Source of the DNA: an uncultured Vibrio sp.
Lineage (GTDB): Bacteria; Pseudomonadota; Gammaproteobacteria; Enterobacterales; Vibrionaceae
DNA: 64,000 nucleotides
NCBI RefSeq assembly: GCF_963675395.1
Contig: NZ_OY776223.1
Location: 2,418,001 to 2,482,000, forward strand
Direction: 5' to 3'
Shown here: positions 1-64,000 of the stretch, piece after piece
Layout of the letters: the number at the start of each line of letters is the position of its first letter
How positions within the stretch are numbered: position 1 is the stretch's first letter
Notes under the pieces: model-generated
The model's database searches: none
The model's input: only the letters and a program-made list of their open reading frames with translations
Told to the model about the DNA's origin: nothing
Program-made: the position numbers and the translations under genes

Positions 1-1
1 T

Positions 2-634
2 GCTAAGCGCCATAATGCGGCCTTATACCTGATGCCACAGACTGATCAACTCGATTTAATTGCAGGCGAGGCGCCGTTCTATTCAGAAGCAGGCGTGAAG
101 GTGCCATTTACGCCGAATAACTTTATTCAAGTTAACCAAGCGGTAAACCAAAAAATGGTGGATCAGGCGATCCAGTGGTTAGACCCGCAAGACAGTGACC
201 GAGTGTTAGATTTGTTCTGCGGACTGGGTAACTTTAGCCTGCCAATCGCTAAGTTAGCCAAACATGTTGTGGGTGTCGAAGGGGTTGCTGACATGGTGGA
301 AAAAGCCACCAATAATGCATCCTTGAACCAAATCAACAACGCACAATTTTATCACGCTAACCTAGAGCAGGATTTTGAAGGACAGGTTTGGGCGGCAGAG
401 AAGTTTGATAAAGTACTTCTCGATCCAGCACGTGCCGGGGCGAGTGGGATCATCGATCAAGTTTCCGCTCTTGGGGCTCAGCGCGTGGTTTATGTTTCTT
501 GTAATCCTGCTACCCTTGCAAGGGACAGTCAGAGCTTAATCGAACAAGGCTACAAATTAACCAAATTGGGTATGCTGGATATGTTCCCGCATACCAGTCA
601 TTTAGAATCAATGGCCTTGTTTGAAAAGTCCTAG
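2..634 (+). CDS. rlmD: 23S rRNA (uracil-1939-C5)-methyltransferase RlmD, 3' part only
   Basis: The reading frame is open from the first bases of the window, so the 5' part of the gene lies outside it. 210 residues are visible. They hold the SAM-dependent methyltransferase core: a [17 protein letters not shown]-binding loop near residues 65-78, the [11 protein letters not shown] motif, and [12 protein letters not shown], which carries the catalytic Cys of the RumA/TrmA uracil-C5 methyltransferase family. The protein ends with the family's usual [17 protein letters not shown]. The enzyme methylates U1939 of 23S rRNA. RlmD directly ahead of relA is the usual gammaproteobacterial order. The call is secure; only the truncation by the window edge is unusual. 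Confidence 0.95.
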
Positions 635-756
635 CACATAGGACCCTGGCCCTTTTACTTGTGGTGGGGCCCAAAAGTCAGCGCTCAATGCTGACTGAAG
701 AACTAATCTGGACAGTGTTAGTCAAACCACACGAATATAATAATTAGGACGATGAG

Positions 757-2976
757 ATGGTTGCGGTAAGAAGCGCGCATTTAAATCAAAATGAACAGTT
801 TGAACTCGAGCAATGGGTGGCTAGCCTGGGGCAAGAGAAAAACACAGCATCACGCTTAATTGAGGTTTACAGAGACTGCCAAAACATTTTGGTGGATCAC
901 GAGCAAGCGGAATTATTGCTGTGGCGTGGACGAGAAATGATCGAGATTCTGATCACCTTGTCTATGGATAAAGCGACCTTAGTGGCAGCACAACTGTTCC
1001 CATTGGTTTCAAGTGGTGCTTTCAACAGAGAACTGCTGGAAGAAAAATACAGTAAAGAAATCATAAAGCTGATTGATGGCGTTGAGGAAATGGCCGCTAT
1101 CGGTCAGCTTAATGTCTCGATGGATGGCGGAGAGGCGTCATCTCAGGTAGACAATGTGCGTCGCATGTTACTTGCCATGGTGGATGATTTCCGCTGCGTG
1201 GTTATCAAGCTCGCAGAACGTATCTGCAACCTGATTGAAGTTAAGAAAGCGCCGGATGAAGTGCGTCGTGCTGCGGCAAAAGAGTGTGCAAACATTTATG
1301 CGCCTTTGGCTAACCGATTAGGTATTGGTCAGCTCAAGTGGGAAATCGAAGACTACGCATTCCGCTACCAACAGCCAGAAACCTACAAACAAATTGCGAA
1401 GCAGTTATCTGAGCGTCGTATTGTTCGCGAGCAGTACATCAAAGACTTTGTTGAAGACCTCACCGAAGAGATGAAAGCCTCTGGTATTAATGCTGAAGTG
1501 AGTGGTCGACCAAAGCACATTTACAGTATCTGGCGAAAAATGCAGAAGAAGAGCCTGGCGTTTGATGAGTTATTTGACGTCAGAGCGGTACGTATCATCG
1601 CCGATAAGCTGCAAGACTGTTATGCCGCGTTAGGTGTGGTACACACCAAATATAAGCACTTGCCAAGTGAGTTTGATGACTACGTCGCGAACCCAAAACC
1701 AAACGGGTATCAGTCCATCCATACCGTCATCCTGGGTCCAGAAGGGAAAACCATCGAGATCCAGATCCGAACCAAGCAAATGCATGAAGAATCGGAACTC
1801 GGTGTTGCTGCTCACTGGAAATATAAAGAAGGGGCAACAGTACGTAGCGGGTACGATGAGAAAATCACCTGGCTGCGTAAACTTCTGGATTGGCAAGAAG
1901 AAATGTCCGATTCGGGTGAAATGTTGGATGAGCTACGCAGCCAAGTCTTCGATGACCGCGTTTATGCCTTTACGCCTCGTGGTGATGTCGTCGACTTACC
2001 AATGGGCGCGACACCATTGGACTTCGCTTATCATATTCACTCCGAAGTGGGCCATCGCTGTATTGGTGCCAAAGTCGGCGGACGTATTGTACCGTTTACC
2101 CATAAATTACATATGGGCGATCAGGTCGAAATCATTACCTCCAAAGAGCCAAACCCATCACGTGATTGGCTAAATCCTTCATTAGGGTTCGTTCATTCGG
2201 GTCGAGCTCGCGCCAAGATCAATGCTTGGTTTCGCAAGCAAAGTCGCGAGAAAAACCTAGAGGCAGGTCGTGAGATCTTAGAGCACGAACTGGTAAAAAT
2301 TGGCGCAACCATGAAAGATGCTGAGCGTTACGCGCTTAAGCGATTCAACGTTAGGACGCCTGACGAGTTGTTCGTTGGTGTGGGAAGTGGTGACTTACGC
2401 ATCAACCAGATCATCAACCACATCAATGCACTGGTCAACAAGCCGACCGCGGAAGAAGAAGACCAGCAAGCGCTTGAAAAACTTCAGGAAGCGGAGCACA
2501 AAGCGCCAGCACAAAGCCGACCGAAGAAAGACGCGGTGGTGGTGGAAGGGGTCGATAACCTAATGACACACCTTGCACGTTGTTGTCAGCCAATCCCAGG
2601 TGATGACATCAGTGGTTATATCACTCAAGGTCGTGGCATTTCAGTACACCGTAGTGACTGTGAACAGTTAGAAGAACTAAGACATCACGCACCAGAGCGA
2701 ATCATCGATACCGTCTGGGGTAGTGGCTTTGTTGGTTCGTACATTCTCACAGTACGCGTAGAAGCGATGGAGCGAGGAGGCTTGCTCAAAGACATCACAA
2801 CTTTGTTTGCCAATGAGAAAATCAAAGTCACCAGTATGAAGAGCCGTGTCGATTACCGTCGACAACTAGCCATCATGGACTTTGATCTCGAAGTGACCAA
2901 TATTGAGGCGCTGTCGCGCGTTTCTAAACGTGTTGAGCAAATAAAAGATGTTATGTCTGTAAAACGCCTAGGCTAG
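757..2976 (+). CDS. relA: GTP pyrophosphokinase RelA, (p)ppGpp synthetase I
   Basis: This 739-residue protein makes (p)ppGpp from GTP/GDP and ATP when uncharged tRNA sits on the ribosome. An N-terminal pseudo-hydrolase domain (no HDxxED visible) is followed by the synthetase domain with RPKHIYSIWRKM, FDVRAVR and the acidic EFDDY motif typical of monofunctional RelA. Then come a TGS domain (VYAFTPRGDVVDLP, about residues 405-470), a conserved CCQPIPGD zinc-finger segment and a C-terminal ACT domain. An ATG preceded by TTAGGACGATGAG fits as the start, and length matches the family (about 740). Its stop codon touches the left edge of a 129-bp palindrome described separately. Confidence 0.97.
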   Translation: MVAVRSAHLNQNEQFELEQWVASLGQEKNTASRLIEVYRDCQNILVDHEQAELLLWRGREMIEILITLSMDKATLVAAQLFPLVSSGAFNRELLEEKYSKEIIKLIDGVEEMAAIGQLNVSMDGGEASSQVDNVRRMLLAMVDDFRCVVIKLAERICNLIEVKKAPDEVRRAAAKECANIYAPLANRLGIGQLKWEIEDYAFRYQQPETYKQIAKQLSERRIVREQYIKDFVEDLTEEMKASGINAEVSGRPKHIYSIWRKMQKKSLAFDELFDVRAVRIIADKLQDCYAALGVVHTKYKHLPSEFDDYVANPKPNGYQSIHTVILGPEGKTIEIQIRTKQMHEESELGVAAHWKYKEGATVRSGYDEKITWLRKLLDWQEEMSDSGEMLDELRSQVFDDRVYAFTPRGDVVDLPMGATPLDFAYHIHSEVGHRCIGAKVGGRIVPFTHKLHMGDQVEIITSKEPNPSRDWLNPSLGFVHSGRARAKINAWFRKQSREKNLEAGREILEHELVKIGATMKDAERYALKRFNVRTPDELFVGVGSGDLRINQIINHINALVNKPTAEEEDQQALEKLQEAEHKAPAQSRPKKDAVVVEGVDNLMTHLARCCQPIPGDDISGYITQGRGISVHRSDCEQLEELRHHAPERIIDTVWGSGFVGSYILTVRVEAMERGGLLKDITTLFANEKIKVTSMKSRVDYRRQLAIMDFDLEVTNIEALSRVSKRVEQIKDVMSVKRLG

Positions 2977-3104
2977 TTTTTACGTCACATTTGGCTTTTT
3001 ATCTGCGTTAGCTGCTCTTATATCGCTCCATCACATAGCGGGCTATGCTCAGGAGTCTCATAAGTTTGCTGCCTTGCTAAAAGAGCCAACTGTTTAGTAA
3101 AAAC
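2976..3104. repeat. 129-bp imperfect palindrome between relA and mazG
   Basis: The two halves are inverted copies around a centre at 3040/3041. Outer arms are GTTTTTAC (2976-2983) and GTAAAAAC (3097-3104). Next come TTGGCT near 2991 and AGCCAA near 3084. The innermost part is CATAGC-GG-GCTATG (3034-3047), flanked by CGCTCC and GGAGTC. Transcribed, it would fold into one long hairpin. It begins on the last base of the relA stop codon. It looks like a small non-autonomous palindromic element or a mRNA-end structure. No second copy was seen in this window. Confidence 0.6.
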
Positions 3105-3185
3105 GTACCAATGAATCAATTTAAGGTGAGTGGTTATGCTGCTCGCCTTTTTGTTTAAAGGAACACTTTGTTTAAGGGAAAGCAT

Positions 3186-3977
3186 ATGAGTCATCCAATT
3201 GAACAGCTTGAAGCGATCATGGCGCAATTGCGTGATCCGCAGGGAGGGTGCCCTTGGGATCTGAAGCAGAGCTTTGACACCATAGTTCCGCATACCATAG
3301 AAGAAACCTACGAAGTTGTGGATGCAATTCAAAATCGTGATTGGCCGAACCTCAAAGAAGAGCTGGGTGATTTGCTGTTTCAGGTGATTTTTTACAGCCA
3401 ATTGGCAAAAGAGCAGGATCTGTTTGATTTTTCAGATGTGGTCGAAACCGTAAATGAAAAATTAACTCGTCGTCATCCTCATGTGTTTTCCGATGTTGAG
3501 TTTGAATCGGATGCCGAAATTCATGCCAACTGGGAAGCGGAAAAAGCCAAAGAAAAAGCACAAGTAGGCAAAGAAGAAGAAAGTATTCTAGACTCAATAC
3601 CAAACTCTTTGCCTGCGCTTTCTCGTGCTACAAAGATTCAGAAAAAATGTGCGAAATACGGATTTGATTGGGACTCACTTGGGCCTGTTGTGGAAAAGGT
3701 TCAGGAAGAAATCGATGAGGTAATGGAAGAAGCGATTCAAGTTGACCCAGACGAAGAGAAAGTAGAACTCGAGCTGGGTGATCTGCTTTTTGCTACGGTT
3801 AACTTGGCTCGACATCTTGGTAAAGACCCAGAGGTTGCTTTGGGTAAAGCGAATTTAAAGTTTGCGCGACGCTTTAAACAAGTAGAGGTGAAGGTGGCAC
3901 AATCTGGCAGGGGACTTAAAGATTGTTCTTTGGCTGAGCTTGATAAGTTCTGGGATGAAGTGAAAAAAGAAGAGTAG
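3186..3977 (+). CDS. mazG: nucleoside triphosphate pyrophosphohydrolase MazG
   Basis: MazG hydrolyses (d)NTPs to NMP and pyrophosphate, and in E. coli lowers ppGpp under starvation, which fits the position after relA. The 263-residue protein has two tandem MazG domains. The first contains [17 protein letters not shown] and [10 protein letters not shown]. The second contains [13 protein letters not shown] and [17 protein letters not shown]; these Glu/Asp helices bind Mg2+. The frame can be extended upstream to a TTG at 3168, but the ATG at 3186 has an AAGGGA ribosome site at 3174-3179 and gives the same length as E. coli MazG. The gene is separated from relA by the palindrome. Confidence 0.95.
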
Positions 3978-4091
3978 AGTGAGCGTCAAGTGACAAGAAG
4001 CGGTTTTGAGACCAGTTTGACGAAGAAGATAAATATGCATCCGTCTTCTCTTTGTTCACTTTGATTTGAAGCAAAAAATAAAAAATTGCGG

Positions 4092-4107
4092 TGTGATAGA
4101 TTTCACG
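4092..4107 (+). promoter_or_regulatory. CRP-like site upstream of pyrG
   Basis: TGTGATAGATTTCACG is TGTGA-N6-TCACG, one base short of the consensus CRP operator TGTGA-N6-TCACA. It lies 85 bp before the pyrG start in the 214-bp mazG-pyrG gap. CRP control of pyrG here is inferred from the motif only. Confidence 0.4.
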
Positions 4108-4119
4108 TTGTGGCGGTAA

Positions 4120-5832
<1,713 letters not shown>

Positions 5833-5844
5833 GTAAAGGGATGC

Positions 5845-5880
5845 GGGCAGCGGCGAAGGTTGTGCTGCTGCCCTTTAAAA
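5845..5880 (+). terminator. pyrG terminator-like hairpin
   Basis: GGGCAGC (5845-5851) pairs with GCTGCCC (5867-5873), followed by TTTAAAAT. The T run is short, so some read-through into eno is likely. Confidence 0.55.
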
Positions 5881-5884
5881 TTGA

Positions 5885-7216
<1,332 letters not shown>

Positions 7217-7253
7217 TTCTTAATTGAATAAAGTTTAGCTAAATAGCTTTTTG

Positions 7254-7280
7254 AAACCCTCGCTACGGCGGGGGTTTTTG
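7254..7280 (+). terminator. eno terminator
   Basis: AAACCCTCGC (7254-7263) pairs with GCGGGGGTTT (7268-7277) with one wobble and a TACG loop, and a T run follows. Confidence 0.85.
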
Positions 7281-7317
7281 TTTATTGGGGATGTTTAAAA
7301 GCAGAAGCTTAAGAGCA

Positions 7318-7493
7318 ATGAGCCGTTCAGACCGTGTTGCTGCTATACCTAAAAAAGGCAACCAGCTAATCCGTATCGAGGAAGCTCTAGGTGAGCGCGC
7401 TCCCCCTTTTTTCACAAGAAAGCGGTCTTAAATAAGTTAAAGGTCAAGCTTAATTCGTAATTGAATAAAGTTTAGCTAAATAGCTTTTAGAAA
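7318..7493 (+). pseudogene. decayed partial duplicate of the eno 3' end
   Basis: This stretch repeats eno 7106-7253: ATGAGCCGTTC at 7318, then CCGTATCGAGGAAGCTCTAG and GGTGAGCGCGCTCC, the GGTCTTAAA..AAGTTAAAGG tail and the stop. The ~45 bases after the eno stop are repeated almost unchanged. Inside the coding part two insertions break the frame, around 7343-7358 and 7404-7425. They contain complementary AAAAAAGG and CCTTTTTT. It cannot encode an enolase end. It accounts for most of the 466-bp gap between eno and ftsB. Confidence 0.9.
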
Positions 7494-7494
7494 T

Positions 7495-7520
7495 GCTCCA
7501 CCTCGATTGGAGCGTTTTTT
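7495..7520 (+). terminator. second terminator after the eno remnant
   Basis: GCTCCA (7495-7500) and TGGAGC (7508-7513) form a stem followed by GTTTTTT. It differs in sequence from the first eno terminator although the preceding ~45 bases are near-identical. Confidence 0.75.
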
Positions 7521-7627
7521 ATCTGCAGAATCTTTATGTGAACACGCTTCCAAAAGCTTTTCTTTACACTCTTTCATGTGAGGAGTCTGTGAGTCTTCCT
7601 TTCTGCCCTAGAGGCCATCACGCATTT

Positions 7628-7643
7628 ATGCTATATATAGCAT
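7628..7643. promoter_or_regulatory. 16-bp perfect palindrome upstream of ftsB
   Basis: ATGCTATATATAGCAT is a perfect dyad 40 bp before ftsB, in the likely promoter region of the ftsB-ispD-ispF run. It may be an operator or contain the -10 element. No known regulator was recognised. Confidence 0.35.
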
Positions 7644-7682
7644 CTTATCTAATTCCTTCCGGTACAGAATGTTAGCAACGAT

Positions 7683-7964
7683 ATGCGAATCTTTGTTATA
7701 GCCCTTACGTTACTGTTTGGCTTACTTCAATACACTTTATGGTTCGGCAAAAACGGGGTGTCTGATTACTATGCAGTAGAAGATGAAATCGAAGTACAGC
7801 AACAAGTAAACAGCAAGCTACAAGCTCGTAATAATGAAATGTTTGCTGAAATTGATGACCTGAGACAAGGCATTGATGCTATTGAAGAAAGAGCACGTCA
7901 TGAGCTTGGTTTAGTCAGAGATGGTGAAACGTTCTACCGAATTGTTGGTGAGGAAAACCAGTAA
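7683..7964 (+). CDS. ftsB: cell division protein FtsB
   Basis: FtsB is a small bitopic inner-membrane protein that links FtsL and FtsQ in the divisome. The 93-residue protein has a short cytoplasmic start, one transmembrane helix (about residues 3-21, [19 protein letters not shown]), then a periplasmic coiled coil rich in Gln/Glu (residues 30-70) and the conserved [18 protein letters not shown] segment. The start ATG has only a weak ribosome site. Its stop lies one base before the ispD start, so the two are probably translationally coupled. Confidence 0.96.
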
Positions 7965-7965
7965 G

Positions 7966-8673
7966 ATGTTGGATACTGTCCCATCTCATATCGCCATTGT
8001 GCCCGCTGCTGGTGTCGGTAGCAGAATGAAAGCCGATCGCCCCAAACAATACTTATTGATTGATGGAAAGGCGGTGTTAGAGCATACCGTAGAGAAGCTT
8101 CTCTCCCATCGTAAAATCGCTAAAGTCGTGGTGGCGGTTACCGAAGGTGATCCCTATTACCCAGCGTTATCCATAGCAAATCATCCCGATGTGATTAGAG
8201 TCGCTGGCGGGAAAGAAAGAGCCGACTCGGTACTTTCAGGACTAAACTATGTAAGTGCGCATCTTTCCAGTGAGTGGGTGCTGGTTCACGACGCTGCAAG
8301 GCCTTGCGTCACTTTAACTGACATAGACCGTTTGATTGATGTTTGTATTGGTCATCCCACTGGAGGCATTCTTGCATCACCTGTGAGAGATACGATGAAA
8401 CGTGCTAACTCAGCACAAAATATTGCTCATACTGTCGACAGAGAAGCATTGTGGCATGCACTAACCCCACAAATGTTTAAAACTCAGCCCTTAAAAAACG
8501 CTCTGAGCGACGCCTTACAGCAAGGTATCGCCATCACAGACGAAGCCTCCGCTTTGGAGTGGAAGGGAGAATACCCCGCTTTAGTTCAGGGCAATGCGAG
8601 CAATATAAAAATTACTCAACCCGAAGATCTCGCATTAGCTGAGTTTTATTTAAGCCGTGAGCGCGGCGAATAA
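7966..8673 (+). CDS. ispD: 2-C-methyl-D-erythritol 4-phosphate cytidylyltransferase
   Basis: IspD joins CTP and MEP in the non-mevalonate isoprenoid pathway. The 235-residue protein has the nucleotidyltransferase signature [18 protein letters not shown] at about residues 12-29, the VHDAARPC motif with metal ligand, and TDEASALE near the end. The frame runs upstream inside ftsB, but the ATG at 7966 directly after the ftsB stop gives a family-length protein. IspF follows after 13 bases, so consecutive-pathway enzymes are cotranscribed. Confidence 0.97.
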
Positions 8674-8686
8674 GTAAGGATAGAAA

Positions 8687-9163
8687 ATGATTCGAATTGG
8701 TCACGGTTTTGACGTACACAAATTTGGTGGCGAAGGCCCAGTTATTATCGGTGGTGTCTCTGTACCTTATGAACAAGGGCTTATCGCGCACTCAGACGGC
8801 GATGTGGCTTTGCATGCGTTGAGTGATGCGTTACTTGGTGCCATTGCGGCTGGTGATATTGGCCGCCATTTTCCTGATACTGATGACAAGTGGAAAGGTG
8901 CTGACAGTCGCGAGTTGCTGAAAGATGTTTACCGCCGGGTAAAAGAACAAGGGTATCGATTAGGTAATGCAGACATTACCATCATGGCTCAAGCACCAAA
9001 AATGGCACCGCATATTGAAGCGATGTGTGAAGTCATTGCTCAAGATCTTGAAACGGATATCGGTAATATCAACGTAAAGGCAACCACAACCGAACGCCTA
9101 GGTTTTACAGGACGTAAAGAAGGTATCGCTACAGAAGCCGTCGTTCTTCTGTTTAAGCAATAA
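8687..9163 (+). CDS. ispF: 2-C-methyl-D-erythritol 2,4-cyclodiphosphate synthase
   Basis: IspF cyclises CDP-ME 2-phosphate to MEcPP, releasing CMP. The 158-residue protein shows the Zn-binding [10 protein letters not shown] at the N-terminus, the [18 protein letters not shown] block, HFPDTD, and the C-terminal [15 protein letters not shown]. Length matches the family (about 157). It sits between ispD and truD in the conserved order. Confidence 0.98.
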
Positions 9164-9208
9164 TAATTAACTTGTTCCCTAATGCTGCAAGAGCAGTGGA
9201 ATTCAATC

Positions 9209-10252
9209 ATGTCAGATATTTTATCTTCATTGGCTTACCTAACGGGTAAGCCAGTCGCATCAGCAAAAATTAAAGCGCAGCCAGAGCACTTTCAGGTTAG
9301 CGAAGATCTCGGCTTTGCCTTTACTGGCGAAGGAGAGCATTTGATGGTGCGTATTCGAAAAACGGGTGAAAACACCAGCTTTGTTGCTAACGAGATAGCT
9401 AAAGCGTGTGGTGTTAAATCTAAGGATGTGAGCTGGGCTGGCTTAAAGGACCGCCATGCGGTGACAGAGCAATGGCTGAGCGTTCATTTACCAAAAGGTG
9501 ACACACCGGATTTTTCCGCGTTTTTAGCGCAATACCCAACTATTGAAATTCTGGCAACGGATCGTCACAACAAGAAGTTACGCCCGGGTGATTTGGTGGG
9601 CAATGGGTTTGTCGTCACTTTATCTGAAGTGACCGATGTTGAAGACGTAGAGCAACGCCTTGAAAAAATAAAACAAGTGGGGGTGCCGAACTACTTTGGT
9701 GCTCAGCGCTTTGGCAACGATGGGAATAATCTGGAAGAAGCCCGTCGTTGGGGGCGTGAAAACGTACGTACGCGTAATCAAAATAAGCGCAGTATGTACC
9801 TGTCTGCCGCGCGATCATGGATTTTTAACCGTATCGTCTCTGCGCGTTTAGAGCAGGATCTATTCGATAAGTTTATCGAGGGTGATATCGCACAAACGCC
9901 AACAGGTAGCGTCACAGTGGACGCGAGCAATATGGCGGATATGCAAGCTAAGTTTATCGACGGAGAGGCCGTGATTACCGCTGCTTTGGCTGGTGATAAC
10001 GCATTACCAACTCAAGCCGATGCTTTGGCATTAGAGCAACCGTTTCTGGATGAGGAGCCGGACTTGATGGCACTTATTCGTGGTAACCGTATGCGTCATG
10101 ATCGCCGTAATATTGTATTAAAGCCGCAAGATCTTGCTTGGAGCGTTGAAGGTAACAATATTACGCTGACTTTCTCATTAGATGCTGGCTCGTTTGCTAC
10201 ATCCATTGTTCGTGAGTTAGTCAACGAGGTAAAAGTAGAAAGAGAATACTAA
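9209..10252 (+). CDS. truD: tRNA pseudouridine(13) synthase TruD
   Basis: TruD isomerises U13 of tRNA-Glu to pseudouridine. The protein of 347 residues (E. coli 349) carries the TruD catalytic motif [14 protein letters not shown], where the Asp is catalytic, and [12 protein letters not shown] and [13 protein letters not shown] segments ([10 protein letters not shown] near residue 300). The open frame extends to an ATG at 9182, but the ATG at 9209 gives the expected N-terminus [15 protein letters not shown] and has a GTGGA ribosome site. It overlaps the surE start by one base (TAATG). Confidence 0.95.
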
Positions 10253-11028
10253 TGGAACAAGATTCATCAAACACCAAGTCATTGCGAATTCTGATTAGCA
10301 ATGATGATGGGGTTTATGCTCAGGGAATTCATGCGCTTGCCGATGAATTGAGAGACATTGCTGAAGTAACTATTGTTGCACCAGATCGAAACCGTTCCGG
10401 TGCTTCAAACTCGCTGACCTTAGAGCAGCCACTTCGAGTAACCAAGATTGCACCGAGTACTTACTCTGTACAAGGCACACCGACAGATTGTGTTCATTTT
10501 GCTTTAAATGAGTTAATGAAGGATAACCTGCCTGATCTTGTTCTGACAGGGATCAATCATGGTGCAAATTTAGGTGATGACGTGCTGTACTCAGGTACGG
10601 TTGCCGCTGCAATGGAAGGGCATTTTCTCGGTGTTCAGTCTGTTGCATTTTCGTTGGTTGGAAAGCGCCACTTTGAGTCCGCGGCAAAAATTGCACGCAG
10701 ACTCGTACAACAACATCTTGCTATGCCAATTCCAACTAATCGTTTACTGAACGTTAATGTCCCTGATCTTCCTCTGGAACAACTGGATCAAATTGAAGTG
10801 ACTCGCTTAGGGGCGCGTCATCACGCAGAGAACATGATCAAGCAGAAAGACCCACGAGGCCATGATATTTACTGGTTAGGGCCTCCTGGCAAAGAGCAAG
10901 ATGCAGGTGAAGGTACTGACTTTTATGCAATTGAGCGTGGTCGGGTCTCTGTTACCCCGCTACAAGTTGATCTCACGGCTCATGAATCACTGCGTGCTAT
11001 GGATAGTTGGTTGAAGGAAGAGAAGTAA
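10252..11028 (+). CDS. surE: 5'/3'-nucleotidase SurE
   Basis: SurE is a metal-dependent nucleotidase/exopolyphosphatase tied to stationary-phase survival. The 258-residue protein has the signature [17 protein letters not shown] with the Asp-Asp metal ligands, [22 protein letters not shown], and [24 protein letters not shown]. The start shares its A with the truD stop (TAATG), pointing to translational coupling. A dozen residues precede the usual MRILxSNDDG start. The end overlaps the pcm start in the same way. Confidence 0.96.
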
Positions 11029-11654
11029 TGAGTAATCCACATGCTGACCGGTTGATTGAATATCTCATCGCCAGTGGCATTAAAGATCAACGTGTTCTGG
11101 ATGCGATTCATCACTTGCCGAGAGAACGGTTTGTCTCTCAAGCGATGATGCACCAAGCCTACGACAACAATGCATTGCCGATTGGTCAGGGACAAACGAT
11201 TTCTCAGCCTTACATTGTTGCGCGCATGACGGAGTTATTAGAACTCGAGCCTTCAAGTAACGTTTTGGAAATTGGTACTGGCTCTGGTTATCAAACTGCG
11301 GTTTTAGCGCAACTTGTCGAGCGTGTGTACTCCGTTGAACGCATTAAGTCTTTACAGTGGGAAGCCAAGCGTCGCCTCAAGCAACTTGATATATATAATA
11401 TTTCGACTAAACATGGAGATGGGTGGCTGGGCTGGGAAGCGAAAGGTCCATTTGATGCCATTCTTGTCACTGCTGCTGCTGAAGTCATTCCCCAAGCACT
11501 TTTAGCGCAGTTGAAAGACGGCGGTAGGATGGTTATCCCTGTTGGTGAAACGGAACAACAACTATTGAAGATTGAACGTAAAGGCGATGAGTACCTTTCC
11601 ACCGTGGTGGAGATGGTGCGGTTCGTTCCTTTAGTGGCGGGTGATTTAGCGTAA
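11028..11654 (+). CDS. pcm: protein-L-isoaspartate O-methyltransferase
   Basis: Pcm repairs isoaspartyl residues in aged proteins using SAM. The 208-residue product equals E. coli Pcm in length. It has the SAM motif [18 protein letters not shown] (about residues 79-96), the RERFVSQAM substrate segment, and the C-terminal [11 protein letters not shown]. The frame opens at 11007, but the ATG at 11028 overlaps the surE stop (TAATG), as in other species. The surE-pcm-nlpD-rpoS order is the classical stationary-phase cluster. Confidence 0.97.
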
Positions 11655-11667
11655 GGGTTAAAGATTG

Positions 11668-12591
11668 GTGAGTAAGTTATTACGTCGAACTAGTATTAGC
11701 TTTATGTTAGCTGCAGGACTTCTCGGTTGTGCGGCTCACTCACCAGCGCCTGTTTCTAGCTTAAAAAAAGATTACTCAAATGTTGAGCGGGGCAGTTATA
11801 GAGGGAGTTACTATGAAGTAAAGAAAGGAGACACACTTTACTTCATAGCATACGTCACAGATAAGGATGTAAATGACCTCGTTCGTTACAATGAGCTTGC
11901 TCAACCTTACACTATCTATCCAGGTCAGCGCCTAAAACTTTGGGCTCCGAAATATATTGCTCCGAAATACGGGCAAAAAGTGGAACCCGTTGTGGCACCT
12001 ATAGTTGCAAAGACTCCAGTTCCCGTGACGAAAATATCAACGGTATCCAAGCCTATTGATTCAAGTAAAAGCTCTACTCCAAAAGTGCAGCCAACTACCC
12101 CTAAAGTGGTGCAAAAACAGCCTCCAAAGAAGGTTGAACAATCCAAAACAAAGGAGTATGTTGGTTCAAAAGATAACCAAAATGTGAAGAAAAATCCGTC
12201 TACAACGACTACTAAAAATGCGAACGTATCGAAGTGGTTGTGGCCAACAAAAGGGAGAGTAATCAAGAACTTTTCGGCGGGAGAACAGGGAAATAAAGGT
12301 ATTGATATCGCAGGACAGCGTGGTCAGCCTATCGTTTCAACCGCAGCCGGCACTGTTGTTTATTCAGGCAATGCACTACGAGGTTATGGCAACCTAATTA
12401 TAGTGAAGCATAATGACAATTATCTAAGCGCATATGCCCATAATGACAAGCTGCTGGTATCCGAAGGACAAAGTGTCAACAGTGGACAAAAAATCGCAAC
12501 CATGGGTAGTTCTGGTTCGAAATCAGTCAAGCTGCACTTTGAAATTCGCTATCAAGGTAAATCAGTGAATCCAAAACGCTATTTGCCGTAA
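11668..12591 (+). CDS. nlpD: murein hydrolase activator NlpD, lipoprotein
   Basis: The 307-residue outer-membrane lipoprotein activates the amidase AmiC at the division site. A signal peptide ends in a lipobox, LLGC, around residue 21. A LysM peptidoglycan-binding domain follows (YEVKKGDTLYFIAY to PGQRLKLW, about residues 50-93), then a low-complexity Lys/Pro/Thr linker. Last is a C-terminal LytM/M23 domain (GIDIAGQRGQPIVSTAAG to LHFEIRYQGKSVNP) lacking the zinc-binding His residues, as expected of a non-catalytic activator. GTG at 11668 is preceded by AAGGG; a TTG one codon upstream is an alternative start. Confidence 0.94.
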   Translation: MSKLLRRTSISFMLAAGLLGCAAHSPAPVSSLKKDYSNVERGSYRGSYYEVKKGDTLYFIAYVTDKDVNDLVRYNELAQPYTIYPGQRLKLWAPKYIAPKYGQKVEPVVAPIVAKTPVPVTKISTVSKPIDSSKSSTPKVQPTTPKVVQKQPPKKVEQSKTKEYVGSKDNQNVKKNPSTTTTKNANVSKWLWPTKGRVIKNFSAGEQGNKGIDIAGQRGQPIVSTAAGTVVYSGNALRGYGNLIIVKHNDNYLSAYAHNDKLLVSEGQSVNSGQKIATMGSSGSKSVKLHFEIRYQGKSVNPKRYLP

Positions 12592-12671
12592 AACTTTGAA
12601 ACACAACTTGCGAAACCATTTAGCAACATATTGAGTTGTCATGTCTTGCTAACTCGCCAGGGGGAGGCGTT

Positions 12672-13658
12672 ATGAGTATCAGCAACACAGTAACCAAAGT
12701 TGAAGAGTTTGAATTTGACGATGAGTCAGTGAAGACCGTTGCCAGTCAACTCGGAAAATCATCATCCACAGAAAGCAAAGCCGCTACGCGTGAAGAATTT
12801 GATGCGAGCAGCAAAAGCTTAGATGCAACCCAATTGTATTTAGGTGAAATTGGCTTCTCACCTCTACTTACCGCGGAAGAAGAAGTACTGTATGCTCGAC
12901 GTGCATTACGGGGCGATGAAGCTGCTCGTAAACGCATGATCGAAAGCAACTTACGTTTGGTGGTAAAAATTTCTCGCCGTTACAGCAATCGTGGTTTAGC
13001 CCTTCTGGATCTTATTGAAGAAGGTAACCTAGGCTTGATCCGTGCCGTTGAGAAATTCGATCCTGAACGCGGTTTCCGTTTCTCTACCTACGCGACATGG
13101 TGGATTCGACAAACGATCGAACGTGCGTTGATGAACCAAACACGTACTATTCGTTTACCGATTCATGTTGTGAAAGAGCTGAACATTTATCTACGTACCG
13201 CACGGGAACTTTCTCAGAAGCTCGATCACGAACCTACAGCCGAAGAGATAGCGGCGCAACTTGATATCCCTGTCGAAGATGTCAGCAAAATGCTTCGCTT
13301 AAATGAGCGTATCAGTTCTGTCGACACGCCAATTGGTGGCGATGGTGAAAAAGCACTACTCGATATCATTCCAGATGGAAATAACTCAGATCCGGAAGTT
13401 TCGACACAAGATGACGATATTAAGTCTTCTCTGATTCAATGGCTGGAAGAACTGAACCCGAAACAGAAAGAAGTGCTGGCGCGTCGTTTTGGCCTATTAG
13501 GCTATGAACCGTCTACGTTGGAAGAAGTCGGTCGTGAAATCGGTCTAACCCGTGAACGTGTTCGCCAGATTCAAGTGGAAGGCCTACGTCGTCTGCGTGA
13601 AGTATTGATTAAACAAGGTCTGACTATGGAAAACCTGTTTAACGTCGAAGATGATTAA
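12672..13658 (+). CDS. rpoS: RNA polymerase sigma factor RpoS
   Basis: RpoS is the stationary-phase/general stress sigma factor. The 328-residue protein has regions 1.2 ([21 protein letters not shown]), 2 ([20 protein letters not shown] and [17 protein letters not shown]), 3 ([14 protein letters not shown]) and 4 ([21 protein letters not shown] as the -35 helix-turn-helix). An upstream in-frame start at 12636 exists, but ATG 12672 follows GGGGGAGG and gives the expected [17 protein letters not shown]. In E. coli the main rpoS promoter lies within nlpD; the order here allows the same. Confidence 0.98.
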
Positions 13659-13675
13659 TCTACGCTCTTAAAGAG

Positions 13676-13708
13676 AAAAGGCTATGGGTTATCACCATAG
13701 CCTTTTTA
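13676..13708. terminator. bidirectional terminator between rpoS and mutS
   Basis: AAAAGGCTATGG and CCATAGCCTTTTT form a stem around GTTATCA. T runs flank it on both strands, so it can serve both convergent genes. Confidence 0.85.
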
Positions 13709-13735
13709 CGTTTTAAGCAGTGCATCTAATTACTA

Positions 13736-16297
13736 CTAAAGCATTTTTTTCAAACGATACAGCTCTTCAAGTGCCTGACGAGGCGTCATCTCATCGGGAT
13801 CAATGTTTGATAAGGCTTGCTCAACTTCACTCGGCTCTGGAATCAGGCTGAGCTGATTCGCCACATCGACGGCTCCTGGGCGAGGGGAGTCGTTACCATG
13901 ACTTAATTGCTCAAGTTGAGACAACTTCGCACGTGCGTTTTTGATTACGGTTTTTGGGACACCAGCCAACCCAGCCACGGCAAGGCCATATGATTTACTT
14001 GCTGCACCCTCTTGAACCGCGTGCATAAAGGCAATACTGTCTCCATGCTCGACGGCATCCAGGTGGACGTTTGCCAGATTTGGCAACTGGCCTGGCAGCT
14101 CGGTTAATTCAAAATAATGCGTAGCAAACAGTGTCATCGCCCCAATTTGTGTTGCCAGCCACTCAGCGCTTGCCCATGCTAAAGATAAACCATCATAGGT
14201 GCTGGTGCCTCGACCAATTTCATCCATCAGGACTAAGCTGTTTTTGGTTGCGTTGTGCAGAATATTCGCCGTTTCTGTCATCTCAACCATGAACGTTGAT
14301 CGTCCAGAAGCTAAGTCATCAGATGCGCCAATACGAGTGAAGATGCGATCTAGCGAACCAATCTGAGCCGATTCTGCTGGAACGTATGAACCGATGTGAG
14401 CCATGAGAGCGATTAACGCCGTTTGACGCATGTATGTCGACTTACCCCCCATGTTCGGACCTGTGATGATCAACATCTTACGTTGTGGGTTAAGTTCTAT
14501 TGGGTTGGCGATAAATGGATCGCTGGTGACCTGCTCTACGACTGGATGACGACCCGATTGGATTTGGATACCGGGCTCTTTTACTAATGTCGGGCGGCAG
14601 TAATCGAGTGAATCTGCACGCTCTGCCAGATTTTGCAGCACGTCCAGTTGAGAAACCGCAGAAGCCAAATTCTGTAATTGTTCAAGATTTGGCATCAGCA
14701 GATCAAACAGCCCTTCCCAAAGTTGCTTCTCTAACGCCAGTGCTTTTGATTTTGAGTTAAGTACTTTGTCTTCGTGCTCTTTCAACTCAGGAATAATGTA
14801 GCGCTCTGCATTTTTAAGCGTTTGGCGACGCACGTAGTGTGGCGGTACCAAATGACTTTGACCACGGCTAACCTGAATGTAGAACCCATGCACATTGTTG
14901 TAACCTACTTTAAGCGTATCAATGCCATGACGCTCACGTTCGTCCACTTCAAGTTTTTCTAAGTATTCCGTTGCGCCATCAGCGAGTTTTCGCCACTCAT
15001 CCAGTTCATCGCTATAGCCTTCTGCAATAACGCCACCGTCGCGGATCACCACAGGTGGGTTTTCCTTAATAGCACGTTCGAGTAAATCGCATACTTCATC
15101 GATGGGCGCAGCAAACTCAGCCAGTTTCACCAGATATGGATGAGAGAGTGAGCTAGTAATAGATTCCAGCTCAGGCAGTTGCTGCATCGCATGACGCAGA
15201 CGAGCCATATCACGCGGGCGTGCTGAGCGTAACGCCAGACGTGCTAAAATTCGTTCAATATCGCCAATCTGTTTTAAAGTTGGCTGAAGATCGGCAAAGA
15301 GGCCTTGATCTTTAATTTCACTGATTGCATCAAGACGGTTATTTAGTGTATCGATGCAGCGCATTGGTTGATGTAGCCAACGTTTGAGCATTCGGCTGCC
15401 CATTGGGGTCGCACAGTGGTCAAGTACTGCAGCCAATGTATTGTCAGTTGCACCTGCAAGGTTTTGAGTAATTTCGAGGTTGCGACGTGTGGCGGCATCC
15501 AGAATAACGGAGTGATCCTGACGATCAAATGTTAAAGAACGAATGTGTGGTAGCGCGGTACGTTGCGTGTCTTTTACATATTGGATCAAACAACCAGCAG
15601 CACATAATCCGTGTGCCGCGTGTTCTACGCCAAAGCCGATTAAATCTTTGGTACCGAATTGCTGATTCAGTTGTTGTTTTGCAGTATCTAATTCAAATTC
15701 CCATACCGGGCGACGACGGTTACCGTTGCGGCTCGACATCAAATGGACGGGTTCAAAATCTTCAGGAAAAAGTAACTCACGTGGGGCGGTGCGTTGCAGT
15801 TCAGCCGCCATCGCCTCTTCGGTTTCAGGTTCCGTTAATTGAAAGCGGCCTGAAGTGACATCCAGAGTCGCGTAACCAAACTTACCGTTGTGGTGATAAA
15901 TCGCCGCAATCAAGTTATCAAGGCGTTCAGAGAGAAGTGCTTCGTCCGTGACGGTACCCGGAGTAACAATGCGTACGACTTTACGCTCTACTGGACCTTT
16001 ACTGGTCGCGGGATCACCGATCTGCTCACAGATTGCGACCGACTCACCAAGCTGAACAAGTTTGGCCAAATAACCTTCTACGGCATGAAATGGCACACCC
16101 GCCATAGGAATAGGCTCTCCTGCAGATGAACCACGTTTGGTCAATGAGATATCAAGCAGTTGAGAGGCACGCTTAGCATCATCATAGAAGAGCTCGTAGA
16201 AATCGCCCATGCGGTAAAACAGCAAAATATCAGGGTTCTCAGCCTTTAGCTTGAGGTATTGCTGCATCATCGGAGTGTGTTTTTGTTCAGCTTTCAC
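13736..16297 (-). CDS. mutS: DNA mismatch repair protein MutS
   Basis: MutS recognises mismatches and recruits MutL. The 853-residue protein has the N-terminal mismatch-binding domain with [11 protein letters not shown] (Phe wedge motif), connector, lever and clamp domains, and the C-terminal ABC-type ATPase: Walker [16 protein letters not shown], the signature-type [14 protein letters not shown], Walker [17 protein letters not shown] and FATHYFEL. The C-terminal tail ends [21 protein letters not shown], the tetramerisation segment. It is convergent with rpoS and divergent from pncC. Confidence 0.98.
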
Positions 16298-16381
16298 AGG
16301 TAAGTTCTTTTGTTTATTTCCGGAGCGGCTTAGGATACGTGAATCCCTATCAAGTAAAAAGAGACAAAGGGCATTTTGGCT

Positions 16382-16873
16382 ATGGAAAGAACAACAAAAT
16401 TAAGCGCAGATTTAGGTGTGTTACTTGAGCAGCACGGACATGTGATGACGACCGCGGAATCCTGCACTGGAGGTGGTGTTGCTGCCGCCATTACAGACAT
16501 TGCTGGCAGTTCTGGCTGGCTGGATCGTGCATTTGTGACTTACAGCAACGAAGCGAAAATGGAAATGCTTGGCGTGCAAGCTCACACACTGGAAACGCAT
16601 GGTGCAGTCAGTGAACCAGTGGTGATTGAAATGGTTCAAGGCGCACTTGAGCACTCGAATGCAACGATAGGCGTCTCGATCAGTGGCATTGCCGGACCTA
16701 GTGGTGGCAGCGAAGAAAAGCCGGTCGGGACGGTATGTTTTGCATTCGCAGATAATCAACAATGGCTGTTGGTTGAAACCATGCATTTTGACGGTGATCG
16801 GGCAGCTGTTCGTGAACAAGCCGTGTTTCATGCACTGACTCGAATCTATCAGCATCTGGATGAGAAAATTTAA
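16382..16873 (+). CDS. pncC: nicotinamide-nucleotide amidohydrolase PncC (CinA C-terminal family)
   Basis: PncC deamidates NMN to nicotinate mononucleotide in NAD recycling. The 163-residue protein is a stand-alone CinA C-terminal domain, with [21 protein letters not shown] and the [23 protein letters not shown] and KPVGTVCFA motifs. ATG 16382 is preferred over the TTG two codons upstream because AAAGGG precedes it. Location between mutS and recA matches other gammaproteobacteria. Confidence 0.93.
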
Positions 16874-16950
16874 AAGTACGTTAGCCCAGACGTGATAAGC
16901 TCTGCAGCAAAGTTATACGTAGATCAGCTAAAGTTTTTTCTATACAGGTA

Positions 16951-16978
16951 TAGACACTGTATGAATCAACAGTATAAT
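16951..16978 (+). promoter_or_regulatory. recA promoter with LexA (SOS) box
   Basis: A -35 TAGACA (16951-16956) and a -10 TATAAT (16973-16978) are separated by 16 bp. The spacer is exactly the SOS box CTGTATGAATCAACAG (16957-16972), which matches the LexA consensus CTGT-N8-ACAG. LexA bound here would cover the whole core promoter. Confidence 0.9.
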
Positions 16979-17063
16979 AACTTTCATTGCTGAGCGATTA
17001 ACTGCTCAAGAAAAGTTTAATGACTATTCGTCGCCCAAAAAGATGAATAAATCGGAGAAAGTA

Positions 17064-18107
17064 ATGGACGAGAACAAACAGAAAGCGCTCGCCGCTGCGC
17101 TAGGTCAAATTGAAAAACAATTCGGTAAAGGCTCTATCATGCGCCTTGGCGATAACCGCGCAATGGACGTAGAAACCATCTCAACGGGTTCTCTTTCTCT
17201 TGATATTGCTTTGGGTGCTGGTGGTTTACCAATGGGTCGTATTGTTGAAGTTTACGGTCCGGAATCTTCAGGTAAAACAACGCTGACGTTGGAATTGATT
17301 GCAGCAGCACAGCGTGAAGGCAAAACTTGTGCGTTTATCGATGCGGAACACGCGCTGGACCCTGTCTACGCTAAGAAACTTGGCGTAGATATCGATGCGC
17401 TATTGGTTTCTCAGCCAGATACAGGTGAGCAAGCGCTGGAAATTTGTGATGCATTAGCGCGTTCTGGTGCTATCGACGTAATGGTTGTCGACTCTGTTGC
17501 TGCACTAACGCCAAAAGCGGAAATCGAAGGCGAAATGGGCGACAGTCACATGGGCTTGCAAGCACGTATGCTGTCTCAGGCAATGCGTAAGCTAACTGGT
17601 AACCTGAAGCAGTCTAACTGTATGTGTATCTTCATCAACCAAATTCGTATGAAGATCGGTGTGATGTTTGGCAATCCGGAAACAACGACGGGTGGTAATG
17701 CACTTAAGTTCTACGCATCGGTTCGTCTTGATATCCGCCGTACTGGCGCAATCAAAGAAGGCGACGAAGTTGTGGGTAACGAAACTCGCATCAAAGTGGT
17801 TAAGAATAAAATTGCGGCTCCATTTAAAGAAGCTAATACACAGATTATGTACGGCCGAGGCTTTAACCGTGAAGGTGAGCTAGTGGATTTAGGCGTGAAG
17901 CACAAATTGGTTGAGAAAGCGGGTGCTTGGTACAGCTACAATGGCGACAAGATCGGTCAGGGTAAGGCGAATGCTTGTAATTACCTGCGTGAACATATAG
18001 AAGTCACTCAGACTATCGATAAGAAACTGCGCGAGATGCTTTTAGCTCCGGCTGTGGCCGAGCCAGAAGGCGGTGAATTGCCAGAGCAGAAAGAAGAAGA
18101 GTTTTAA
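17064..18107 (+). CDS. recA: recombinase RecA
   Basis: RecA forms filaments on single-stranded DNA for homologous recombination and triggers LexA self-cleavage. The 347-residue protein has Walker [14 protein letters not shown], Walker [19 protein letters not shown]-binding loops L1 ([15 protein letters not shown]) and L2 ([37 protein letters not shown] region) and an acidic C-terminus. An in-frame ATG lies 7 codons upstream at 17043. ATG 17064 has the GGAG site and gives the standard [21 protein letters not shown]. An SOS promoter lies ~85 bp upstream. Confidence 0.99.
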
Positions 18108-18127
18108 ATTCTACTTTGAGTAAAAGA

Positions 18128-18160
18128 CAACAAAGCCCTGCGATGCGGGGCTTTGTTGTA
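18128..18160 (+). terminator. recA terminator
   Basis: CAACAAAGCCC pairs with GGGCTTTGTTG around TGCGATGCG. The tail is only moderately T-rich, so partial read-through into recX is plausible, as known for E. coli recA-recX. Confidence 0.75.
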
Positions 18161-18227
18161 TCTGCTATATCTAAAGTTACCGGGCTGTTCAGAAAGCCTG
18201 TACAGGAAAAATAGGTTTAGGATCATC

Positions 18228-18695
18228 ATGTACCAAAAGCGTCAAGCGCCGACTCTATCAAGTAAAGAAGCGGCTATTCAGTTACTGAGCCGTCGTGACC
18301 ACGGACAGTACGAGCTATATCAAAAGCTGACTTTGAAAGGGTATGAAGAGTCCGATATCGAAGCCGCGATCAATTTTTGTCTGGATCACAATTATCTTGA
18401 TGATTTGCGTTATGCCAAAAGCCAGATTCGCCAACATGTTTATAAAGGTCATGGTGAACGCAGGATCCGTCAGGAATTAAGCCAAAAACGCGTAGCGGAA
18501 TCGGTTATCGATGAGGCGATGACGGAAGAGCCACAAGACTGGTTTGAACTGGCAAGAATGGCGGCGGAGAAAAAATTCAAAGGAATAAAAGCCAAAGACC
18601 AGAAAGAGTACGCCAAACAGGTGCGTTTTATGCAGTATCGTGGATACAGTTTTGACCAAATTAGTTATGCACTGAGCTTTGACGATCACGATTGA
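18228..18695 (+). CDS. recX: regulatory protein RecX
   Basis: RecX binds RecA filaments and limits their extension. The 155-residue protein has three helical RecX repeats: [19 protein letters not shown] with [27 protein letters not shown], then [23 protein letters not shown], then [22 protein letters not shown] 18228 was chosen because it gives the family length and has a GGAT-type site; the open frame starts 25 codons earlier inside the recA terminator. Confidence 0.94.
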
Positions 18696-18837
18696 GCAGG
18701 GTTCACCAGCATTTTTTTTTGTTTTTCTTCAAAATTATTCCTCTAAGACCTCTTTTCCGTAAGAAAACTAGTCGTAGCTGATTGCATGATCTACAATACG
18801 GCGAAATTCTAACTCGACTATTTTCAGGAAGAGCTGC

Positions 18838-21420
18838 ATGTACATGAGCACTGACGAGGTTCGTAACTCGTTCCTCAAGTTCTTTGAAAGCAAAGGACAC
18901 CAAATCGTAGAAAGTTCATCGTTAGTACCACATAACGACCCAACCCTGCTGTTCACAAACGCAGGTATGAACCAATTTAAAGATTGCTTCTTAGGCTTGG
19001 AAAAACGAGCCTATACTCGAGCGACTACGGCTCAACGTTGTGTACGTGCTGGCGGTAAACATAATGACCTGGAAAACGTAGGTTTCACAGCCCGTCACCA
19101 TACTTTCTTCGAGATGCTAGGTAACTTCAGCTTTGGTGATTACTTCAAAGAAGACGCGATTTCATTTGCTTGGGAATTTTTGACTCAAGTACTGAAACTA
19201 CCTCAAGAGCGTCTACTGGTTACCATCTACGAAACCGATGATGAAGCATTTGATATCTGGAACAAAAAGGTAGGCGTTCCAGCAGACCGTATCATCCGTA
19301 TTGGTGATAAAAAAGGTGGTAAACCATACGAGTCAGATAACTTCTGGCAGATGGGTGACACAGGTCCTTGTGGTCCATGTACTGAAATTTTCTACGATCA
19401 TGGTGAGCACATCTGGGGTGGTCGCCCTGGTACTCCTGAAGAAGATGGTGACCGTTTCATCGAGATCTGGAACAACGTATTCATGCAGTTCAACCGTCAT
19501 GCCGACGGTACTATGGAGCCGCTACCAAAACCATCTGTTGATACAGGTATGGGTATTGAGCGTATCTCTGCGATCATGCAAGGCGTTCACTCAAACTACG
19601 AAATCGACGTATTCCAAACTCTGATCAAAGCAGCGGCTGAAGTAGTTGGTTACGAAGATCTATCTAACCAGTCTCTACGCGTTATCGCAGACCATATTCG
19701 TTCATGTTCATTCTTGATCGTTGATGGCGTGATGCCTTCAAATGAAGGTCGTGGTTATGTTCTACGCCGTATTATTCGTCGTGCTGTCCGTCACGGTAAT
19801 AAGCTTGGTGCACAAGGTACTTTCTTCTACAAACTGGTTGGTGTACTTGCAGAAGTCATGGGTACTGCGGGTGAAGAACTAAAGCGTCAACAAGCGGTTG
19901 TAGAGAAAGTACTGCGTATCGAAGAAGAAAACTTCGGTCGTACTCTTGATCGTGGTATGACCATCCTGAACGAAGCGCTAGATAACCTGGATGGCAAAGA
20001 GCTAGATGGTGAAACCGTATTTAAACTTTACGACACCTACGGCTTCCCTGCTGATTTAACTAACGACGTTGCTCGTGAGCGTGAGTTCACTATCGACGAA
20101 GAAGGTTTTGAGAAAGCAATGGAAGAGCAGCGTCAACGTGCTCGTGAAGCTGGCCAGTTTGGTACTGACTACAACGCGACAATTAAAGTGGACGCAGACA
20201 CTGAATTCTGTGGTTACACAGGCACAAAAGGTTCAAGTTCAGTAGAAGCCATGTTCGTTGAAGGTAACGAAGTTGAATCACTGTCTGCCGGTGATAAAGC
20301 GATCATCGTACTAGGTGAAACACCATTCTACGCTGAGTCAGGTGGTCAGTGTGGTGACGCTGGTGAGATTCGCACAGAGTCTGGCGTATTCCGTGTAGAA
20401 GACACTCAGAAGCTAGGTAATGCAATTGCGCATTACGGTGTGATGGCTGAAGGCGTTCTGGCGAAAGGTGATGATGTTGCAACAATCGTTGACGCTGAGC
20501 GCCGAGCTGCAACTTCACTAAACCACTCTGCTACACACTTACTGCACGAGGCATTACGTCGCGTATTAGGTGAACACGTGCTACAGAAAGGCTCTCTAGT
20601 TCGACCTGAAAACCTACGTTTTGACTTCTCACACCTTGAAGCGGTAACCGCTGAAGAGCTAAAAGAAGTGGAACGTCTGGTTAATGCTCAAATTCGTCGT
20701 AACCACGCTATCGAAACCAATATCATGGACATCGAGTCTGCGAAGCAGAAAGGCGCGATGGCATTGTTCGGTGAGAAATACGACGATGAAGTTCGCGTAC
20801 TATCGATGGGTGACTTCTCGACAGAGCTTTGTGGTGGTATCCACGCATCTAGCACGGGCGACATTGGTTTGTTCAAGATTACGTCGGAAAGCGGTATCGC
20901 TGCGGGTATTCGTCGTATTGAAGCGGTAACCGGTGAAGCAGCCCTAGACGTGATCGAAGCTCAAACAGCTAAGTACGAAGAGAAACTGGCAGAATCTGCG
21001 CAAAAATCTAAAGCGCTTGAAAAAGAAATTCAAAAGCTGAAAGACAAGATGGCTGCCGCAGAAAGTGCAAACATCATGGGTAAAGCGGTAGAAGTTAACG
21101 GTACAAAAGTATTGGTTGCGGCTCTAGAAGGTGCTGACAGCAAAAACCTACGTACTATGGTTGATGACATCAAGAACCAAATGGGTTCTGGTGTTGTACT
21201 TCTGGCTAACATCACGGGTGACAAAGTTGGTTTGATCGCTGGTGTAACTAAAGATCTGGTTGGCAAAGTCAAAGCGGGTGATTTAGTTAAAATGGTCGCA
21301 GAGCAGGTTGGTGGTAAAGGCGGCGGTCGTCCTGATATGGCGCAAGCTGGCGGTACTGACGTAGCGGCACTTCCTGAAGCAATCAAAACTGTTCAGCCTT
21401 GGCTAGAAGAACGCTTATAA
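18838..21420 (+). CDS. alaS: alanyl-tRNA synthetase
   Basis: AlaRS charges tRNA-Ala. The 860-residue protein contains the class II aminoacylation core ([57 protein letters not shown]), the editing domain with the [12 protein letters not shown] zinc-type motif and the [13 protein letters not shown] motif, a coiled coil around residues 700-745, and the Gly-rich C-Ala domain ([15 protein letters not shown]). The first ATG (MYMSTDEVR) is used because AGGAAG precedes it by six bases. The recA-recX-alaS-csrA neighbourhood is conserved. Confidence 0.98.
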
Positions 21421-21436
21421 CAAGCATTAAATAACA

Positions 21437-21480
21437 AAATTACGCTCAATCAACTTGTTTTGATTGGGCGTAATTTTTTT
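21437..21480 (+). terminator. alaS terminator
   Basis: A long stem, AATTACGCTCAATCAA with TTGATTGGGCGTAATT, is followed by a run of seven Ts. Confidence 0.9.
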
Positions 21481-21626
21481 GCGTTAACCAAGTGGTTTAA
21501 TTGACCGGAAACGAACCTAGTCATCTAAGCTGCTTGGTTTTTGTTGTAACTGCCACTTATTTAATTTTTTATCAACAGAATGTAGGTGGTCCGAATGAGA
21601 CTTCGGTCTTGGGAAGGTGAAGACTG

Positions 21627-22814
21627 GTGAAAAAGCCCCTTATCGTGCAAAAGTTTGGCGGAACCTCAGTGGGTTCAATTGAAAGAATCCACCAAGTTGC
21701 TGAACACATCATTAAGGCGAAAAATGGTGGTAATCAAGTTGTTGTCGTTGTTTCTGCTATGTCAGGCGAGACAAATAGGCTTATGGACCTAGCTAAACAG
21801 GTAGATAGTGTTCCTACAGCCCGAGAACTTGATGTTTTGCTCTCTGCTGGTGAGCAAGTGTCGATGGCACTGTTGGCGATGACACTGAACAAATTAGGTC
21901 ATCCCGCGCGCTCACTTACCGGAGCACAGGCGAACATTGTGACGGATAACCAACACAATGACGCAACGATTAAACACATTGATACTACGAACGTAATGGC
22001 ATTGCTTGAACAAGAGCAAATCGTTATCGTCGCGGGTTTTCAAGGTGTGAATGAAAATGGGGATATCACCACATTAGGTCGAGGAGGCTCAGATACGAGT
22101 GCAGTGACACTGGCAGGTGCACTACGCGCGGCTGAGTGTCAAATCTTTACCGACGTTGATGGTATTTATACTTGTGACCCACGTGTAGTAAAAACGGCGC
22201 AAAAAATGGCTGTGATTGACTTTCCTTCAATGGAAGCAATGGCAAGTCGTGGCGCTAAAGTTTTACACTTACCTTCAGTGCAATATGCATGGAAGAACAA
22301 TGTACCACTACGCGTGCTTTCTACATTCGATGTGAATGAAGGTAGTCTAGTTAAGGGAGAGACAGGCACGCAAGCCATCTCTGGTATAGCTATTCAACGT
22401 GACCTTGCCATTGTTGAAGTAGATAAAGAACACTTATCCAGCGCTACAAAGCAATGTCAGATGCTAGGTATCGACCTTTGGAATGTGATCGAGGAAACAG
22501 AACGGACAGGTATCATGATAAAACAAGATGCATGTGCCAAGTTCGAACTGGTGTTCAGCGATAAAATCCGTAATAGTGAAATGGTAAGCCTGTTGACCGC
22601 AGTAGGGCTTGAGGCCAATGGAATGGTAGAGCATGCGTGCGATTTGCTGGCTGAGCAAGGTGTTGCGATCAACTTCTGCGCAACGAATGCACTCACCATG
22701 ATGCTAGTATTATCACCTGACTGTGTGGATATGGCGGCAAATATTCTTCATGATGCTTACATTACAGCTAATGAAGCGTTAAGCATCCAGCAAAAACATG
22801 CCCTATTAGGATGA
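21627..22814 (+). CDS. aspartate kinase, monofunctional
   Basis: Aspartokinase phosphorylates aspartate as the first step to lysine, threonine, methionine and diaminopimelate. The 395-residue protein has the kinase motifs VQKFGGTSVGSIERI, VVVVSAMSGETNRL, TTLGRGGSDTSAV and FTDVDGIYTCDPRV, then paired ACT domains (LAIVEVDKEHLS, AKFELVFSDK) for amino-acid feedback. It starts with GTG after GGAAGGTGAAG. In vibrios an aspartokinase commonly stands between alaS and csrA. Which end product inhibits it cannot be read from the sequence. I see no lysine riboswitch in the 200-bp leader, only a small AGAC-TTCG-GTCT hairpin near 21599. Confidence 0.92.
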   Translation: MKKPLIVQKFGGTSVGSIERIHQVAEHIIKAKNGGNQVVVVVSAMSGETNRLMDLAKQVDSVPTARELDVLLSAGEQVSMALLAMTLNKLGHPARSLTGAQANIVTDNQHNDATIKHIDTTNVMALLEQEQIVIVAGFQGVNENGDITTLGRGGSDTSAVTLAGALRAAECQIFTDVDGIYTCDPRVVKTAQKMAVIDFPSMEAMASRGAKVLHLPSVQYAWKNNVPLRVLSTFDVNEGSLVKGETGTQAISGIAIQRDLAIVEVDKEHLSSATKQCQMLGIDLWNVIEETERTGIMIKQDACAKFELVFSDKIRNSEMVSLLTAVGLEANGMVEHACDLLAEQGVAINFCATNALTMMLVLSPDCVDMAANILHDAYITANEALSIQQKHALLG

Positions 22815-22907
22815 TTTTCGCTAACAAGGTAGTTTACGAAAATATAACTTTTGTTGGATAATAGCTTTGATAGTAAGAAAATTTAGAGATTACTCAAGGA
22901 GCATATA

Positions 22908-23105
22908 ATGCTAATTTTGACTCGCCGCGTAGGCGAAACACTGATGATTGGTGATGAGGTAACTGTAACTGTACTGGGTGTTAAAGGTAACCAAGTACGC
23001 ATCGGCGTTAACGCTCCGAAGGAAGTATCAGTTCACCGTGAAGAAATCTACATGCGCATTCAAGCTGAAAAAGGTAATGGTAACGTTGCTTCAGGTAACT
23101 ACTAA
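22908..23105 (+). CDS. csrA: carbon storage regulator CsrA
   Basis: CsrA is a small RNA-binding dimer that represses translation by binding GGA motifs and controls carbon flow, motility, biofilm and quorum sensing. The 65-residue protein begins [20 protein letters not shown], contains [27 protein letters not shown] with the RNA-binding Arg44 region, and has a short variable tail. CAAGGAG precedes the start. It is the gene immediately before the tRNA array. Confidence 0.98.
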
Positions 23106-23135
23106 GTCTCTTCTGTTACAGAGCTTAGTTTAAAT

Positions 23136-23167
23136 GAAAAAGGCTAGCCAAAGGGCTGGCCTTTTTA
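23136..23167 (+). terminator. csrA terminator
   Basis: AAAAAGGCTAGCC and GGCTGGCCTTTTT form a stem with T-rich end. Confidence 0.85.
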
Positions 23168-23305
23168 GTTGATTGATAAATGTTATTTTTTTATAGAAGA
23201 GTCTCTTTTTTTCATCATAATAGGGTGGTAAAGTTCGTTTAATAGTCACTTTGATTAAATCAGCAACGGTTAAGTGTTTTTGGCGGATTTTTTTAAAGAA
23301 AATGT

Positions 23306-23333
23306 TTGACATATTTTCGGTAAAACGTAATAT
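23306..23333 (+). promoter_or_regulatory. probable promoter of the tRNA array
   Basis: TTGACA (23306-23311), a 16-bp spacer and TAATAT (23328-23333) precede the first tRNA-Ser by 15 bp. The GC-rich bases GCCTCCGC after the -10 look like the discriminator of a stringently controlled stable-RNA promoter (inference). Confidence 0.65.
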
Positions 23334-23348
23334 GTGCCTCCGCAAGAC

Positions 23349-23441
23349 GGTGAGGTGGCCGAGAGGCTGAAGGCGCTCCCCTGCTAAGGGAGTATACGGT
23401 TTGTAGCCGTATCGAGGGTTCGAATCCCTCCCTCACCGCCA
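23349..23441 (+). tRNA. tRNA-Ser(GCU), copy 1
   Basis: The 93-nt gene has acceptor stem GGTGAGG/CCTCACC, discriminator G and encoded CCA. Anticodon loop CTGCTAA gives anticodon GCU, which reads AGC/AGU. The long variable arm (ATACGG..CCGTAT) is the class II serine type. Confidence 0.97.
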
Positions 23442-23467
23442 TTCTTGCGAACTGAAAAGTGTATTAT

Positions 23468-23544
23468 GCGTCCTTAGCTCAGCTGGATAGAGTACCTGGC
23501 TACGAACCAGGCGGTCGGAGGTTCGAATCCTCCAGGACGCGCCA
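23468..23544 (+). tRNA. tRNA-Arg(ACG), copy 1
   Basis: 77-nt gene with acceptor stem GCGTCCT/AGGACGC, encoded GCCA end and anticodon loop CTACGAA. ACG is normally edited to ICG and reads CGU/CGC/CGA. First of eight copies. Confidence 0.97.
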
Positions 23545-23564
23545 CTCTTTAGAACAAATAAAAC

Positions 23565-23657
23565 GGTGAGGTGGCCGAGAGGCTGAAGGCGCTCCCCTGC
23601 TAAGGGAGTATACGGTTTGTAGCCGTATCGAGGGTTCGAATCCCTCCCTCACCGCCA
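23565..23657 (+). tRNA. tRNA-Ser(GCU), copy 2
   Basis: Identical over its 93 bases to copy 1 at 23349. The order Ser-Arg-Ser-Arg indicates an early duplication of a Ser+Arg pair before the Arg-only expansion. Confidence 0.97.
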
Positions 23658-23660
23658 TTT

Positions 23661-23684
23661 ATTGACGTAGCAGTCAATTTTTTT
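23661..23684 (+). terminator. terminator-like hairpin inside the tRNA array
   Basis: ATTGAC-N6-GTCAAT followed by seven Ts lies between tRNA-Ser copy 2 and tRNA-Arg copy 2. It suggests the Arg-only part may be a separate transcription unit or that the hairpin is a processing site. Confidence 0.5.
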
Positions 23685-23703
23685 GTTCTTAAAGAAAATC
23701 AAT

Positions 23704-23719
23704 GTGATACGCTTCACAA
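23704..23719 (+). promoter_or_regulatory. CRP-like palindrome in the tRNA array
   Basis: TGTGATACGCTTCACA is a perfect TGTGA-N6-TCACA operator, with its centre 13 bp before the mature 5' end of tRNA-Arg copy 2. A CRP site there would overlap the transcript start, so function is uncertain. Confidence 0.4.
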
Positions 23720-23724
23720 ATTGC

Positions 23725-23801
23725 GCGTCCTTAGCTCAGCTGGATAGAGTACCTGGCTACGAACCAGGCGGTCGGAGGTTCGAATCCTCCAGGACGCGCC
23801 A
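23725..23801 (+). tRNA. tRNA-Arg(ACG), copy 2
   Basis: Same 77-base sequence as copy 1. It follows the hairpin and CRP-like site. Confidence 0.97.
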
Positions 23802-23881
23802 CTTTCAAAGAAGTCTGACTTTTTTGAAAAAGAATTTAGGGTATTGCCCTGATATTGACTACAGTTGATATCGAAACGTGT

Positions 23882-23958
23882 GCGTCCTTAGCTCAGCTGG
23901 ATAGAGTACCTGGCTACGAACCAGGCGGTCGGAGGTTCGAATCCTCCAGGACGCGCCA
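23882..23958 (+). tRNA. tRNA-Arg(ACG), copy 3
   Basis: Same 77-base sequence. From here on the start-to-start distance is 155-156 bp. Confidence 0.97.
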
Positions 23959-24036
23959 CTATTTCTTTGAAAACGAAAGACAGGGTATTACCCTGATATT
24001 GATTTCCTGTTTACAGGCGTTGATATCGAAAACTGC

Positions 24037-24113
24037 GCGTCCTTAGCTCAGCTGGATAGAGTACCTGGCTACGAACCAGGCGGTCGGAGGTTCGAATCCT
24101 CCAGGACGCGCCA
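24037..24113 (+). tRNA. tRNA-Arg(ACG), copy 4
   Basis: Same 77-base sequence. It is preceded by the repeated spacer with GATATCGAAAACTGC. Confidence 0.97.
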
Positions 24114-24191
24114 CTATTTTTTTGAAAACGAAAGACAGGGTATTGCCCTGATATTAAAACCCTGTTTACAGGCATTGATATCGAAAACTGC

Positions 24192-24268
24192 GCGTCCTTA
24201 GCTCAGCTGGATAGAGTACCTGGCTACGAACCAGGCGGTCGGAGGTTCGAATCCTCCAGGACGCGCCA
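24192..24268 (+). tRNA. tRNA-Arg(ACG), copy 5
   Basis: Same 77-base sequence within the tandem repeat. Confidence 0.97.
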
Positions 24269-24347
24269 CTATTTTTTTTGAAAACGAAAGACAGGGTATT
24301 GCCCTGATATCGAAACCCTGTTTACAGGCATTGATATCGAAAACTGC

Positions 24348-24424
24348 GCGTCCTTAGCTCAGCTGGATAGAGTACCTGGCTACGAACCAGGCGGTCGGAG
24401 GTTCGAATCCTCCAGGACGCGCCA
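24348..24424 (+). tRNA. tRNA-Arg(ACG), copy 6
   Basis: Same 77-base sequence within the tandem repeat. Confidence 0.97.
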
Positions 24425-24502
24425 CTATTTCTTTGAAAACGAAAGACAGGGTATTGCCCTGATATCGAAACCCTGTTTATAGGCATTGATATCGAAAACT
24501 GC

Positions 24503-24579
24503 GCGTCCTTAGCTCAGCTGGATAGAGTACCTGGCTACGAACCAGGCGGTCGGAGGTTCGAATCCTCCAGGACGCGCCA
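24503..24579 (+). tRNA. tRNA-Arg(ACG), copy 7
   Basis: Same 77-base sequence within the tandem repeat. Confidence 0.97.
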
Positions 24580-24658
24580 CTATTTCTTTTGAAAACGAAA
24601 GACAGGGTAATGCCCTGATATTAAAACCCTGTTTACAGGCGTTGATATCGAAAACTGC

Positions 24659-24735
24659 GCGTCCTTAGCTCAGCTGGATAGAGTACCTGGCTACGAACCA
24701 GGCGGTCGGAGGTTCGAATCCTCCAGGACGCGCCA
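24659..24735 (+). tRNA. tRNA-Arg(ACG), copy 8
   Basis: Same 77-base sequence. It is the last copy and is followed by a strong terminator. Confidence 0.97.
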
Positions 24736-24741
24736 TCTATT

Positions 24742-24768
24742 AAAAACCTCGCATCTGCGAGGTTTTTT
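24742..24768 (+). terminator. tRNA array terminator
   Basis: AACCTCGC-ATCT-GCGAGGTT followed by TTTT, immediately after the last tRNA. Confidence 0.9.
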
Positions 24769-24918
24769 CGTTTATAGTCATACCGTCATCCCCTGTTACT
24801 TTCCCCACTTACTTTTTTGTGCGCTAGCCTGAAAGTCGTTGATTTATTTCGTTGGGATATTGCTAATCCATTGGTTCTGACCTATTCATTTATAACCGCC
24901 AAAGAAAAGGAGGTTATG

Positions 24919-25926
24919 ATGATACGAAACACTCTGTTGGGAAGTACTCTTGGCTTAGTATGTATGGTTCCCATGGCTCAAGGAGCGGAAGGTGATGAGC
25001 TTCCGCAACGAGCCCAAACGGTTAGTGACGTTTTTGAACGGCCAGGCGTCCTTACCCCTAAAGGAAGCTGGTCATTTGATACTTCTTTCAATTACACGCA
25101 AAACTCTTCAAATAAGGTCTCGGTTGTTGGTTACACCATCTTACCGACGTTAATTGTTGGACGTATTGAGGTAAGTGATGCAGACCGAACGACGATTACC
25201 GCTGGCCTCACTACTCGTTATGGCTTAACCAATGCGACAGAATTGGAGCTTCGTATTCCTTATGTCTATCGTAACGATCAAGTTGCAACGCGTCCTATTC
25301 AAGATGGTGCGAACCAAGAAATCGTAAATACCACCGTTGATGGTGGAGGGCTGGGGGATGTTGAGCTTGCTCTAAGGCATCAGTTCAACTTTGAATCAGT
25401 CCCTTATTGGATTGGTGGTTTAAGAGTTAAGTCCGATACAGGTCGCTCTCCCTACGATGTATCTATTGAACCAGACAGTAACGCGTTCAGTGATGTGCCA
25501 ACAGGATCGGGCTTTTGGAGCATTGAACCAAGTCTTACTATGATCCATCCCGCTGATCCTGCAGTTTTATTTGCAAGTCTTAGTTATATTTACAATTTTG
25601 AAGATGATGTCTCAATTGGAGAAGGCGAAGAGGAACAAAAGGTAGAAGTTGAACTTGGTGATACCATTGCATTGTCGGGAGGTATGGGCTTTGCGGTCAA
25701 TCCAGACCTGTCTTTTTCTCTTGGCTTGAGCCATAAGACCATACTGAAGAGTAAGATAAATGGCAGTTATTCAGAAGATGCCAAATTGCTGCAGTTGGAT
25801 TCATTCATCTTTGGTATAAACTATGCATTTAGTGAGAGTTCTTCGCTCAATGTCAGTGCTCAAGCGGGATTAACTGAAGATACGCCAGATTTCCAACTAA
25901 CCATTCGAGTCCCTTATAATATTTAA
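24919..25926 (+). CDS. outer-membrane beta-barrel protein, FapF-like putative fibre exporter
   Basis: This 335-residue exported protein has a signal peptide ending near residue 22 (MAQGA). A short segment follows, then ERPGVLTPKGSWSFD (residues 40-54), a hallmark I associate with the Phenol_MetA_deg/FapF-type barrels. The rest is alternating beta strands with turns, such as RYGLTNATELELRIPYVYR and GGGLGDVELALRHQF. In Pseudomonas, FapF is the outer-membrane channel for amyloid subunits. The N-terminal coiled-coil plug of FapF is absent, since only ~20 residues precede the barrel. It ends in VPYNI, not an aromatic residue. ATG 24919 lies five bases after AAGGAGG. Substrate and role are inferred from the C39 peptidase and small exported proteins nearby. 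Confidence 0.7.
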   Translation: MIRNTLLGSTLGLVCMVPMAQGAEGDELPQRAQTVSDVFERPGVLTPKGSWSFDTSFNYTQNSSNKVSVVGYTILPTLIVGRIEVSDADRTTITAGLTTRYGLTNATELELRIPYVYRNDQVATRPIQDGANQEIVNTTVDGGGLGDVELALRHQFNFESVPYWIGGLRVKSDTGRSPYDVSIEPDSNAFSDVPTGSGFWSIEPSLTMIHPADPAVLFASLSYIYNFEDDVSIGEGEEEQKVEVELGDTIALSGGMGFAVNPDLSFSLGLSHKTILKSKINGSYSEDAKLLQLDSFIFGINYAFSESSSLNVSAQAGLTEDTPDFQLTIRVPYNI

Positions 25927-26444
25927 TCTAGGCTCGGAATAATAAATAGAAAGGAACTAAAAGCGGTTTCTGTGCTCAGATCTTTCGACCAAGAATGGCT
26001 CCCCACAAAGGAGCCAATCACGTACAAACAAACTAGCAGAATTCTTTGTTATATTGACCTTGCACCAGTTGTAGTAAACAACTGTTCAAACTAGCTTATT
26101 ATGCCAAGCTACATAAGTACCTGATCACTCTTGCTAATTAATACCGCTGACAACTGTGTTATAGGTTTTGTTTTACAATTAGAATCACGAGTGAAGGAAA
26201 TCTATACCTGACCTGCTTGCTTTAATCGGTTTTACTGCGTAATAATTATGTAGATTGGTATTAAAGTGGATTAATATCTTATTAACTAAAAAAAGAAAAG
26301 CCACCGCTTAATATCATTCCTAGTGAAAACTAGGTTTGATGACGATGACTTATACCGATCTCGTTATATCTATCTTTTATCATCTTTTTAACACTTTAAA
26401 TGTGAATAAACTAAAAAGTAACGCCTTTACTGTGGGGGGATGCA
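25927..26444. other. non-coding gap between convergent genes
   Basis: 518 bp with no credible gene, AT-rich in its right part. Two hairpins are visible: TGGCTCC-N7-GGAGCCA (25996-26016) and CCTAGT-GAAA-ACTAGG (26319-26334). Neither has a convincing T run. They could still mark the ends of the two convergent transcripts. Confidence 0.5.
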
Positions 26445-27062
26445 CTAGTCGAGATGATTAAGTAAGGCATCTTCCAGCCGACTATTCGCTTGAATTTGTT
26501 GAATCACTCCACTAACTTGCGCATCAATGTCGATAATAGTGCTCAGACCAATGACGCTATTATCGGCTGTATTCTGAATAATGTTAACAATACTTGAGTT
26601 GATAAATTCAGAATTAATAATATCTGATTGTTGGAAGTTGGGGATTTGCGGCATACCCGTTATATGGTCCGAGATGGTTTCATCTTCGATGCTGTTCCCT
26701 TCTCCAATCTGAACTATGTTAACCAAACTTTGATCTAAGGCACCTTGGTTTGTATTGATGTTGGATAAGTTGCCATTTTCAATGACTAAATTAGCGATGC
26801 TGGAATTGAAAATGTCTTGTCCATTGATGGTTGTAATGACGCTCAAACCAATGTTGATAACGTAGTCGCTGGTGACTTGAAACCCTCCACGATATTGCGC
26901 GAGTGAACTTTGAGGTAATGGTTCTAGTCCCTTTAGTTCAATGACTTCTCTTGCACTCACCGCTTGACTAAAGCAGTGTGCCAATATGAGTAAGCACAGT
27001 GCGACTAGGTTCTTTTTAAGGAACAGAATCTGATTTAAAAATAGACCCTTTTTGAAAAACAT
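26445..27062 (-). CDS. exported protein of a Fap-like locus with Gly-Gly motif, unknown function
   Basis: The 205-residue protein has an N-terminal hydrophobic signal (cleavage near VSA-RE, residue 37), then SSLAQYRGGF with Gly-Gly at 59-60. The rest is rich in Asn, Ser and Ile, with weak repeats such as NSSIANLVIENG, QSLVNIVQIGEGN and NSSIVNIIQNTADN. The same IxNxxQNxxxNxVI flavour occurs in the 110-residue protein two genes upstream. A GTG at 27095 overlaps the C39 gene stop (GTGA) and is an alternative start; ATG 27062 has AAGG upstream. It may be a minor fibre subunit or FapE-like matrix protein. This is inferred from neighbours only. Confidence 0.6.
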   Translation of the reverse strand: MFFKKGLFLNQILFLKKNLVALCLLILAHCFSQAVSAREVIELKGLEPLPQSSLAQYRGGFQVTSDYVINIGLSVITTINGQDIFNSSIANLVIENGNLSNINTNQGALDQSLVNIVQIGEGNSIEDETISDHITGMPQIPNFQQSDIINSEFINSSIVNIIQNTADNSVIGLSTIIDIDAQVSGVIQQIQANSRLEDALLNHLD

Positions 27063-27086
27063 GTTATCCAGCCTTAACCGTTCGTT

Positions 27087-27124
27087 AGTTTTCACCTGAT
27101 ACTGAAGTTTTCACCTGATACTGG
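27087..27124. repeat. 19-bp tandem duplication at the end of the C39 gene
   Basis: AGTTTTCACCTGATACTGA (27087-27105) is followed directly by a copy with one change at its last base (27106-27124). On the minus strand the unit carries the codons for SGEN and a following stop. The extra copy shifts the end of the C39 reading frame. Confidence 0.85.
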
Positions 27125-27784
27125 TACTGTGGTACTAAAGATCCCTAATGAGTCTCGTGATACTCCTGTATCTAACGGTGAGCGTTGATAAACGGCAAAT
27201 TTGTCGTCTGTGATGAAACTAGAGCGTCCGGCTTTAGCTTCGCTACGTACGAGTAGAACAATGCCTTGGTAAAACTTCTGAAATTGTTCAAGCTTCATGA
27301 CCATAGTGCCCCTTGAAGGATCGCCTAAAATGACGGAATGACTATTAATGCCTTTGATAACGACAAAGTGCATATAGCCATCAAAGTTAACCAAAGTTAT
27401 CCCTGGTACACCAAGATCGCGGACTTTTTCTATGCTCACCTGAAAACCGTCTGAACGTAAACCGATCGACTCTAGGTAGAGCTTCATGTCAAGTAAAGAA
27501 AAGCCTTTCTCTTTAATCTGTTTTTTGTCACCTCGCTCATACATTGATTTGAAAATGTCTTGTTCTGATGATTTGGTGTCGTAGTGATAATTCAGTAGTG
27601 ATGCCAAAGCCGCAGAGCCACAGCTGAAGTCATACTGTTGACGAAAGATATCGCCAAACACCATCTCTTTGTAGCTTTTTACCGGTACCGAATAGTGTGC
27701 TCGGGAAGGTAAAAACTCTAACGAATTGGCTGATACCGAAAAGAAAATGAGTATCAGCCAAGAATAGTTACGCAAAAGGTTCAT
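27092..27784 (-). CDS. C39-family cysteine peptidase, exported, FapD-like
   Basis: The 230-residue protein has a signal peptide (residues 1-21) and a peptidase C39 domain. QQYDFSCGSAALASLL holds the oxyanion Gln49 and nucleophile Cys55, YMHFVVIKG gives His139 and ILGDPSRG gives Asp155. No ABC transporter or membrane domains follow, so it is a stand-alone periplasmic peptidase, as FapD in Pseudomonas amyloid operons. C39 peptidases typically cut after Gly-Gly, and two neighbouring exported proteins carry RGG motifs. The last four residues (FSIR) result from a 19-bp tandem duplication. It lies in a minus-strand operon with three small exported proteins. Confidence 0.8.
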   Translation of the reverse strand: MNLLRNYSWLILIFFSVSANSLEFLPSRAHYSVPVKSYKEMVFGDIFRQQYDFSCGSAALASLLNYHYDTKSSEQDIFKSMYERGDKKQIKEKGFSLLDMKLYLESIGLRSDGFQVSIEKVRDLGVPGITLVNFDGYMHFVVIKGINSHSVILGDPSRGTMVMKLEQFQKFYQGIVLLVRSEAKAGRSSFITDDKFAVYQRSPLDTGVSRDSLGIFSTTVPVSGENFSIR

Positions 27785-27789
27785 ATTAT

Positions 27790-28122
27790 CTACTTGAGTG
27801 TTAGATTAACGACGGTTGCGTTCTGGATAACGACATTGTTCCCGGTATTTTGAATCACACTAGAAATCCCAGAACTCCCTGCAAACGCTCCTGGCGCAAG
27901 AATGTTATTTCCGCTCACTGTATTTAACGCGAGATTATCTGACGAAATACCGGTCATATCTGTGTCTGAGTAAATCGAGTCGATCTCTATTTCTACTAGA
28001 TGACCCCCTCTCGATTCACTCAGAACATTCGTACCAATCACTTCTTCGTCAGATAATTCTAGGTCGTCAGCGAATGCAGAAACGGCAATGATCATACTCA
28101 AGGTAAAGACTGCCAAACGCAT
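27790..28122 (-). CDS. small exported protein with LSxxE...RGG motif, candidate C39 substrate
   Basis: The 110-residue product has a signal peptide (cleavage near residue 18). ELSDEEVIGTNVLSESRGGH follows, which resembles a double-glycine leader (GG at 39-40). A 70-residue Asn/Ser/Val-rich part comes next, including SGISSVIQNTGNNVVIQNAT. Its end resembles that of the 231-residue repeat protein just upstream (VGQIAGSNSLVQQSVVTNAN). The frame can be read from a TTG four codons earlier, but ATG 28122 follows GGAG. The stop is five bases before the C39 gene. A role as an amyloid-like or nucleator subunit is inferred. Confidence 0.6.
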   Translation of the reverse strand: MRLAVFTLSMIIAVSAFADDLELSDEEVIGTNVLSESRGGHLVEIEIDSIYSDTDMTGISSDNLALNTVSGNNILAPGAFAGSSGISSVIQNTGNNVVIQNATVVNLTLK

Positions 28123-28145
28123 CGCGATCTCCAAGTTATAAATGA

Positions 28146-28841
28146 CTATTCACCAGTAAATAGGTTTGCATTGGTTACGACAGATTGTTGGACAAGTGAG
28201 TTTGAACCAGCGATTTGACCCACAGTAGTAATACCAGCTACACCATCCATACCATCTAGGCTGTTGATATTGGTAACGTCGACATAGGCTTCGTCATCCC
28301 ATGCTGTATTAATTACCAGACCAGCAGCAGTACCACTTAGAGTCGAGCTTGCTACGACCATATCAGTACTAACAGATAGTGTGTTGTAGCTGTTGGTAGT
28401 ATTGTAGCTGTCGTCAGTACTGTTATCGTTAAAGCTGTCATCAATACCTACGTTCAACGTGTCACTGTTATCAGTGTAATCGTTATCGTATGATTTAAAG
28501 CTATCTGCAATACCAATACCTAAGTCATTGTCATTAGAAGTATTGGTGGTTGTATTGGTGGTTGTATTGGTTAAGGTATCGTTGTCATCATTAAAGCTAC
28601 CGTTGACGCCGAGATCAGTACTTTGATCTCTGTTGTCTGTAGCTTTAAAGCTATCGTTCACACCGACATCAGTACTGTTATCAGTAGCTTTGAAACTGTC
28701 ATTGACAACGTTAGTTGTGTTTAGGCTGTCATCCCACTGCGCATTACCGTCACCGTCGTCGACCCCATTAAAAGCTAAAGATGAGCCACTAAATAGAAGT
28801 GCAGATACTGCGATAGCTAATCCTGTTTTGCTAAGAATCAT
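28146..28841 (-). CDS. exported Asn/Asp/Thr-rich repeat protein, candidate fibre subunit
   Basis: The 231-residue protein has a signal peptide cleaved near SLA-FN (residue 23). Five imperfect repeats follow, each ending in a xSF tripeptide (DSF at 48-50, 63-65, 113-115 and 135-137; GSF at 81-83) and separated by Asn/Asp/Ser/Thr-rich stretches, including a (TNTT) run at 91-101. The C-terminal ~70 residues are less repetitive (NSLDGMDGVAGITTVGQIAG). Repeats rich in Asn/Ser/Gly are typical of secreted amyloids such as FapC and CsgA, but no sequence identity is claimed. ATG 28841 follows GGAG. It is the first gene of the minus-strand operon. Confidence 0.65.
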   Translation of the reverse strand: MILSKTGLAIAVSALLFSGSSLAFNGVDDGDGNAQWDDSLNTTNVVNDSFKATDNSTDVGVNDSFKATDNRDQSTDLGVNGSFNDDNDTLTNTTTNTTTNTSNDNDLGIGIADSFKSYDNDYTDNSDTLNVGIDDSFNDNSTDDSYNTTNSYNTLSVSTDMVVASSTLSGTAAGLVINTAWDDEAYVDVTNINSLDGMDGVAGITTVGQIAGSNSLVQQSVVTNANLFTGE

Positions 28842-29422
28842 AATGATTACTCCATTTTCATTTTTGAAAAGACTGTACAACTTCTGTTTGCTTACTAATG
28901 ATTTCTGATTGCTTCCTGATGTTCTCTAGGGCAGCGTTGATATTATAGATAAGATAATTCGTGAGCATTTTGGGGGGAGGAAGGGTTTACAGATAAAATG
29001 GGCCTAAATTGTAGTGGAAATTGTTTGTAATCATTTAGTTATATAAGCCCCGAACGATAGTGCATAATAAGTATGAAAGTAAATTTATATTAAGGCTTAA
29101 ATAGTATGAGTTCTCTGGTACGAACAGTAGGTAGGGATCTATTGGGTATTTTGGTTTGTAAATATGAGTAAGAGTGAATTTTAGTTTTAAAAATTAATGG
29201 GTTGATAAAAAGATAGTGGGTAAATAGTTGGTCATGGCAGAGTTTCTTTTAATACTTTTTAATGACTCAATTGTTTTATTTTAGGCCTCAGCCTCATTCT
29301 CATCTGCTATAGTTCCTCGTATTAAATCTCTTGTTATAAAGAGGTAAGAGAAAAGCAAGGCACCTTAAATTTCATAAAAAAAACCAATGTAATTAATTAA
29401 TTAAGAATAAGTGGTGGAAATT
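28842..29422. promoter_or_regulatory. divergent AT-rich regulatory region
   Basis: About 580 bp separate the repeat-protein operon (minus) from the CsgD-like regulator (plus). It is AT-rich. A minus-strand TATAAT lies at 28942-28947. An inverted repeat, TATATAAGCC (29040-29049) with GGCTTAAATA (29094-29103), has one mismatch. No gene is seen. The length is typical of heavily regulated biofilm promoters. Confidence 0.5.
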
Positions 29423-30064
29423 ATGGGAACTAAACACCTATTCATACTTGGAGAAGATAACTTGCAGAGCAGACTTATCGAGGAGCAGTTATCGCTAATA
29501 CCTAACGTGAACGTTAAAACGCTGTTACCTGAGGATGTTGTTTTTAATTGTCACTCCCTAAATGTTGACTTAGTTCTGATGGATTATGACTTTATTCATC
29601 AATTAGAGTTGAGTAATCAAATACCTGATTTTGATGTACTTGGTTGGCCATTAATGATCCACAATGTTCCTAACCAGGGCGTTCACGCAAATATACTGCG
29701 CTGGACTTTGCTGAAAGGCGTGTTACTTAGAAATGCCCCTGTCGCCGCTATTCGTGATTGTGTGGAGCATATTTTCAATGGTGGCTTATGGTTACCGAGA
29801 AGCTATCTAGAGAAACTGGTTAACGATTATCGTTGTGCCAACTCAAATAAAGATTCTCAACACGACATGTTGACATGCAGAGAGCGACAAATCTTAGCGC
29901 TACTGGTCTATGGCGTATCGAACCAAAAAATCGCGGAACACTTGTTTTTATCCGAAAGTACCGTGAAAAGCCATATATACAAGTTGTATAAAAAGCTTGA
30001 TGTCCACTCTCGACATGACGCGGTAAAGTTAGCTCGCTTGAATGGCGGGTTGACAGCTCAGTAA
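29423..30064 (+). CDS. LuxR-family response-regulator-like transcription factor, CsgD/VpsT type
   Basis: The 213-residue protein has an atypical N-terminal receiver-like domain (LFILGEDNLQSRLIEEQL, VDLVLMDYDF) and a C-terminal LuxR helix-turn-helix (MLTCRERQILALLVYGVSNQKIAEHLFLSESTVKSHIYKLYKKL, residues 149-192). The linker GGLWLPRSYLEKL places WLPR at 123-126. In VpsT the c-di-GMP motif is W-[FLM]-[TS]-R, so three of four positions agree. GTG 29411 is possible, but ATG 29423 has GGTGGA before it and gives CsgD-like length. Divergent from the exported-protein operon, it is the likely activator of that locus (inference). Confidence 0.75.
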   Translation: MGTKHLFILGEDNLQSRLIEEQLSLIPNVNVKTLLPEDVVFNCHSLNVDLVLMDYDFIHQLELSNQIPDFDVLGWPLMIHNVPNQGVHANILRWTLLKGVLLRNAPVAAIRDCVEHIFNGGLWLPRSYLEKLVNDYRCANSNKDSQHDMLTCRERQILALLVYGVSNQKIAEHLFLSESTVKSHIYKLYKKLDVHSRHDAVKLARLNGGLTAQ

Positions 30065-30461
30065 GTGGAGGAGCGTATTCTAAATAATCTTAATTTAAAT
30101 AAGCAGTTGAACACTCTTAGTGGTTAAAATCGCTGATAGCCGATGTTTCCAAAGGAATCGTTATAGGGTTTCGACCTCAATAACCCATGGCTGCAATTGC
30201 ATGTTGCTGTTAGCGATTTTTCCGATACGACACTGTTTTGTATCTTTTATTTTGCATTTCTGTTAATTCCTTAACATCTTCCTTTTTTGTGTTGCACCTG
30301 AAATGTGATCTGGGTAGTGAATGAATAATCATTTGTCTGGATTACTACAAACCTTCCTTAAACAAAATTGACAAAGTTTAACCAGTCGAGATAATCCTTT
30401 GGTCGGGAAATAACACAATTAAAGTCCTGTGCCTGTCAGGATGACAATGAAAGGAAGCAAC
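30065..30461 (+). other. 397-bp leader/gap before oadG with a structured RNA candidate
   Basis: No gene is seen. 30126-30220 can fold as a closed multi-hairpin domain (separate entry). Downstream, AATGTGATCT near 30303 is a CRP half-site only. The oadG ribosome site AAGGAAG lies at 30451-30457. Confidence 0.5.
30126..30220 (+). ncRNA. candidate structured RNA (closed stem with inner hairpins)
   Basis: AAAATCGCTGATAGC (30126-30140) pairs over all 15 bases with GCTGTTAGCGATTTT (30206-30220) using two G-U wobbles. Inside are CGA-TGT-TTCC-AAA-GGAA-TCG (30141-30160), GGGTT with AACCC (30166-30170/30182-30186), or alternatively GGGT-TTCG-ACCT, and the palindrome TGCAATTGCA. The 3' arm runs into TTTTT. 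It could be a regulator terminator, a small RNA or an oadGAB leader element. No known riboswitch class was recognised. Confidence 0.45.
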
Positions 30462-30719
30462 ATGACTAATATAGGAAGCCTGCTAGTAGATGCGGCCACT
30501 CTCATGATTACTGGGATGGCGGTCGTGTTTATTTTCCTCACTATTCTTGTTTTTCTCGTTCGGCTTATGTCGAGATTAGTACCAGAAGAAGTACTAGAGC
30601 CGATCGCTGCACCAAAAATTAATACCAATAATCAATCAACCTCTTCCGCTGTTAGTCCACAAATCGTGGCGGCGATATCGGCTGCGATTCATCAACATCG
30701 CACCTCTGTCGCGAAGTAG
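30462..30719 (+). CDS. oadG: oxaloacetate decarboxylase gamma chain
   Basis: OadG is the small membrane-anchored subunit that assembles the Na+-pumping oxaloacetate decarboxylase. The 85-residue protein has one transmembrane helix (about residues 10-35, [23 protein letters not shown]), a Pro/Asn-rich linker and a C-terminal segment [13 protein letters not shown] that in the family binds zinc and the alpha chain. ATG 30462 follows AAGGAAG and is preferred over a start 11 codons upstream. oadA follows after 31 bases. Confidence 0.93.
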
Positions 30720-30750
30720 CCGAAATAGGATTAAAAAGGAGTTTAAGAGT

Positions 30751-32538
30751 ATGTCTAAACCACTAGCGATTACTGATGTGGTCCTGAGAGACGCCCATCA
30801 ATCATTGTTTGCTACGCGAATGCGTATCGACGATATGCTGCCTATTGCGGCTGAACTAGATAAGATTGGTTATTGGTCTCTAGAGACTTGGGGTGGGGCA
30901 ACGTTTGATTCGTGCATTCGATTCCTAGGAGAAGATCCGTGGGAGCGTTTGCGAGAGTTAAAAAAAGCGATGCCAAATACACCGATGCAAATGTTACTGC
31001 GTGGTCAGAACCTTTTAGGATACCGCCATTATGCTGATGATGTAGTAGAGAAGTTTGTTGAGCGTGCGCATGCAAATGGTATGGATGTTTTCCGTATTTT
31101 CGATGCAATGAATGATGTGAGAAACTTCCAAAAAGCCGTTAAAGCGACGGTGGATGTTGGTGCTCACGCACAAGGGACCTTGTCTTACACGACTAGCCCT
31201 GTACATAACGCAGATACGTGGGTTGATCTGGCAAAACGTCTGGAAGACCTAGGCTGCCATTCGTTATGTATTAAAGATATGTCAGGTCTACTCAAACCTT
31301 ATGAAGCCGAAGAGCTGATCACGCGTATCAAAGCATCATGTGATGTGCCACTTGCGCTGCACTGTCATGCAACTACTGGCCTATCAACGGCAACTGCAAT
31401 TAAAGCGGTTGAAGCGGGGATCGACATTCTTGATACTGCGATTTCATCAATGAGCAGTACCTACGGTCATACGCCAACAGAAACGGTGGTAGCAATGCTT
31501 CAGGGCACAGAGCGTGACACTAACCTGAAACTAGAACAGATTGAGCCAATTGCTGCTTACTTCCGCGAAGTTCGTAAGAAATACGCCAAGTGGGAAGGTC
31601 AATTGAAAGGCGTGGATTCTCGCATTCTGATTGCTCAAGTACCAGGTGGCATGTTAACCAACATGGAAGGCCAGCTTAAAGAGCAGGGCGCTGCTGATCG
31701 TATTGATGAAGTTCTAGACGAGATCCCTCGTGTTCGTGAAGATCTTGGCTTTATTCCATTGGTGACGCCGACCTCTCAAATTGTCGGAACTCAGGCAGTG
31801 ATTAACGTATTAACGGGCGAGCGTTACAAGAGCATCACTAAGGAAACGGCAGGTCTGCTGAAAGGGGAATACGGTCAAGCACCTGCGCCAATCAATGCAG
31901 AACTGCAAGCTAAAGTACTTGAAGGTAAAGAGCCTATCACATGCCGTCCGGCTGATTTGTTAGAGTCAGAAATGGAAGCGCTAACGGTTGAGTTAATGGA
32001 TAAGGCACAATCAGAGGGCATTAAGTTGGCAAGTGAGCGAGTGGATGATGTTCTGACTTACGCACTATTCCCTCAAGTTGGTCTTAAGTTCCTGAAGAAC
32101 CGCGGTAACCCAGAAGCGTTTGAACCAGCTCCAACTCTAGAAACAGCTCAACCAGCTCCGGCACCAGCGGCTCAAACACCAGCAGGTGGCGTAGAAACTT
32201 ATAGTGTTCGTGTTGATGGACAGGTTTACGAAGTAGAAGTTGGACCGCAAGGTGAATTGACGTCAGTAACGCCATCTTCTGCACCAGCAAAATCGGCGGC
32301 TCCTGCTGCACCTGCCAACGTTTCTGCCGAATTCGTACCAGCTCCACTCGCGGGTAACATCTTTAAAGTTAATGTACAGCCAGGTGCTGAAGTTGCTGAA
32401 GGTGATGTTCTGCTGATTTTAGAAGCAATGAAGATGGAAACGGAAGTTCGAGCTGCACGCGGTGGTATCGTTCAGGAATTAAATGTCAAAGAAGGTGATG
32501 CCGTGACCGTAGGTGCCCCTCTTCTTAGCCTGGCATAA
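30751..32538 (+). CDS. oadA: oxaloacetate decarboxylase alpha chain
   Basis: OadA transfers the carboxyl group of oxaloacetate to biotin, giving pyruvate. The 595-residue protein has the carboxyltransferase TIM barrel ([67 protein letters not shown] with the metal-binding His pair). A Pro/Ala linker follows around residues 460-525. The C-terminal biotinyl domain has [11 protein letters not shown], with biotin Lys561. It is part of the oadGAB operon, used in citrate fermentation or oxaloacetate-driven Na+ export. Confidence 0.97.
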
Positions 32539-32547
32539 GGGAGTATC

Positions 32548-33678
32548 ATGGACGGATTGATGACCCTATGGTTAGAAACAGGGATCGCTAACTTTGAGTT
32601 TGGCCAAATCTGTATGATGTTGGTTGGTTGTACTCTGTTGTTCTTGGCGATCCGAAAGGGTTTTGAACCACTACTGCTACTTCCAATCGGTTTTGGTGCT
32701 ATTTTAGCTAACATTCCTAATGCGGGCTTCACCGAGCCCGGTGGTTTGCTGTACTACGTCTATTACATCGGGATTGAATCGGGTGTATTCCCGCTGTTGA
32801 TCTTCATGGGCGTTGGCGCAATGACAGACTTTGGCGCATTGATTGCCAACCCAAAAACGCTTTGGTTAGGCGCAGCGGCGCAGTTCGGTATTTTTGCAAC
32901 GCTATTTGGTGCAATTTTGCTCAACTATGTGCCTGGTATGGAGTTCTCCATGGCAGACGCATCGTCAATTGCGATTATTGGTGGCGCTGATGGCCCAACC
33001 GCGATCTTCCTGGCAAGTAAACTGTCTCCAGACTTGCTTGGTGCGATTGCCGTTGCGGCGTATAGCTATATGGCGTTGGTACCGATTATTCAGCCACCAA
33101 TCATGAAAGCGCTAACCTCGAAGGAAGAGCGTCAGATGAAAATGGCTCAGTTGCGCCATGTTGGTAAGTGGGAAAAGGTTATTTTCCCGATGGCAGTACT
33201 TCTGATGACGATTCTGTTTTTACCTTCTGCAACGCCTCTGGTAGGGATGTTCTGTTTAGGTAACTTGATGCGTGAAGCTGGCGTTGTGGACCGTTTATCG
33301 AAGACAGCCCAGAACGAACTTATCAATATCGTGACCATCTTCCTTGGTCTTGGTGTTGGCTCTAAGTTGCAAGCGGATAAGTTCCTCAACTTGGAAACGC
33401 TTGGTATTTTGGCTTTGGGTGCGATTGCTTTCAGTATCGGTACTGCTGCGGGTGTTCTAATGGCGAAGTTGTTGAACAAGTTCTCGAAAGAAGACATCAA
33501 CCCACTGATTGGTGCGGCAGGGGTTTCTGCTGTACCAATGGCGGCGCGAGTCGTGAACAAAGTGGGCTTGGATGCAAACCCGCAAAACTTCTTGTTGATG
33601 CACGCAATGGGCCCTAACGTAGCTGGTGTTCTTGGCTCCGCTGTAGCGGCGGGTATTCTATTGGCACTGGTTGGCTAG
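32548..33678 (+). CDS. oadB: oxaloacetate decarboxylase beta chain, Na+ pump
   Basis: OadB decarboxylates carboxybiotin and pumps Na+ out. The 376-residue integral membrane protein has about nine hydrophobic segments and the family motifs [15 protein letters not shown] (with the Asp implicated in Na+ transport), [20 protein letters not shown] and [19 protein letters not shown] near the end. The ATG lies 9 bases after the oadA stop with GGGAG upstream. Na+-coupled energetics fit a marine vibrio. Confidence 0.97.
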
Positions 33679-33770
33679 TGAGCAGATAACCCACTAACGC
33701 AGTGAGTGTGCTTGGGATTAAATTATCCACTTGCCACCATTAACTTCGTTAAACAAAATGGTTTATAGTC

Positions 33771-33797
33771 AAAGGGATGCTTCGGCATCCCTTTTTG
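33771..33797 (+). terminator. oadB terminator with TTCG tetraloop
   Basis: AAGGGATGC-TTCG-GCATCCCTT followed by TTTG. Confidence 0.9.
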
Positions 33798-33815
33798 TCT
33801 CTCAAGGAATGGTTT

Positions 33816-34766
33816 ATGGAACACAAACAGATAGTTATCACTGAATTTGGAGATGCAAACGTACTTGCGATTCAACACGCTCCAACACCGTCACCACAGT
33901 CAGGTGAAGTGTTAGTTAAAGTCTCCTTTTCCGGTATTAACCCTATTGATGTAAAGACTCGTGCAGGTCTGGGCTGGGCTGCAGCACAAAACAAAGATAA
34001 CCTGCCTTGGGTTCCGGGATACGATGTTTCAGGCGAAGTCGTATCATGTGGTGAGCAAACTGCCCGTTTTGCTGTTGGAGATAAGGTTGCTGGCTTTATT
34101 GGTTTTCCTGTCAAAGGCGGAGGATACAGTCAGTATGTCTGTGTGCCCGAATCAGAACTGAGCCACGTACCAAGTAATGTCACTTTGGATTCAGCAGCAG
34201 TACTGCCTCTTGCCGGCCAAACCGCGGCTCAGGCACTGGAGAAAGCCAATGTCACCGAAAGCGATCGTGTTTTAGTGCTTGCTGGCGCGGGGGGCGTAGG
34301 ACACATTGCGGTGCAATTGGCTGTGGCAAGCAAGGCTGAGGTTTTTACAACCTGCAGTGAGCGAAATATCGATTATCTCACTTCACTTGGTGCCCATGCA
34401 GTGAACTATCAACTAGGGCCAGTGTCAGAACGTGTTGAAGACATAGATGTTTTAATAGATTTAGTGGGGGGAGATGCAGCGCTGGATGCTCTCAAATGTC
34501 TCAAGCCCAATGCAAGAATTGTTACTGTGCCTACGATTACCGCTGAGCAGATTTGCGAACAAGCGAAACAGTTGGGATTAGAAGCGAACGGTATGTTAGT
34601 TGAGCCTAAGCCTGAGCAGTTAGATTCCTTGCTGTACATGGCGGATGTAGGGTTACTCAAAACAGAGGTTCAACATGTGTATCCAATGGACGAGGTCGCC
34701 GCAGCTCATGAACAAGTGGAGTCTGGGCGTACTCGAGGCAAGGTTTTGCTTGATATGACATGCTAG
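33816..34766 (+). CDS. zinc-independent NADP-type alcohol dehydrogenase/quinone oxidoreductase family protein
   Basis: The 316-residue medium-chain dehydrogenase/reductase has an N-terminal GroES-like fold (EVLVKVSFSGINPIDVKTRAG, PWVPGYDVSGEV, GDKVAGFIGFP) and a Rossmann domain with the AGAGGVGHIAVQLA dinucleotide loop at about residues 150-163. Structural and catalytic zinc Cys clusters are missing, which points to the quinone oxidoreductase branch. Exact substrate is unknown. ATG 33816 follows AAGGA. Its end overlaps the next gene by 7 bases, so the two are coupled. Confidence 0.85.
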   Translation: MEHKQIVITEFGDANVLAIQHAPTPSPQSGEVLVKVSFSGINPIDVKTRAGLGWAAAQNKDNLPWVPGYDVSGEVVSCGEQTARFAVGDKVAGFIGFPVKGGGYSQYVCVPESELSHVPSNVTLDSAAVLPLAGQTAAQALEKANVTESDRVLVLAGAGGVGHIAVQLAVASKAEVFTTCSERNIDYLTSLGAHAVNYQLGPVSERVEDIDVLIDLVGGDAALDALKCLKPNARIVTVPTITAEQICEQAKQLGLEANGMLVEPKPEQLDSLLYMADVGLLKTEVQHVYPMDEVAAAHEQVESGRTRGKVLLDMTC

Positions 34767-35221
34767 AAGCATTCAATGCTGGCTTTGAGAACATCGCGCT
34801 TTGGTTTTCTGGGTCGGCATTGTGGGTGCTTTTTATGACTGGCTTTCTCAGTGCTACCTTACTTCCAGGTGGCTCTGAGGCCAGTCTCATCGCCACCCTC
34901 TCTCTAAATCAATATTCCATCTCTTCCATCATCGTTGTCGCTACAATTGGTAATACCCTTGGTGGTTTAACTAATTACTGGTTTGGATTATGGATTCCAA
35001 ATAAAACCCAGGATGAAAAACATGCTCATACCGCGTTAAAGTGGTTATCAAAATATGGTTACTGGGCTTTATTTTTCAGCTGGTTACCTATTGTTGGCGA
35101 CCCGCTGTGCTTAGCGGCCGGATGGTTAAGGATGAAAATTCTGCCGTGTGTAATGTTAATATTTTTTGGAAAGGCCGCTAGATATGGTCTTCTAGCAGCC
35201 ATCTATCTTGGATTATTTTAA
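34760..35221 (+). CDS. YqaA-family inner-membrane protein (DedA/VTT type)
   Basis: The 153-residue membrane protein has the pattern of the small YqaA branch of the DedA-like/VTT family. SALWVLFMTGFLSATLLPGGSEA is followed by ATIGNTLGGLTNYWFGLWI, and WLPIVGDPLCLAAGWLRM precedes a last helix. DedA proteins affect lipid carrier and envelope homeostasis; the role of YqaA is unknown. It overlaps the preceding oxidoreductase and is followed after 9 bases by the M16 protease lipoprotein. Confidence 0.88.
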   Translation: MLEAFNAGFENIALWFSGSALWVLFMTGFLSATLLPGGSEASLIATLSLNQYSISSIIVVATIGNTLGGLTNYWFGLWIPNKTQDEKHAHTALKWLSKYGYWALFFSWLPIVGDPLCLAAGWLRMKILPCVMLIFFGKAARYGLLAAIYLGLF

Positions 35222-35230
35222 GGAAAGTAC

Positions 35231-38074
35231 ATGAGAATGTTTTGGGTTGGCGCGTGTTCACTGCTAGTGATCACGGGTTGTGCATCACAATCCCCCGTTT
35301 CGTTGCTACCAGAGGGGGTTACTTTCGTCGAGTCATCACATGCGGAAGAAGGCAAGGTTAAAATCCCATACCAAAAATACAAGCTTGATAATGGGTTGAC
35401 CGTCATTCTTGCGCCAGAAGATTCCGATCCGCTGGTGCACGTTGATATGACTTATCATGTCGGTTCTGCTCGCGAAGAAATCGGTAAGTCTGGATTTGCG
35501 CACTTCTTTGAACACATGATGTTCCAAGGTTCGGAGAATGTTGGTGATCAACAGCATTTCAAAATCATCACTGAGGCTGGTGGTACACTCAATGGGACAA
35601 CCAACCGAGACCGCACTAACTACTTTGAAACCGTACCTGCCAATCAGCTAGAAAAAATGCTTTGGCTCGAATCTGATCGTATGGGGTTCTTGCTTGATGC
35701 CGTTTCACAGCATAAGTTTGAAATTCAACGTTCTACGGTTAAAAACGAACGTGCTCAACGTTACGACAACCGTCCATACGGCTTGATCTGGGAACGCATG
35801 TCAGAAGCGTTATACCCTGAAGGGCATCCATACTCATGGCAAACTATTGGCTATGTGGAAGACTTAGATCGCGTTGACGTGAATGATCTTAAGGCCTTCT
35901 TCTTACGTTGGTATGGTCCAAATAACGCGACACTGACGATAGGTGGTGATCTGGATGTTGAAAAGACGCTGAACTGGGTTAACAAGTACTTTGGTTCTAT
36001 TCCTCGTGGGCCTGAAGTTGATAATGCACCAAAGCAACCCGCAACACTGGCCGAAAGCAAATACATTACGTTAGAAGACCGTATTCAGCAGCCAATGGTA
36101 ATGATCGCGTGGCCAACCACTTACGATGGTGAAGCGAGCCAAGCCTCACTGGATACCTTATCCGAAGTTCTTGGTGGCGGAACCAATAGCTTGCTCTATC
36201 AAGATCTGGTGAAAACCCAGAAAGCGGTGGATGCGGGTTCATTTCATGATTGTGCGGAGTTGGCATGTACGTTCTTTGTCTATGCGATGGGAGATTCTGG
36301 CGACAAGGGTGATTTATCTAAGCTGTATCAAGACCTTGAGCAGTCTTTGAAGAAATTTGCCGAAACGGGTGTAACAGAAGATCGCCTGGATCAGCTAACG
36401 GGTAAGGCTGAAGCCGATGCGATTTTTGCGTTGCAAAGTGTGAAAGGCAAGGTGACACAGTTAGCATCTAACGAAACTTTCTTTGGTCAGCCAGATTTAA
36501 TTGAAAAGCAGCTAGAACAAATTCGCGCGGTGACGCCTGAGTCTGTTGATAAAGTTTACCGTGATTTTATTCAGGGCAAATCAAAAGTGACCCTCAGTGT
36601 GGTACCTACGGGTAAAACTGACCTGGCTGTTAAACCAGCAACTTTTGTCACACCTGAGCGCACACTGCCTGAATATAAAAAGATCACTGATGACCAACTT
36701 GCTTACCGCAGAGCTAGCGATGATTTTGATCGTTCTGTTCAGCCACCAATGGGTGAACCGGTAAAAGCAACCATGCCAGATCTGTATGACGTGCATTTTG
36801 ATAATGGCTCTGAGCTTTTAGGGGCCGTGAGTGATGAAACGCCTACCGTTATGATGCAATTCAGCTTACCTGCCGGCACGCGTTATGTTGAAAAGGGCAA
36901 AGAAGGATTGGCGCAACTTACCGCATCAATGCTTCAGGAAGGCACGACGAAACGGAGTATGGAAGAGATTCAGGCTGAGCTCGATAAACTGGGCAGTGTC
37001 ATTTCTGTCGATGCAACCGGGTATACGACCAATATCAGTGTCTCTGCATTAGAAAAAAACTTGGAACCAACCCTGAAGATCGTCGAAGAGATGTTGTTGT
37101 CTCCTGCATTCAAACAAGAGGACTTTGAACGGGTGAAAGAACAGGCTCTGGAAGGATTGGTGTATGAGCACCAAAGCCCAAGTTGGATGGCTTCGCAGGC
37201 AAGTCGCCAGGTACTATACGGTGATTCCATTTTCGCGCGCCCTAAAGATGGTACTCAAGCGGGGATGAAAGCGCTGACCCTAAATGATATCCGTGATTTT
37301 TACACAACGCATTACACGCCACATGGTGCTCAGATCACGGTTGTCGGCGATGTGAGTAAACAAGATATCGAGAAAAAGTTAGCGTTCTGGACTAACTGGC
37401 AGGATGATGCAGCACCGCTGTATGCACCGCAAACTATACCTGCGCTGGGTAAGCAAAAAGTTCACCTTGTCGACAAACCGGGAGCACCGCAAAGCGTGGT
37501 GATGATGGTCCGTCAAGGCGTGCCATACGATGCGACAGGGGAGTTCTTCTTAGGTCAGTTGGCTAACTTCAATTTATCGGGTAATTTCAATAGCCGCATC
37601 AACCAAAATTTACGTGAAGACAAGGGTTACACGTATGGTGCGTATGGCTATTTCTCTGGTAACCCAGAAACTGGCTCTGTGGTATTTACCGCACAAGTCC
37701 GTGCTGATTCGACCGTTGCTTCACTTATAGAGATGAAAAATGAACTGAATGAATTCTCTCAAGCTGGTATGACGGATGATGAGTTGAACTTTATGCGTCA
37801 GGCTGTGGGACAAAAAGATGCTCTGAAATACGAAACTCCGACACAAAAAGCGGAGCTCATCAGTAATATCTCTAAGTACAACCTCGATAAAGACTATCTT
37901 CAGCAGCGAAATGCGATTGTAGAAACCGTGGACAAGCAGACACTAAATACATTGGCACAGAAGTGGTTTGACCCTAATGACTATCAAATCATTGTCGTTG
38001 GCGATGCTAAATCACTTCGTCCTCAATTAGAAAAGTTGGGGAAAGACGTAGAAGAGCTTGAAATCATTCGATAG
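35231..38074 (+). CDS. M16-family zinc protease, lipoprotein
   Basis: The 947-residue protein carries a lipobox LVITGC (Cys17), so it is anchored in the envelope. Two M16 peptidase halves follow. The active half has the inverted zinc motif GFAHFFEHMMFQG (His91, Glu94, His95) with downstream Glu in VKNERAQRYDNRPYG. The second half lacks the zinc site but has the conserved LREDKGYTYGAYG Arg/Tyr segment. It probably degrades peptides in the periplasm; the substrate is not known. Confidence 0.92.
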   Translation: MRMFWVGACSLLVITGCASQSPVSLLPEGVTFVESSHAEEGKVKIPYQKYKLDNGLTVILAPEDSDPLVHVDMTYHVGSAREEIGKSGFAHFFEHMMFQGSENVGDQQHFKIITEAGGTLNGTTNRDRTNYFETVPANQLEKMLWLESDRMGFLLDAVSQHKFEIQRSTVKNERAQRYDNRPYGLIWERMSEALYPEGHPYSWQTIGYVEDLDRVDVNDLKAFFLRWYGPNNATLTIGGDLDVEKTLNWVNKYFGSIPRGPEVDNAPKQPATLAESKYITLEDRIQQPMVMIAWPTTYDGEASQASLDTLSEVLGGGTNSLLYQDLVKTQKAVDAGSFHDCAELACTFFVYAMGDSGDKGDLSKLYQDLEQSLKKFAETGVTEDRLDQLTGKAEADAIFALQSVKGKVTQLASNETFFGQPDLIEKQLEQIRAVTPESVDKVYRDFIQGKSKVTLSVVPTGKTDLAVKPATFVTPERTLPEYKKITDDQLAYRRASDDFDRSVQPPMGEPVKATMPDLYDVHFDNGSELLGAVSDETPTVMMQFSLPAGTRYVEKGKEGLAQLTASMLQEGTTKRSMEEIQAELDKLGSVISVDATGYTTNISVSALEKNLEPTLKIVEEMLLSPAFKQEDFERVKEQALEGLVYEHQSPSWMASQASRQVLYGDSIFARPKDGTQAGMKALTLNDIRDFYTTHYTPHGAQITVVGDVSKQDIEKKLAFWTNWQDDAAPLYAPQTIPALGKQKVHLVDKPGAPQSVVMMVRQGVPYDATGEFFLGQLANFNLSGNFNSRINQNLREDKGYTYGAYGYFSGNPETGSVVFTAQVRADSTVASLIEMKNELNEFSQAGMTDDELNFMRQAVGQKDALKYETPTQKAELISNISKYNLDKDYLQQRNAIVETVDKQTLNTLAQKWFDPNDYQIIVVGDAKSLRPQLEKLGKDVEELEIIR

Positions 38075-38086
38075 AGTACACATCTA

Positions 38087-38154
38087 ATAGCGGAGGGCGT
38101 GCTCTCCGCTATACATCTAGATAAGTGACTTTTCATGGGTTCTTTATCTAGATG
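38087..38154. repeat. two inverted repeats between the M16 protease and gshA
   Basis: First, ATAGCGGAG (38087-38095) pairs with CTCCGCTAT (38104-38112); no T run follows. Second, CATCTAGATAA (38114-38124) and TTATCTAGATG (38144-38154) are perfect 11-bp arms around a 19-base loop. The first may be the protease gene terminator. The second is unexplained and lies ~77 bp before gshA. Confidence 0.6.
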
Positions 38155-38230
38155 AACTGAATATCAATAACTTAGCTTTCACTTGCTTCGGATGGCAAGT
38201 GGCCTGCTCCTAATATAAGCGAACCTCATT

Positions 38231-39799
38231 TTGACTGATTTTGCTGCGCGACTGGAAAAAGTTGCATCAAACCCAGAAGTATTTAAGCAGTTTGGACGCG
38301 GTGTTGAGCGTGAAACTTTACGCTATCGTCAGGATGGACAGCTAGCAACAACACCTCATCCAGAGGGGTTGGGCTCAGCGTTCACGAACCAATGGATTAC
38401 TACGGACTTTTCTGAGTCACTCTTGGAGTTTATTACTCCGGTTTCTCATGATATTCCGGAGCTAATGGCCCAACTGAAAGATATCCATCACTTTACCCAA
38501 ACGAAAATGGGCGAAGAAAAAATGTGGCCGCTTTCGATGCCATGTTATGTCGCCAGTGAAGACAATATTAATCTGGCACAGTACGGATCGTCTAACGCAG
38601 CGCGAATGAAAACCCTCTACCGAGAAGGGTTAAAACGCCGTTATGGCAGCTTAATGCAGATTATTTCGGGCGTACACTTCAACTTCTCGTTCCCTGAATC
38701 ATTTTGGGATTCACTATATGGTGAGCAGGATGAAGACGCTCGTCAGGAAACGAAATCTGACGCGTATTTTGCCCTAATTCGTAATTACTACCGTTTTGGT
38801 TGGATGATTCCCTATTTCTTTGGTGCTTCGCCTGCGCTGTGCGGTTCGTTTATTCAAGGTCGAGAAACGAGTTTACCTTTCGAGAGTTTAGGTGGGACGT
38901 TATTCTTACCGAAATCAACGTCTTTGCGTCTGAGTGACCTTGGTTACACGAATAATGCCCAGAGCACGCTAAAGATAGGCTTCAATAGTATTAACCAGTA
39001 CCTGGAAGGTTTAAGTGATGCTATTCGTCGTCCGTCAGAAGAGTTTGCAAAAATTGGTGTGAAAGTGGATGGCGAGTACCGTCAACTTAACTCGAATGTT
39101 TTGCAAATAGAGAACGAATTGTACGCACCTATTCGCCCTAAACGCGTGGCTCAAAGTGGTGAGAAACCATCAGAAGCGTTAAAGCGTGCTGGTGTTGAGT
39201 ATATTGAAGTTCGTTCATTGGATGTGAATCCATTCAGCCCGGTAGGCATAACTGAAGAACAAGTTCGCTTCCTCGATCTGTTCCTGACGTGGGCTGCATT
39301 GTCAGACTCAGAACCAATGGATAACTGTGAACTGGAATGTTGGCGCGATAACTGGAACAAGGTCATTGTTTCTGGTCGTGAAAAAGGCTTGATGCTTCAG
39401 ATTGGTTGCCAAGGTGAACGACTGCCTCTACAGGAGTGGGTTCACCGAGTGTTTGCTGAGCTACGCCAAATTGCCGTGACGATAGATGAGGTGAATGGTG
39501 ATAATGCTTACCAAGAGGTTTGCGATAAGTTAACTGGATGGATTGAGGAGCCTGAATTGACGACTTCTGGTCAATTGTTGGAACTGACTAAGGAGTTAGG
39601 CGGTTTAGGTAAAGTAGGTTGCTCACTCGGTCTAAAACATCGTGAAGATAACCTTAATCACGGCTACCAGCATTACTCACAAGAAGTGATGGAACAGGAA
39701 GCGTTAGCGTCTGTTGAGAAGCAAAAACAAGCAGAACTGAGTGACACGATGTCTTTTGATGAGTTCCTGGCAGACTATTTTTCTTATTTAAAACAATAA
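38231..39799 (+). CDS. gshA: glutamate-cysteine ligase
   Basis: GshA joins Glu and Cys, the first and rate-limiting step of glutathione synthesis. The 522-residue protein matches the gammaproteobacterial type I ligase: [12 protein letters not shown] near residue 20, [15 protein letters not shown], the GVHFNFSFP motif, [11 protein letters not shown] and [18 protein letters not shown]. The only reasonable start is the TTG at 38231, with a weak ribosome site, so translation may be kept low. A TTG start for gshA is also known in enterobacteria. Confidence 0.95.
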
Positions 39800-39817
39800 C
39801 AGAATAGTAAGGATAGG

Positions 39818-40429
39818 GTGGGATTGAATATTAAGCCTCTAGTGGTATCGGTGTTAGGTAGTGCGTTGCTCGCTGGATGTGCGACGGCACCACCGAAGCA
39901 GCAAGATAATCTCTGTGAGATATTTCGGGAAAAATCTGGCTGGTATGATGATGCTAAAGATATGGAGGAAGAGTGGGGAACTCCGATCCATGTCGCAATG
40001 GCGATTATCAAGCAAGAGAGCGGATACCGACACGACGCAAAACCACCCAAAGATTATGTGCTGGGCTTTATCCCTTGGGGAAGAGTCAGTAGTGCCTATG
40101 GCTACGCTCAGGCGCAAGATCCCGCTTGGGACGATTTTCAGGATTCGACCGGGCAAGGTGGATCGCGTACTAACTTTGACGACGCTATGATGTTTGTCGG
40201 TTGGTATACCCACGAAACCCGTCGTCAGCTAGGTATCTCTTTATGGGATCCATATAACCAGTATCTTGCCTATCATGAAGGAAGAGGGGGTTATCAACGT
40301 GGAACTTATAAAAGGAAGCCTAGTTTAGTTAAAGTCGCGCGACGTGTAGAACAAACCGCGAAGAATTATGGCTGGCAGCTGAAACAATGTCGTCAGGAAC
40401 TGGAAGACAACAGCAGCTGGTTCTTTTAA
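39818..40429 (+). CDS. lysozyme-like (SLT-type) lipoprotein
   Basis: The 203-residue product has a signal peptide and lipobox ALLAGC (Cys about residue 21). The core HVAMAIIKQESGYRHDAKPP has the Glu of a lytic transglycosylase-like catalytic motif, followed by SAYGYAQAQDPAW and YLAYHEGRGGYQRG. This fits a small peptidoglycan lyase fixed in the outer membrane. GTG 39818 follows TAAGGA at five bases; a TTG two codons on is an alternative. It lies 18 bases after gshA, so may be cotranscribed. Confidence 0.8.
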   Translation: MGLNIKPLVVSVLGSALLAGCATAPPKQQDNLCEIFREKSGWYDDAKDMEEEWGTPIHVAMAIIKQESGYRHDAKPPKDYVLGFIPWGRVSSAYGYAQAQDPAWDDFQDSTGQGGSRTNFDDAMMFVGWYTHETRRQLGISLWDPYNQYLAYHEGRGGYQRGTYKRKPSLVKVARRVEQTAKNYGWQLKQCRQELEDNSSWFF

Positions 40430-40498
40430 CCCTAATAGGGATAAACAGAAATCAAACCAATACCGTAAGGTGTTGAGATTACAATCAGGAGAGATGTA

Positions 40499-41017
40499 AT
40501 GCCTTTACTCGATAGTTTTACTGTGGATCACACTCGTATGAATGCACCTGCTGTGCGAGTCGCGAAAACCATGCAAACCCCAAAAGGGGACACCATTACT
40601 GTCTTCGATTTACGCTTTACCGCACCAAACAAAGACATCCTTTCAGAGAAAGGCATCCATACACTAGAGCACCTTTACGCCGGCTTTATGCGTAGCCACC
40701 TAAACGGTGACAGTGTAGAAATCATCGATATTTCTCCAATGGGTTGTCGTACTGGCTTCTACATGAGCCTGATCGGTACGCCTTCAGAGCAGCAAGTCGC
40801 AGATGCTTGGGTTGCATCAATGGAAGACGTGCTGAAAGTAGAGAGCCAGAACAAAATTCCTGAGCTGAATGAATACCAGTGTGGTACAGCTGCAATGCAC
40901 TCATTGGATGAAGCAAAACAAATTGCGAAAAACATTTTGGCTGCGGGTGTGTCAGTGAATAAAAATGATGAGCTTGCTCTACCAGAGTCGATGTTGAAAG
41001 AACTGCGTATCGACTAA
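40499..41017 (+). CDS. luxS: S-ribosylhomocysteine lyase, AI-2 synthase
   Basis: LuxS splits S-ribosylhomocysteine to homocysteine and DPD, the AI-2 precursor. AI-2 feeds the LuxPQ quorum-sensing arm that ends on the LuxR/OpaR-type regulator at the far end of this window. The 172-residue protein shows metal ligands His54 and His58 in HTLEH, Cys128 in [11 protein letters not shown], and catalytic Cys83 in [15 protein letters not shown] precedes the ATG. Confidence 0.99.
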
Positions 41018-41048
41018 GACCTGAGTTGTCTTATTAACTGTTTTAACC

Positions 41049-41079
41049 AAAAGAGCCTGACACTGTCAGGCTCTTTTTA
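41049..41079. terminator. bidirectional terminator luxS / CBS-domain gene
   Basis: AAAAGAGCCTGACA and TGTCAGGCTCTTTTT form a long stem with A/T tracts on both sides, serving the convergent genes. Confidence 0.9.
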
Positions 41080-41101
41080 TTTGTCAGTAAACAGATTACT
41101 T

Positions 41102-42379
41102 TTAGTTACTGGCTTTCTTTCGTTTGGGATAAACGCGAACTAACTTAATTCGGTTCTCTTCGATCTCGACAATTTCCATCGGGTGCCCGGAGACTTGCAC
41201 GCTCAGGTGGCTTTCAGGAATGTCTTCTAAGTGCTCCAGGATCAAGCCATTTAGTGTACGAGGGCCATCAGTAGGAAGATGCCATTTCAGACCTTTATTG
41301 ATGTCACGAATATTCGTACTGCCTTCGATTAAGAAGCTGCCATCACCTTGCGGGCTAATTTCATCAGATAAGCTTGGTGAGATCGAAGTGGTAAATTCAC
41401 CGATAATCTCCTCCAAAATATCTTCTAACGTAACCAAACCGATGATGTCGCCATACTCATCAACGATAAGACCAATGCGCTGCTTATTACGCTGGAACTT
41501 CAACATCTGCACGTTTAGAGGCGTCCCTTCAGGAATGTAGTACACCTCATCAGCCGCACGCAGTAACGTCTCTTTGGTGAACTCGTTCTTTTCCAGCATC
41601 AGGCGGTAAGCCTCACGCAAGCGCAGCATGCCGACCACTTCATCAATCTGGTCGCGATAAAAAACGATACGGCCATGCGGTGAGTGTGTTAACTGACGAA
41701 CGATAGACTTCCAGTCATCGTTAATGTCGATACCAGTAATTTCATTACGTGGCACCATAATGTCGTTTACTGTGACGTGCTCAAGATCCAGAATGGAAAC
41801 CAACATGTCTTGGTGACGGCGAGGGATAAGCCCACCAGCTTCATTTACTACCGTGCGTAACTCTTCTGAACTGAGGTGATCTTCTACCGAGTGATCGGCC
41901 TTCACTCCTAGCAGACGAATAAAACCATTGGTGATGAAGTTAACTAACAGCACGAGTGGTGAAAGCAATTTCATCAGGATCGTCAACAGAATACTGCTGG
42001 TGTAAGACACGCGCTCCGGATACAGAGCGGCGATGGTTTTAGGCGTCACTTCTGCAAACACCAACACAACCATGGTGAGCGCTCCGGTCGCGATAGCGAC
42101 ACCCATATCACCATACAGGCGCATGCCGATAATGGTCGCAATTGCTGAAGCGAGGATGTTCACAAGGTTATTGCCGATAAGAATAAGACCAATCAGACGA
42201 TCTGGGCGGTCTAATAACTTTTCGACACGCCTTGCCCCCTTATGCCCATTCTTGGCTAAGTGTTTCAAGCGATAACGGTTCAGTGACATCATCCCTGTTT
42301 CTGAACCGGAAAAGTAACCTGATATGACGATAAGACACGCGAGTAGCGCAAATAAGATACCCGTAGATATGTCGTCCAA
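41102..42379 (-). CDS. CNNM/CorB-type transporter with CBS domains (HlyC/CorC family)
   Basis: The 425-residue protein has an N-terminal CNNM membrane domain (about four helices, with FSGSETGMMSLNRYRLK and GNNLVNILASAIAT), a CBS pair (about residues 200-330; VNDIMVPRNEITGIDI and GIVDEYGDIIGLVTLEDILEEIIGEF) and a C-terminal CorC/HlyC domain. This is the E. coli CorB (YfjD) arrangement, linked to Mg2+/Co2+ efflux. ATG initiates after GGAACAG-like bases. It is convergent with luxS; ypjD lies upstream in the same direction, and ffh is divergent from ypjD, matching the E. coli corB-ypjD/ffh order. Confidence 0.9.
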   Translation of the reverse strand: MDDISTGILFALLACLIVISGYFSGSETGMMSLNRYRLKHLAKNGHKGARRVEKLLDRPDRLIGLILIGNNLVNILASAIATIIGMRLYGDMGVAIATGALTMVVLVFAEVTPKTIAALYPERVSYTSSILLTILMKLLSPLVLLVNFITNGFIRLLGVKADHSVEDHLSSEELRTVVNEAGGLIPRRHQDMLVSILDLEHVTVNDIMVPRNEITGIDINDDWKSIVRQLTHSPHGRIVFYRDQIDEVVGMLRLREAYRLMLEKNEFTKETLLRAADEVYYIPEGTPLNVQMLKFQRNKQRIGLIVDEYGDIIGLVTLEDILEEIIGEFTTSISPSLSDEISPQGDGSFLIEGSTNIRDINKGLKWHLPTDGPRTLNGLILEHLEDIPESHLSVQVSGHPMEIVEIEENRIKLVRVYPKRKKASN

Positions 42380-42494
42380 AACGTTGCTGTTCCTTGTAAG
42401 TATTGGGTTATTTTAAAAGCTATATAACGGTTAAGTCATAGATTTACGGTACTGTATTTGATTTAACTTTGAATATAAAGGACATATCAATGCC

Positions 42495-43289
42495 TTAATT
42501 CAAAATGATCTCTCTTACAAAGCGGCTGCCGAAATAAGCTAGAGTGAGTAATGTGGCTCCAGCTACGGCAAACCAGGTTACTTTTCTCCCACGCCAACCA
42601 TTTTGATAATGGCCCCACAATAAGATTGAATAGACCACCCATGCGATGAAAGAAAGAATGGCTTTATGCGCTTTTCCTTCTGCGAACATATCCTGAACAA
42701 ACACATAGCCTGTAATAAGCGTAGCTGTCAGAAGTAAGTTACCAATCAAAATAATTTTAAACAGCTGACGCTCAACCATGAGTAATGGCGGCAAGTTAGG
42801 GTTGATTGCTAGGGACTTTTTGGTTTTCAGCTTGTGGTCAAGCCAAGCCAGTTGCAGCGCATACAGTGCGCCAATACTTAGCGTGGCATAAGAAAACAAA
42901 GCAAAAGAAATATGTATGAGTAGCTTAGGATCGTTTTCTAAATGTTTGATAAAGGTGCTCGGTAGAAAAGCCGCTGCAGATAAGTTGATGGCAGCAAAGC
43001 TATAAACGACGGGCAACAGAAACCAAAGCCGATTTTTTAGCATCGCAATGCTCATCACCAGAGATATGATGAAGCTGATAAGAGAGGCGACATTAAGAAT
43101 ACTAAAGTTCTGACCAGTACCATCGAGGATCAGATCACTCAATAACCACGCATGGAATACAAGCGCACAGGCAGCGCTGGCAAATACGGTTTTTGCTTTG
43201 ATGACTGACTGTTGTGAAAGTCCGGGTATGATCGTCGCAATCGCTAATACGTAAAGTATGGCGGCCGCGATGGCAATTACGCTATCCAT
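42495..43289 (-). CDS. ypjD: YpjD/CcsA-type inner-membrane protein
   Basis: The 264-residue polytopic protein has about eight hydrophobic helices and belongs to the cytochrome c assembly (CcsA/CcmF-related) membrane family. HISFALFSYATLSIGALYALQ, GKAHKAILSFIAWVVYSILLWGHYQNGWRGRK are conserved segments. In E. coli ypjD (corE) stands between ffh and corB and supports CorB function. The haem role of relatives is not evident here. Confidence 0.85.
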   Translation of the reverse strand: MDSVIAIAAAILYVLAIATIIPGLSQQSVIKAKTVFASAACALVFHAWLLSDLILDGTGQNFSILNVASLISFIISLVMSIAMLKNRLWFLLPVVYSFAAINLSAAAFLPSTFIKHLENDPKLLIHISFALFSYATLSIGALYALQLAWLDHKLKTKKSLAINPNLPPLLMVERQLFKIILIGNLLLTATLITGYVFVQDMFAEGKAHKAILSFIAWVVYSILLWGHYQNGWRGRKVTWFAVAGATLLTLAYFGSRFVREIILN

Positions 43290-43512
43290 GAATCCTAAAT
43301 GATGTTGTGCACAATGAAGAAATTATACCTTGCATTACTCTTTGGGGCTACGCTCTATGCGACATCAATCGTGAGAGATGAGATATTGAAATTAATAAGT
43401 TACCCACCATATAGAAATAGAGACAATAATAGAGCAGTGGTACGGGTATGACTCAGACCTTGGCTAAGGTATACTCACCCTAATTAATCGCCATTTTAGC
43501 GAAGAGACAAAG

Positions 43513-44895
43513 ATGTTTGAGAATTTAACGGATCGATTATCCAAAACGCTGAAAAATATCAGTGGCAAAGGTCGTCTGACAGAAGACAACATTAAAGAAA
43601 CCCTACGTGAAGTGCGAATGGCACTCTTGGAAGCAGACGTTGCGCTTCCTGTTGTTCGTGAATTTGTAAATCGCGTTAAAGAAAAAGCGGTTGGTGTAGA
43701 AGTTTCTAAATCTCTGACTCCGGGTCAAGAGTTTATTAAGATTGTTCAAGCTGAGCTTGAAGCTGTCATGGGTGAGTCTAACGAAGCTCTGAACCTAGCC
43801 GCTCAGCCGCCAGCCGTACTTTTGATGGCAGGTCTACAAGGTGCGGGTAAAACCACATCGGTAGGTAAACTATCCAAGCTACTAAAAGAACGTGATAAGA
43901 AGAAAGTATTGGTTGTATCTGCTGACGTTTACCGTCCTGCGGCGATCAAACAGCTAGAAACACTGGCATCAGACATCGGTGTTGATTTCTTCCCGTCGTC
44001 ACCAGACCAAAAGCCTATTGATATTGCGAATGCAGCAATCGACCACGCGAAGAAGAAATTCTACGACGTACTGATTGTCGATACCGCTGGTCGTTTGGCG
44101 ATTGATGAACAGATGATGGGGGAGATTAAAGAGCTTCACTCTGCGATTAACCCGGTTGAGACACTGTTTGTTGTGGATGCAATGACAGGTCAGGATGCGG
44201 CGAATACTGCTAAAGCCTTTGGTGATGCACTGCCACTGACAGGTGTGGTTCTAACCAAGGTAGACGGTGACGCACGTGGTGGTGCGGCGCTATCGGTTCG
44301 TCATATCACGGGTAAACCAATTAAATTCCTGGGTGTTGGTGAGAAAACTGACGCACTGGAACCATTCCACCCAGATCGCGTAGCATCACGTATTCTTGGC
44401 ATGGGTGACGTTCTGTCGTTGATTGAAGACCTGCAACGTAATGTTGACCAAGAGAAAGCAGAAAAACTGGCGAAGAAATTCAAAGAGAAGAAAGGCTTCG
44501 ATTTGGAGGACTTCCGTGAGCAGTTGGGTCAGATGCAAAACATGGGCGGCATGATGGGCATGATGGATAAACTTCCAGGCATGTCTCAGCTACCTGACAA
44601 TGTCAAAGATAAAGTCGATGACAAGATGTTTAAGCAGATGGAAGCGATCATCAGCTCAATGACGATGAAAGAGCGTCAACGTCCAGAAATCATTAAAGGT
44701 TCGCGTAAGAAGCGCATTGCTGCAGGTTCAGGTGTGCAGGTTCAGGACGTAAACCGACTGCTAAAACAGTTCACCCAGATGCAAAAAATGATGAAAAAAA
44801 TGCAAAAAGGCGGCATGAAAGGCATGATGCGCAACATGCAAGGCATGATGGGCGGCATGGGTGGTGGCGGTGGCTTCAACCCATTTGGTCGATAA
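43513..44895 (+). CDS. ffh: signal recognition particle protein Ffh
   Basis: Ffh is the SRP GTPase which, with 4.5S RNA, targets inner-membrane proteins to FtsY and SecYEG. The 460-residue protein has the N domain, the G domain with GLQGAGKTTSVGKLSKLL, SADVYRPAAIKQLE, DTAGRLAIDEQMM and TKVDGDARGGAAL. A Met-rich M domain (residues 300-455) follows, with MGGMMGMMDKLPGM and SRKKRIAAGSGVQVQDVNRLLKQF for RNA and signal-peptide binding. The ATG follows AAGAGAC. Confidence 0.98.
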   Translation: MFENLTDRLSKTLKNISGKGRLTEDNIKETLREVRMALLEADVALPVVREFVNRVKEKAVGVEVSKSLTPGQEFIKIVQAELEAVMGESNEALNLAAQPPAVLLMAGLQGAGKTTSVGKLSKLLKERDKKKVLVVSADVYRPAAIKQLETLASDIGVDFFPSSPDQKPIDIANAAIDHAKKKFYDVLIVDTAGRLAIDEQMMGEIKELHSAINPVETLFVVDAMTGQDAANTAKAFGDALPLTGVVLTKVDGDARGGAALSVRHITGKPIKFLGVGEKTDALEPFHPDRVASRILGMGDVLSLIEDLQRNVDQEKAEKLAKKFKEKKGFDLEDFREQLGQMQNMGGMMGMMDKLPGMSQLPDNVKDKVDDKMFKQMEAIISSMTMKERQRPEIIKGSRKKRIAAGSGVQVQDVNRLLKQFTQMQKMMKKMQKGGMKGMMRNMQGMMGGMGGGGGFNPFGR

Positions 44896-44982
44896 TTGCC
44901 CGCACACGCTATAGTTTCAGGGTGTTAGCTACATCACAAACTTTAATTTTAATTTATGTTGGTGAAAAAATAACTAAACCCC

Positions 44983-45010
44983 TTGCATTGCTCCGGTATA
45001 AGAGTAAAAT
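44983..45010 (+). promoter_or_regulatory. rpsP operon promoter
   Basis: TTGCAT (44983-44988), a 16-bp spacer and TAAAAT (45005-45010) form a promoter. An inverted repeat, CTCCGG (44991-44996) with CCGGAG (45012-45017), brackets the -10. Confidence 0.6.
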
Positions 45011-45034
45011 TCCGGAGCTTTATTTTGGCACGAG

Positions 45035-45074
45035 ACCCCAAACTATTTTAGTTTCTGGGGTTAATTTTATTTTT
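45035..45074 (+). promoter_or_regulatory. terminator-like leader hairpin before rpsP
   Basis: ACCCCAAAC (45035-45043) pairs with GTTTCTGGGGT (45051-45061), with a two-base bulge. It is followed by TAATTTTATTTTT, 25 nt downstream of the promoter and 20 nt before rpsP. The position suggests attenuation or autogenous control of the ribosomal operon. Confidence 0.5.
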
Positions 45075-45094
45075 GAGAAAGCAAAGAGGACGAC

Positions 45095-45343
45095 ATGGTA
45101 ACCATTCGTTTGGCACGTCACGGCGCTAAGAAGCGTCCATTTTATCAAATCGTAGTAGCGGACAGCCGCAACGCTGCAACTGGCCGTTTCATCGAGAAAG
45201 TTGGTTTCTTTAACCCAACTGCTAAAGGTCAAGAAGAAGGTCTACGTCTAGACCTAGACCGCGTTAACCACTGGGTTGGTCAAGGCGCGTCTGTATCTGA
45301 CCGCGTTGCTAAGCTAGTTAAAGACGCTCAAAAAGCGGCTTAA
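45095..45343 (+). CDS. rpsP: 30S ribosomal protein S16
   Basis: The 82-residue S16 begins [25 protein letters not shown], the family signature, with [12 protein letters not shown] next. It binds 16S rRNA in the 30S body. AGAGGACGAC precedes the ATG. It is first of rpsP-rimM-trmD-rplS, the conserved operon mixing ribosomal proteins and RNA maturation enzymes. Confidence 0.98.
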
Positions 45344-45372
45344 TTTTTACTGTTAGAAGTAGAAACTAGTTT

Positions 45373-45921
45373 ATGTCGATGAAAGGTAAAGAAACAATGA
45401 GCAACGAAAAGATTGTTGTAGGCAAGTTTGGTGCTACTTACGGCATTCGAGGTTGGCTTAAGGTTTTTTCCTACACAGACAATGCTGAAAGCATTTTCGA
45501 TTACAGTCCTTGGTACATTAACCAAAAGGGCAAATGGGTTGAGTACAAAGTAGAAAGCTGGAAGCGCCATAACAAAGGTATGGTGGCTAAGCTGGAAGGC
45601 ATGGATGTTCGTGAAGACGCGCATTTAATGACTAACTTTGAAATTGCTATTGACCCTGCGGTACTACCTGAACTGTCAGAAGATGAATTCTACTGGCGTG
45701 AATTGTTTGGGATGCAAGTAGTAACCACTAAAGGTTACGATCTAGGTGTCGTTACTGACATACTGGAAACTGGCTCAAACGATGTTCTGGTTGTTAAAGC
45801 AAATCTTAAAGATGCTTTCGGGCAAAAGGAACGATTAATCCCGTTCCTTGAAGAGCAAGTGATCATTAATGTTGATCGCGAAGCTCAACGGATCGAAGTT
45901 GACTGGGATCCTGGATTCTAA
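45373..45921 (+). CDS. rimM: ribosome maturation factor RimM
   Basis: RimM helps mature the 16S rRNA 3' domain around S19. The 182-residue protein has the N-terminal RimM domain ([23 protein letters not shown]) and a C-terminal PRC-barrel ([41 protein letters not shown]). The first ATG (45373) gives the same length as E. coli RimM; ATG 45397 is an alternative start with AAAGGTAAAG ahead of it. Confidence 0.95.
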
Positions 45922-45948
45922 TCTCCAAAATTACAGAGCGAGATAAAC

Positions 45949-46692
45949 ATGTGGGTTGGCGTTATTAGCCTTTTTCCTGAAATGTTCCGTTCTGTTACTG
46001 ATTTCGGAGTAACAGGTCAAGCGGTTAAAAAAGGTCTTTTGTCGATTGAGACTTGGAATCCTCGAGATTTCACTCACGACAAACATCGAACTGTCGATGA
46101 TCGACCTTACGGTGGTGGCCCTGGTATGTTAATGATGGTTCAGCCTTTGCGCGACGCCATTCATACCGCGAAGAAAGCCTCACCGGGTAAGACGAAAGTC
46201 ATTTACCTCTCTCCTCAAGGTCGTAAACTTGACCAAACAGGGGTCGAAGAGTTGGCGACAAATGAGAATTTGCTTCTTATCTGTGGTCGCTATGAAGGGG
46301 TAGATGAGCGCATCATTCAATCCGAAGTCGACGAAGAATGGTCGATCGGGGATTTTGTGATGACGGGTGGTGAGATTCCAGCCATGACGTTAATTGATTC
46401 GGTTTCTCGGTTTATTCCGGGAGTACTAGGAGATTTTTCGTCCGCAGAAGAAGACTCTTTTGCTAATGGCTTACTAGATTGCCCTCACTATACGCGTCCA
46501 GAAGTGTTGGATGACAAAGAGGTACCAGCGGTACTTATGTCAGGCAATCACAAGGACATTCGTCAATGGCGACTCAAACAGTCGCTGGGCCGAACTTGGC
46601 TAAGAAGACCAGAGCTCCTGGAAAACCTAGCTCTGACTGACGAACAGGAACAATTACTTGCTGAGTTCATTAATGAACATAATGCAAAGTAA
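45949..46692 (+). CDS. trmD: tRNA (guanine-37-N1)-methyltransferase TrmD
   Basis: TrmD adds m1G37 to tRNAs reading CUN, CCN and CGG, preventing frameshifts. The 247-residue SPOUT enzyme starts [23 protein letters not shown] and has the trefoil-knot SAM site ([34 protein letters not shown]). [22 protein letters not shown] carries catalytic/substrate residues. The ATG lies 27 bases after rimM, with GAGCGAGATAA upstream. Confidence 0.98.
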
Positions 46693-46733
46693 CCTAATTT
46701 ATTTAGTATCAGTTTATTCTAGGAATTTTAAAA

Positions 46734-47087
46734 ATGAGTAACATCATCAAAGCTCTTGAAGAAGAGCAAATGAAATCAGACCTACCTAAATTTGCACCAG
46801 GTGACACTGTTGTTGTTCAAGTTAAGGTAAAAGAAGGTGACCGTGAGCGTCTACAGGCTTTCGAAGGCGTTGTAATCGCAATCCGTAACCGTGGTCTACA
46901 CTCTGCTTTCACTGTACGTAAAATCTCTAACGGTGAAGGTGTTGAGCGTACGTTCCAAACACACTCTCCAATTGTTGATAGCATCGAAGTTAAACGCCGT
47001 GGTGCAGTACGTCGTGCCAAGTTGTACTACCTACGTGAGCGTTCTGGTAAGTCTGCTCGTATCAAAGAGAAACTTGCTAAGAAGTAA
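46734..47087 (+). CDS. rplS: 50S ribosomal protein L19
   Basis: The 117-residue L19 sits at the 30S-50S interface. It shows [35 protein letters not shown]-like [22 protein letters not shown], and [27 protein letters not shown]. It closes the rpsP operon and is followed by a clear terminator. Confidence 0.98.
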
Positions 47088-47110
47088 TGCTATAACTAGC
47101 GTTCTCATTA

Positions 47111-47140
47111 AACGGAGTCCTTTAGGGCTCCGTTTTTTTA
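47111..47140 (+). terminator. rplS terminator
   Basis: AACGGAGTCC-TTTA-GGGCTCCGTT with one wobble and a run of Ts. Confidence 0.9.
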
Positions 47141-47159
47141 TGTTTGGGTGTAAACGCTC

Positions 47160-47290
47160 GTCATCCTGGACTGCGACGAAGGAGCGTGATTCAAGATCTA
47201 CTCCTCGCGTGCTGAATTCGAAGGTGCCTGTTTCGGCTGGATCATTGTTGTGAATAGATTCCTGATGTCGCTTGGACTCCTCGGAATGAC
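47160..47290. repeat. dispersed intergenic repeat, copy 1
   Basis: A 131-bp element with ends GTCATCCTGGACTGCGACGA and GGACTCCTCGGAATGAC, roughly inverted with respect to each other. The reverse complement of 62754-62886 matches it closely at both ends and less so in the middle. No coding. It resembles ERIC/MITE-like vibrio repeats. GATTCAGGATCTAG just after it (47299-47312) echoes an internal motif. Confidence 0.75.
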
Positions 47291-47315
47291 GGGGAAACGA
47301 TTCAGGATCTAGAAC

Positions 47316-47510
47316 CTAGTATTGATCTTCTGACCAGCCGTCACTGTCTGACATGTCTGGCGCGCCAGCAATGGCATTCTCTTCGTCTGCCCATTCACCA
47401 AAATCAATCATCTGGCATTTTTTGCTACAAAATGGTCGGTGAGGGCTTTGCTCTCCCCATTCTACGTCGGCTCCACATTGAGGGCATTGAACGATAGTAA
47501 TTTTAGACAT
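47316..47510 (-). CDS. yacG: DNA gyrase inhibitor YacG, zinc-binding
   Basis: The 64-residue protein has a four-Cys zinc site (Cys9, Cys12, Cys28, Cys32; CPQCG and FCSKKC), then [14 protein letters not shown] and an acidic tail. In E. coli YacG binds GyrB and blocks DNA binding. The yacG-zapD-coaE-pilD order is conserved. The 3' end lies next to the dispersed repeat. Confidence 0.93.
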
Positions 47511-47583
47511 GGGTTGGTTCTCTGAATTAACAATGTTTCTCGAATAGAGAGGAATAATGAAATAGTAGTTGAGTGAGTTTCGG

Positions 47584-48324
47584 CTAGCTACATACCGCTA
47601 ATTCAAACTCGACATCTTGGGTGCAAGCTTGACCACTTTCAAACGACATAAACTTAATCGCAAAGCGGTTTTTATGCCCTGAAATCATTGGGTAAACGCC
47701 GTGCTCCATAGGAATATGGAGTCTCAGAATATTTGCTTCATCAGCATCGCTCTGAAAGAAGCCCGCGCGGCCGATTTGAGCTTTAAATTGACCGGTTTCT
47801 CGGGTTAACTTTAGCCATAAGTTCAACGCATCCGAAAGCGGTTTCAAGCTCTCCAGCCATTTTTGCGCATCCTGCTTTTTACGCTCAAGTGGTAAATGCA
47901 GCCAGTAGTGCAAGGCTGGTAAATCAAAACAACAAGAACCACCAGGTAGATTAAATCGTTGTCTGATCGAACTTAAAAAGCGATCATCTTTAAGTGCCTG
48001 ACCAAACCTTTCGGCTCTCATCAACTGTTTGTGAACCACATCGATATCATTAAGCAGTGAAGTCAGTGCATCTTGATCAACGCCTTCCACATGGAGCCAG
48101 TGTCGATAAGACAGACGCTGTTTTTCAAGATCTTTGGCCAGTTCACTTTTTAGCTGTAGTTGCTCGAAAATCTCAACCATATCAAACAACGCACGGAAAA
48201 ATAGCTGGTACTGGTGATTCTCAGCAAAACCAGAGGCCAAGTGAGCCTGACGCAGTAGAGACTCTACTCTTAGATAAATACGAGTTTTCTCATTTAACGG
48301 ATGTTCAAATTTGTGCGTGGTCAT
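47584..48324 (-). CDS. zapD: cell division protein ZapD
   Basis: ZapD cross-links FtsZ filaments. The 246-residue protein (E. coli 247) shows [21 protein letters not shown] at the N-terminus, [14 protein letters not shown], and the C-terminal [30 protein letters not shown] 48324 is used over the ATG two codons upstream because AAGG then has normal spacing and the N-terminus matches the family. Confidence 0.94.
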
Positions 48325-48350
48325 CGACATAAGCCTTGGTGAATTTCATT

Positions 48351-48965
48351 CTAATTTTGCAGATTTTTCTTACACATGGCTAGGTACTTTTCATGCAATT
48401 CTGTGATTTGAAGCAAAAGATCTTGGTCATTAGGGTTATTTTTAACCACGTCGTCGGCCATATCGAGTCTTTGCTGTCTTGAAGCCTGAGAGATGAGTAT
48501 CGCTCGGGCTTGTTCTTCACTGACATTATCACGCTTCATCGTACGGGATATCTGTGTTTCAGGATCGACATCCACCACCAGTACACGGTCACACAAGCTT
48601 TCTAGTTGGTTTTCTACCAGTAGCGGTACAACCAGAAGTGCATAATCAGAGGTGACTTGCTGTAAGTCTTCTACCATTTTTTCGCGAATGATCGGGTGTA
48701 ATAGCTTATTAAGCCAGTCTTTTTCATCTGGGTTCGAAAAGATTTTCTCTCTTAACTTCGCCCGATCGAGCATTTGATCGTCACGAACAATATCGCTACC
48801 AAAGTGCTCAATAATTGCTGTCAGTCCCGGTGTTCCGGGCTCGACGACTTCTCTTGCAACAATATCTGCATCAACGATGTCGATTTTAAATTGCTGCTTG
48901 AACAGATTCGCCACGGTGGTTTTACCACTGGCAATACCGCCTGTTAGGCCAATAACCAAAGCCAT
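48351..48965 (-). CDS. coaE: dephospho-CoA kinase
   Basis: CoaE phosphorylates the ribose 3'-OH of dephospho-CoA, the last CoA step. The 204-residue protein has the P-loop VIGLTGGIASGKTTVANLF at residues 4-22, IDADIVAREVVEPG, and LVVPLLVEN with QISRTMKRDN. Its ATG is adjacent to the pilD stop, so the genes are cotranscribed from the pil side. Confidence 0.97.
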   Translation of the reverse strand: MALVIGLTGGIASGKTTVANLFKQQFKIDIVDADIVAREVVEPGTPGLTAIIEHFGSDIVRDDQMLDRAKLREKIFSNPDEKDWLNKLLHPIIREKMVEDLQQVTSDYALLVVPLLVENQLESLCDRVLVVDVDPETQISRTMKRDNVSEEQARAILISQASRQQRLDMADDVVKNNPNDQDLLLQITELHEKYLAMCKKNLQN

Positions 48966-49835
48966 TTACACTCCAAGAATTGATGTGAAATACCAATTTA
49001 GAATTTGATCACCCCAGAGCATACTTACCCATCCGGCAATCGCCAAGTAAGGACCAAAAGGGAAGGCCTTTTCGATCCCTTTCTTCTGCAATCGTAGCTG
49101 AATTATTCCAAATATGACGCCTACGATGGAAGAAAGCAAAATGATCATTGGTAAAGCTTGCCAACCCAGCCATGCACCAAGAGCGGCGAGTAGCTTAAAG
49201 TCGCCATAGCCCATGCCTTCTTTGCCAGTAAGCAGCTTGAAGCCCCAATAAACAAACCAGAGACATAAATAGCCAGCGATTGCACCGATCACGGCATCTT
49301 GCAGACTAACAGGGCTAACTTCGAACAATGCTAGAGCAATGCCAGCCCAGGTTAATGGTAATGTTAATTGATCGGGCAGAAGCATGGTATCGAGATCGAT
49401 AAACGTCGCCGCGATAAGAATGAACGTAAAGAAAATTAGCGCAACAGTGAAATAGCTGAATCCGAAATGAAACGCAACATAGCCAGAACACGCTGCAGTC
49501 AGTATTTCTACAAGTGGGTATCTGGCGCTAATCGGTGCGCTACAGTTGTGGCATTTACCTTTTAGAAGTAGCCAACTGATCACTGGGATGTTATCACGAA
49601 TGCGAATCGGAGTCCCACACTGTTGGCAAGAGGAGCGGGGTACGCTTAATGTGAGTACTTCTTTAGGTGATTCAATATTGTATTCAGGAAATGACTCAGC
49701 GCATTCACGGCGCCATTCCAGTTCCATGATTTTTGGCAGACGATAGATTACGACGTTAAGAAAACTTCCCACGATCAAACCAAAAACCACGGTGAATACA
49801 ACGAATAACCATGGGTAGTACTGAAATACTTCCAT
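48966..49835 (-). CDS. pilD: type IV prepilin peptidase / N-methyltransferase
   Basis: PilD cuts leader peptides of type IV pilins and type II secretion pseudopilins after Gly and N-methylates the new Phe. The 289-residue membrane protein has a cytoplasmic zinc loop with two Cys pairs (CQQCG and CHNC), eight or so helices, and the catalytic Asp residues in [14 protein letters not shown] and [16 protein letters not shown]. It lies downstream of pilC in the pil cluster and serves PilA encoded nearby. Confidence 0.96.
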
Positions 49836-49901
49836 ATTTGTCTCTTGAGCGGTGCGTCAAACGGCAAGGCGCGTTTTGATGATTGATTTAGAGCCTCCAT
49901 T

Positions 49902-51125
49902 TTAGCCCAATACGCTCATTAAGTTAAAGATTGGCAGGTACATTGCTGTCACTAATCCGCCAACGACCACACCAAGAAAAACGATAATCAGCGGCTCGAG
50001 AATCTTACTCAGGTTATCGACGGTATTGTCTACTTCGAATTCATAGATGGTCGCCACTTTATTGAGCATCTCATCGAGCCTACCTGATTCTTCTCCAATC
50101 ATTACCATTTGTAGTACGAGTTCCGGGAAAACATCACAGTTACGCATCGCGACATACATTGGCATACCAGCTGCTGTATCACGATAGACCTCTTCTACTG
50201 CTAGCTGATAGTGCAGGTTTCCTGATGTTTTTGAGGTGGTTTTTAAGCTGGTCAGGATTGGGATACCAGCACTAAAGCTGGTGGCCAGGGTTCGGCTAAA
50301 TTTAGCAATCGCAGCCTTGGACAACATTGCGCCAAGAACGGGAACTTTCAATATGGCTCGATCCATCATCAAGCGAAAGGAATCAGAACGTTTTACCAGT
50401 ATTCTTGCTGATATAACTAGGCTAAGTGTCCCAAGAGCGATGAATGAACCCCAATTTTGCATCCAAGCAGACAAGTCTAGTACTTGTCTGGTAAACCAAG
50501 GTAATTCAGCACCAAAGCCGACGAACATTTTTTCAAACTCGGGAATAACTTGCGTGAGCATGAGATAGGAAACGCCCAACGCAACCAAAATGACCATCAT
50601 TGGGTAGATTAGGGCTTTTATGACTTTGGCTCTGAGTTCCTCGCTTTTCTCACGATAAGTGGCCAGTCGTTCAAATACTTCCGCCAAGTTACCTGACAGT
50701 TCTCCGGTCGAGATTAGATCAGTATATAGCGAGTCAAAGTGTGAGCTGGCGGTGCGCATCGCTTTAGACATAGGCGTGCCCGCTTCAACCGCCCTAGTTA
50801 TGCTCATTAAAATAGACTTCATCTCGGCTTTTTTATGGTTATTGGAGACCAGTTTCAAAGCCTGAACGAGTGGGACGCCTGTAATCAGCATGGTAGAGAT
50901 TTGTCGAGTGAAAACGGTGATGTCTTTGCCTTTTATGCGATGGCTGAGTTTGGTTAAAAAGGAAATACTGCTTTTTTTCAGTTTTTTTATTTTTATATGC
51001 TGGGCGTTGAGGCGTTCGCGCACTTCCACTTCGCTCATGGCCAGCGTTTTCCCTGAGGTCTTTTTTCCTGCGCTATTAATGCCTTTCCAGAGGAAGTTCT
51101 TGAGTTGTGGGGTCGTCGTTTTCAT
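49902..51125 (-). CDS. pilC: type IV pilus inner-membrane platform protein PilC
   Basis: PilC is the platform on which the PilB motor acts to extrude pili. The 407-residue protein has two T2SSF/GspF domains (residues ~75-200 and ~280-400). Their motifs are [21 protein letters not shown] with [17 protein letters not shown], and [19 protein letters not shown] with [17 protein letters not shown]. Three hydrophobic helices are visible. It is between pilB and pilD. Confidence 0.96.
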
Positions 51126-51155
51126 AGGCTAAATGGCTGCTAGTTCAAAGTGAAA

Positions 51156-52841
51156 TTAAAAGTAGAGCACGCGCTGCAGTTCGCTAAAGCTTGTGACGCC
51201 TTGCTTAAGCTTTTCTATACCTGACATTTGTAGTGTGCTCATCCCGTTATGGATGGCGAGTTTTTCGAGTTGATGTACAGAGGCACCTTTAATCAGTGCT
51301 TCGGATAGGGTTTCATCGAAACGCATCACCTCATAGATGCCAGTTCGTCCCGAATAGCCGTGTGTACAGTGGTTGCAGCCATTGGGGTTAGCTTGATAAA
51401 TCTGGTCAGTTGCTTGAATGCCAATATGTTGTAATGCGGTGGTAACCTCTTGAGGCTTTTTACAGTGCGGGCAAAGCTTACGGGCTAAGCGCTGGGCAAT
51501 AATAAGGCTGAGCGAAGAGGCGAGGTTAAAGCTTTCAACGCCCATATTCGTTAGGCGGATAACGGTTTCCGCGGCTGAATTGGTGTGCAGGGTAGAGAGG
51601 ACTAAGTGCCCGGTCTGTGCGGCTTTAATCGCGATTTCTGCGGTGTCCAAATCACGAATTTCTCCCACCATCACTACATCAGGGTCTTGGCGCAGGAAAG
51701 AGCGCAGAGCCTCGGCGAAACCAAAGCCAATTTTGGGCTGAACCTGAACCTGATTAATTCCGGAGAGGTTGATTTCGACCGGATCTTCCGCCGTAGAAAT
51801 ATTGATCTCTGGTTTATTGAGTATGCTCAGCCCTGTGTACAACGAGACGGTTTTGCCGCTGCCAGTTGGGCCAGTCATTAAAATCATGCCTTGTGGGCGA
51901 CGAAGAGCATCTAAATACAGCTGCTTTTGCTGGTCACTGTAGCCTAGTTTGTCGATATCCAGTGATGCAGAGCTGCTATCGAGCAGTCGTAATACGATCT
52001 TTTCTCCGAACAGGGTGGGTAAGGTGGACACTCGCATATCAATGGCAGTGTCTTGATTGAGTTTCAGCTTGATACGTCCGTCTTGTGGCAAACGCCTTTC
52101 GGCAATATCTAGTTTGGACAGAATTTTGATCCGTGCTGATAAGCGCCGACTTAAATGGCTTGGCGGCTGCTGAGTCTCAATCAATATGCCGTCGCAGCGT
52201 AGGCGAACCCGATACATTTTTTCGTAAGGCTCAAAGTGGATATCGGATGCGCCTTTACGCACCGCGTCGAGCAAAATCTGGTTGATATAGCGACTAACCG
52301 GTGAGTCGTCCAGGCTTAAGTCTTCGATGTTGTCGATTTCATCTGCGCCCACGTCAACCAGATTGGCTAACTCTTCTTGGTTGATCTCTTTTAAGCCCGA
52401 CTTCTCATGACTCAATGAACGACCATATAAGCGCCGAATTGCAGCGCTGAGTTCTCGAAAATCCGCCAAGACCAATTCAATTTGTAAACCAGTGGCAAAG
52501 CGGAAATCATCTTCAGCTTGTTGATTCGTGGGGTCTGCAACCGCTAATAATAACGTTGAAGGCGTGCGGTGGAGTGGGAGCGCGTTATGACGTGTGATTA
52601 ACTCCCTAAGACCAAGTTGTTGACAAAGAGAAGCGTACTCATATTGAGATAACTCAGGCCGATTTAAACCAAAGAGAGAACTTAAGTGCTCAGCGAGCTC
52701 GCTTGATGTAAATAATCCAGAACTCACTAACGCTTCCGGCATCGAAGTACCAGAAGCGTTGACTTGCTCTACTAACGATTCTTCTTGGTGTAAATTGATT
52801 AATCCCATCTGGCGAAGAATCGTTGAGAGGTTGGTTAGCAT
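51156..52841 (-). CDS. pilB: type IV pilus assembly ATPase PilB
   Basis: PilB powers pilus extension. The 561-residue protein has the N-terminal MshEN/GspE-N type domain (residues ~1-150), Walker A MTGPTGSGKTVSLYTGL, the Asp and His boxes (AEDPVEINLSGINQVQV; TGHLVLSTLHTNSA), Walker B DPDVVMVGEIRDLDTAEIA and a tetracysteine zinc motif (CPHCKK, CNHC). Its start is 2 bases after the pilA stop. Confidence 0.97.
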   Translation of the reverse strand: MLTNLSTILRQMGLINLHQEESLVEQVNASGTSMPEALVSSGLFTSSELAEHLSSLFGLNRPELSQYEYASLCQQLGLRELITRHNALPLHRTPSTLLLAVADPTNQQAEDDFRFATGLQIELVLADFRELSAAIRRLYGRSLSHEKSGLKEINQEELANLVDVGADEIDNIEDLSLDDSPVSRYINQILLDAVRKGASDIHFEPYEKMYRVRLRCDGILIETQQPPSHLSRRLSARIKILSKLDIAERRLPQDGRIKLKLNQDTAIDMRVSTLPTLFGEKIVLRLLDSSSASLDIDKLGYSDQQKQLYLDALRRPQGMILMTGPTGSGKTVSLYTGLSILNKPEINISTAEDPVEINLSGINQVQVQPKIGFGFAEALRSFLRQDPDVVMVGEIRDLDTAEIAIKAAQTGHLVLSTLHTNSAAETVIRLTNMGVESFNLASSLSLIIAQRLARKLCPHCKKPQEVTTALQHIGIQATDQIYQANPNGCNHCTHGYSGRTGIYEVMRFDETLSEALIKGASVHQLEKLAIHNGMSTLQMSGIEKLKQGVTSFSELQRVLYF

Positions 52842-52843
52842 GG

Positions 52844-53332
52844 CTAGTTAGTTGGGCAAAAATCAGCGTAATCATCACCCGCTGTTGAATCACACGATGC
52901 AATCCAAACAACGCCGTTTGAGTCTAACTTGGGAGTCATTACGACTTTAAAGCCTGCAGGTAGTCCTCCCTTTCCTTCTGTAGGATCAATTAATGCTGTT
53001 ATGGATGTATCTGCTGTCACGTCCCCATCAGTTACTGTTACAGTTGAGGAAACAGAGAACTTATCGCCAGAGTTTGCCCCTTTGCTGAAGGTTTGAGTAT
53101 CTGGCACCCCCCCTTCTGTTGAGGAACAATTGGTTTCGTTGTTAAGCAAGCAGACGCCTACAGCTGTTTTAAATGCAGTGGAAGCATTCAGCATTTCGGT
53201 TGCATGAGCTCTTTTCGTGTAATTTTGATATGCAGGGACTGCAAATGCTGCAAGTACGCCAATAATTGCCACCACAATCATTAATTCAATCAGCGTAAAA
53301 CCTTGCTGTTTTTTGTGTTTATTTGACTTCAT
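52844..53332 (-). CDS. pilA: major type IV pilin PilA
   Basis: The 162-residue prepilin has a short leader cleaved after Gly11. The mature pilin begins [20 protein letters not shown], with Glu5 at the usual position. Cys61/Cys69 and the C-terminal Cys147/Cys159 pair (D-region) probably form disulfides. In vibrios the PilABCD pilus is the chitin-regulated (ChiRP) pilus used for natural competence. The frame extends 41 codons upstream; ATG 53332 follows GAAGGAAGAG and gives the correct leader. The surface part (residues 70-140) is expected to vary between strains. Confidence 0.95.
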
Positions 53333-53499
53333 TTTCTCTTCCTTCTCATGAGATAGATAATGCTGTTGCATTGGCACAAGATTATGGAGAGTAAGAAGTG
53401 GTGAAAACTGGTAGGCTGCGGGTGATCGAGTCAGATAGATATCTTTAATGCTCAATTACATTCGATATGCAATGAATTGCGATTGGTTTGGCTTTTTAC

Positions 53500-53536
53500 G
53501 GATAAAAATAAAGGGCCAAAGAGCCCCTTATTTAAT
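53500..53536 (-). terminator. nadC terminator
   Basis: On the minus strand AAATAAGGGGC and GGCCCTTTATTT form a stem with a TTTATTTTTAT tail, 55 bp after nadC. Confidence 0.75.
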
Positions 53537-53590
53537 GCTTGTTTTGTAAGTCGTTGAATTTTCTTGTTTAATATGGTTTTTGTCAATTGG

Positions 53591-54544
<954 letters not shown>

Positions 54545-54570
54545 TTAATTTGCAAACTAGAGAGGTTGAT

Positions 54571-55116
54571 ATGCCCCCAATAATCGAGAATGGTTGGTTG
54601 ACGCAAGCAAAGCATGTCCCGTCGCCTTTTTTTGATGCTCGTTCGGATACAAATGATATCTCTCTGCTAGTGGTGCATAACATTAGTTTGCCGCCTGGCC
54701 AGTTTGGTGGTCCTTATATTGAGGACTTTTTCTGCGGGAAATTGGACCCGAAAGCGCATCCATTTTTTGAAGTAATTCACAAAATAGGGGTTTCGGCTCA
54801 TTGCTTGATCAAGAGAAATGGCGAGGTTGTTCAGTTTGTTTCCTTTCTTGATAGAGCATGGCATGCGGGACAATCAAGTTTTGCTGGACGAGTTGGATGC
54901 AATGACTATTCGATAGGTATTGAACTGGAAGGGACAGAGTTTGTTGCCTACACAGATGAACAATATCAGTCACTTGCGCAGCTCTCTCAAGCAATCATGT
55001 CGCAATATCCTAACGTCACCCCCCAACGAATTACCGGCCATCAATACATCGCTCCACTACGAAAAAGTGATCCTGGCTTAAGCTTTGACTGGGTAAAATA
55101 TCGACGACTAATTTGA
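54571..55116 (+). CDS. ampD: 1,6-anhydro-N-acetylmuramyl-L-alanine amidase AmpD
   Basis: AmpD cleaves recycled anhydro-muropeptides in the cytoplasm; its loss induces AmpC beta-lactamases in species that have them. The 181-residue amidase_2 protein has LLVVHNISLPPGQFGG (first zinc His), SAHCLIKRNGEVVQFV, RAWHAGQS and the C-terminal ITGHQYIAPLRKSDPG with the other His and Asp ligands. No signal peptide is visible. ATG 54571 follows AGAGAGG. Confidence 0.95.
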   Translation: MPPIIENGWLTQAKHVPSPFFDARSDTNDISLLVVHNISLPPGQFGGPYIEDFFCGKLDPKAHPFFEVIHKIGVSAHCLIKRNGEVVQFVSFLDRAWHAGQSSFAGRVGCNDYSIGIELEGTEFVAYTDEQYQSLAQLSQAIMSQYPNVTPQRITGHQYIAPLRKSDPGLSFDWVKYRRLI

Positions 55117-55161
55117 AATAAACTTGTGATAATTATGTAAATTACAAAGGCTAAAATCAAT

Positions 55162-55192
55162 AAGGTATGGGGTTATCCATACCTTTTTTTAT
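55162..55192 (+). terminator. ampD terminator
   Basis: AAGGTATGG-GGTTAT-CCATACCTT followed by TTTTTAT. Confidence 0.9.
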
Positions 55193-55344
55193 ACAAAAAA
55201 TAATACCTTTTGTTGAAAAATAACTACATTTTCGTGTGTTTGTACCCAGGTGAGGTCGATATTTGTGCTGAACATTATGTCATTTTATGTTTTTACTTTT
55301 CATATCTGCTAGCACGTCATTCACCCAGTTGTTTTATTATTGTA

Positions 55345-55359
55345 ATTGGTAAGACCAAT
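55345..55359 (+). promoter_or_regulatory. PdhR operator, distal
   Basis: ATTGGTAAGACCAAT is a perfect ATTGGT-N3-ACCAAT dyad, the established PdhR box, 168 bp before pdhR. Confidence 0.85.
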
Positions 55360-55482
55360 TTTATTGCTGTTTTAACCGCCAATTGTTATCAGAGTGTTTT
55401 GGCTAGGCTTGTTCTATGATTTAGGTCAATTTTTGGCTGGACAGTCACGTTTTAATTATGTTAATTTCTGCACCAACTTAAA

Positions 55483-55497
55483 ATTGGTATTACCAAT
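55483..55497 (+). promoter_or_regulatory. PdhR operator, proximal
   Basis: ATTGGTATTACCAAT is a second perfect PdhR dyad, 29 bp before the pdhR start, placed to block transcription of pdhR-aceE-aceF. Confidence 0.9.
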
Positions 55498-55526
55498 TAC
55501 CTGCAAGAGTAGAAGAATAATAAATT

Positions 55527-56294
55527 ATGGCTTATCAAAGGATTCGTCAGCCAAAGCTCTCTGATGTTATTGAACAAGAGTTAGAAAGGTTGATTGTGGA
55601 AGGAACATTGTCTCCGGGGCAGCAGTTGCCACCAGAGCGCGAACTGGCAAAACAGTTTGATGTTTCTCGTCCGTCGATCCGTGAGGCAATTCAACGCCTT
55701 GAAGCTAAGCGTCTTCTTACTCGTCGTCAGGGTGGTGGCACTTTTGTTAGCGACAACATCTGGAAAAGTTTTTCAGATCCTCTGCTAAATTTATTGTCTA
55801 GCCACTCTGAAACTCAGCTGGATTTACTGGAAACGCGTCACGCGATGGAAGGTATTGCCGCTTACTTTGCAGCCGTTCGTGGTACCGAAGAAGATTTTGC
55901 TCGAATTCAAGCCTGTCTTGAACGAATCAGCCAAGCGCAATCAAACAATGATGTTGCAGCTGAATCGGCGGAAGTCATGCAGTTCTTAATTGCTTTAACG
56001 GAAGCGGCTCACAACGTAGTACTCCTACATATTGTGCGCAGTCTGGCACCTTTGCTTGAGCAAAATATTCTACAGAATTTTAAATTATTACATCGCCGCC
56101 CTGAAGCGGTCGAGAAAGTAAGTAAACACCGAGCTAATATCGTGGATGCGATTGTATCTGGTCAGCCAGAAAAGGCGCGTGAGATGTCTCATTCACACTT
56201 AGCTTATATTGAAGAAACATTGTTGGATTTGACCAGAGAAGAGTCTCGTCGTGAACGCTCTTTACGTCGAATGCAACAGGGCAATGACTCGTAA
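55527..56294 (+). CDS. pdhR: pyruvate dehydrogenase complex repressor PdhR
   Basis: PdhR is a GntR-family repressor released from DNA by pyruvate. The 255-residue protein has the winged helix ([64 protein letters not shown], residues 11-75) and a FadR-type helical effector domain ([42 protein letters not shown]). It heads pdhR-aceE-aceF(-lpd), and two perfect PdhR boxes lie upstream. Confidence 0.96.
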
Positions 56295-56343
56295 CGACGA
56301 TTTGCTTGTTTTATAGATCCAACCAATAGAAGGATAGATCGCC

Positions 56344-59004
56344 ATGTCTGATATGAAGCATGACGTAGATGCACTGGAAACTCAAGAATGGCTACAAGCA
56401 CTTGAGTCAGTTGTACGTGAAGAAGGCGTAGAGCGTGCTCAGTTCCTACTTGAGCAAGTTCTAGATAAAGCACGTCTAGACGGTGTTGACATGCCAACTG
56501 GAATCACCACGAACTACATCAACACGATTCCAGCAGATCAAGAACCAGCTTACCCAGGTGACACAACACTTGAGCGTCGTATTCGTTCCATCATCCGCTG
56601 GAACGCAATCATGATCGTTCTACGTGCATCGAAGAAAGACCTAGAACTAGGCGGCCACATGGCGTCTTTCCAGTCTTCTGCTGCATTCTACGAAACATGT
56701 TTCAACCATTTCTTCCGTGCTCCAAACGAGAAGGATGGTGGCGACCTAGTTTACTACCAAGGTCACATTTCACCAGGTATCTACTCTCGTGCATTCGTTG
56801 AAGGCCGTCTAACTGAAGAGCAGCTAGACAACTTCCGTCAAGAAGTAGATGGTAAAGGTATCCCGTCATACCCACACCCTAAACTGATGCCTGAATTCTG
56901 GCAGTTCCCGACTGTATCTATGGGTCTGGGCCCAATCGCTTCTATCTACCAAGCTCGTTTCCTTAAGTACCTTGAAGGTCGTGGCCTGAAAGACACTTCT
57001 GAGCAGCGCGTATACGCGTTCCTGGGTGACGGTGAGATGGATGAGCCAGAATCACGTGGTGCTATCTCTTTCGCTGCGCGTGAGAAGCTAGACAACCTAT
57101 GTTTCCTAATCAACTGTAACCTACAGCGTCTAGACGGCCCTGTAATGGGTAACGGTAAGATCATTCAAGAACTTGAAGGTCTGTTCAAGGGTGCTGGCTG
57201 GAACGTAGTGAAAGTAATCTGGGGTAACAACTGGGATTCTCTACTAGCTAAAGATACGACTGGTAAGCTTCTACAGCTTATGAACGAAACGATCGACGGC
57301 GACTACCAAACATTTAAATCAAAAGATGGCGCGTACGTACGTGAGCACTTCTTTGGTAAATACCCAGAGACTGCTGCACTAGTGGCTGACATGACTGATG
57401 ACGAAATCTTCGCACTTAAGCGTGGTGGTCACGAGTCTTCTAAGCTTTACGCGGCTTACAAAAACGCAGCAGATACTAAAGGCCGTCCAACGGTTATCCT
57501 AGCTAAGACCGTTAAAGGTTACGGCATGGGTGAAGCGGCAGAAGGTAAGAACATCGCGCACCAAGTTAAGAAGATGGACATGACTCACGTACTACAACTA
57601 CGTGATCGTCTAGGTCTACAAGATCTTCTGACTGACGAAGCAGTGAAAGAGCTTAAGTACCTGAAACTTGAAGAAGGTTCAAAAGAGCACGAGTACCTAC
57701 ACGCTCGTCGTAAAGCGCTACACGGTTACACACCTCAGCGTCTGCCAAACTTCACTCAAGAACTTGTTGTTCCTGAGCTAGAAGAGTTCAAGCCTCTACT
57801 GGAAGAGCAGAAGCGTGACATCTCTTCTACGATGGCATTCGTACGTTCACTTAACGTTCTGCTTAAGAATAAGAACATTGGTCAAAACATTGTTCCTATC
57901 ATTGCGGATGAAGCTCGTACATTCGGTATGGAAGGTCTGTTCCGTCAAATCGGTATTTACAACCCGCACGGCCAGACTTACACACCAGAAGACCGTGGCG
58001 TAGTTTCTTACTACAAAGAAGCGACTTCAGGTCAGGTTCTACAAGAAGGTATCAACGAGCTAGGTGCTATGTCTTCATGGGTTGCAGCAGCAACTTCATA
58101 CAGCACGAACGACCTACCAATGATTCCGTTCTACATCTACTACTCTATGTTCGGTTTCCAACGTGTTGGCGACATGGCGTGGATGGCTGGTGACCAACAA
58201 GCACGTGGTTTCCTACTGGGTGCAACGGCTGGTCGTACTACGCTGAACGGTGAAGGTCTACAGCACGAAGATGGTCACTCGCACATCATGGCGGGTACGG
58301 TTCCTAACTGTATCTCTTACGATCCGACATTCGCTTACGAAGTAGCGGTAATCATGCAAGACGGTATCCGTCGCATGTACGGTGAACAAGAGAACGTGTT
58401 CTACTACCTAACGCTAATGAACGAGAACTACGCAATGCCAGCAATGCCAGAAGGCGCTGAAGAAGGCATTCGTAAGGGTATCTACAAGCTAGAAACTTAC
58501 ACTGGTTCTAAAGGTAAAGTTCAGCTAATGAGCTCTGGTACTATCATGAACGAAGTACGTAAAGCAGCTCAAATCCTTAGCGATGAGTACGGTGTTGCAT
58601 CTGACGTTTACTCTGTAACGTCATTCAACGAAGTAACTCGCGACGGTCAAGCGGCTGAGCGTTACAACATGCTACACCCAGAAGCGGAAGCGCAAGTACC
58701 ATACATCCAAACTGTAATGGGTACTGAGCCAGCTATCGCAGCAACAGACTACATGAAGAACTACGCAGAGCAGGTTCGTGCATTCATCCCTGCTGAATCA
58801 TACAAAGTTCTTGGTACTGACGGTTTCGGTCGCTCAGACAGCCGTGAAAACCTACGTCGTCACTTCGAAGTGAACGCAGGTTACGTAGTCGTAGCAGCGC
58901 TAACTGAACTAGCGAAACGTGGCGAAGTTGAAAAATCTGTAGTTGTAGAAGCTATTAAGAAATTCGACATCGACACTGAGAAAACAAACCCGCTATACGC
59001 TTAA
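56344..59004 (+). CDS. aceE: pyruvate dehydrogenase E1 component
   Basis: AceE decarboxylates pyruvate using thiamine diphosphate and passes the acetyl group to AceF lipoyl groups. The 886-residue homodimeric-type E1 has the ThDP site (FLGDGEMDEPESRGAISFA and NLQRLDGPVMGNGKI), GRPTVILAKTVKGYGMG, the second domain (IVPIIADEARTFGMEGLFRQIGIY, MIPFYIYYSMFGFQRVGDMAWMAGDQ) and the C-terminal VLGTDGFGRSDSRENLRRHFEV. Codon usage is strongly biased toward high expression. Confidence 0.98.
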   Translation: MSDMKHDVDALETQEWLQALESVVREEGVERAQFLLEQVLDKARLDGVDMPTGITTNYINTIPADQEPAYPGDTTLERRIRSIIRWNAIMIVLRASKKDLELGGHMASFQSSAAFYETCFNHFFRAPNEKDGGDLVYYQGHISPGIYSRAFVEGRLTEEQLDNFRQEVDGKGIPSYPHPKLMPEFWQFPTVSMGLGPIASIYQARFLKYLEGRGLKDTSEQRVYAFLGDGEMDEPESRGAISFAAREKLDNLCFLINCNLQRLDGPVMGNGKIIQELEGLFKGAGWNVVKVIWGNNWDSLLAKDTTGKLLQLMNETIDGDYQTFKSKDGAYVREHFFGKYPETAALVADMTDDEIFALKRGGHESSKLYAAYKNAADTKGRPTVILAKTVKGYGMGEAAEGKNIAHQVKKMDMTHVLQLRDRLGLQDLLTDEAVKELKYLKLEEGSKEHEYLHARRKALHGYTPQRLPNFTQELVVPELEEFKPLLEEQKRDISSTMAFVRSLNVLLKNKNIGQNIVPIIADEARTFGMEGLFRQIGIYNPHGQTYTPEDRGVVSYYKEATSGQVLQEGINELGAMSSWVAAATSYSTNDLPMIPFYIYYSMFGFQRVGDMAWMAGDQQARGFLLGATAGRTTLNGEGLQHEDGHSHIMAGTVPNCISYDPTFAYEVAVIMQDGIRRMYGEQENVFYYLTLMNENYAMPAMPEGAEEGIRKGIYKLETYTGSKGKVQLMSSGTIMNEVRKAAQILSDEYGVASDVYSVTSFNEVTRDGQAAERYNMLHPEAEAQVPYIQTVMGTEPAIAATDYMKNYAEQVRAFIPAESYKVLGTDGFGRSDSRENLRRHFEVNAGYVVVAALTELAKRGEVEKSVVVEAIKKFDIDTEKTNPLYA

Positions 59005-59023
59005 TTAAGAAGGTAGATAAGAA

Positions 59024-60916
59024 ATGGCAATCGAAATTAATGTACCAGACATCGGTGCGGATGAGGTTGAAGTTACTGAGATTCTTGTGAGCGTTGGCGA
59101 CAAGGTTGAAGAAGAGCAGTCTCTGATCACTGTTGAAGGCGATAAAGCTTCTATGGAAGTTCCTGCTTCTCAAGCGGGTATCGTTAAAGAAATCAAAGTT
59201 GCAGAAGGCGACAAGGTTTCTACTGGTTCTCTAATCATGATTTTCGAAGCTGAAGGTGCCGCTGCAGAAGCGGCTCCTGCGGCGGCCCCAGCAGTTGAAG
59301 CGGCACCTGTAGCAGCTCCTGCAGCGGCAGAACTGAAAGAAGTTCACGTACCAGATATCGGTGGTGACGAAGTTGAAGTTACTGAAATCATGGTAGCAAT
59401 CGGCGACAGCATCGAAGAAGAGCAATCTCTGATCACTGTAGAAGGCGACAAAGCTTCTATGGAAGTTCCTGCACCATTCGCAGGTACGCTTAAAGAGATC
59501 AAAGTAGCAGCAGGCGATAAAGTATCGACTGGCTCTCTAATCATGGTATTCGAAGTAGCAGGTTCAGGCGCTCCTGCGGCAGTAGAAGCACCAGCGGCAG
59601 CAGCTCCAGCAGCATCTGCGGCAAAAGAAGTTAACGTTCCAGATATCGGTGGCGACGAAGTAGAAGTTACTGAAATCATGGTTGCAGTTGGCGATACAGT
59701 GGAAGAAGAGCAATCTCTAATCACTGTAGAAGGCGACAAAGCTTCTATGGAAGTTCCTGCACCATTCGCTGGTACTGTTAAAGAAATCAAGATTGCAGCT
59801 GGCGACAAAGTGTCTACTGGCTCACTAATCATGGTATTCGAAGTGGCGGGCGCAGCTCCAGCTCCTGCAGCGGCTCCAGCTCAAGCGGCAGCACCTGCAG
59901 CAGCTGCTCCTAAAGCAGAAGCTCCAGCGGCAGCAGCTACAGCAGCAACCGGGACGCCGGCCGCAGGCGAGTTCAAAGAGAACGACGAGTACGCTCATGC
60001 GTCTCCAGTTGTTCGTCGTCTAGCTCGTGAGTTCGGCGTAAACCTTTCTAAGGTTAAAGGTTCTGGTCGTAAGAGCCGTATCCTGAAAGAAGACGTTCAG
60101 AACTACGTGAAAGAAGCGCTTAAGCGTCTTGAGTCTGGTGCAGCAGCATCTGGCAAAGGCGACGGTGCAGCTCTTGGTCTACTACCATGGCCAAAAGTGG
60201 ACTTCAGCAAGTTCGGTGAGACAGAAGTTCAACCTCTATCTCGCATTAAGAAGATCTCTGGTGCTAACCTACACCGTAACTGGGTAATGATCCCGCACGT
60301 TACACAGTGGGATAACGCAGACATCACGGCTCTTGAAGCATTCCGTAAAGAGCAAAATGCGATTGAAGCGAAGAAAGACACTGGCATGAAGATCACTCCA
60401 CTAGTGTTCATCATGAAAGCAGTTGCTAAAGCACTTGAAGCGTTCCCTGCGTTCAACTCTTCTCTATCAGAAGACGGTGAGAGCCTAATTCTGAAGAAAT
60501 ACGTGAACGTTGGTATCGCGGTAGATACGCCAAACGGTCTGGTTGTTCCTGTATTTAAAGACGTGAACAAGAAAGGCATCTACGAGCTATCTGAAGAGCT
60601 AATGGCTGTTTCTAAGAAAGCTCGTGCTGGTAAGCTAACTGCGGCTGACATGCAGGGTGGCTGTTTCACTATCTCTAGCCTTGGCGGCATCGGCGGTACT
60701 GCGTTTACTCCAATCGTAAACGCGCCAGAAGTGGGTATCCTAGGTGTATCTAAGTCAGAGATGAAACCGGTATGGAACGGTAAAGAGTTCGAACCGCGTC
60801 TACAACTTCCATTGTCTCTATCATACGACCACCGTGTGATCGATGGTGCGGAAGGTGCGCGTTTCATCACTTACCTAAACTCATGTCTATCTGACATTCG
60901 TCGTCTAGTTCTTTAA
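59024..60916 (+). CDS. aceF: pyruvate dehydrogenase E2, dihydrolipoyl acetyltransferase
   Basis: AceF is the E2 core that moves the acetyl group to CoA. The 630-residue protein has three lipoyl domains, each with [10 protein letters not shown] (first lipoyl Lys at 41), separated by Ala/Pro-rich linkers. A peripheral subunit-binding domain follows ([33 protein letters not shown]), then the catalytic acyltransferase domain ([23 protein letters not shown] start, [17 protein letters not shown] with catalytic His). Three lipoyl repeats match E. coli. The repeats are near-identical at DNA level, so they may recombine. Confidence 0.98.
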
Positions 60917-60929
60917 TAGAAGTAGATGA

Positions 60930-60958
60930 GAGAGGCGGCAAATTAGCCGCCTCTGTTT
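60930..60958 (+). terminator. aceF terminator-like hairpin
   Basis: AGAGGCGGC-AAATTA-GCCGCCTCT followed by GTTTAT. It separates aceF from lpd, which has a 277-bp leader and probably its own promoter. Confidence 0.7.
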
Positions 60959-61193
60959 ATAGCGAATAACGAATAAAAATTATCGACAATTTGGTTGTTC
61001 CCCCCTACTTAGTTCAGGGTTTTCTCAATCGAATTGTTGTCTAGCTCACAGGCTAAATTGATTTACTTTTCACGCCATTAACATCTCTGTAAACTGTTAG
61101 CGGTCTGAAAGTCACTGTTTAAAAATCTTACTTAAACAAAAAGAATCAAAAAAACACTCAGCCTGTTAGGGATAATGACTACAAGAGGTCAAA

Positions 61194-62621
61194 ATGAGCA
61201 AAGAAATTAAAGCCCAAGTTGTTGTACTTGGTTCTGGTCCTGCTGGTTACTCTGCAGCATTCCGTTGTGCGGATTTAGGTCTTGAAACTGTACTAGTTGA
61301 ACGCTACAGCACTCTTGGCGGTGTGTGTCTGAACGTGGGTTGTATCCCATCAAAAGCACTTCTTCACGTTTCTAAAGTAATTGAAGAAGCAAAAGCAATG
61401 GCTGATCACGGCGTTGTATTTGGCGAGCCGCAAACAGACATCAGCAAGATCCGTATCTGGAAAGAAAAAGTTGTGAACCAACTGACTGGCGGTCTTGGTG
61501 GCATGGCTAAAATGCGTAACGTAACAGTTGTTAACGGTTACGGTAAGTTTACTGGCCCTAACTCTATCCTTGTAGAAGGTGAAGGTGAGTCAACGGTTGT
61601 TAACTTCGACAACGCAATTGTTGCTGCTGGTTCTCGTCCAATCAAACTGCCATTTATCCCGCATGAAGACCCACGTATTTGGGACTCTACTGACGCTCTT
61701 GAACTAAAAGAAGTGCCAGAAAAACTGCTGATCATGGGTGGTGGTATCATCGGTCTAGAAATGGGTACGGTTTACCACTCGCTAGGTTCTAAAGTTGATG
61801 TTGTTGAGATGTTTGACCAGGTAATCCCTGCGGCAGACAAAGATATCGTTAAGGTTTTCACTAAGCGTATCAAAGACAAGTTCAAGCTGATGCTAGAAAC
61901 AAAAGTAACAGCAGTTGAAGCGAAAGAAGACGGTATCTACGTTTCAATGGAAGGCAAGAAAGCACCTGCTGAAGCAGAGCGCTACGATGCGGTTCTTGTT
62001 GCTATCGGTCGTGTACCAAACGGTAAGCTAATCGACGGTGAAAAAGCGGGTCTGGAAATCGACGAGCGCGGCTTCATCAACGTTGATAAGCAAATGCGTA
62101 CTAACGTTCCTCATATCTTCGCTATCGGTGATGTCGTTGGTCAACCAATGCTTGCGCACAAAGGTGTGCATGAAGGCCACGTTGCAGCGGAAGTTATCTC
62201 TGGTAAGAAGCACTACTTCGACCCTAAAGTTATCCCTTCAATCGCATACACTGAGCCAGAAGTTGCTTGGGTTGGTAAGACTGAAAAAGAAGCGAAAGAA
62301 GAAGGCATCAAGTACGAAGTGGCAACATTCCCATGGGCAGCATCAGGTCGTGCAATCGCATCTGACTGTGCAGACGGTATGACTAAGCTAATCTTCGACA
62401 AAGAAACTCATCGCGTAATCGGTGGTGCTATCGTTGGTACTAACGGTGGTGAACTACTTGGCGAAATCGGTCTTGCAATCGAGATGGGTTGTGATGCAGA
62501 AGATATCGCTCTGACTATCCACGCTCACCCAACTCTACACGAGTCTGTTGGTCTAGCTGCTGAAGTATTTGAAGGTTCTATCACTGACCTTCCAAACAAA
62601 AAAGCAGTTAAGAAGAAGTAA
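61194..62621 (+). CDS. lpdA: dihydrolipoamide dehydrogenase (E3)
   Basis: Lpd re-oxidises lipoyl groups of pyruvate and 2-oxoglutarate dehydrogenases (and glycine cleavage) with FAD and NAD+. The 475-residue protein has FAD motif VVVLGSGPAGYSAAFR, redox-active Cys45/Cys50 in GGVCLNVGCIPSKALLH, NAD motif LLIMGGGIIGLEMGTVYHSLG, FAIGDVVGQPMLAHKG and the catalytic HAHPTLHE near the C-terminus. ATG is preceded by AAGAGGT. Confidence 0.98.
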   Translation: MSKEIKAQVVVLGSGPAGYSAAFRCADLGLETVLVERYSTLGGVCLNVGCIPSKALLHVSKVIEEAKAMADHGVVFGEPQTDISKIRIWKEKVVNQLTGGLGGMAKMRNVTVVNGYGKFTGPNSILVEGEGESTVVNFDNAIVAAGSRPIKLPFIPHEDPRIWDSTDALELKEVPEKLLIMGGGIIGLEMGTVYHSLGSKVDVVEMFDQVIPAADKDIVKVFTKRIKDKFKLMLETKVTAVEAKEDGIYVSMEGKKAPAEAERYDAVLVAIGRVPNGKLIDGEKAGLEIDERGFINVDKQMRTNVPHIFAIGDVVGQPMLAHKGVHEGHVAAEVISGKKHYFDPKVIPSIAYTEPEVAWVGKTEKEAKEEGIKYEVATFPWAASGRAIASDCADGMTKLIFDKETHRVIGGAIVGTNGGELLGEIGLAIEMGCDAEDIALTIHAHPTLHESVGLAAEVFEGSITDLPNKKAVKKK

Positions 62622-62643
62622 GTTTCTTTACTGAATAAATAAT

Positions 62644-62674
62644 AAAAGCCGCTGAACATTCAGCGGCTTTTTTG
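62644..62674 (+). terminator. lpd terminator
   Basis: AAAGCCGCTGA-ACAT-TCAGCGGCTTT with a T run. Confidence 0.9.
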
Positions 62675-62753
62675 TGCGTAAAACTCATCTTTTGTAGTCA
62701 AAAAGCCCAGTAGAAGGTCAAGCTAATCGAGTGTATAGCTTGCACCCTATGGT

Positions 62754-62886
62754 GTCATTCCGAGGAGCCTTAGCGACACCAGGAATCTACTCACGTCAAA
62801 AACGGAGCTGAAACGAACACCTTAAACACCGACACTCTCAGTAAGTAGATCCTGAATCACGCTCCTTCGTCGCTGTCCAGGATGAC
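62754..62886. repeat. dispersed intergenic repeat, copy 2 (inverted relative to copy 1)
   Basis: 133 bp. It starts GTCATTCCGAGGAGCC and ends GTCGCTGTCCAGGATGAC. Its reverse complement matches 47160-47290: both ends are nearly the same (GTCATCCTGGAC, GGAGCGTGATTCA, TAGATTCCTG, CTCCTCGGAATGAC) and the middle is diverged. It sits between convergent lpd and the LuxR-type gene. Confidence 0.75.
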
Positions 62887-62952
62887 GGTAGTGTTACTAT
62901 GTTGTTTGTAGTTGAGCTAGCTGGGCTTAGTTAGTTTTGGTTTAAATCTTTA

Positions 62953-63564
62953 TTAACCGCGATCGTAAATACAAAGCATATCAAGGTGTGAGCTGACCAG
63001 ATTCTTCAGTCCATCTTCACCCTTAAAGCGGTTTGCCTGCACAAAGAGTGAGTAGCAAATGCCGTGGAATAGGTTGGTCAAGTGTTCTGGTTTGTGTGAG
63101 TTGCACACTTCACCACGTTCTATCGCTTTGATGAACATGTTCTGTACTAATAGCTGATTGGTGCGGTTGGTTGACACGAATAGTGGCCAAACTTCGTCGC
63201 GCGTTGAAGCACTCCATTCAAACCAAACTTTCAGCCAGTGGCAATCTTGATTAACCAGCTCAATCATTGCACTGGTGATGTTCGCAATATTGTCACGTGC
63301 GTGTAGGTCCAAATCGATGTTATCTGACAGGAAGTTCGAGAACTGACGTACTACGTGGTTCAGTACTTCATCGACGAGATCTTCTCGGGTTGGGAAATAG
63401 TTAAACACGGTTGCAACAGAAACTTGTGCGATTTCAGCGATATCTGCATGACCACCACGGCCAATACCACGGCGCGCAAATACTTCTAACGCGATTTCCA
63501 TGAGCTGTTGCTTGCGTTTAATAGGGGAAAGCCTAGTACGGGCTCTCTTTGCAATTGAGTCCAT
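62953..63564 (-). CDS. luxR: quorum-sensing master regulator, V. harveyi LuxR / OpaR / SmcR / HapR family
   Basis: This 203-residue TetR-family protein controls the high-cell-density programme of vibrios (luminescence, proteases, biofilm, type III secretion). MDSIAKRARTRLSPIKRKQQLMEIALEVFARRGIGRGGHADIAEIAQVSVATVFNYFPTREDLVDEV is the signature DNA-binding domain. The ligand domain has HWLKVWFEWSASTRDEVWPLF and NLFHGICYSLFVQANR. It ends CIYDRG, a little shorter than the ~205 residues of V. harveyi LuxR. The leader has a Qrr pairing site. The species-specific name (opaR, smcR, hapR) cannot be fixed from sequence alone. Confidence 0.95.
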   Translation of the reverse strand: MDSIAKRARTRLSPIKRKQQLMEIALEVFARRGIGRGGHADIAEIAQVSVATVFNYFPTREDLVDEVLNHVVRQFSNFLSDNIDLDLHARDNIANITSAMIELVNQDCHWLKVWFEWSASTRDEVWPLFVSTNRTNQLLVQNMFIKAIERGEVCNSHKPEHLTNLFHGICYSLFVQANRFKGEDGLKNLVSSHLDMLCIYDRG

Positions 63565-63883
63565 TTTATTTACCTTGCCATTTTTCGTTGTATGGGGGGA
63601 AATCCCCCTAATTGATTATTTTAATAATTGCTTAAAGCAAGTGATGAGTGTAATGGTGCATATACTCAAGGTCAACATTTGTTGTGTGATTTGTAGACAG
63701 TAATGTGCTAACAGTGGATGCTTTTCGTCAGAATATTGCGAAATTAAGGTTATGCTCCCAAGAAAACCTCGCAATGGGTTGTGACTTTCAACGTAATGAG
63801 CGTGGTGATACACTACACGCCGTAAGATTAGGTGATCGTTTGCGCGCGATTGACCTTAACCCACCAAATAAATTGAGCAAAGT
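63565..63883. promoter_or_regulatory. luxR-hpt divergent intergenic region
   Basis: 319 bp. Next to luxR are the Qrr-pairing site (63572-63591) and a GGGGG/CCCCC hairpin (63594-63609) in the 5' leader. TAATTGATTATTTTAATAAT near 63610-63629 resembles a LuxR-family binding site (TTATTGAT half) and may serve autorepression. The rest leads into hpt. Confidence 0.55.
63572..63591 (-). promoter_or_regulatory. Qrr small-RNA pairing site in the luxR leader
   Basis: Read on the minus strand it is ACAACGAAAAATGGCAAGGT. It shares ACAACG, TGGC and AGGT with the sequence complementary to the conserved Qrr core. Lying just 8 bases before the start codon, pairing would hide the ribosome site, as known for luxR/hapR. 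Confidence 0.7.
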
Positions 63884-64000
63884 ATGAAACATACAGTAGA
63901 AGTCATGATTTCTGAGCAAGTTGTTCAGGATCGAGTTCGTGAAATAGGCAAACAAATTACTGAGCGTTACCAAGGTAGCGAAGATCTGGTTTTGGTTGGC
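63884..64000 (+). CDS. hpt: hypoxanthine phosphoribosyltransferase, 5' part only
   Basis: Thirty-nine residues are visible before the window ends. [20 protein letters not shown], then [18 protein letters not shown], is the N-terminus of Hpt, which salvages hypoxanthine/guanine to IMP/GMP with PRPP. hpt next to the HapR-type gene is the usual vibrio arrangement. The 3' part, including the PRPP loop, lies outside. Confidence 0.88.

Follow-up and report, generated by a model that had tools for sequence, protein, structure and literature searches.

A probable Fap-type export system of a lineage distinct from canonical Fap, encoded by a six-gene block in an uncultured Vibrio

The window analyzed here, a stretch of 64,000 nucleotides from an uncultured Vibrio sp., contains a block of six genes located between csrA and a tRNA array on one side and oadGAB on the other. 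The block consists of a plus-strand gene of an outer-membrane barrel, a four-gene minus-strand operon of exported proteins, and a divergently oriented gene of a regulator (Table 1). An ORF check of the window placed all six open frames, as well as both flanks, where the initial annotation had them, with upstream GTG codons also open for E (at 27095) and for the regulator (at 29411). Loci of the same kind as this block are referred to below as window-type, and those of canonical Fap as canonical. A search of the plasmid collection with the DNA of the locus gave no match.

Table 1. Features of the six-gene block and its flanks, in window coordinates.
Feature	Position	Strand	Remarks
csrA	22908-23102		flank of the block
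ten tRNAs	23349-24735		flank of the block
FapF-like outer-membrane barrel, 335 aa	24919..25926	+	plug segment kept, no coiled coil
E, FapE-like exported protein, leader ending RGG	26445..27062	-	orthologue in 43/43 Vibrio loci
E, predicted C39 recognition/cut site, leader residues -12 to -1	26883..26918	-	position computed from R58-G59-G60
FapD-like periplasmic C39 peptidase	27092..27784	-	Pfam Peptidase_C39 1.9e-23; Cys55, His139, Asp155
S110, small exported protein: RGG leader and one probable Fap-repeat-like C-terminal module	27790..28122	-	42/43 Vibrio loci; profile tests
S110, predicted double-glycine-like leader end, less strict than that of E	28003..28038	-	
Repeat protein, acidic, Asp/Asn/Ser/Thr-rich, exported	28146..28841	-	43/43 Vibrio loci
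Repeat protein, C-terminal module weakly like one FapB/C repeat	28149..28259	-	profile tests; single sequences fail to show it
Divergent CsgD/VpsT-like regulator	29423..30064	+	GerE 1.9e-19; 42/43 Vibrio loci
oadGAB	from 30429		flank of the block

The barrel is FapF-like both in sequence and in fold, as found by profile search and structure comparison, and has the feature of the 12-strand class typical of FapF, helical plug included. It had been described as lacking a coiled-coil plug, which is right for the coiled coil but not for the plug: the N-terminal coiled coil and the linker of FapF are absent, whereas the plug segment is retained. Only 33 residues, signal included, precede the plug position, compared to 147 and 153 in the canonical FapF proteins of Vibrio. 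The C39 peptidase is closest to FapD (NCBIfam FapD model, 2.3e-40, 138 bits, under the cut-off of 330). Residues Cys55, His139, and Asp155, previously proposed as catalytic, are invariant across a 36-member alignment, and the protein is, as expected of the FapD type, a periplasmic C39 peptidase with a catalytic triad. The homology of both proteins is shown by computation and bears out the Fap-like machinery that had been suggested.

The relationship to canonical Fap was followed in unrooted trees of the peptidase (87 rows) and of the barrel (85 rows), with 10 rows chosen from 44 Vibrio loci and 33 from 80 named loci. Window-type proteins form one group, with 57 rows for C39 (100/98) and 56 for the barrel (99), and canonical Fap another, with 19 rows (C39 99/94; barrel 98). 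Other C39 sets occupy 11 rows (98/88) in the peptidase tree and 10 in the barrel tree, where two changes are needed. Since the named loci were labelled 'new' through the C39 scan, some of them without an S110 match, their labels in the trees are no independent test.

The regulator comprises a receiver-like domain and a LuxR-type HTH. Its earlier description as CsgD/VpsT-like agrees with the GerE match, with a VpsT-like REC (8.6e-5 in the window, under the cut-off; found in 21 of 21 regulators at E up to 0.1), and with similarity to the CsgD model, which at 3.7e-26 and 92.1 bits falls short of the cut-off of 250. The c-di-GMP motif of VpsT is W[FLM][TS]R. The regulators retain W[LMI]PR in 43 of 44 rows, with WLPR in the window. 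In VpsT, the substitution R134A disrupts c-di-GMP binding (PMC3359988).

Relatives of the peptidase are present in 48 of 227 Vibrio genomes. One of them (G205) matches only weakly, in a frame of 717 residues, three genomes (G142, G167, and G016) have canonical Fap only, and 44, the window's own genome counted, carry window-type loci. A single genome (G084) carries both, and canonical Fap is found in 4 of the 227. The Vibrio counts in Table 1 refer to 43 further window-type loci (L034-L076), in which the barrel was found 42 times; the missing parts are those of L041 and L043, where contig ends truncate the loci. The association of these genes is far beyond chance. Their arrangement varies, with the barrel lying ~7 kb off in L048, and the regulator on the barrel side in L054, L057, L062, and L063.

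Of the 44 Vibrio loci, 11 are located at the csrA-tRNA-oadG site, a placement based on the occurrence of csrA or oadG in the stretch, and the rest are elsewhere or unplaceable. An oadG query found matches in 108 of 118 Vibrio genomes; of the 30 loci retained, six carry the block and were set aside, and 24 were scanned for tRNAs. In 20 of these (L241-L260), the distance from the end of a tRNA-Arg to oadG is about 340-505 bases (5.7 kb in the window), and the peptidase search found no C39 match in any of the 20 genomes. L239 has tRNA-Ser only, and no tRNA is present in the flank scanned of L232, L237, and L240. Because the tRNA-oadG gap is short and C39 absent in the 20 genomes, some species have the site filled and others have it empty. 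This comparison of the csrA-oadG interval supports an accessory position of the block, claimed at the outset as an accessory island, with gain and loss both compatible; no integrase stood out.

Outside Vibrio, the C39 scan of the genome collection yielded 557 confirmed loci, the best 80 of which include 24 from Vibrionaceae and 56 others. Among these best 80, the non-Vibrionaceae loci belong, among others, to Halomonas (degenerate in the forms examined), Marinobacter, Nitrosomonas, Sphingomonas, Ectothiorhodospira, Telluria, and Pseudoxanthomonas, as well as to MAGs, and those labelled Ignavibacteria and Cytophagales are possibly mis-binned. With profiles of Vibrio proteins and E up to 0.01, S110, E, C39, and the barrel were all present in 24 of 24 Vibrionaceae loci and in 30 of the 56 others, where several matches are weak, while 26 of the 56 are without at least one part; counted separately, S110 was found in 44, E in 40, and the barrel in 48 of them. 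In the class sample, the FapD model matched 49 of 369 genomes (1e-10), giving 64 places. The 40 examined besides the window comprise 15 canonical Fap, 14 window-type, and 11 other C39 sets (10 of them with a barrel match), so that in the Gammaproteobacteria places examined the window type is about as frequent as canonical Fap; one genome (G238) has the two together. In the phylum sample, the S110 profile found 14 of 398 genomes. The system had been introduced as a Vibrio version of Fap, a description that has to be given up: the window type is one branch of a lineage extending across Proteobacteria, and Vibrio has its canonical Fap separately.

Protein E resembles FapE in its signal and leader (profile comparison, 94%, E 9e-8). 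The mature parts of the two proteins gave no match in profile comparison, and E was rejected as a full homologue of FapE, the likeness being confined to signal and leader. An R(G/A)(G/A) site follows the signal peptide in 51 of 52 E proteins, in 48 as RGG, and it is preceded by hydrophobic residues at -12 (51/51), -7 (50/51), and -4 (50/51). The whole leader pattern is found in 50 of the 52 proteins, compared to 73 of 2600 shuffles. In a co-crystal, a C39 peptidase contacts leader residues -4, -7, and -12 (PMC6363468), and the leader of E fits C39 recognition because its conserved positions are those bound there. The same pattern is complete in 16 of 18 FapE proteins of canonical loci, with RG(R/K) replacing RGG, and, among the matches listed (the best 120 of 368), in 119 of 120 database relatives of FapE, which are largely from Stenotrophomonas and hence not independent, versus 108 of 2400 shuffles. 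In the Vibrio S110 proteins (n = 42), the leader ends in RGG (31), RGK (7), RGQ (3), or RGR (1). The site is seen in 51 of 61 wider members, in a less strict form with mostly polar -4, and none is recognized in the other 10. The proteins initially singled out for RGG do contain it, although the most fitting interpretation of it is the terminus of a leader of the C39 double-glycine type.

In PMC5557850, the first about 70 residues of FapE yielded no peptides, and the target of FapD is left unclear. The leader shared by E and FapE fits this gap. The other target of FapD proposed there is the linker of FapF, which the window's barrel does not have. Among the matches listed in the open-licence literature, no account of a FapE with a double-glycine leader was found.

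The remaining two exported proteins bear on the nature of the product. In Vibrio, the repeat protein has 156-434 residues, of which D, N, S, and T make up 39-80% (42 members); the part outside the module is variable, and some relatives are Gly-rich. A calcium-loop reading of its DDGDGN stretch was dropped, with a loose pattern in 15 of 43 only. The canonical-locus repeat model, which in a positive control recovers three repeats from FapB as well as from FapC in 13 of 15 canonical loci, detected no gene for a FapB or FapC with three imperfect repeats in the 43 Vibrio or the 14 class window-type loci (E up to 1e-5), in accord with the claim of different subunits. Among the best 80 of 557 loci, it found a repeat gene in one, Billgrantia L145, where FapB-/FapC-like genes start next door. 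Applied to single sequences, the model gave no score above the shuffle maximum (S110 0/42, repeat protein 0/44, E 0/43), and scores above the 99th percentile of shuffles for 1/42, 7/44, and 0/43, respectively. As single sequences never beat the shuffle maximum, the repeat claim stands on profile-profile and reverse-profile tests.

Profile comparisons reveal a C-terminal module common to S110 and the repeat protein (97%, E 6e-10) and a relationship between S110 and E that spans the length of these proteins (97%, E 1e-11). Against the canonical repeat profile, S110 reached 64% and the repeat protein 20%, and the score of the match of S110 and the repeat protein to the Fap repeat was equalled by 0 of 100 column shuffles of either profile, in both directions. 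In the reverse search, the repeat-protein module found canonical FapB repeats in register: of 35 canonical FapB/C proteins, 6 scored higher than all 1050 shuffles and 10 exceeded the 99th percentile; for the S110 module, the corresponding numbers are 1 and 14. One Fap-like repeat per secreted protein is probable on these profile tests. The structure model of S110 (pLDDT 57.8) was too weak to use, and the S110 profile matched none of the solved structures up to E 10. S110 is a putative nucleator with a FapB-like role, and the repeat protein a putative main subunit with a FapC-like role.

Alternatively, the same export machinery could deliver a non-amyloid surface coat or adhesin, with the acidic low-complexity protein acting through hydration or through ion or surface contact, and the module serving only for export or anchoring. 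Such a product would suit the length and composition of the repeat protein, including the Gly-rich relatives, and the lack of a Fap repeat detectable in single sequences, but the modules of S110 and of the repeat protein are akin to one another and, weakly, to the repeat of the Fap amyloid, and the machinery is of the kind that exports amyloid. We consider this explanation unlikely, although it deserves serious attention.

Comparison with Fap (fapABCDEF; PMC5557850, PMC12392863, PMC12822426) reveals as shared elements the plug-bearing FapF-type barrel, the periplasmic FapD-type C39 peptidase, the FapE-type leader, and another two exported proteins with C-terminal modules similar to the FapB/C repeat. 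In contrast to Fap, the window type has a single module per protein and no detectable three-repeat FapB/FapC, a gene order of repeat protein-S110-C39-E and a convergent barrel gene, a barrel that in the window is without the coiled coil, a separate branch in the C39 and barrel trees, and a mature E unlike mature FapE. The canonical Fap loci of Vibrio (L077-L080) also combine C39, a barrel, and the FapE-type leader; their FapC is about 1277 residues long where seen, the barrel has 458-468 residues, the regulator in the frames listed is NtrC-like, and the peptidase is 33% identical to that of the window. Canonical Fap with unusual repeat numbers has been described in Vibrio in PMC3792158, where FapD and FapF are suggested as members of two larger families, which the window-type lineage fits. 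According to PMC12392863 and PMC12822426, Fap is nearly fixed: about 94% of FapC and FapB genes have three repeats, and more than 90% of clusters keep the canonical gene order. Both screens demanded a FapB/C repeat match. In the open-licence literature, searches that included VIBHAR locus tags found no description of this lineage, and those for a C39 peptidase with a Vibrio biofilm amyloid found nothing beyond a cyanobacterial paper.

The Fil system of Acinetobacter, whose function is recorded only as a putative pilus (PMC4751259), matches the block weakly. The models of FilB, a C39 peptidase, and FilC, a barrel, also match (6.9e-31 and 3.2e-16), but they score below the FapD and FapF models and short of the equivalog cut-offs (107.6 bits versus 475, and 59.6 versus 630). 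The 'other' rows, some of which may be Fil, fall outside the window type in both trees. That peptidase and barrel would build a different, pilus-like surface structure akin to Fil is quite improbable. Export of a microcin or signal peptide, with C39 cutting S110 to release a small active peptide, would account for a C39 peptidase beside a double-glycine-type leader but is scarcely credible, given the stand-alone peptidase with its own signal, the FapF-type barrel, the Sec signal before the leader, and a sole other C39 match in this genome that is below the cut-off, in a 706-residue frame on another contig.

The block is thus best read as a Fap-type system belonging to a lineage that is a sister to canonical Fap and distinct from it, and to this reading, with export and assembly in full, we assign a probability of roughly two in three. 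The four operon proteins and the barrel would exit the cytoplasm via Sec. In the periplasm, the C39 peptidase would trim the double-glycine-type leader off E, presumably cutting behind RGG, and would probably do the same to S110 in many species. Matured E may then license the FapF-like barrel, through which S110 and the repeat protein would pass unfolded. Outside, they would assemble into fibres through their single Fap-repeat-like C-terminal modules, with S110 nucleating. The repeat protein's acidic, low-complexity part would not fold into these modules but stay extended and form a hydrated coat. Expression of the operon would be turned on by the divergent regulator.

We can speculate further, with confidence somewhat below an even chance, that the window type represents a second proteobacteria-wide lineage of Fap-type amyloid with one repeat per secreted protein. 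Its fibre would be a mixed polymer in which a small nucleator joins a main protein that is long, disordered, and either acidic or glycine-rich, and the shared leader would mark the FapE-type protein as the substrate of the FapD-type peptidase in both lineages. The leader gives a precise, testable candidate for what FapD cuts, a question left open by PMC5557850. If fibres are made, Fap would be far more diverse than known so far, and a single repeat in each protein may be enough; if the two-lineage reading is true, the view of Fap as evolutionarily fixed at three repeats would be overturned.

In all 11 Photobacterium loci counted (L092–L097 and L099–L103), S110, the small exported protein of the block, is flanked on both sides by repeat-protein genes, two per locus. 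Within the stretches of these loci that were covered, nothing matched the Vibrio regulator. Many records from Vibrio and Photobacterium list the S110 family, comprising the protein of the window and its homologues, under the name 'carbon storage regulator', which was probably transferred from the adjacent csrA. In the Billgrantia locus, an NtrC-like and a CsgD-like regulator are located between the block and the FapB- and FapC-like genes.

A third set of C39 loci (L219–L223 and L225–L230) includes a barrel match in 10 of its 11 members, with neither S110 nor Fap repeats found in the set. Part of it may be Fil-like, resembling the C39 and barrel system of Acinetobacter.

The C-terminal end of C39, the FapD-like peptidase, is longer by a few residues in the window than in most of its relatives. 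Its stop lies at a 19-base tandem duplication. In one Vibrio genome (L075), which has other parts of the block, the C39 frame is broken into two pieces.

The frames of E, the FapE-like exported protein, are long in L114, L125, and L144. In L125, features that by eye resemble a membrane helix and a coiled coil precede RGG on its N-terminal side, as if the coil absent from some barrels were carried here by E.

Coordinates of the features discussed
Feature	Locus	Position	Remark
S110	window	27790-28122(-)	
Tandem duplication at C39 stop	window	27087-27123	
E frame	L125	6662-7810	383 aa
Stretch with a block of this type	L145 (Billgrantia)	5562-12643	block adjoins FapB-/FapC-like genes with canonical repeats
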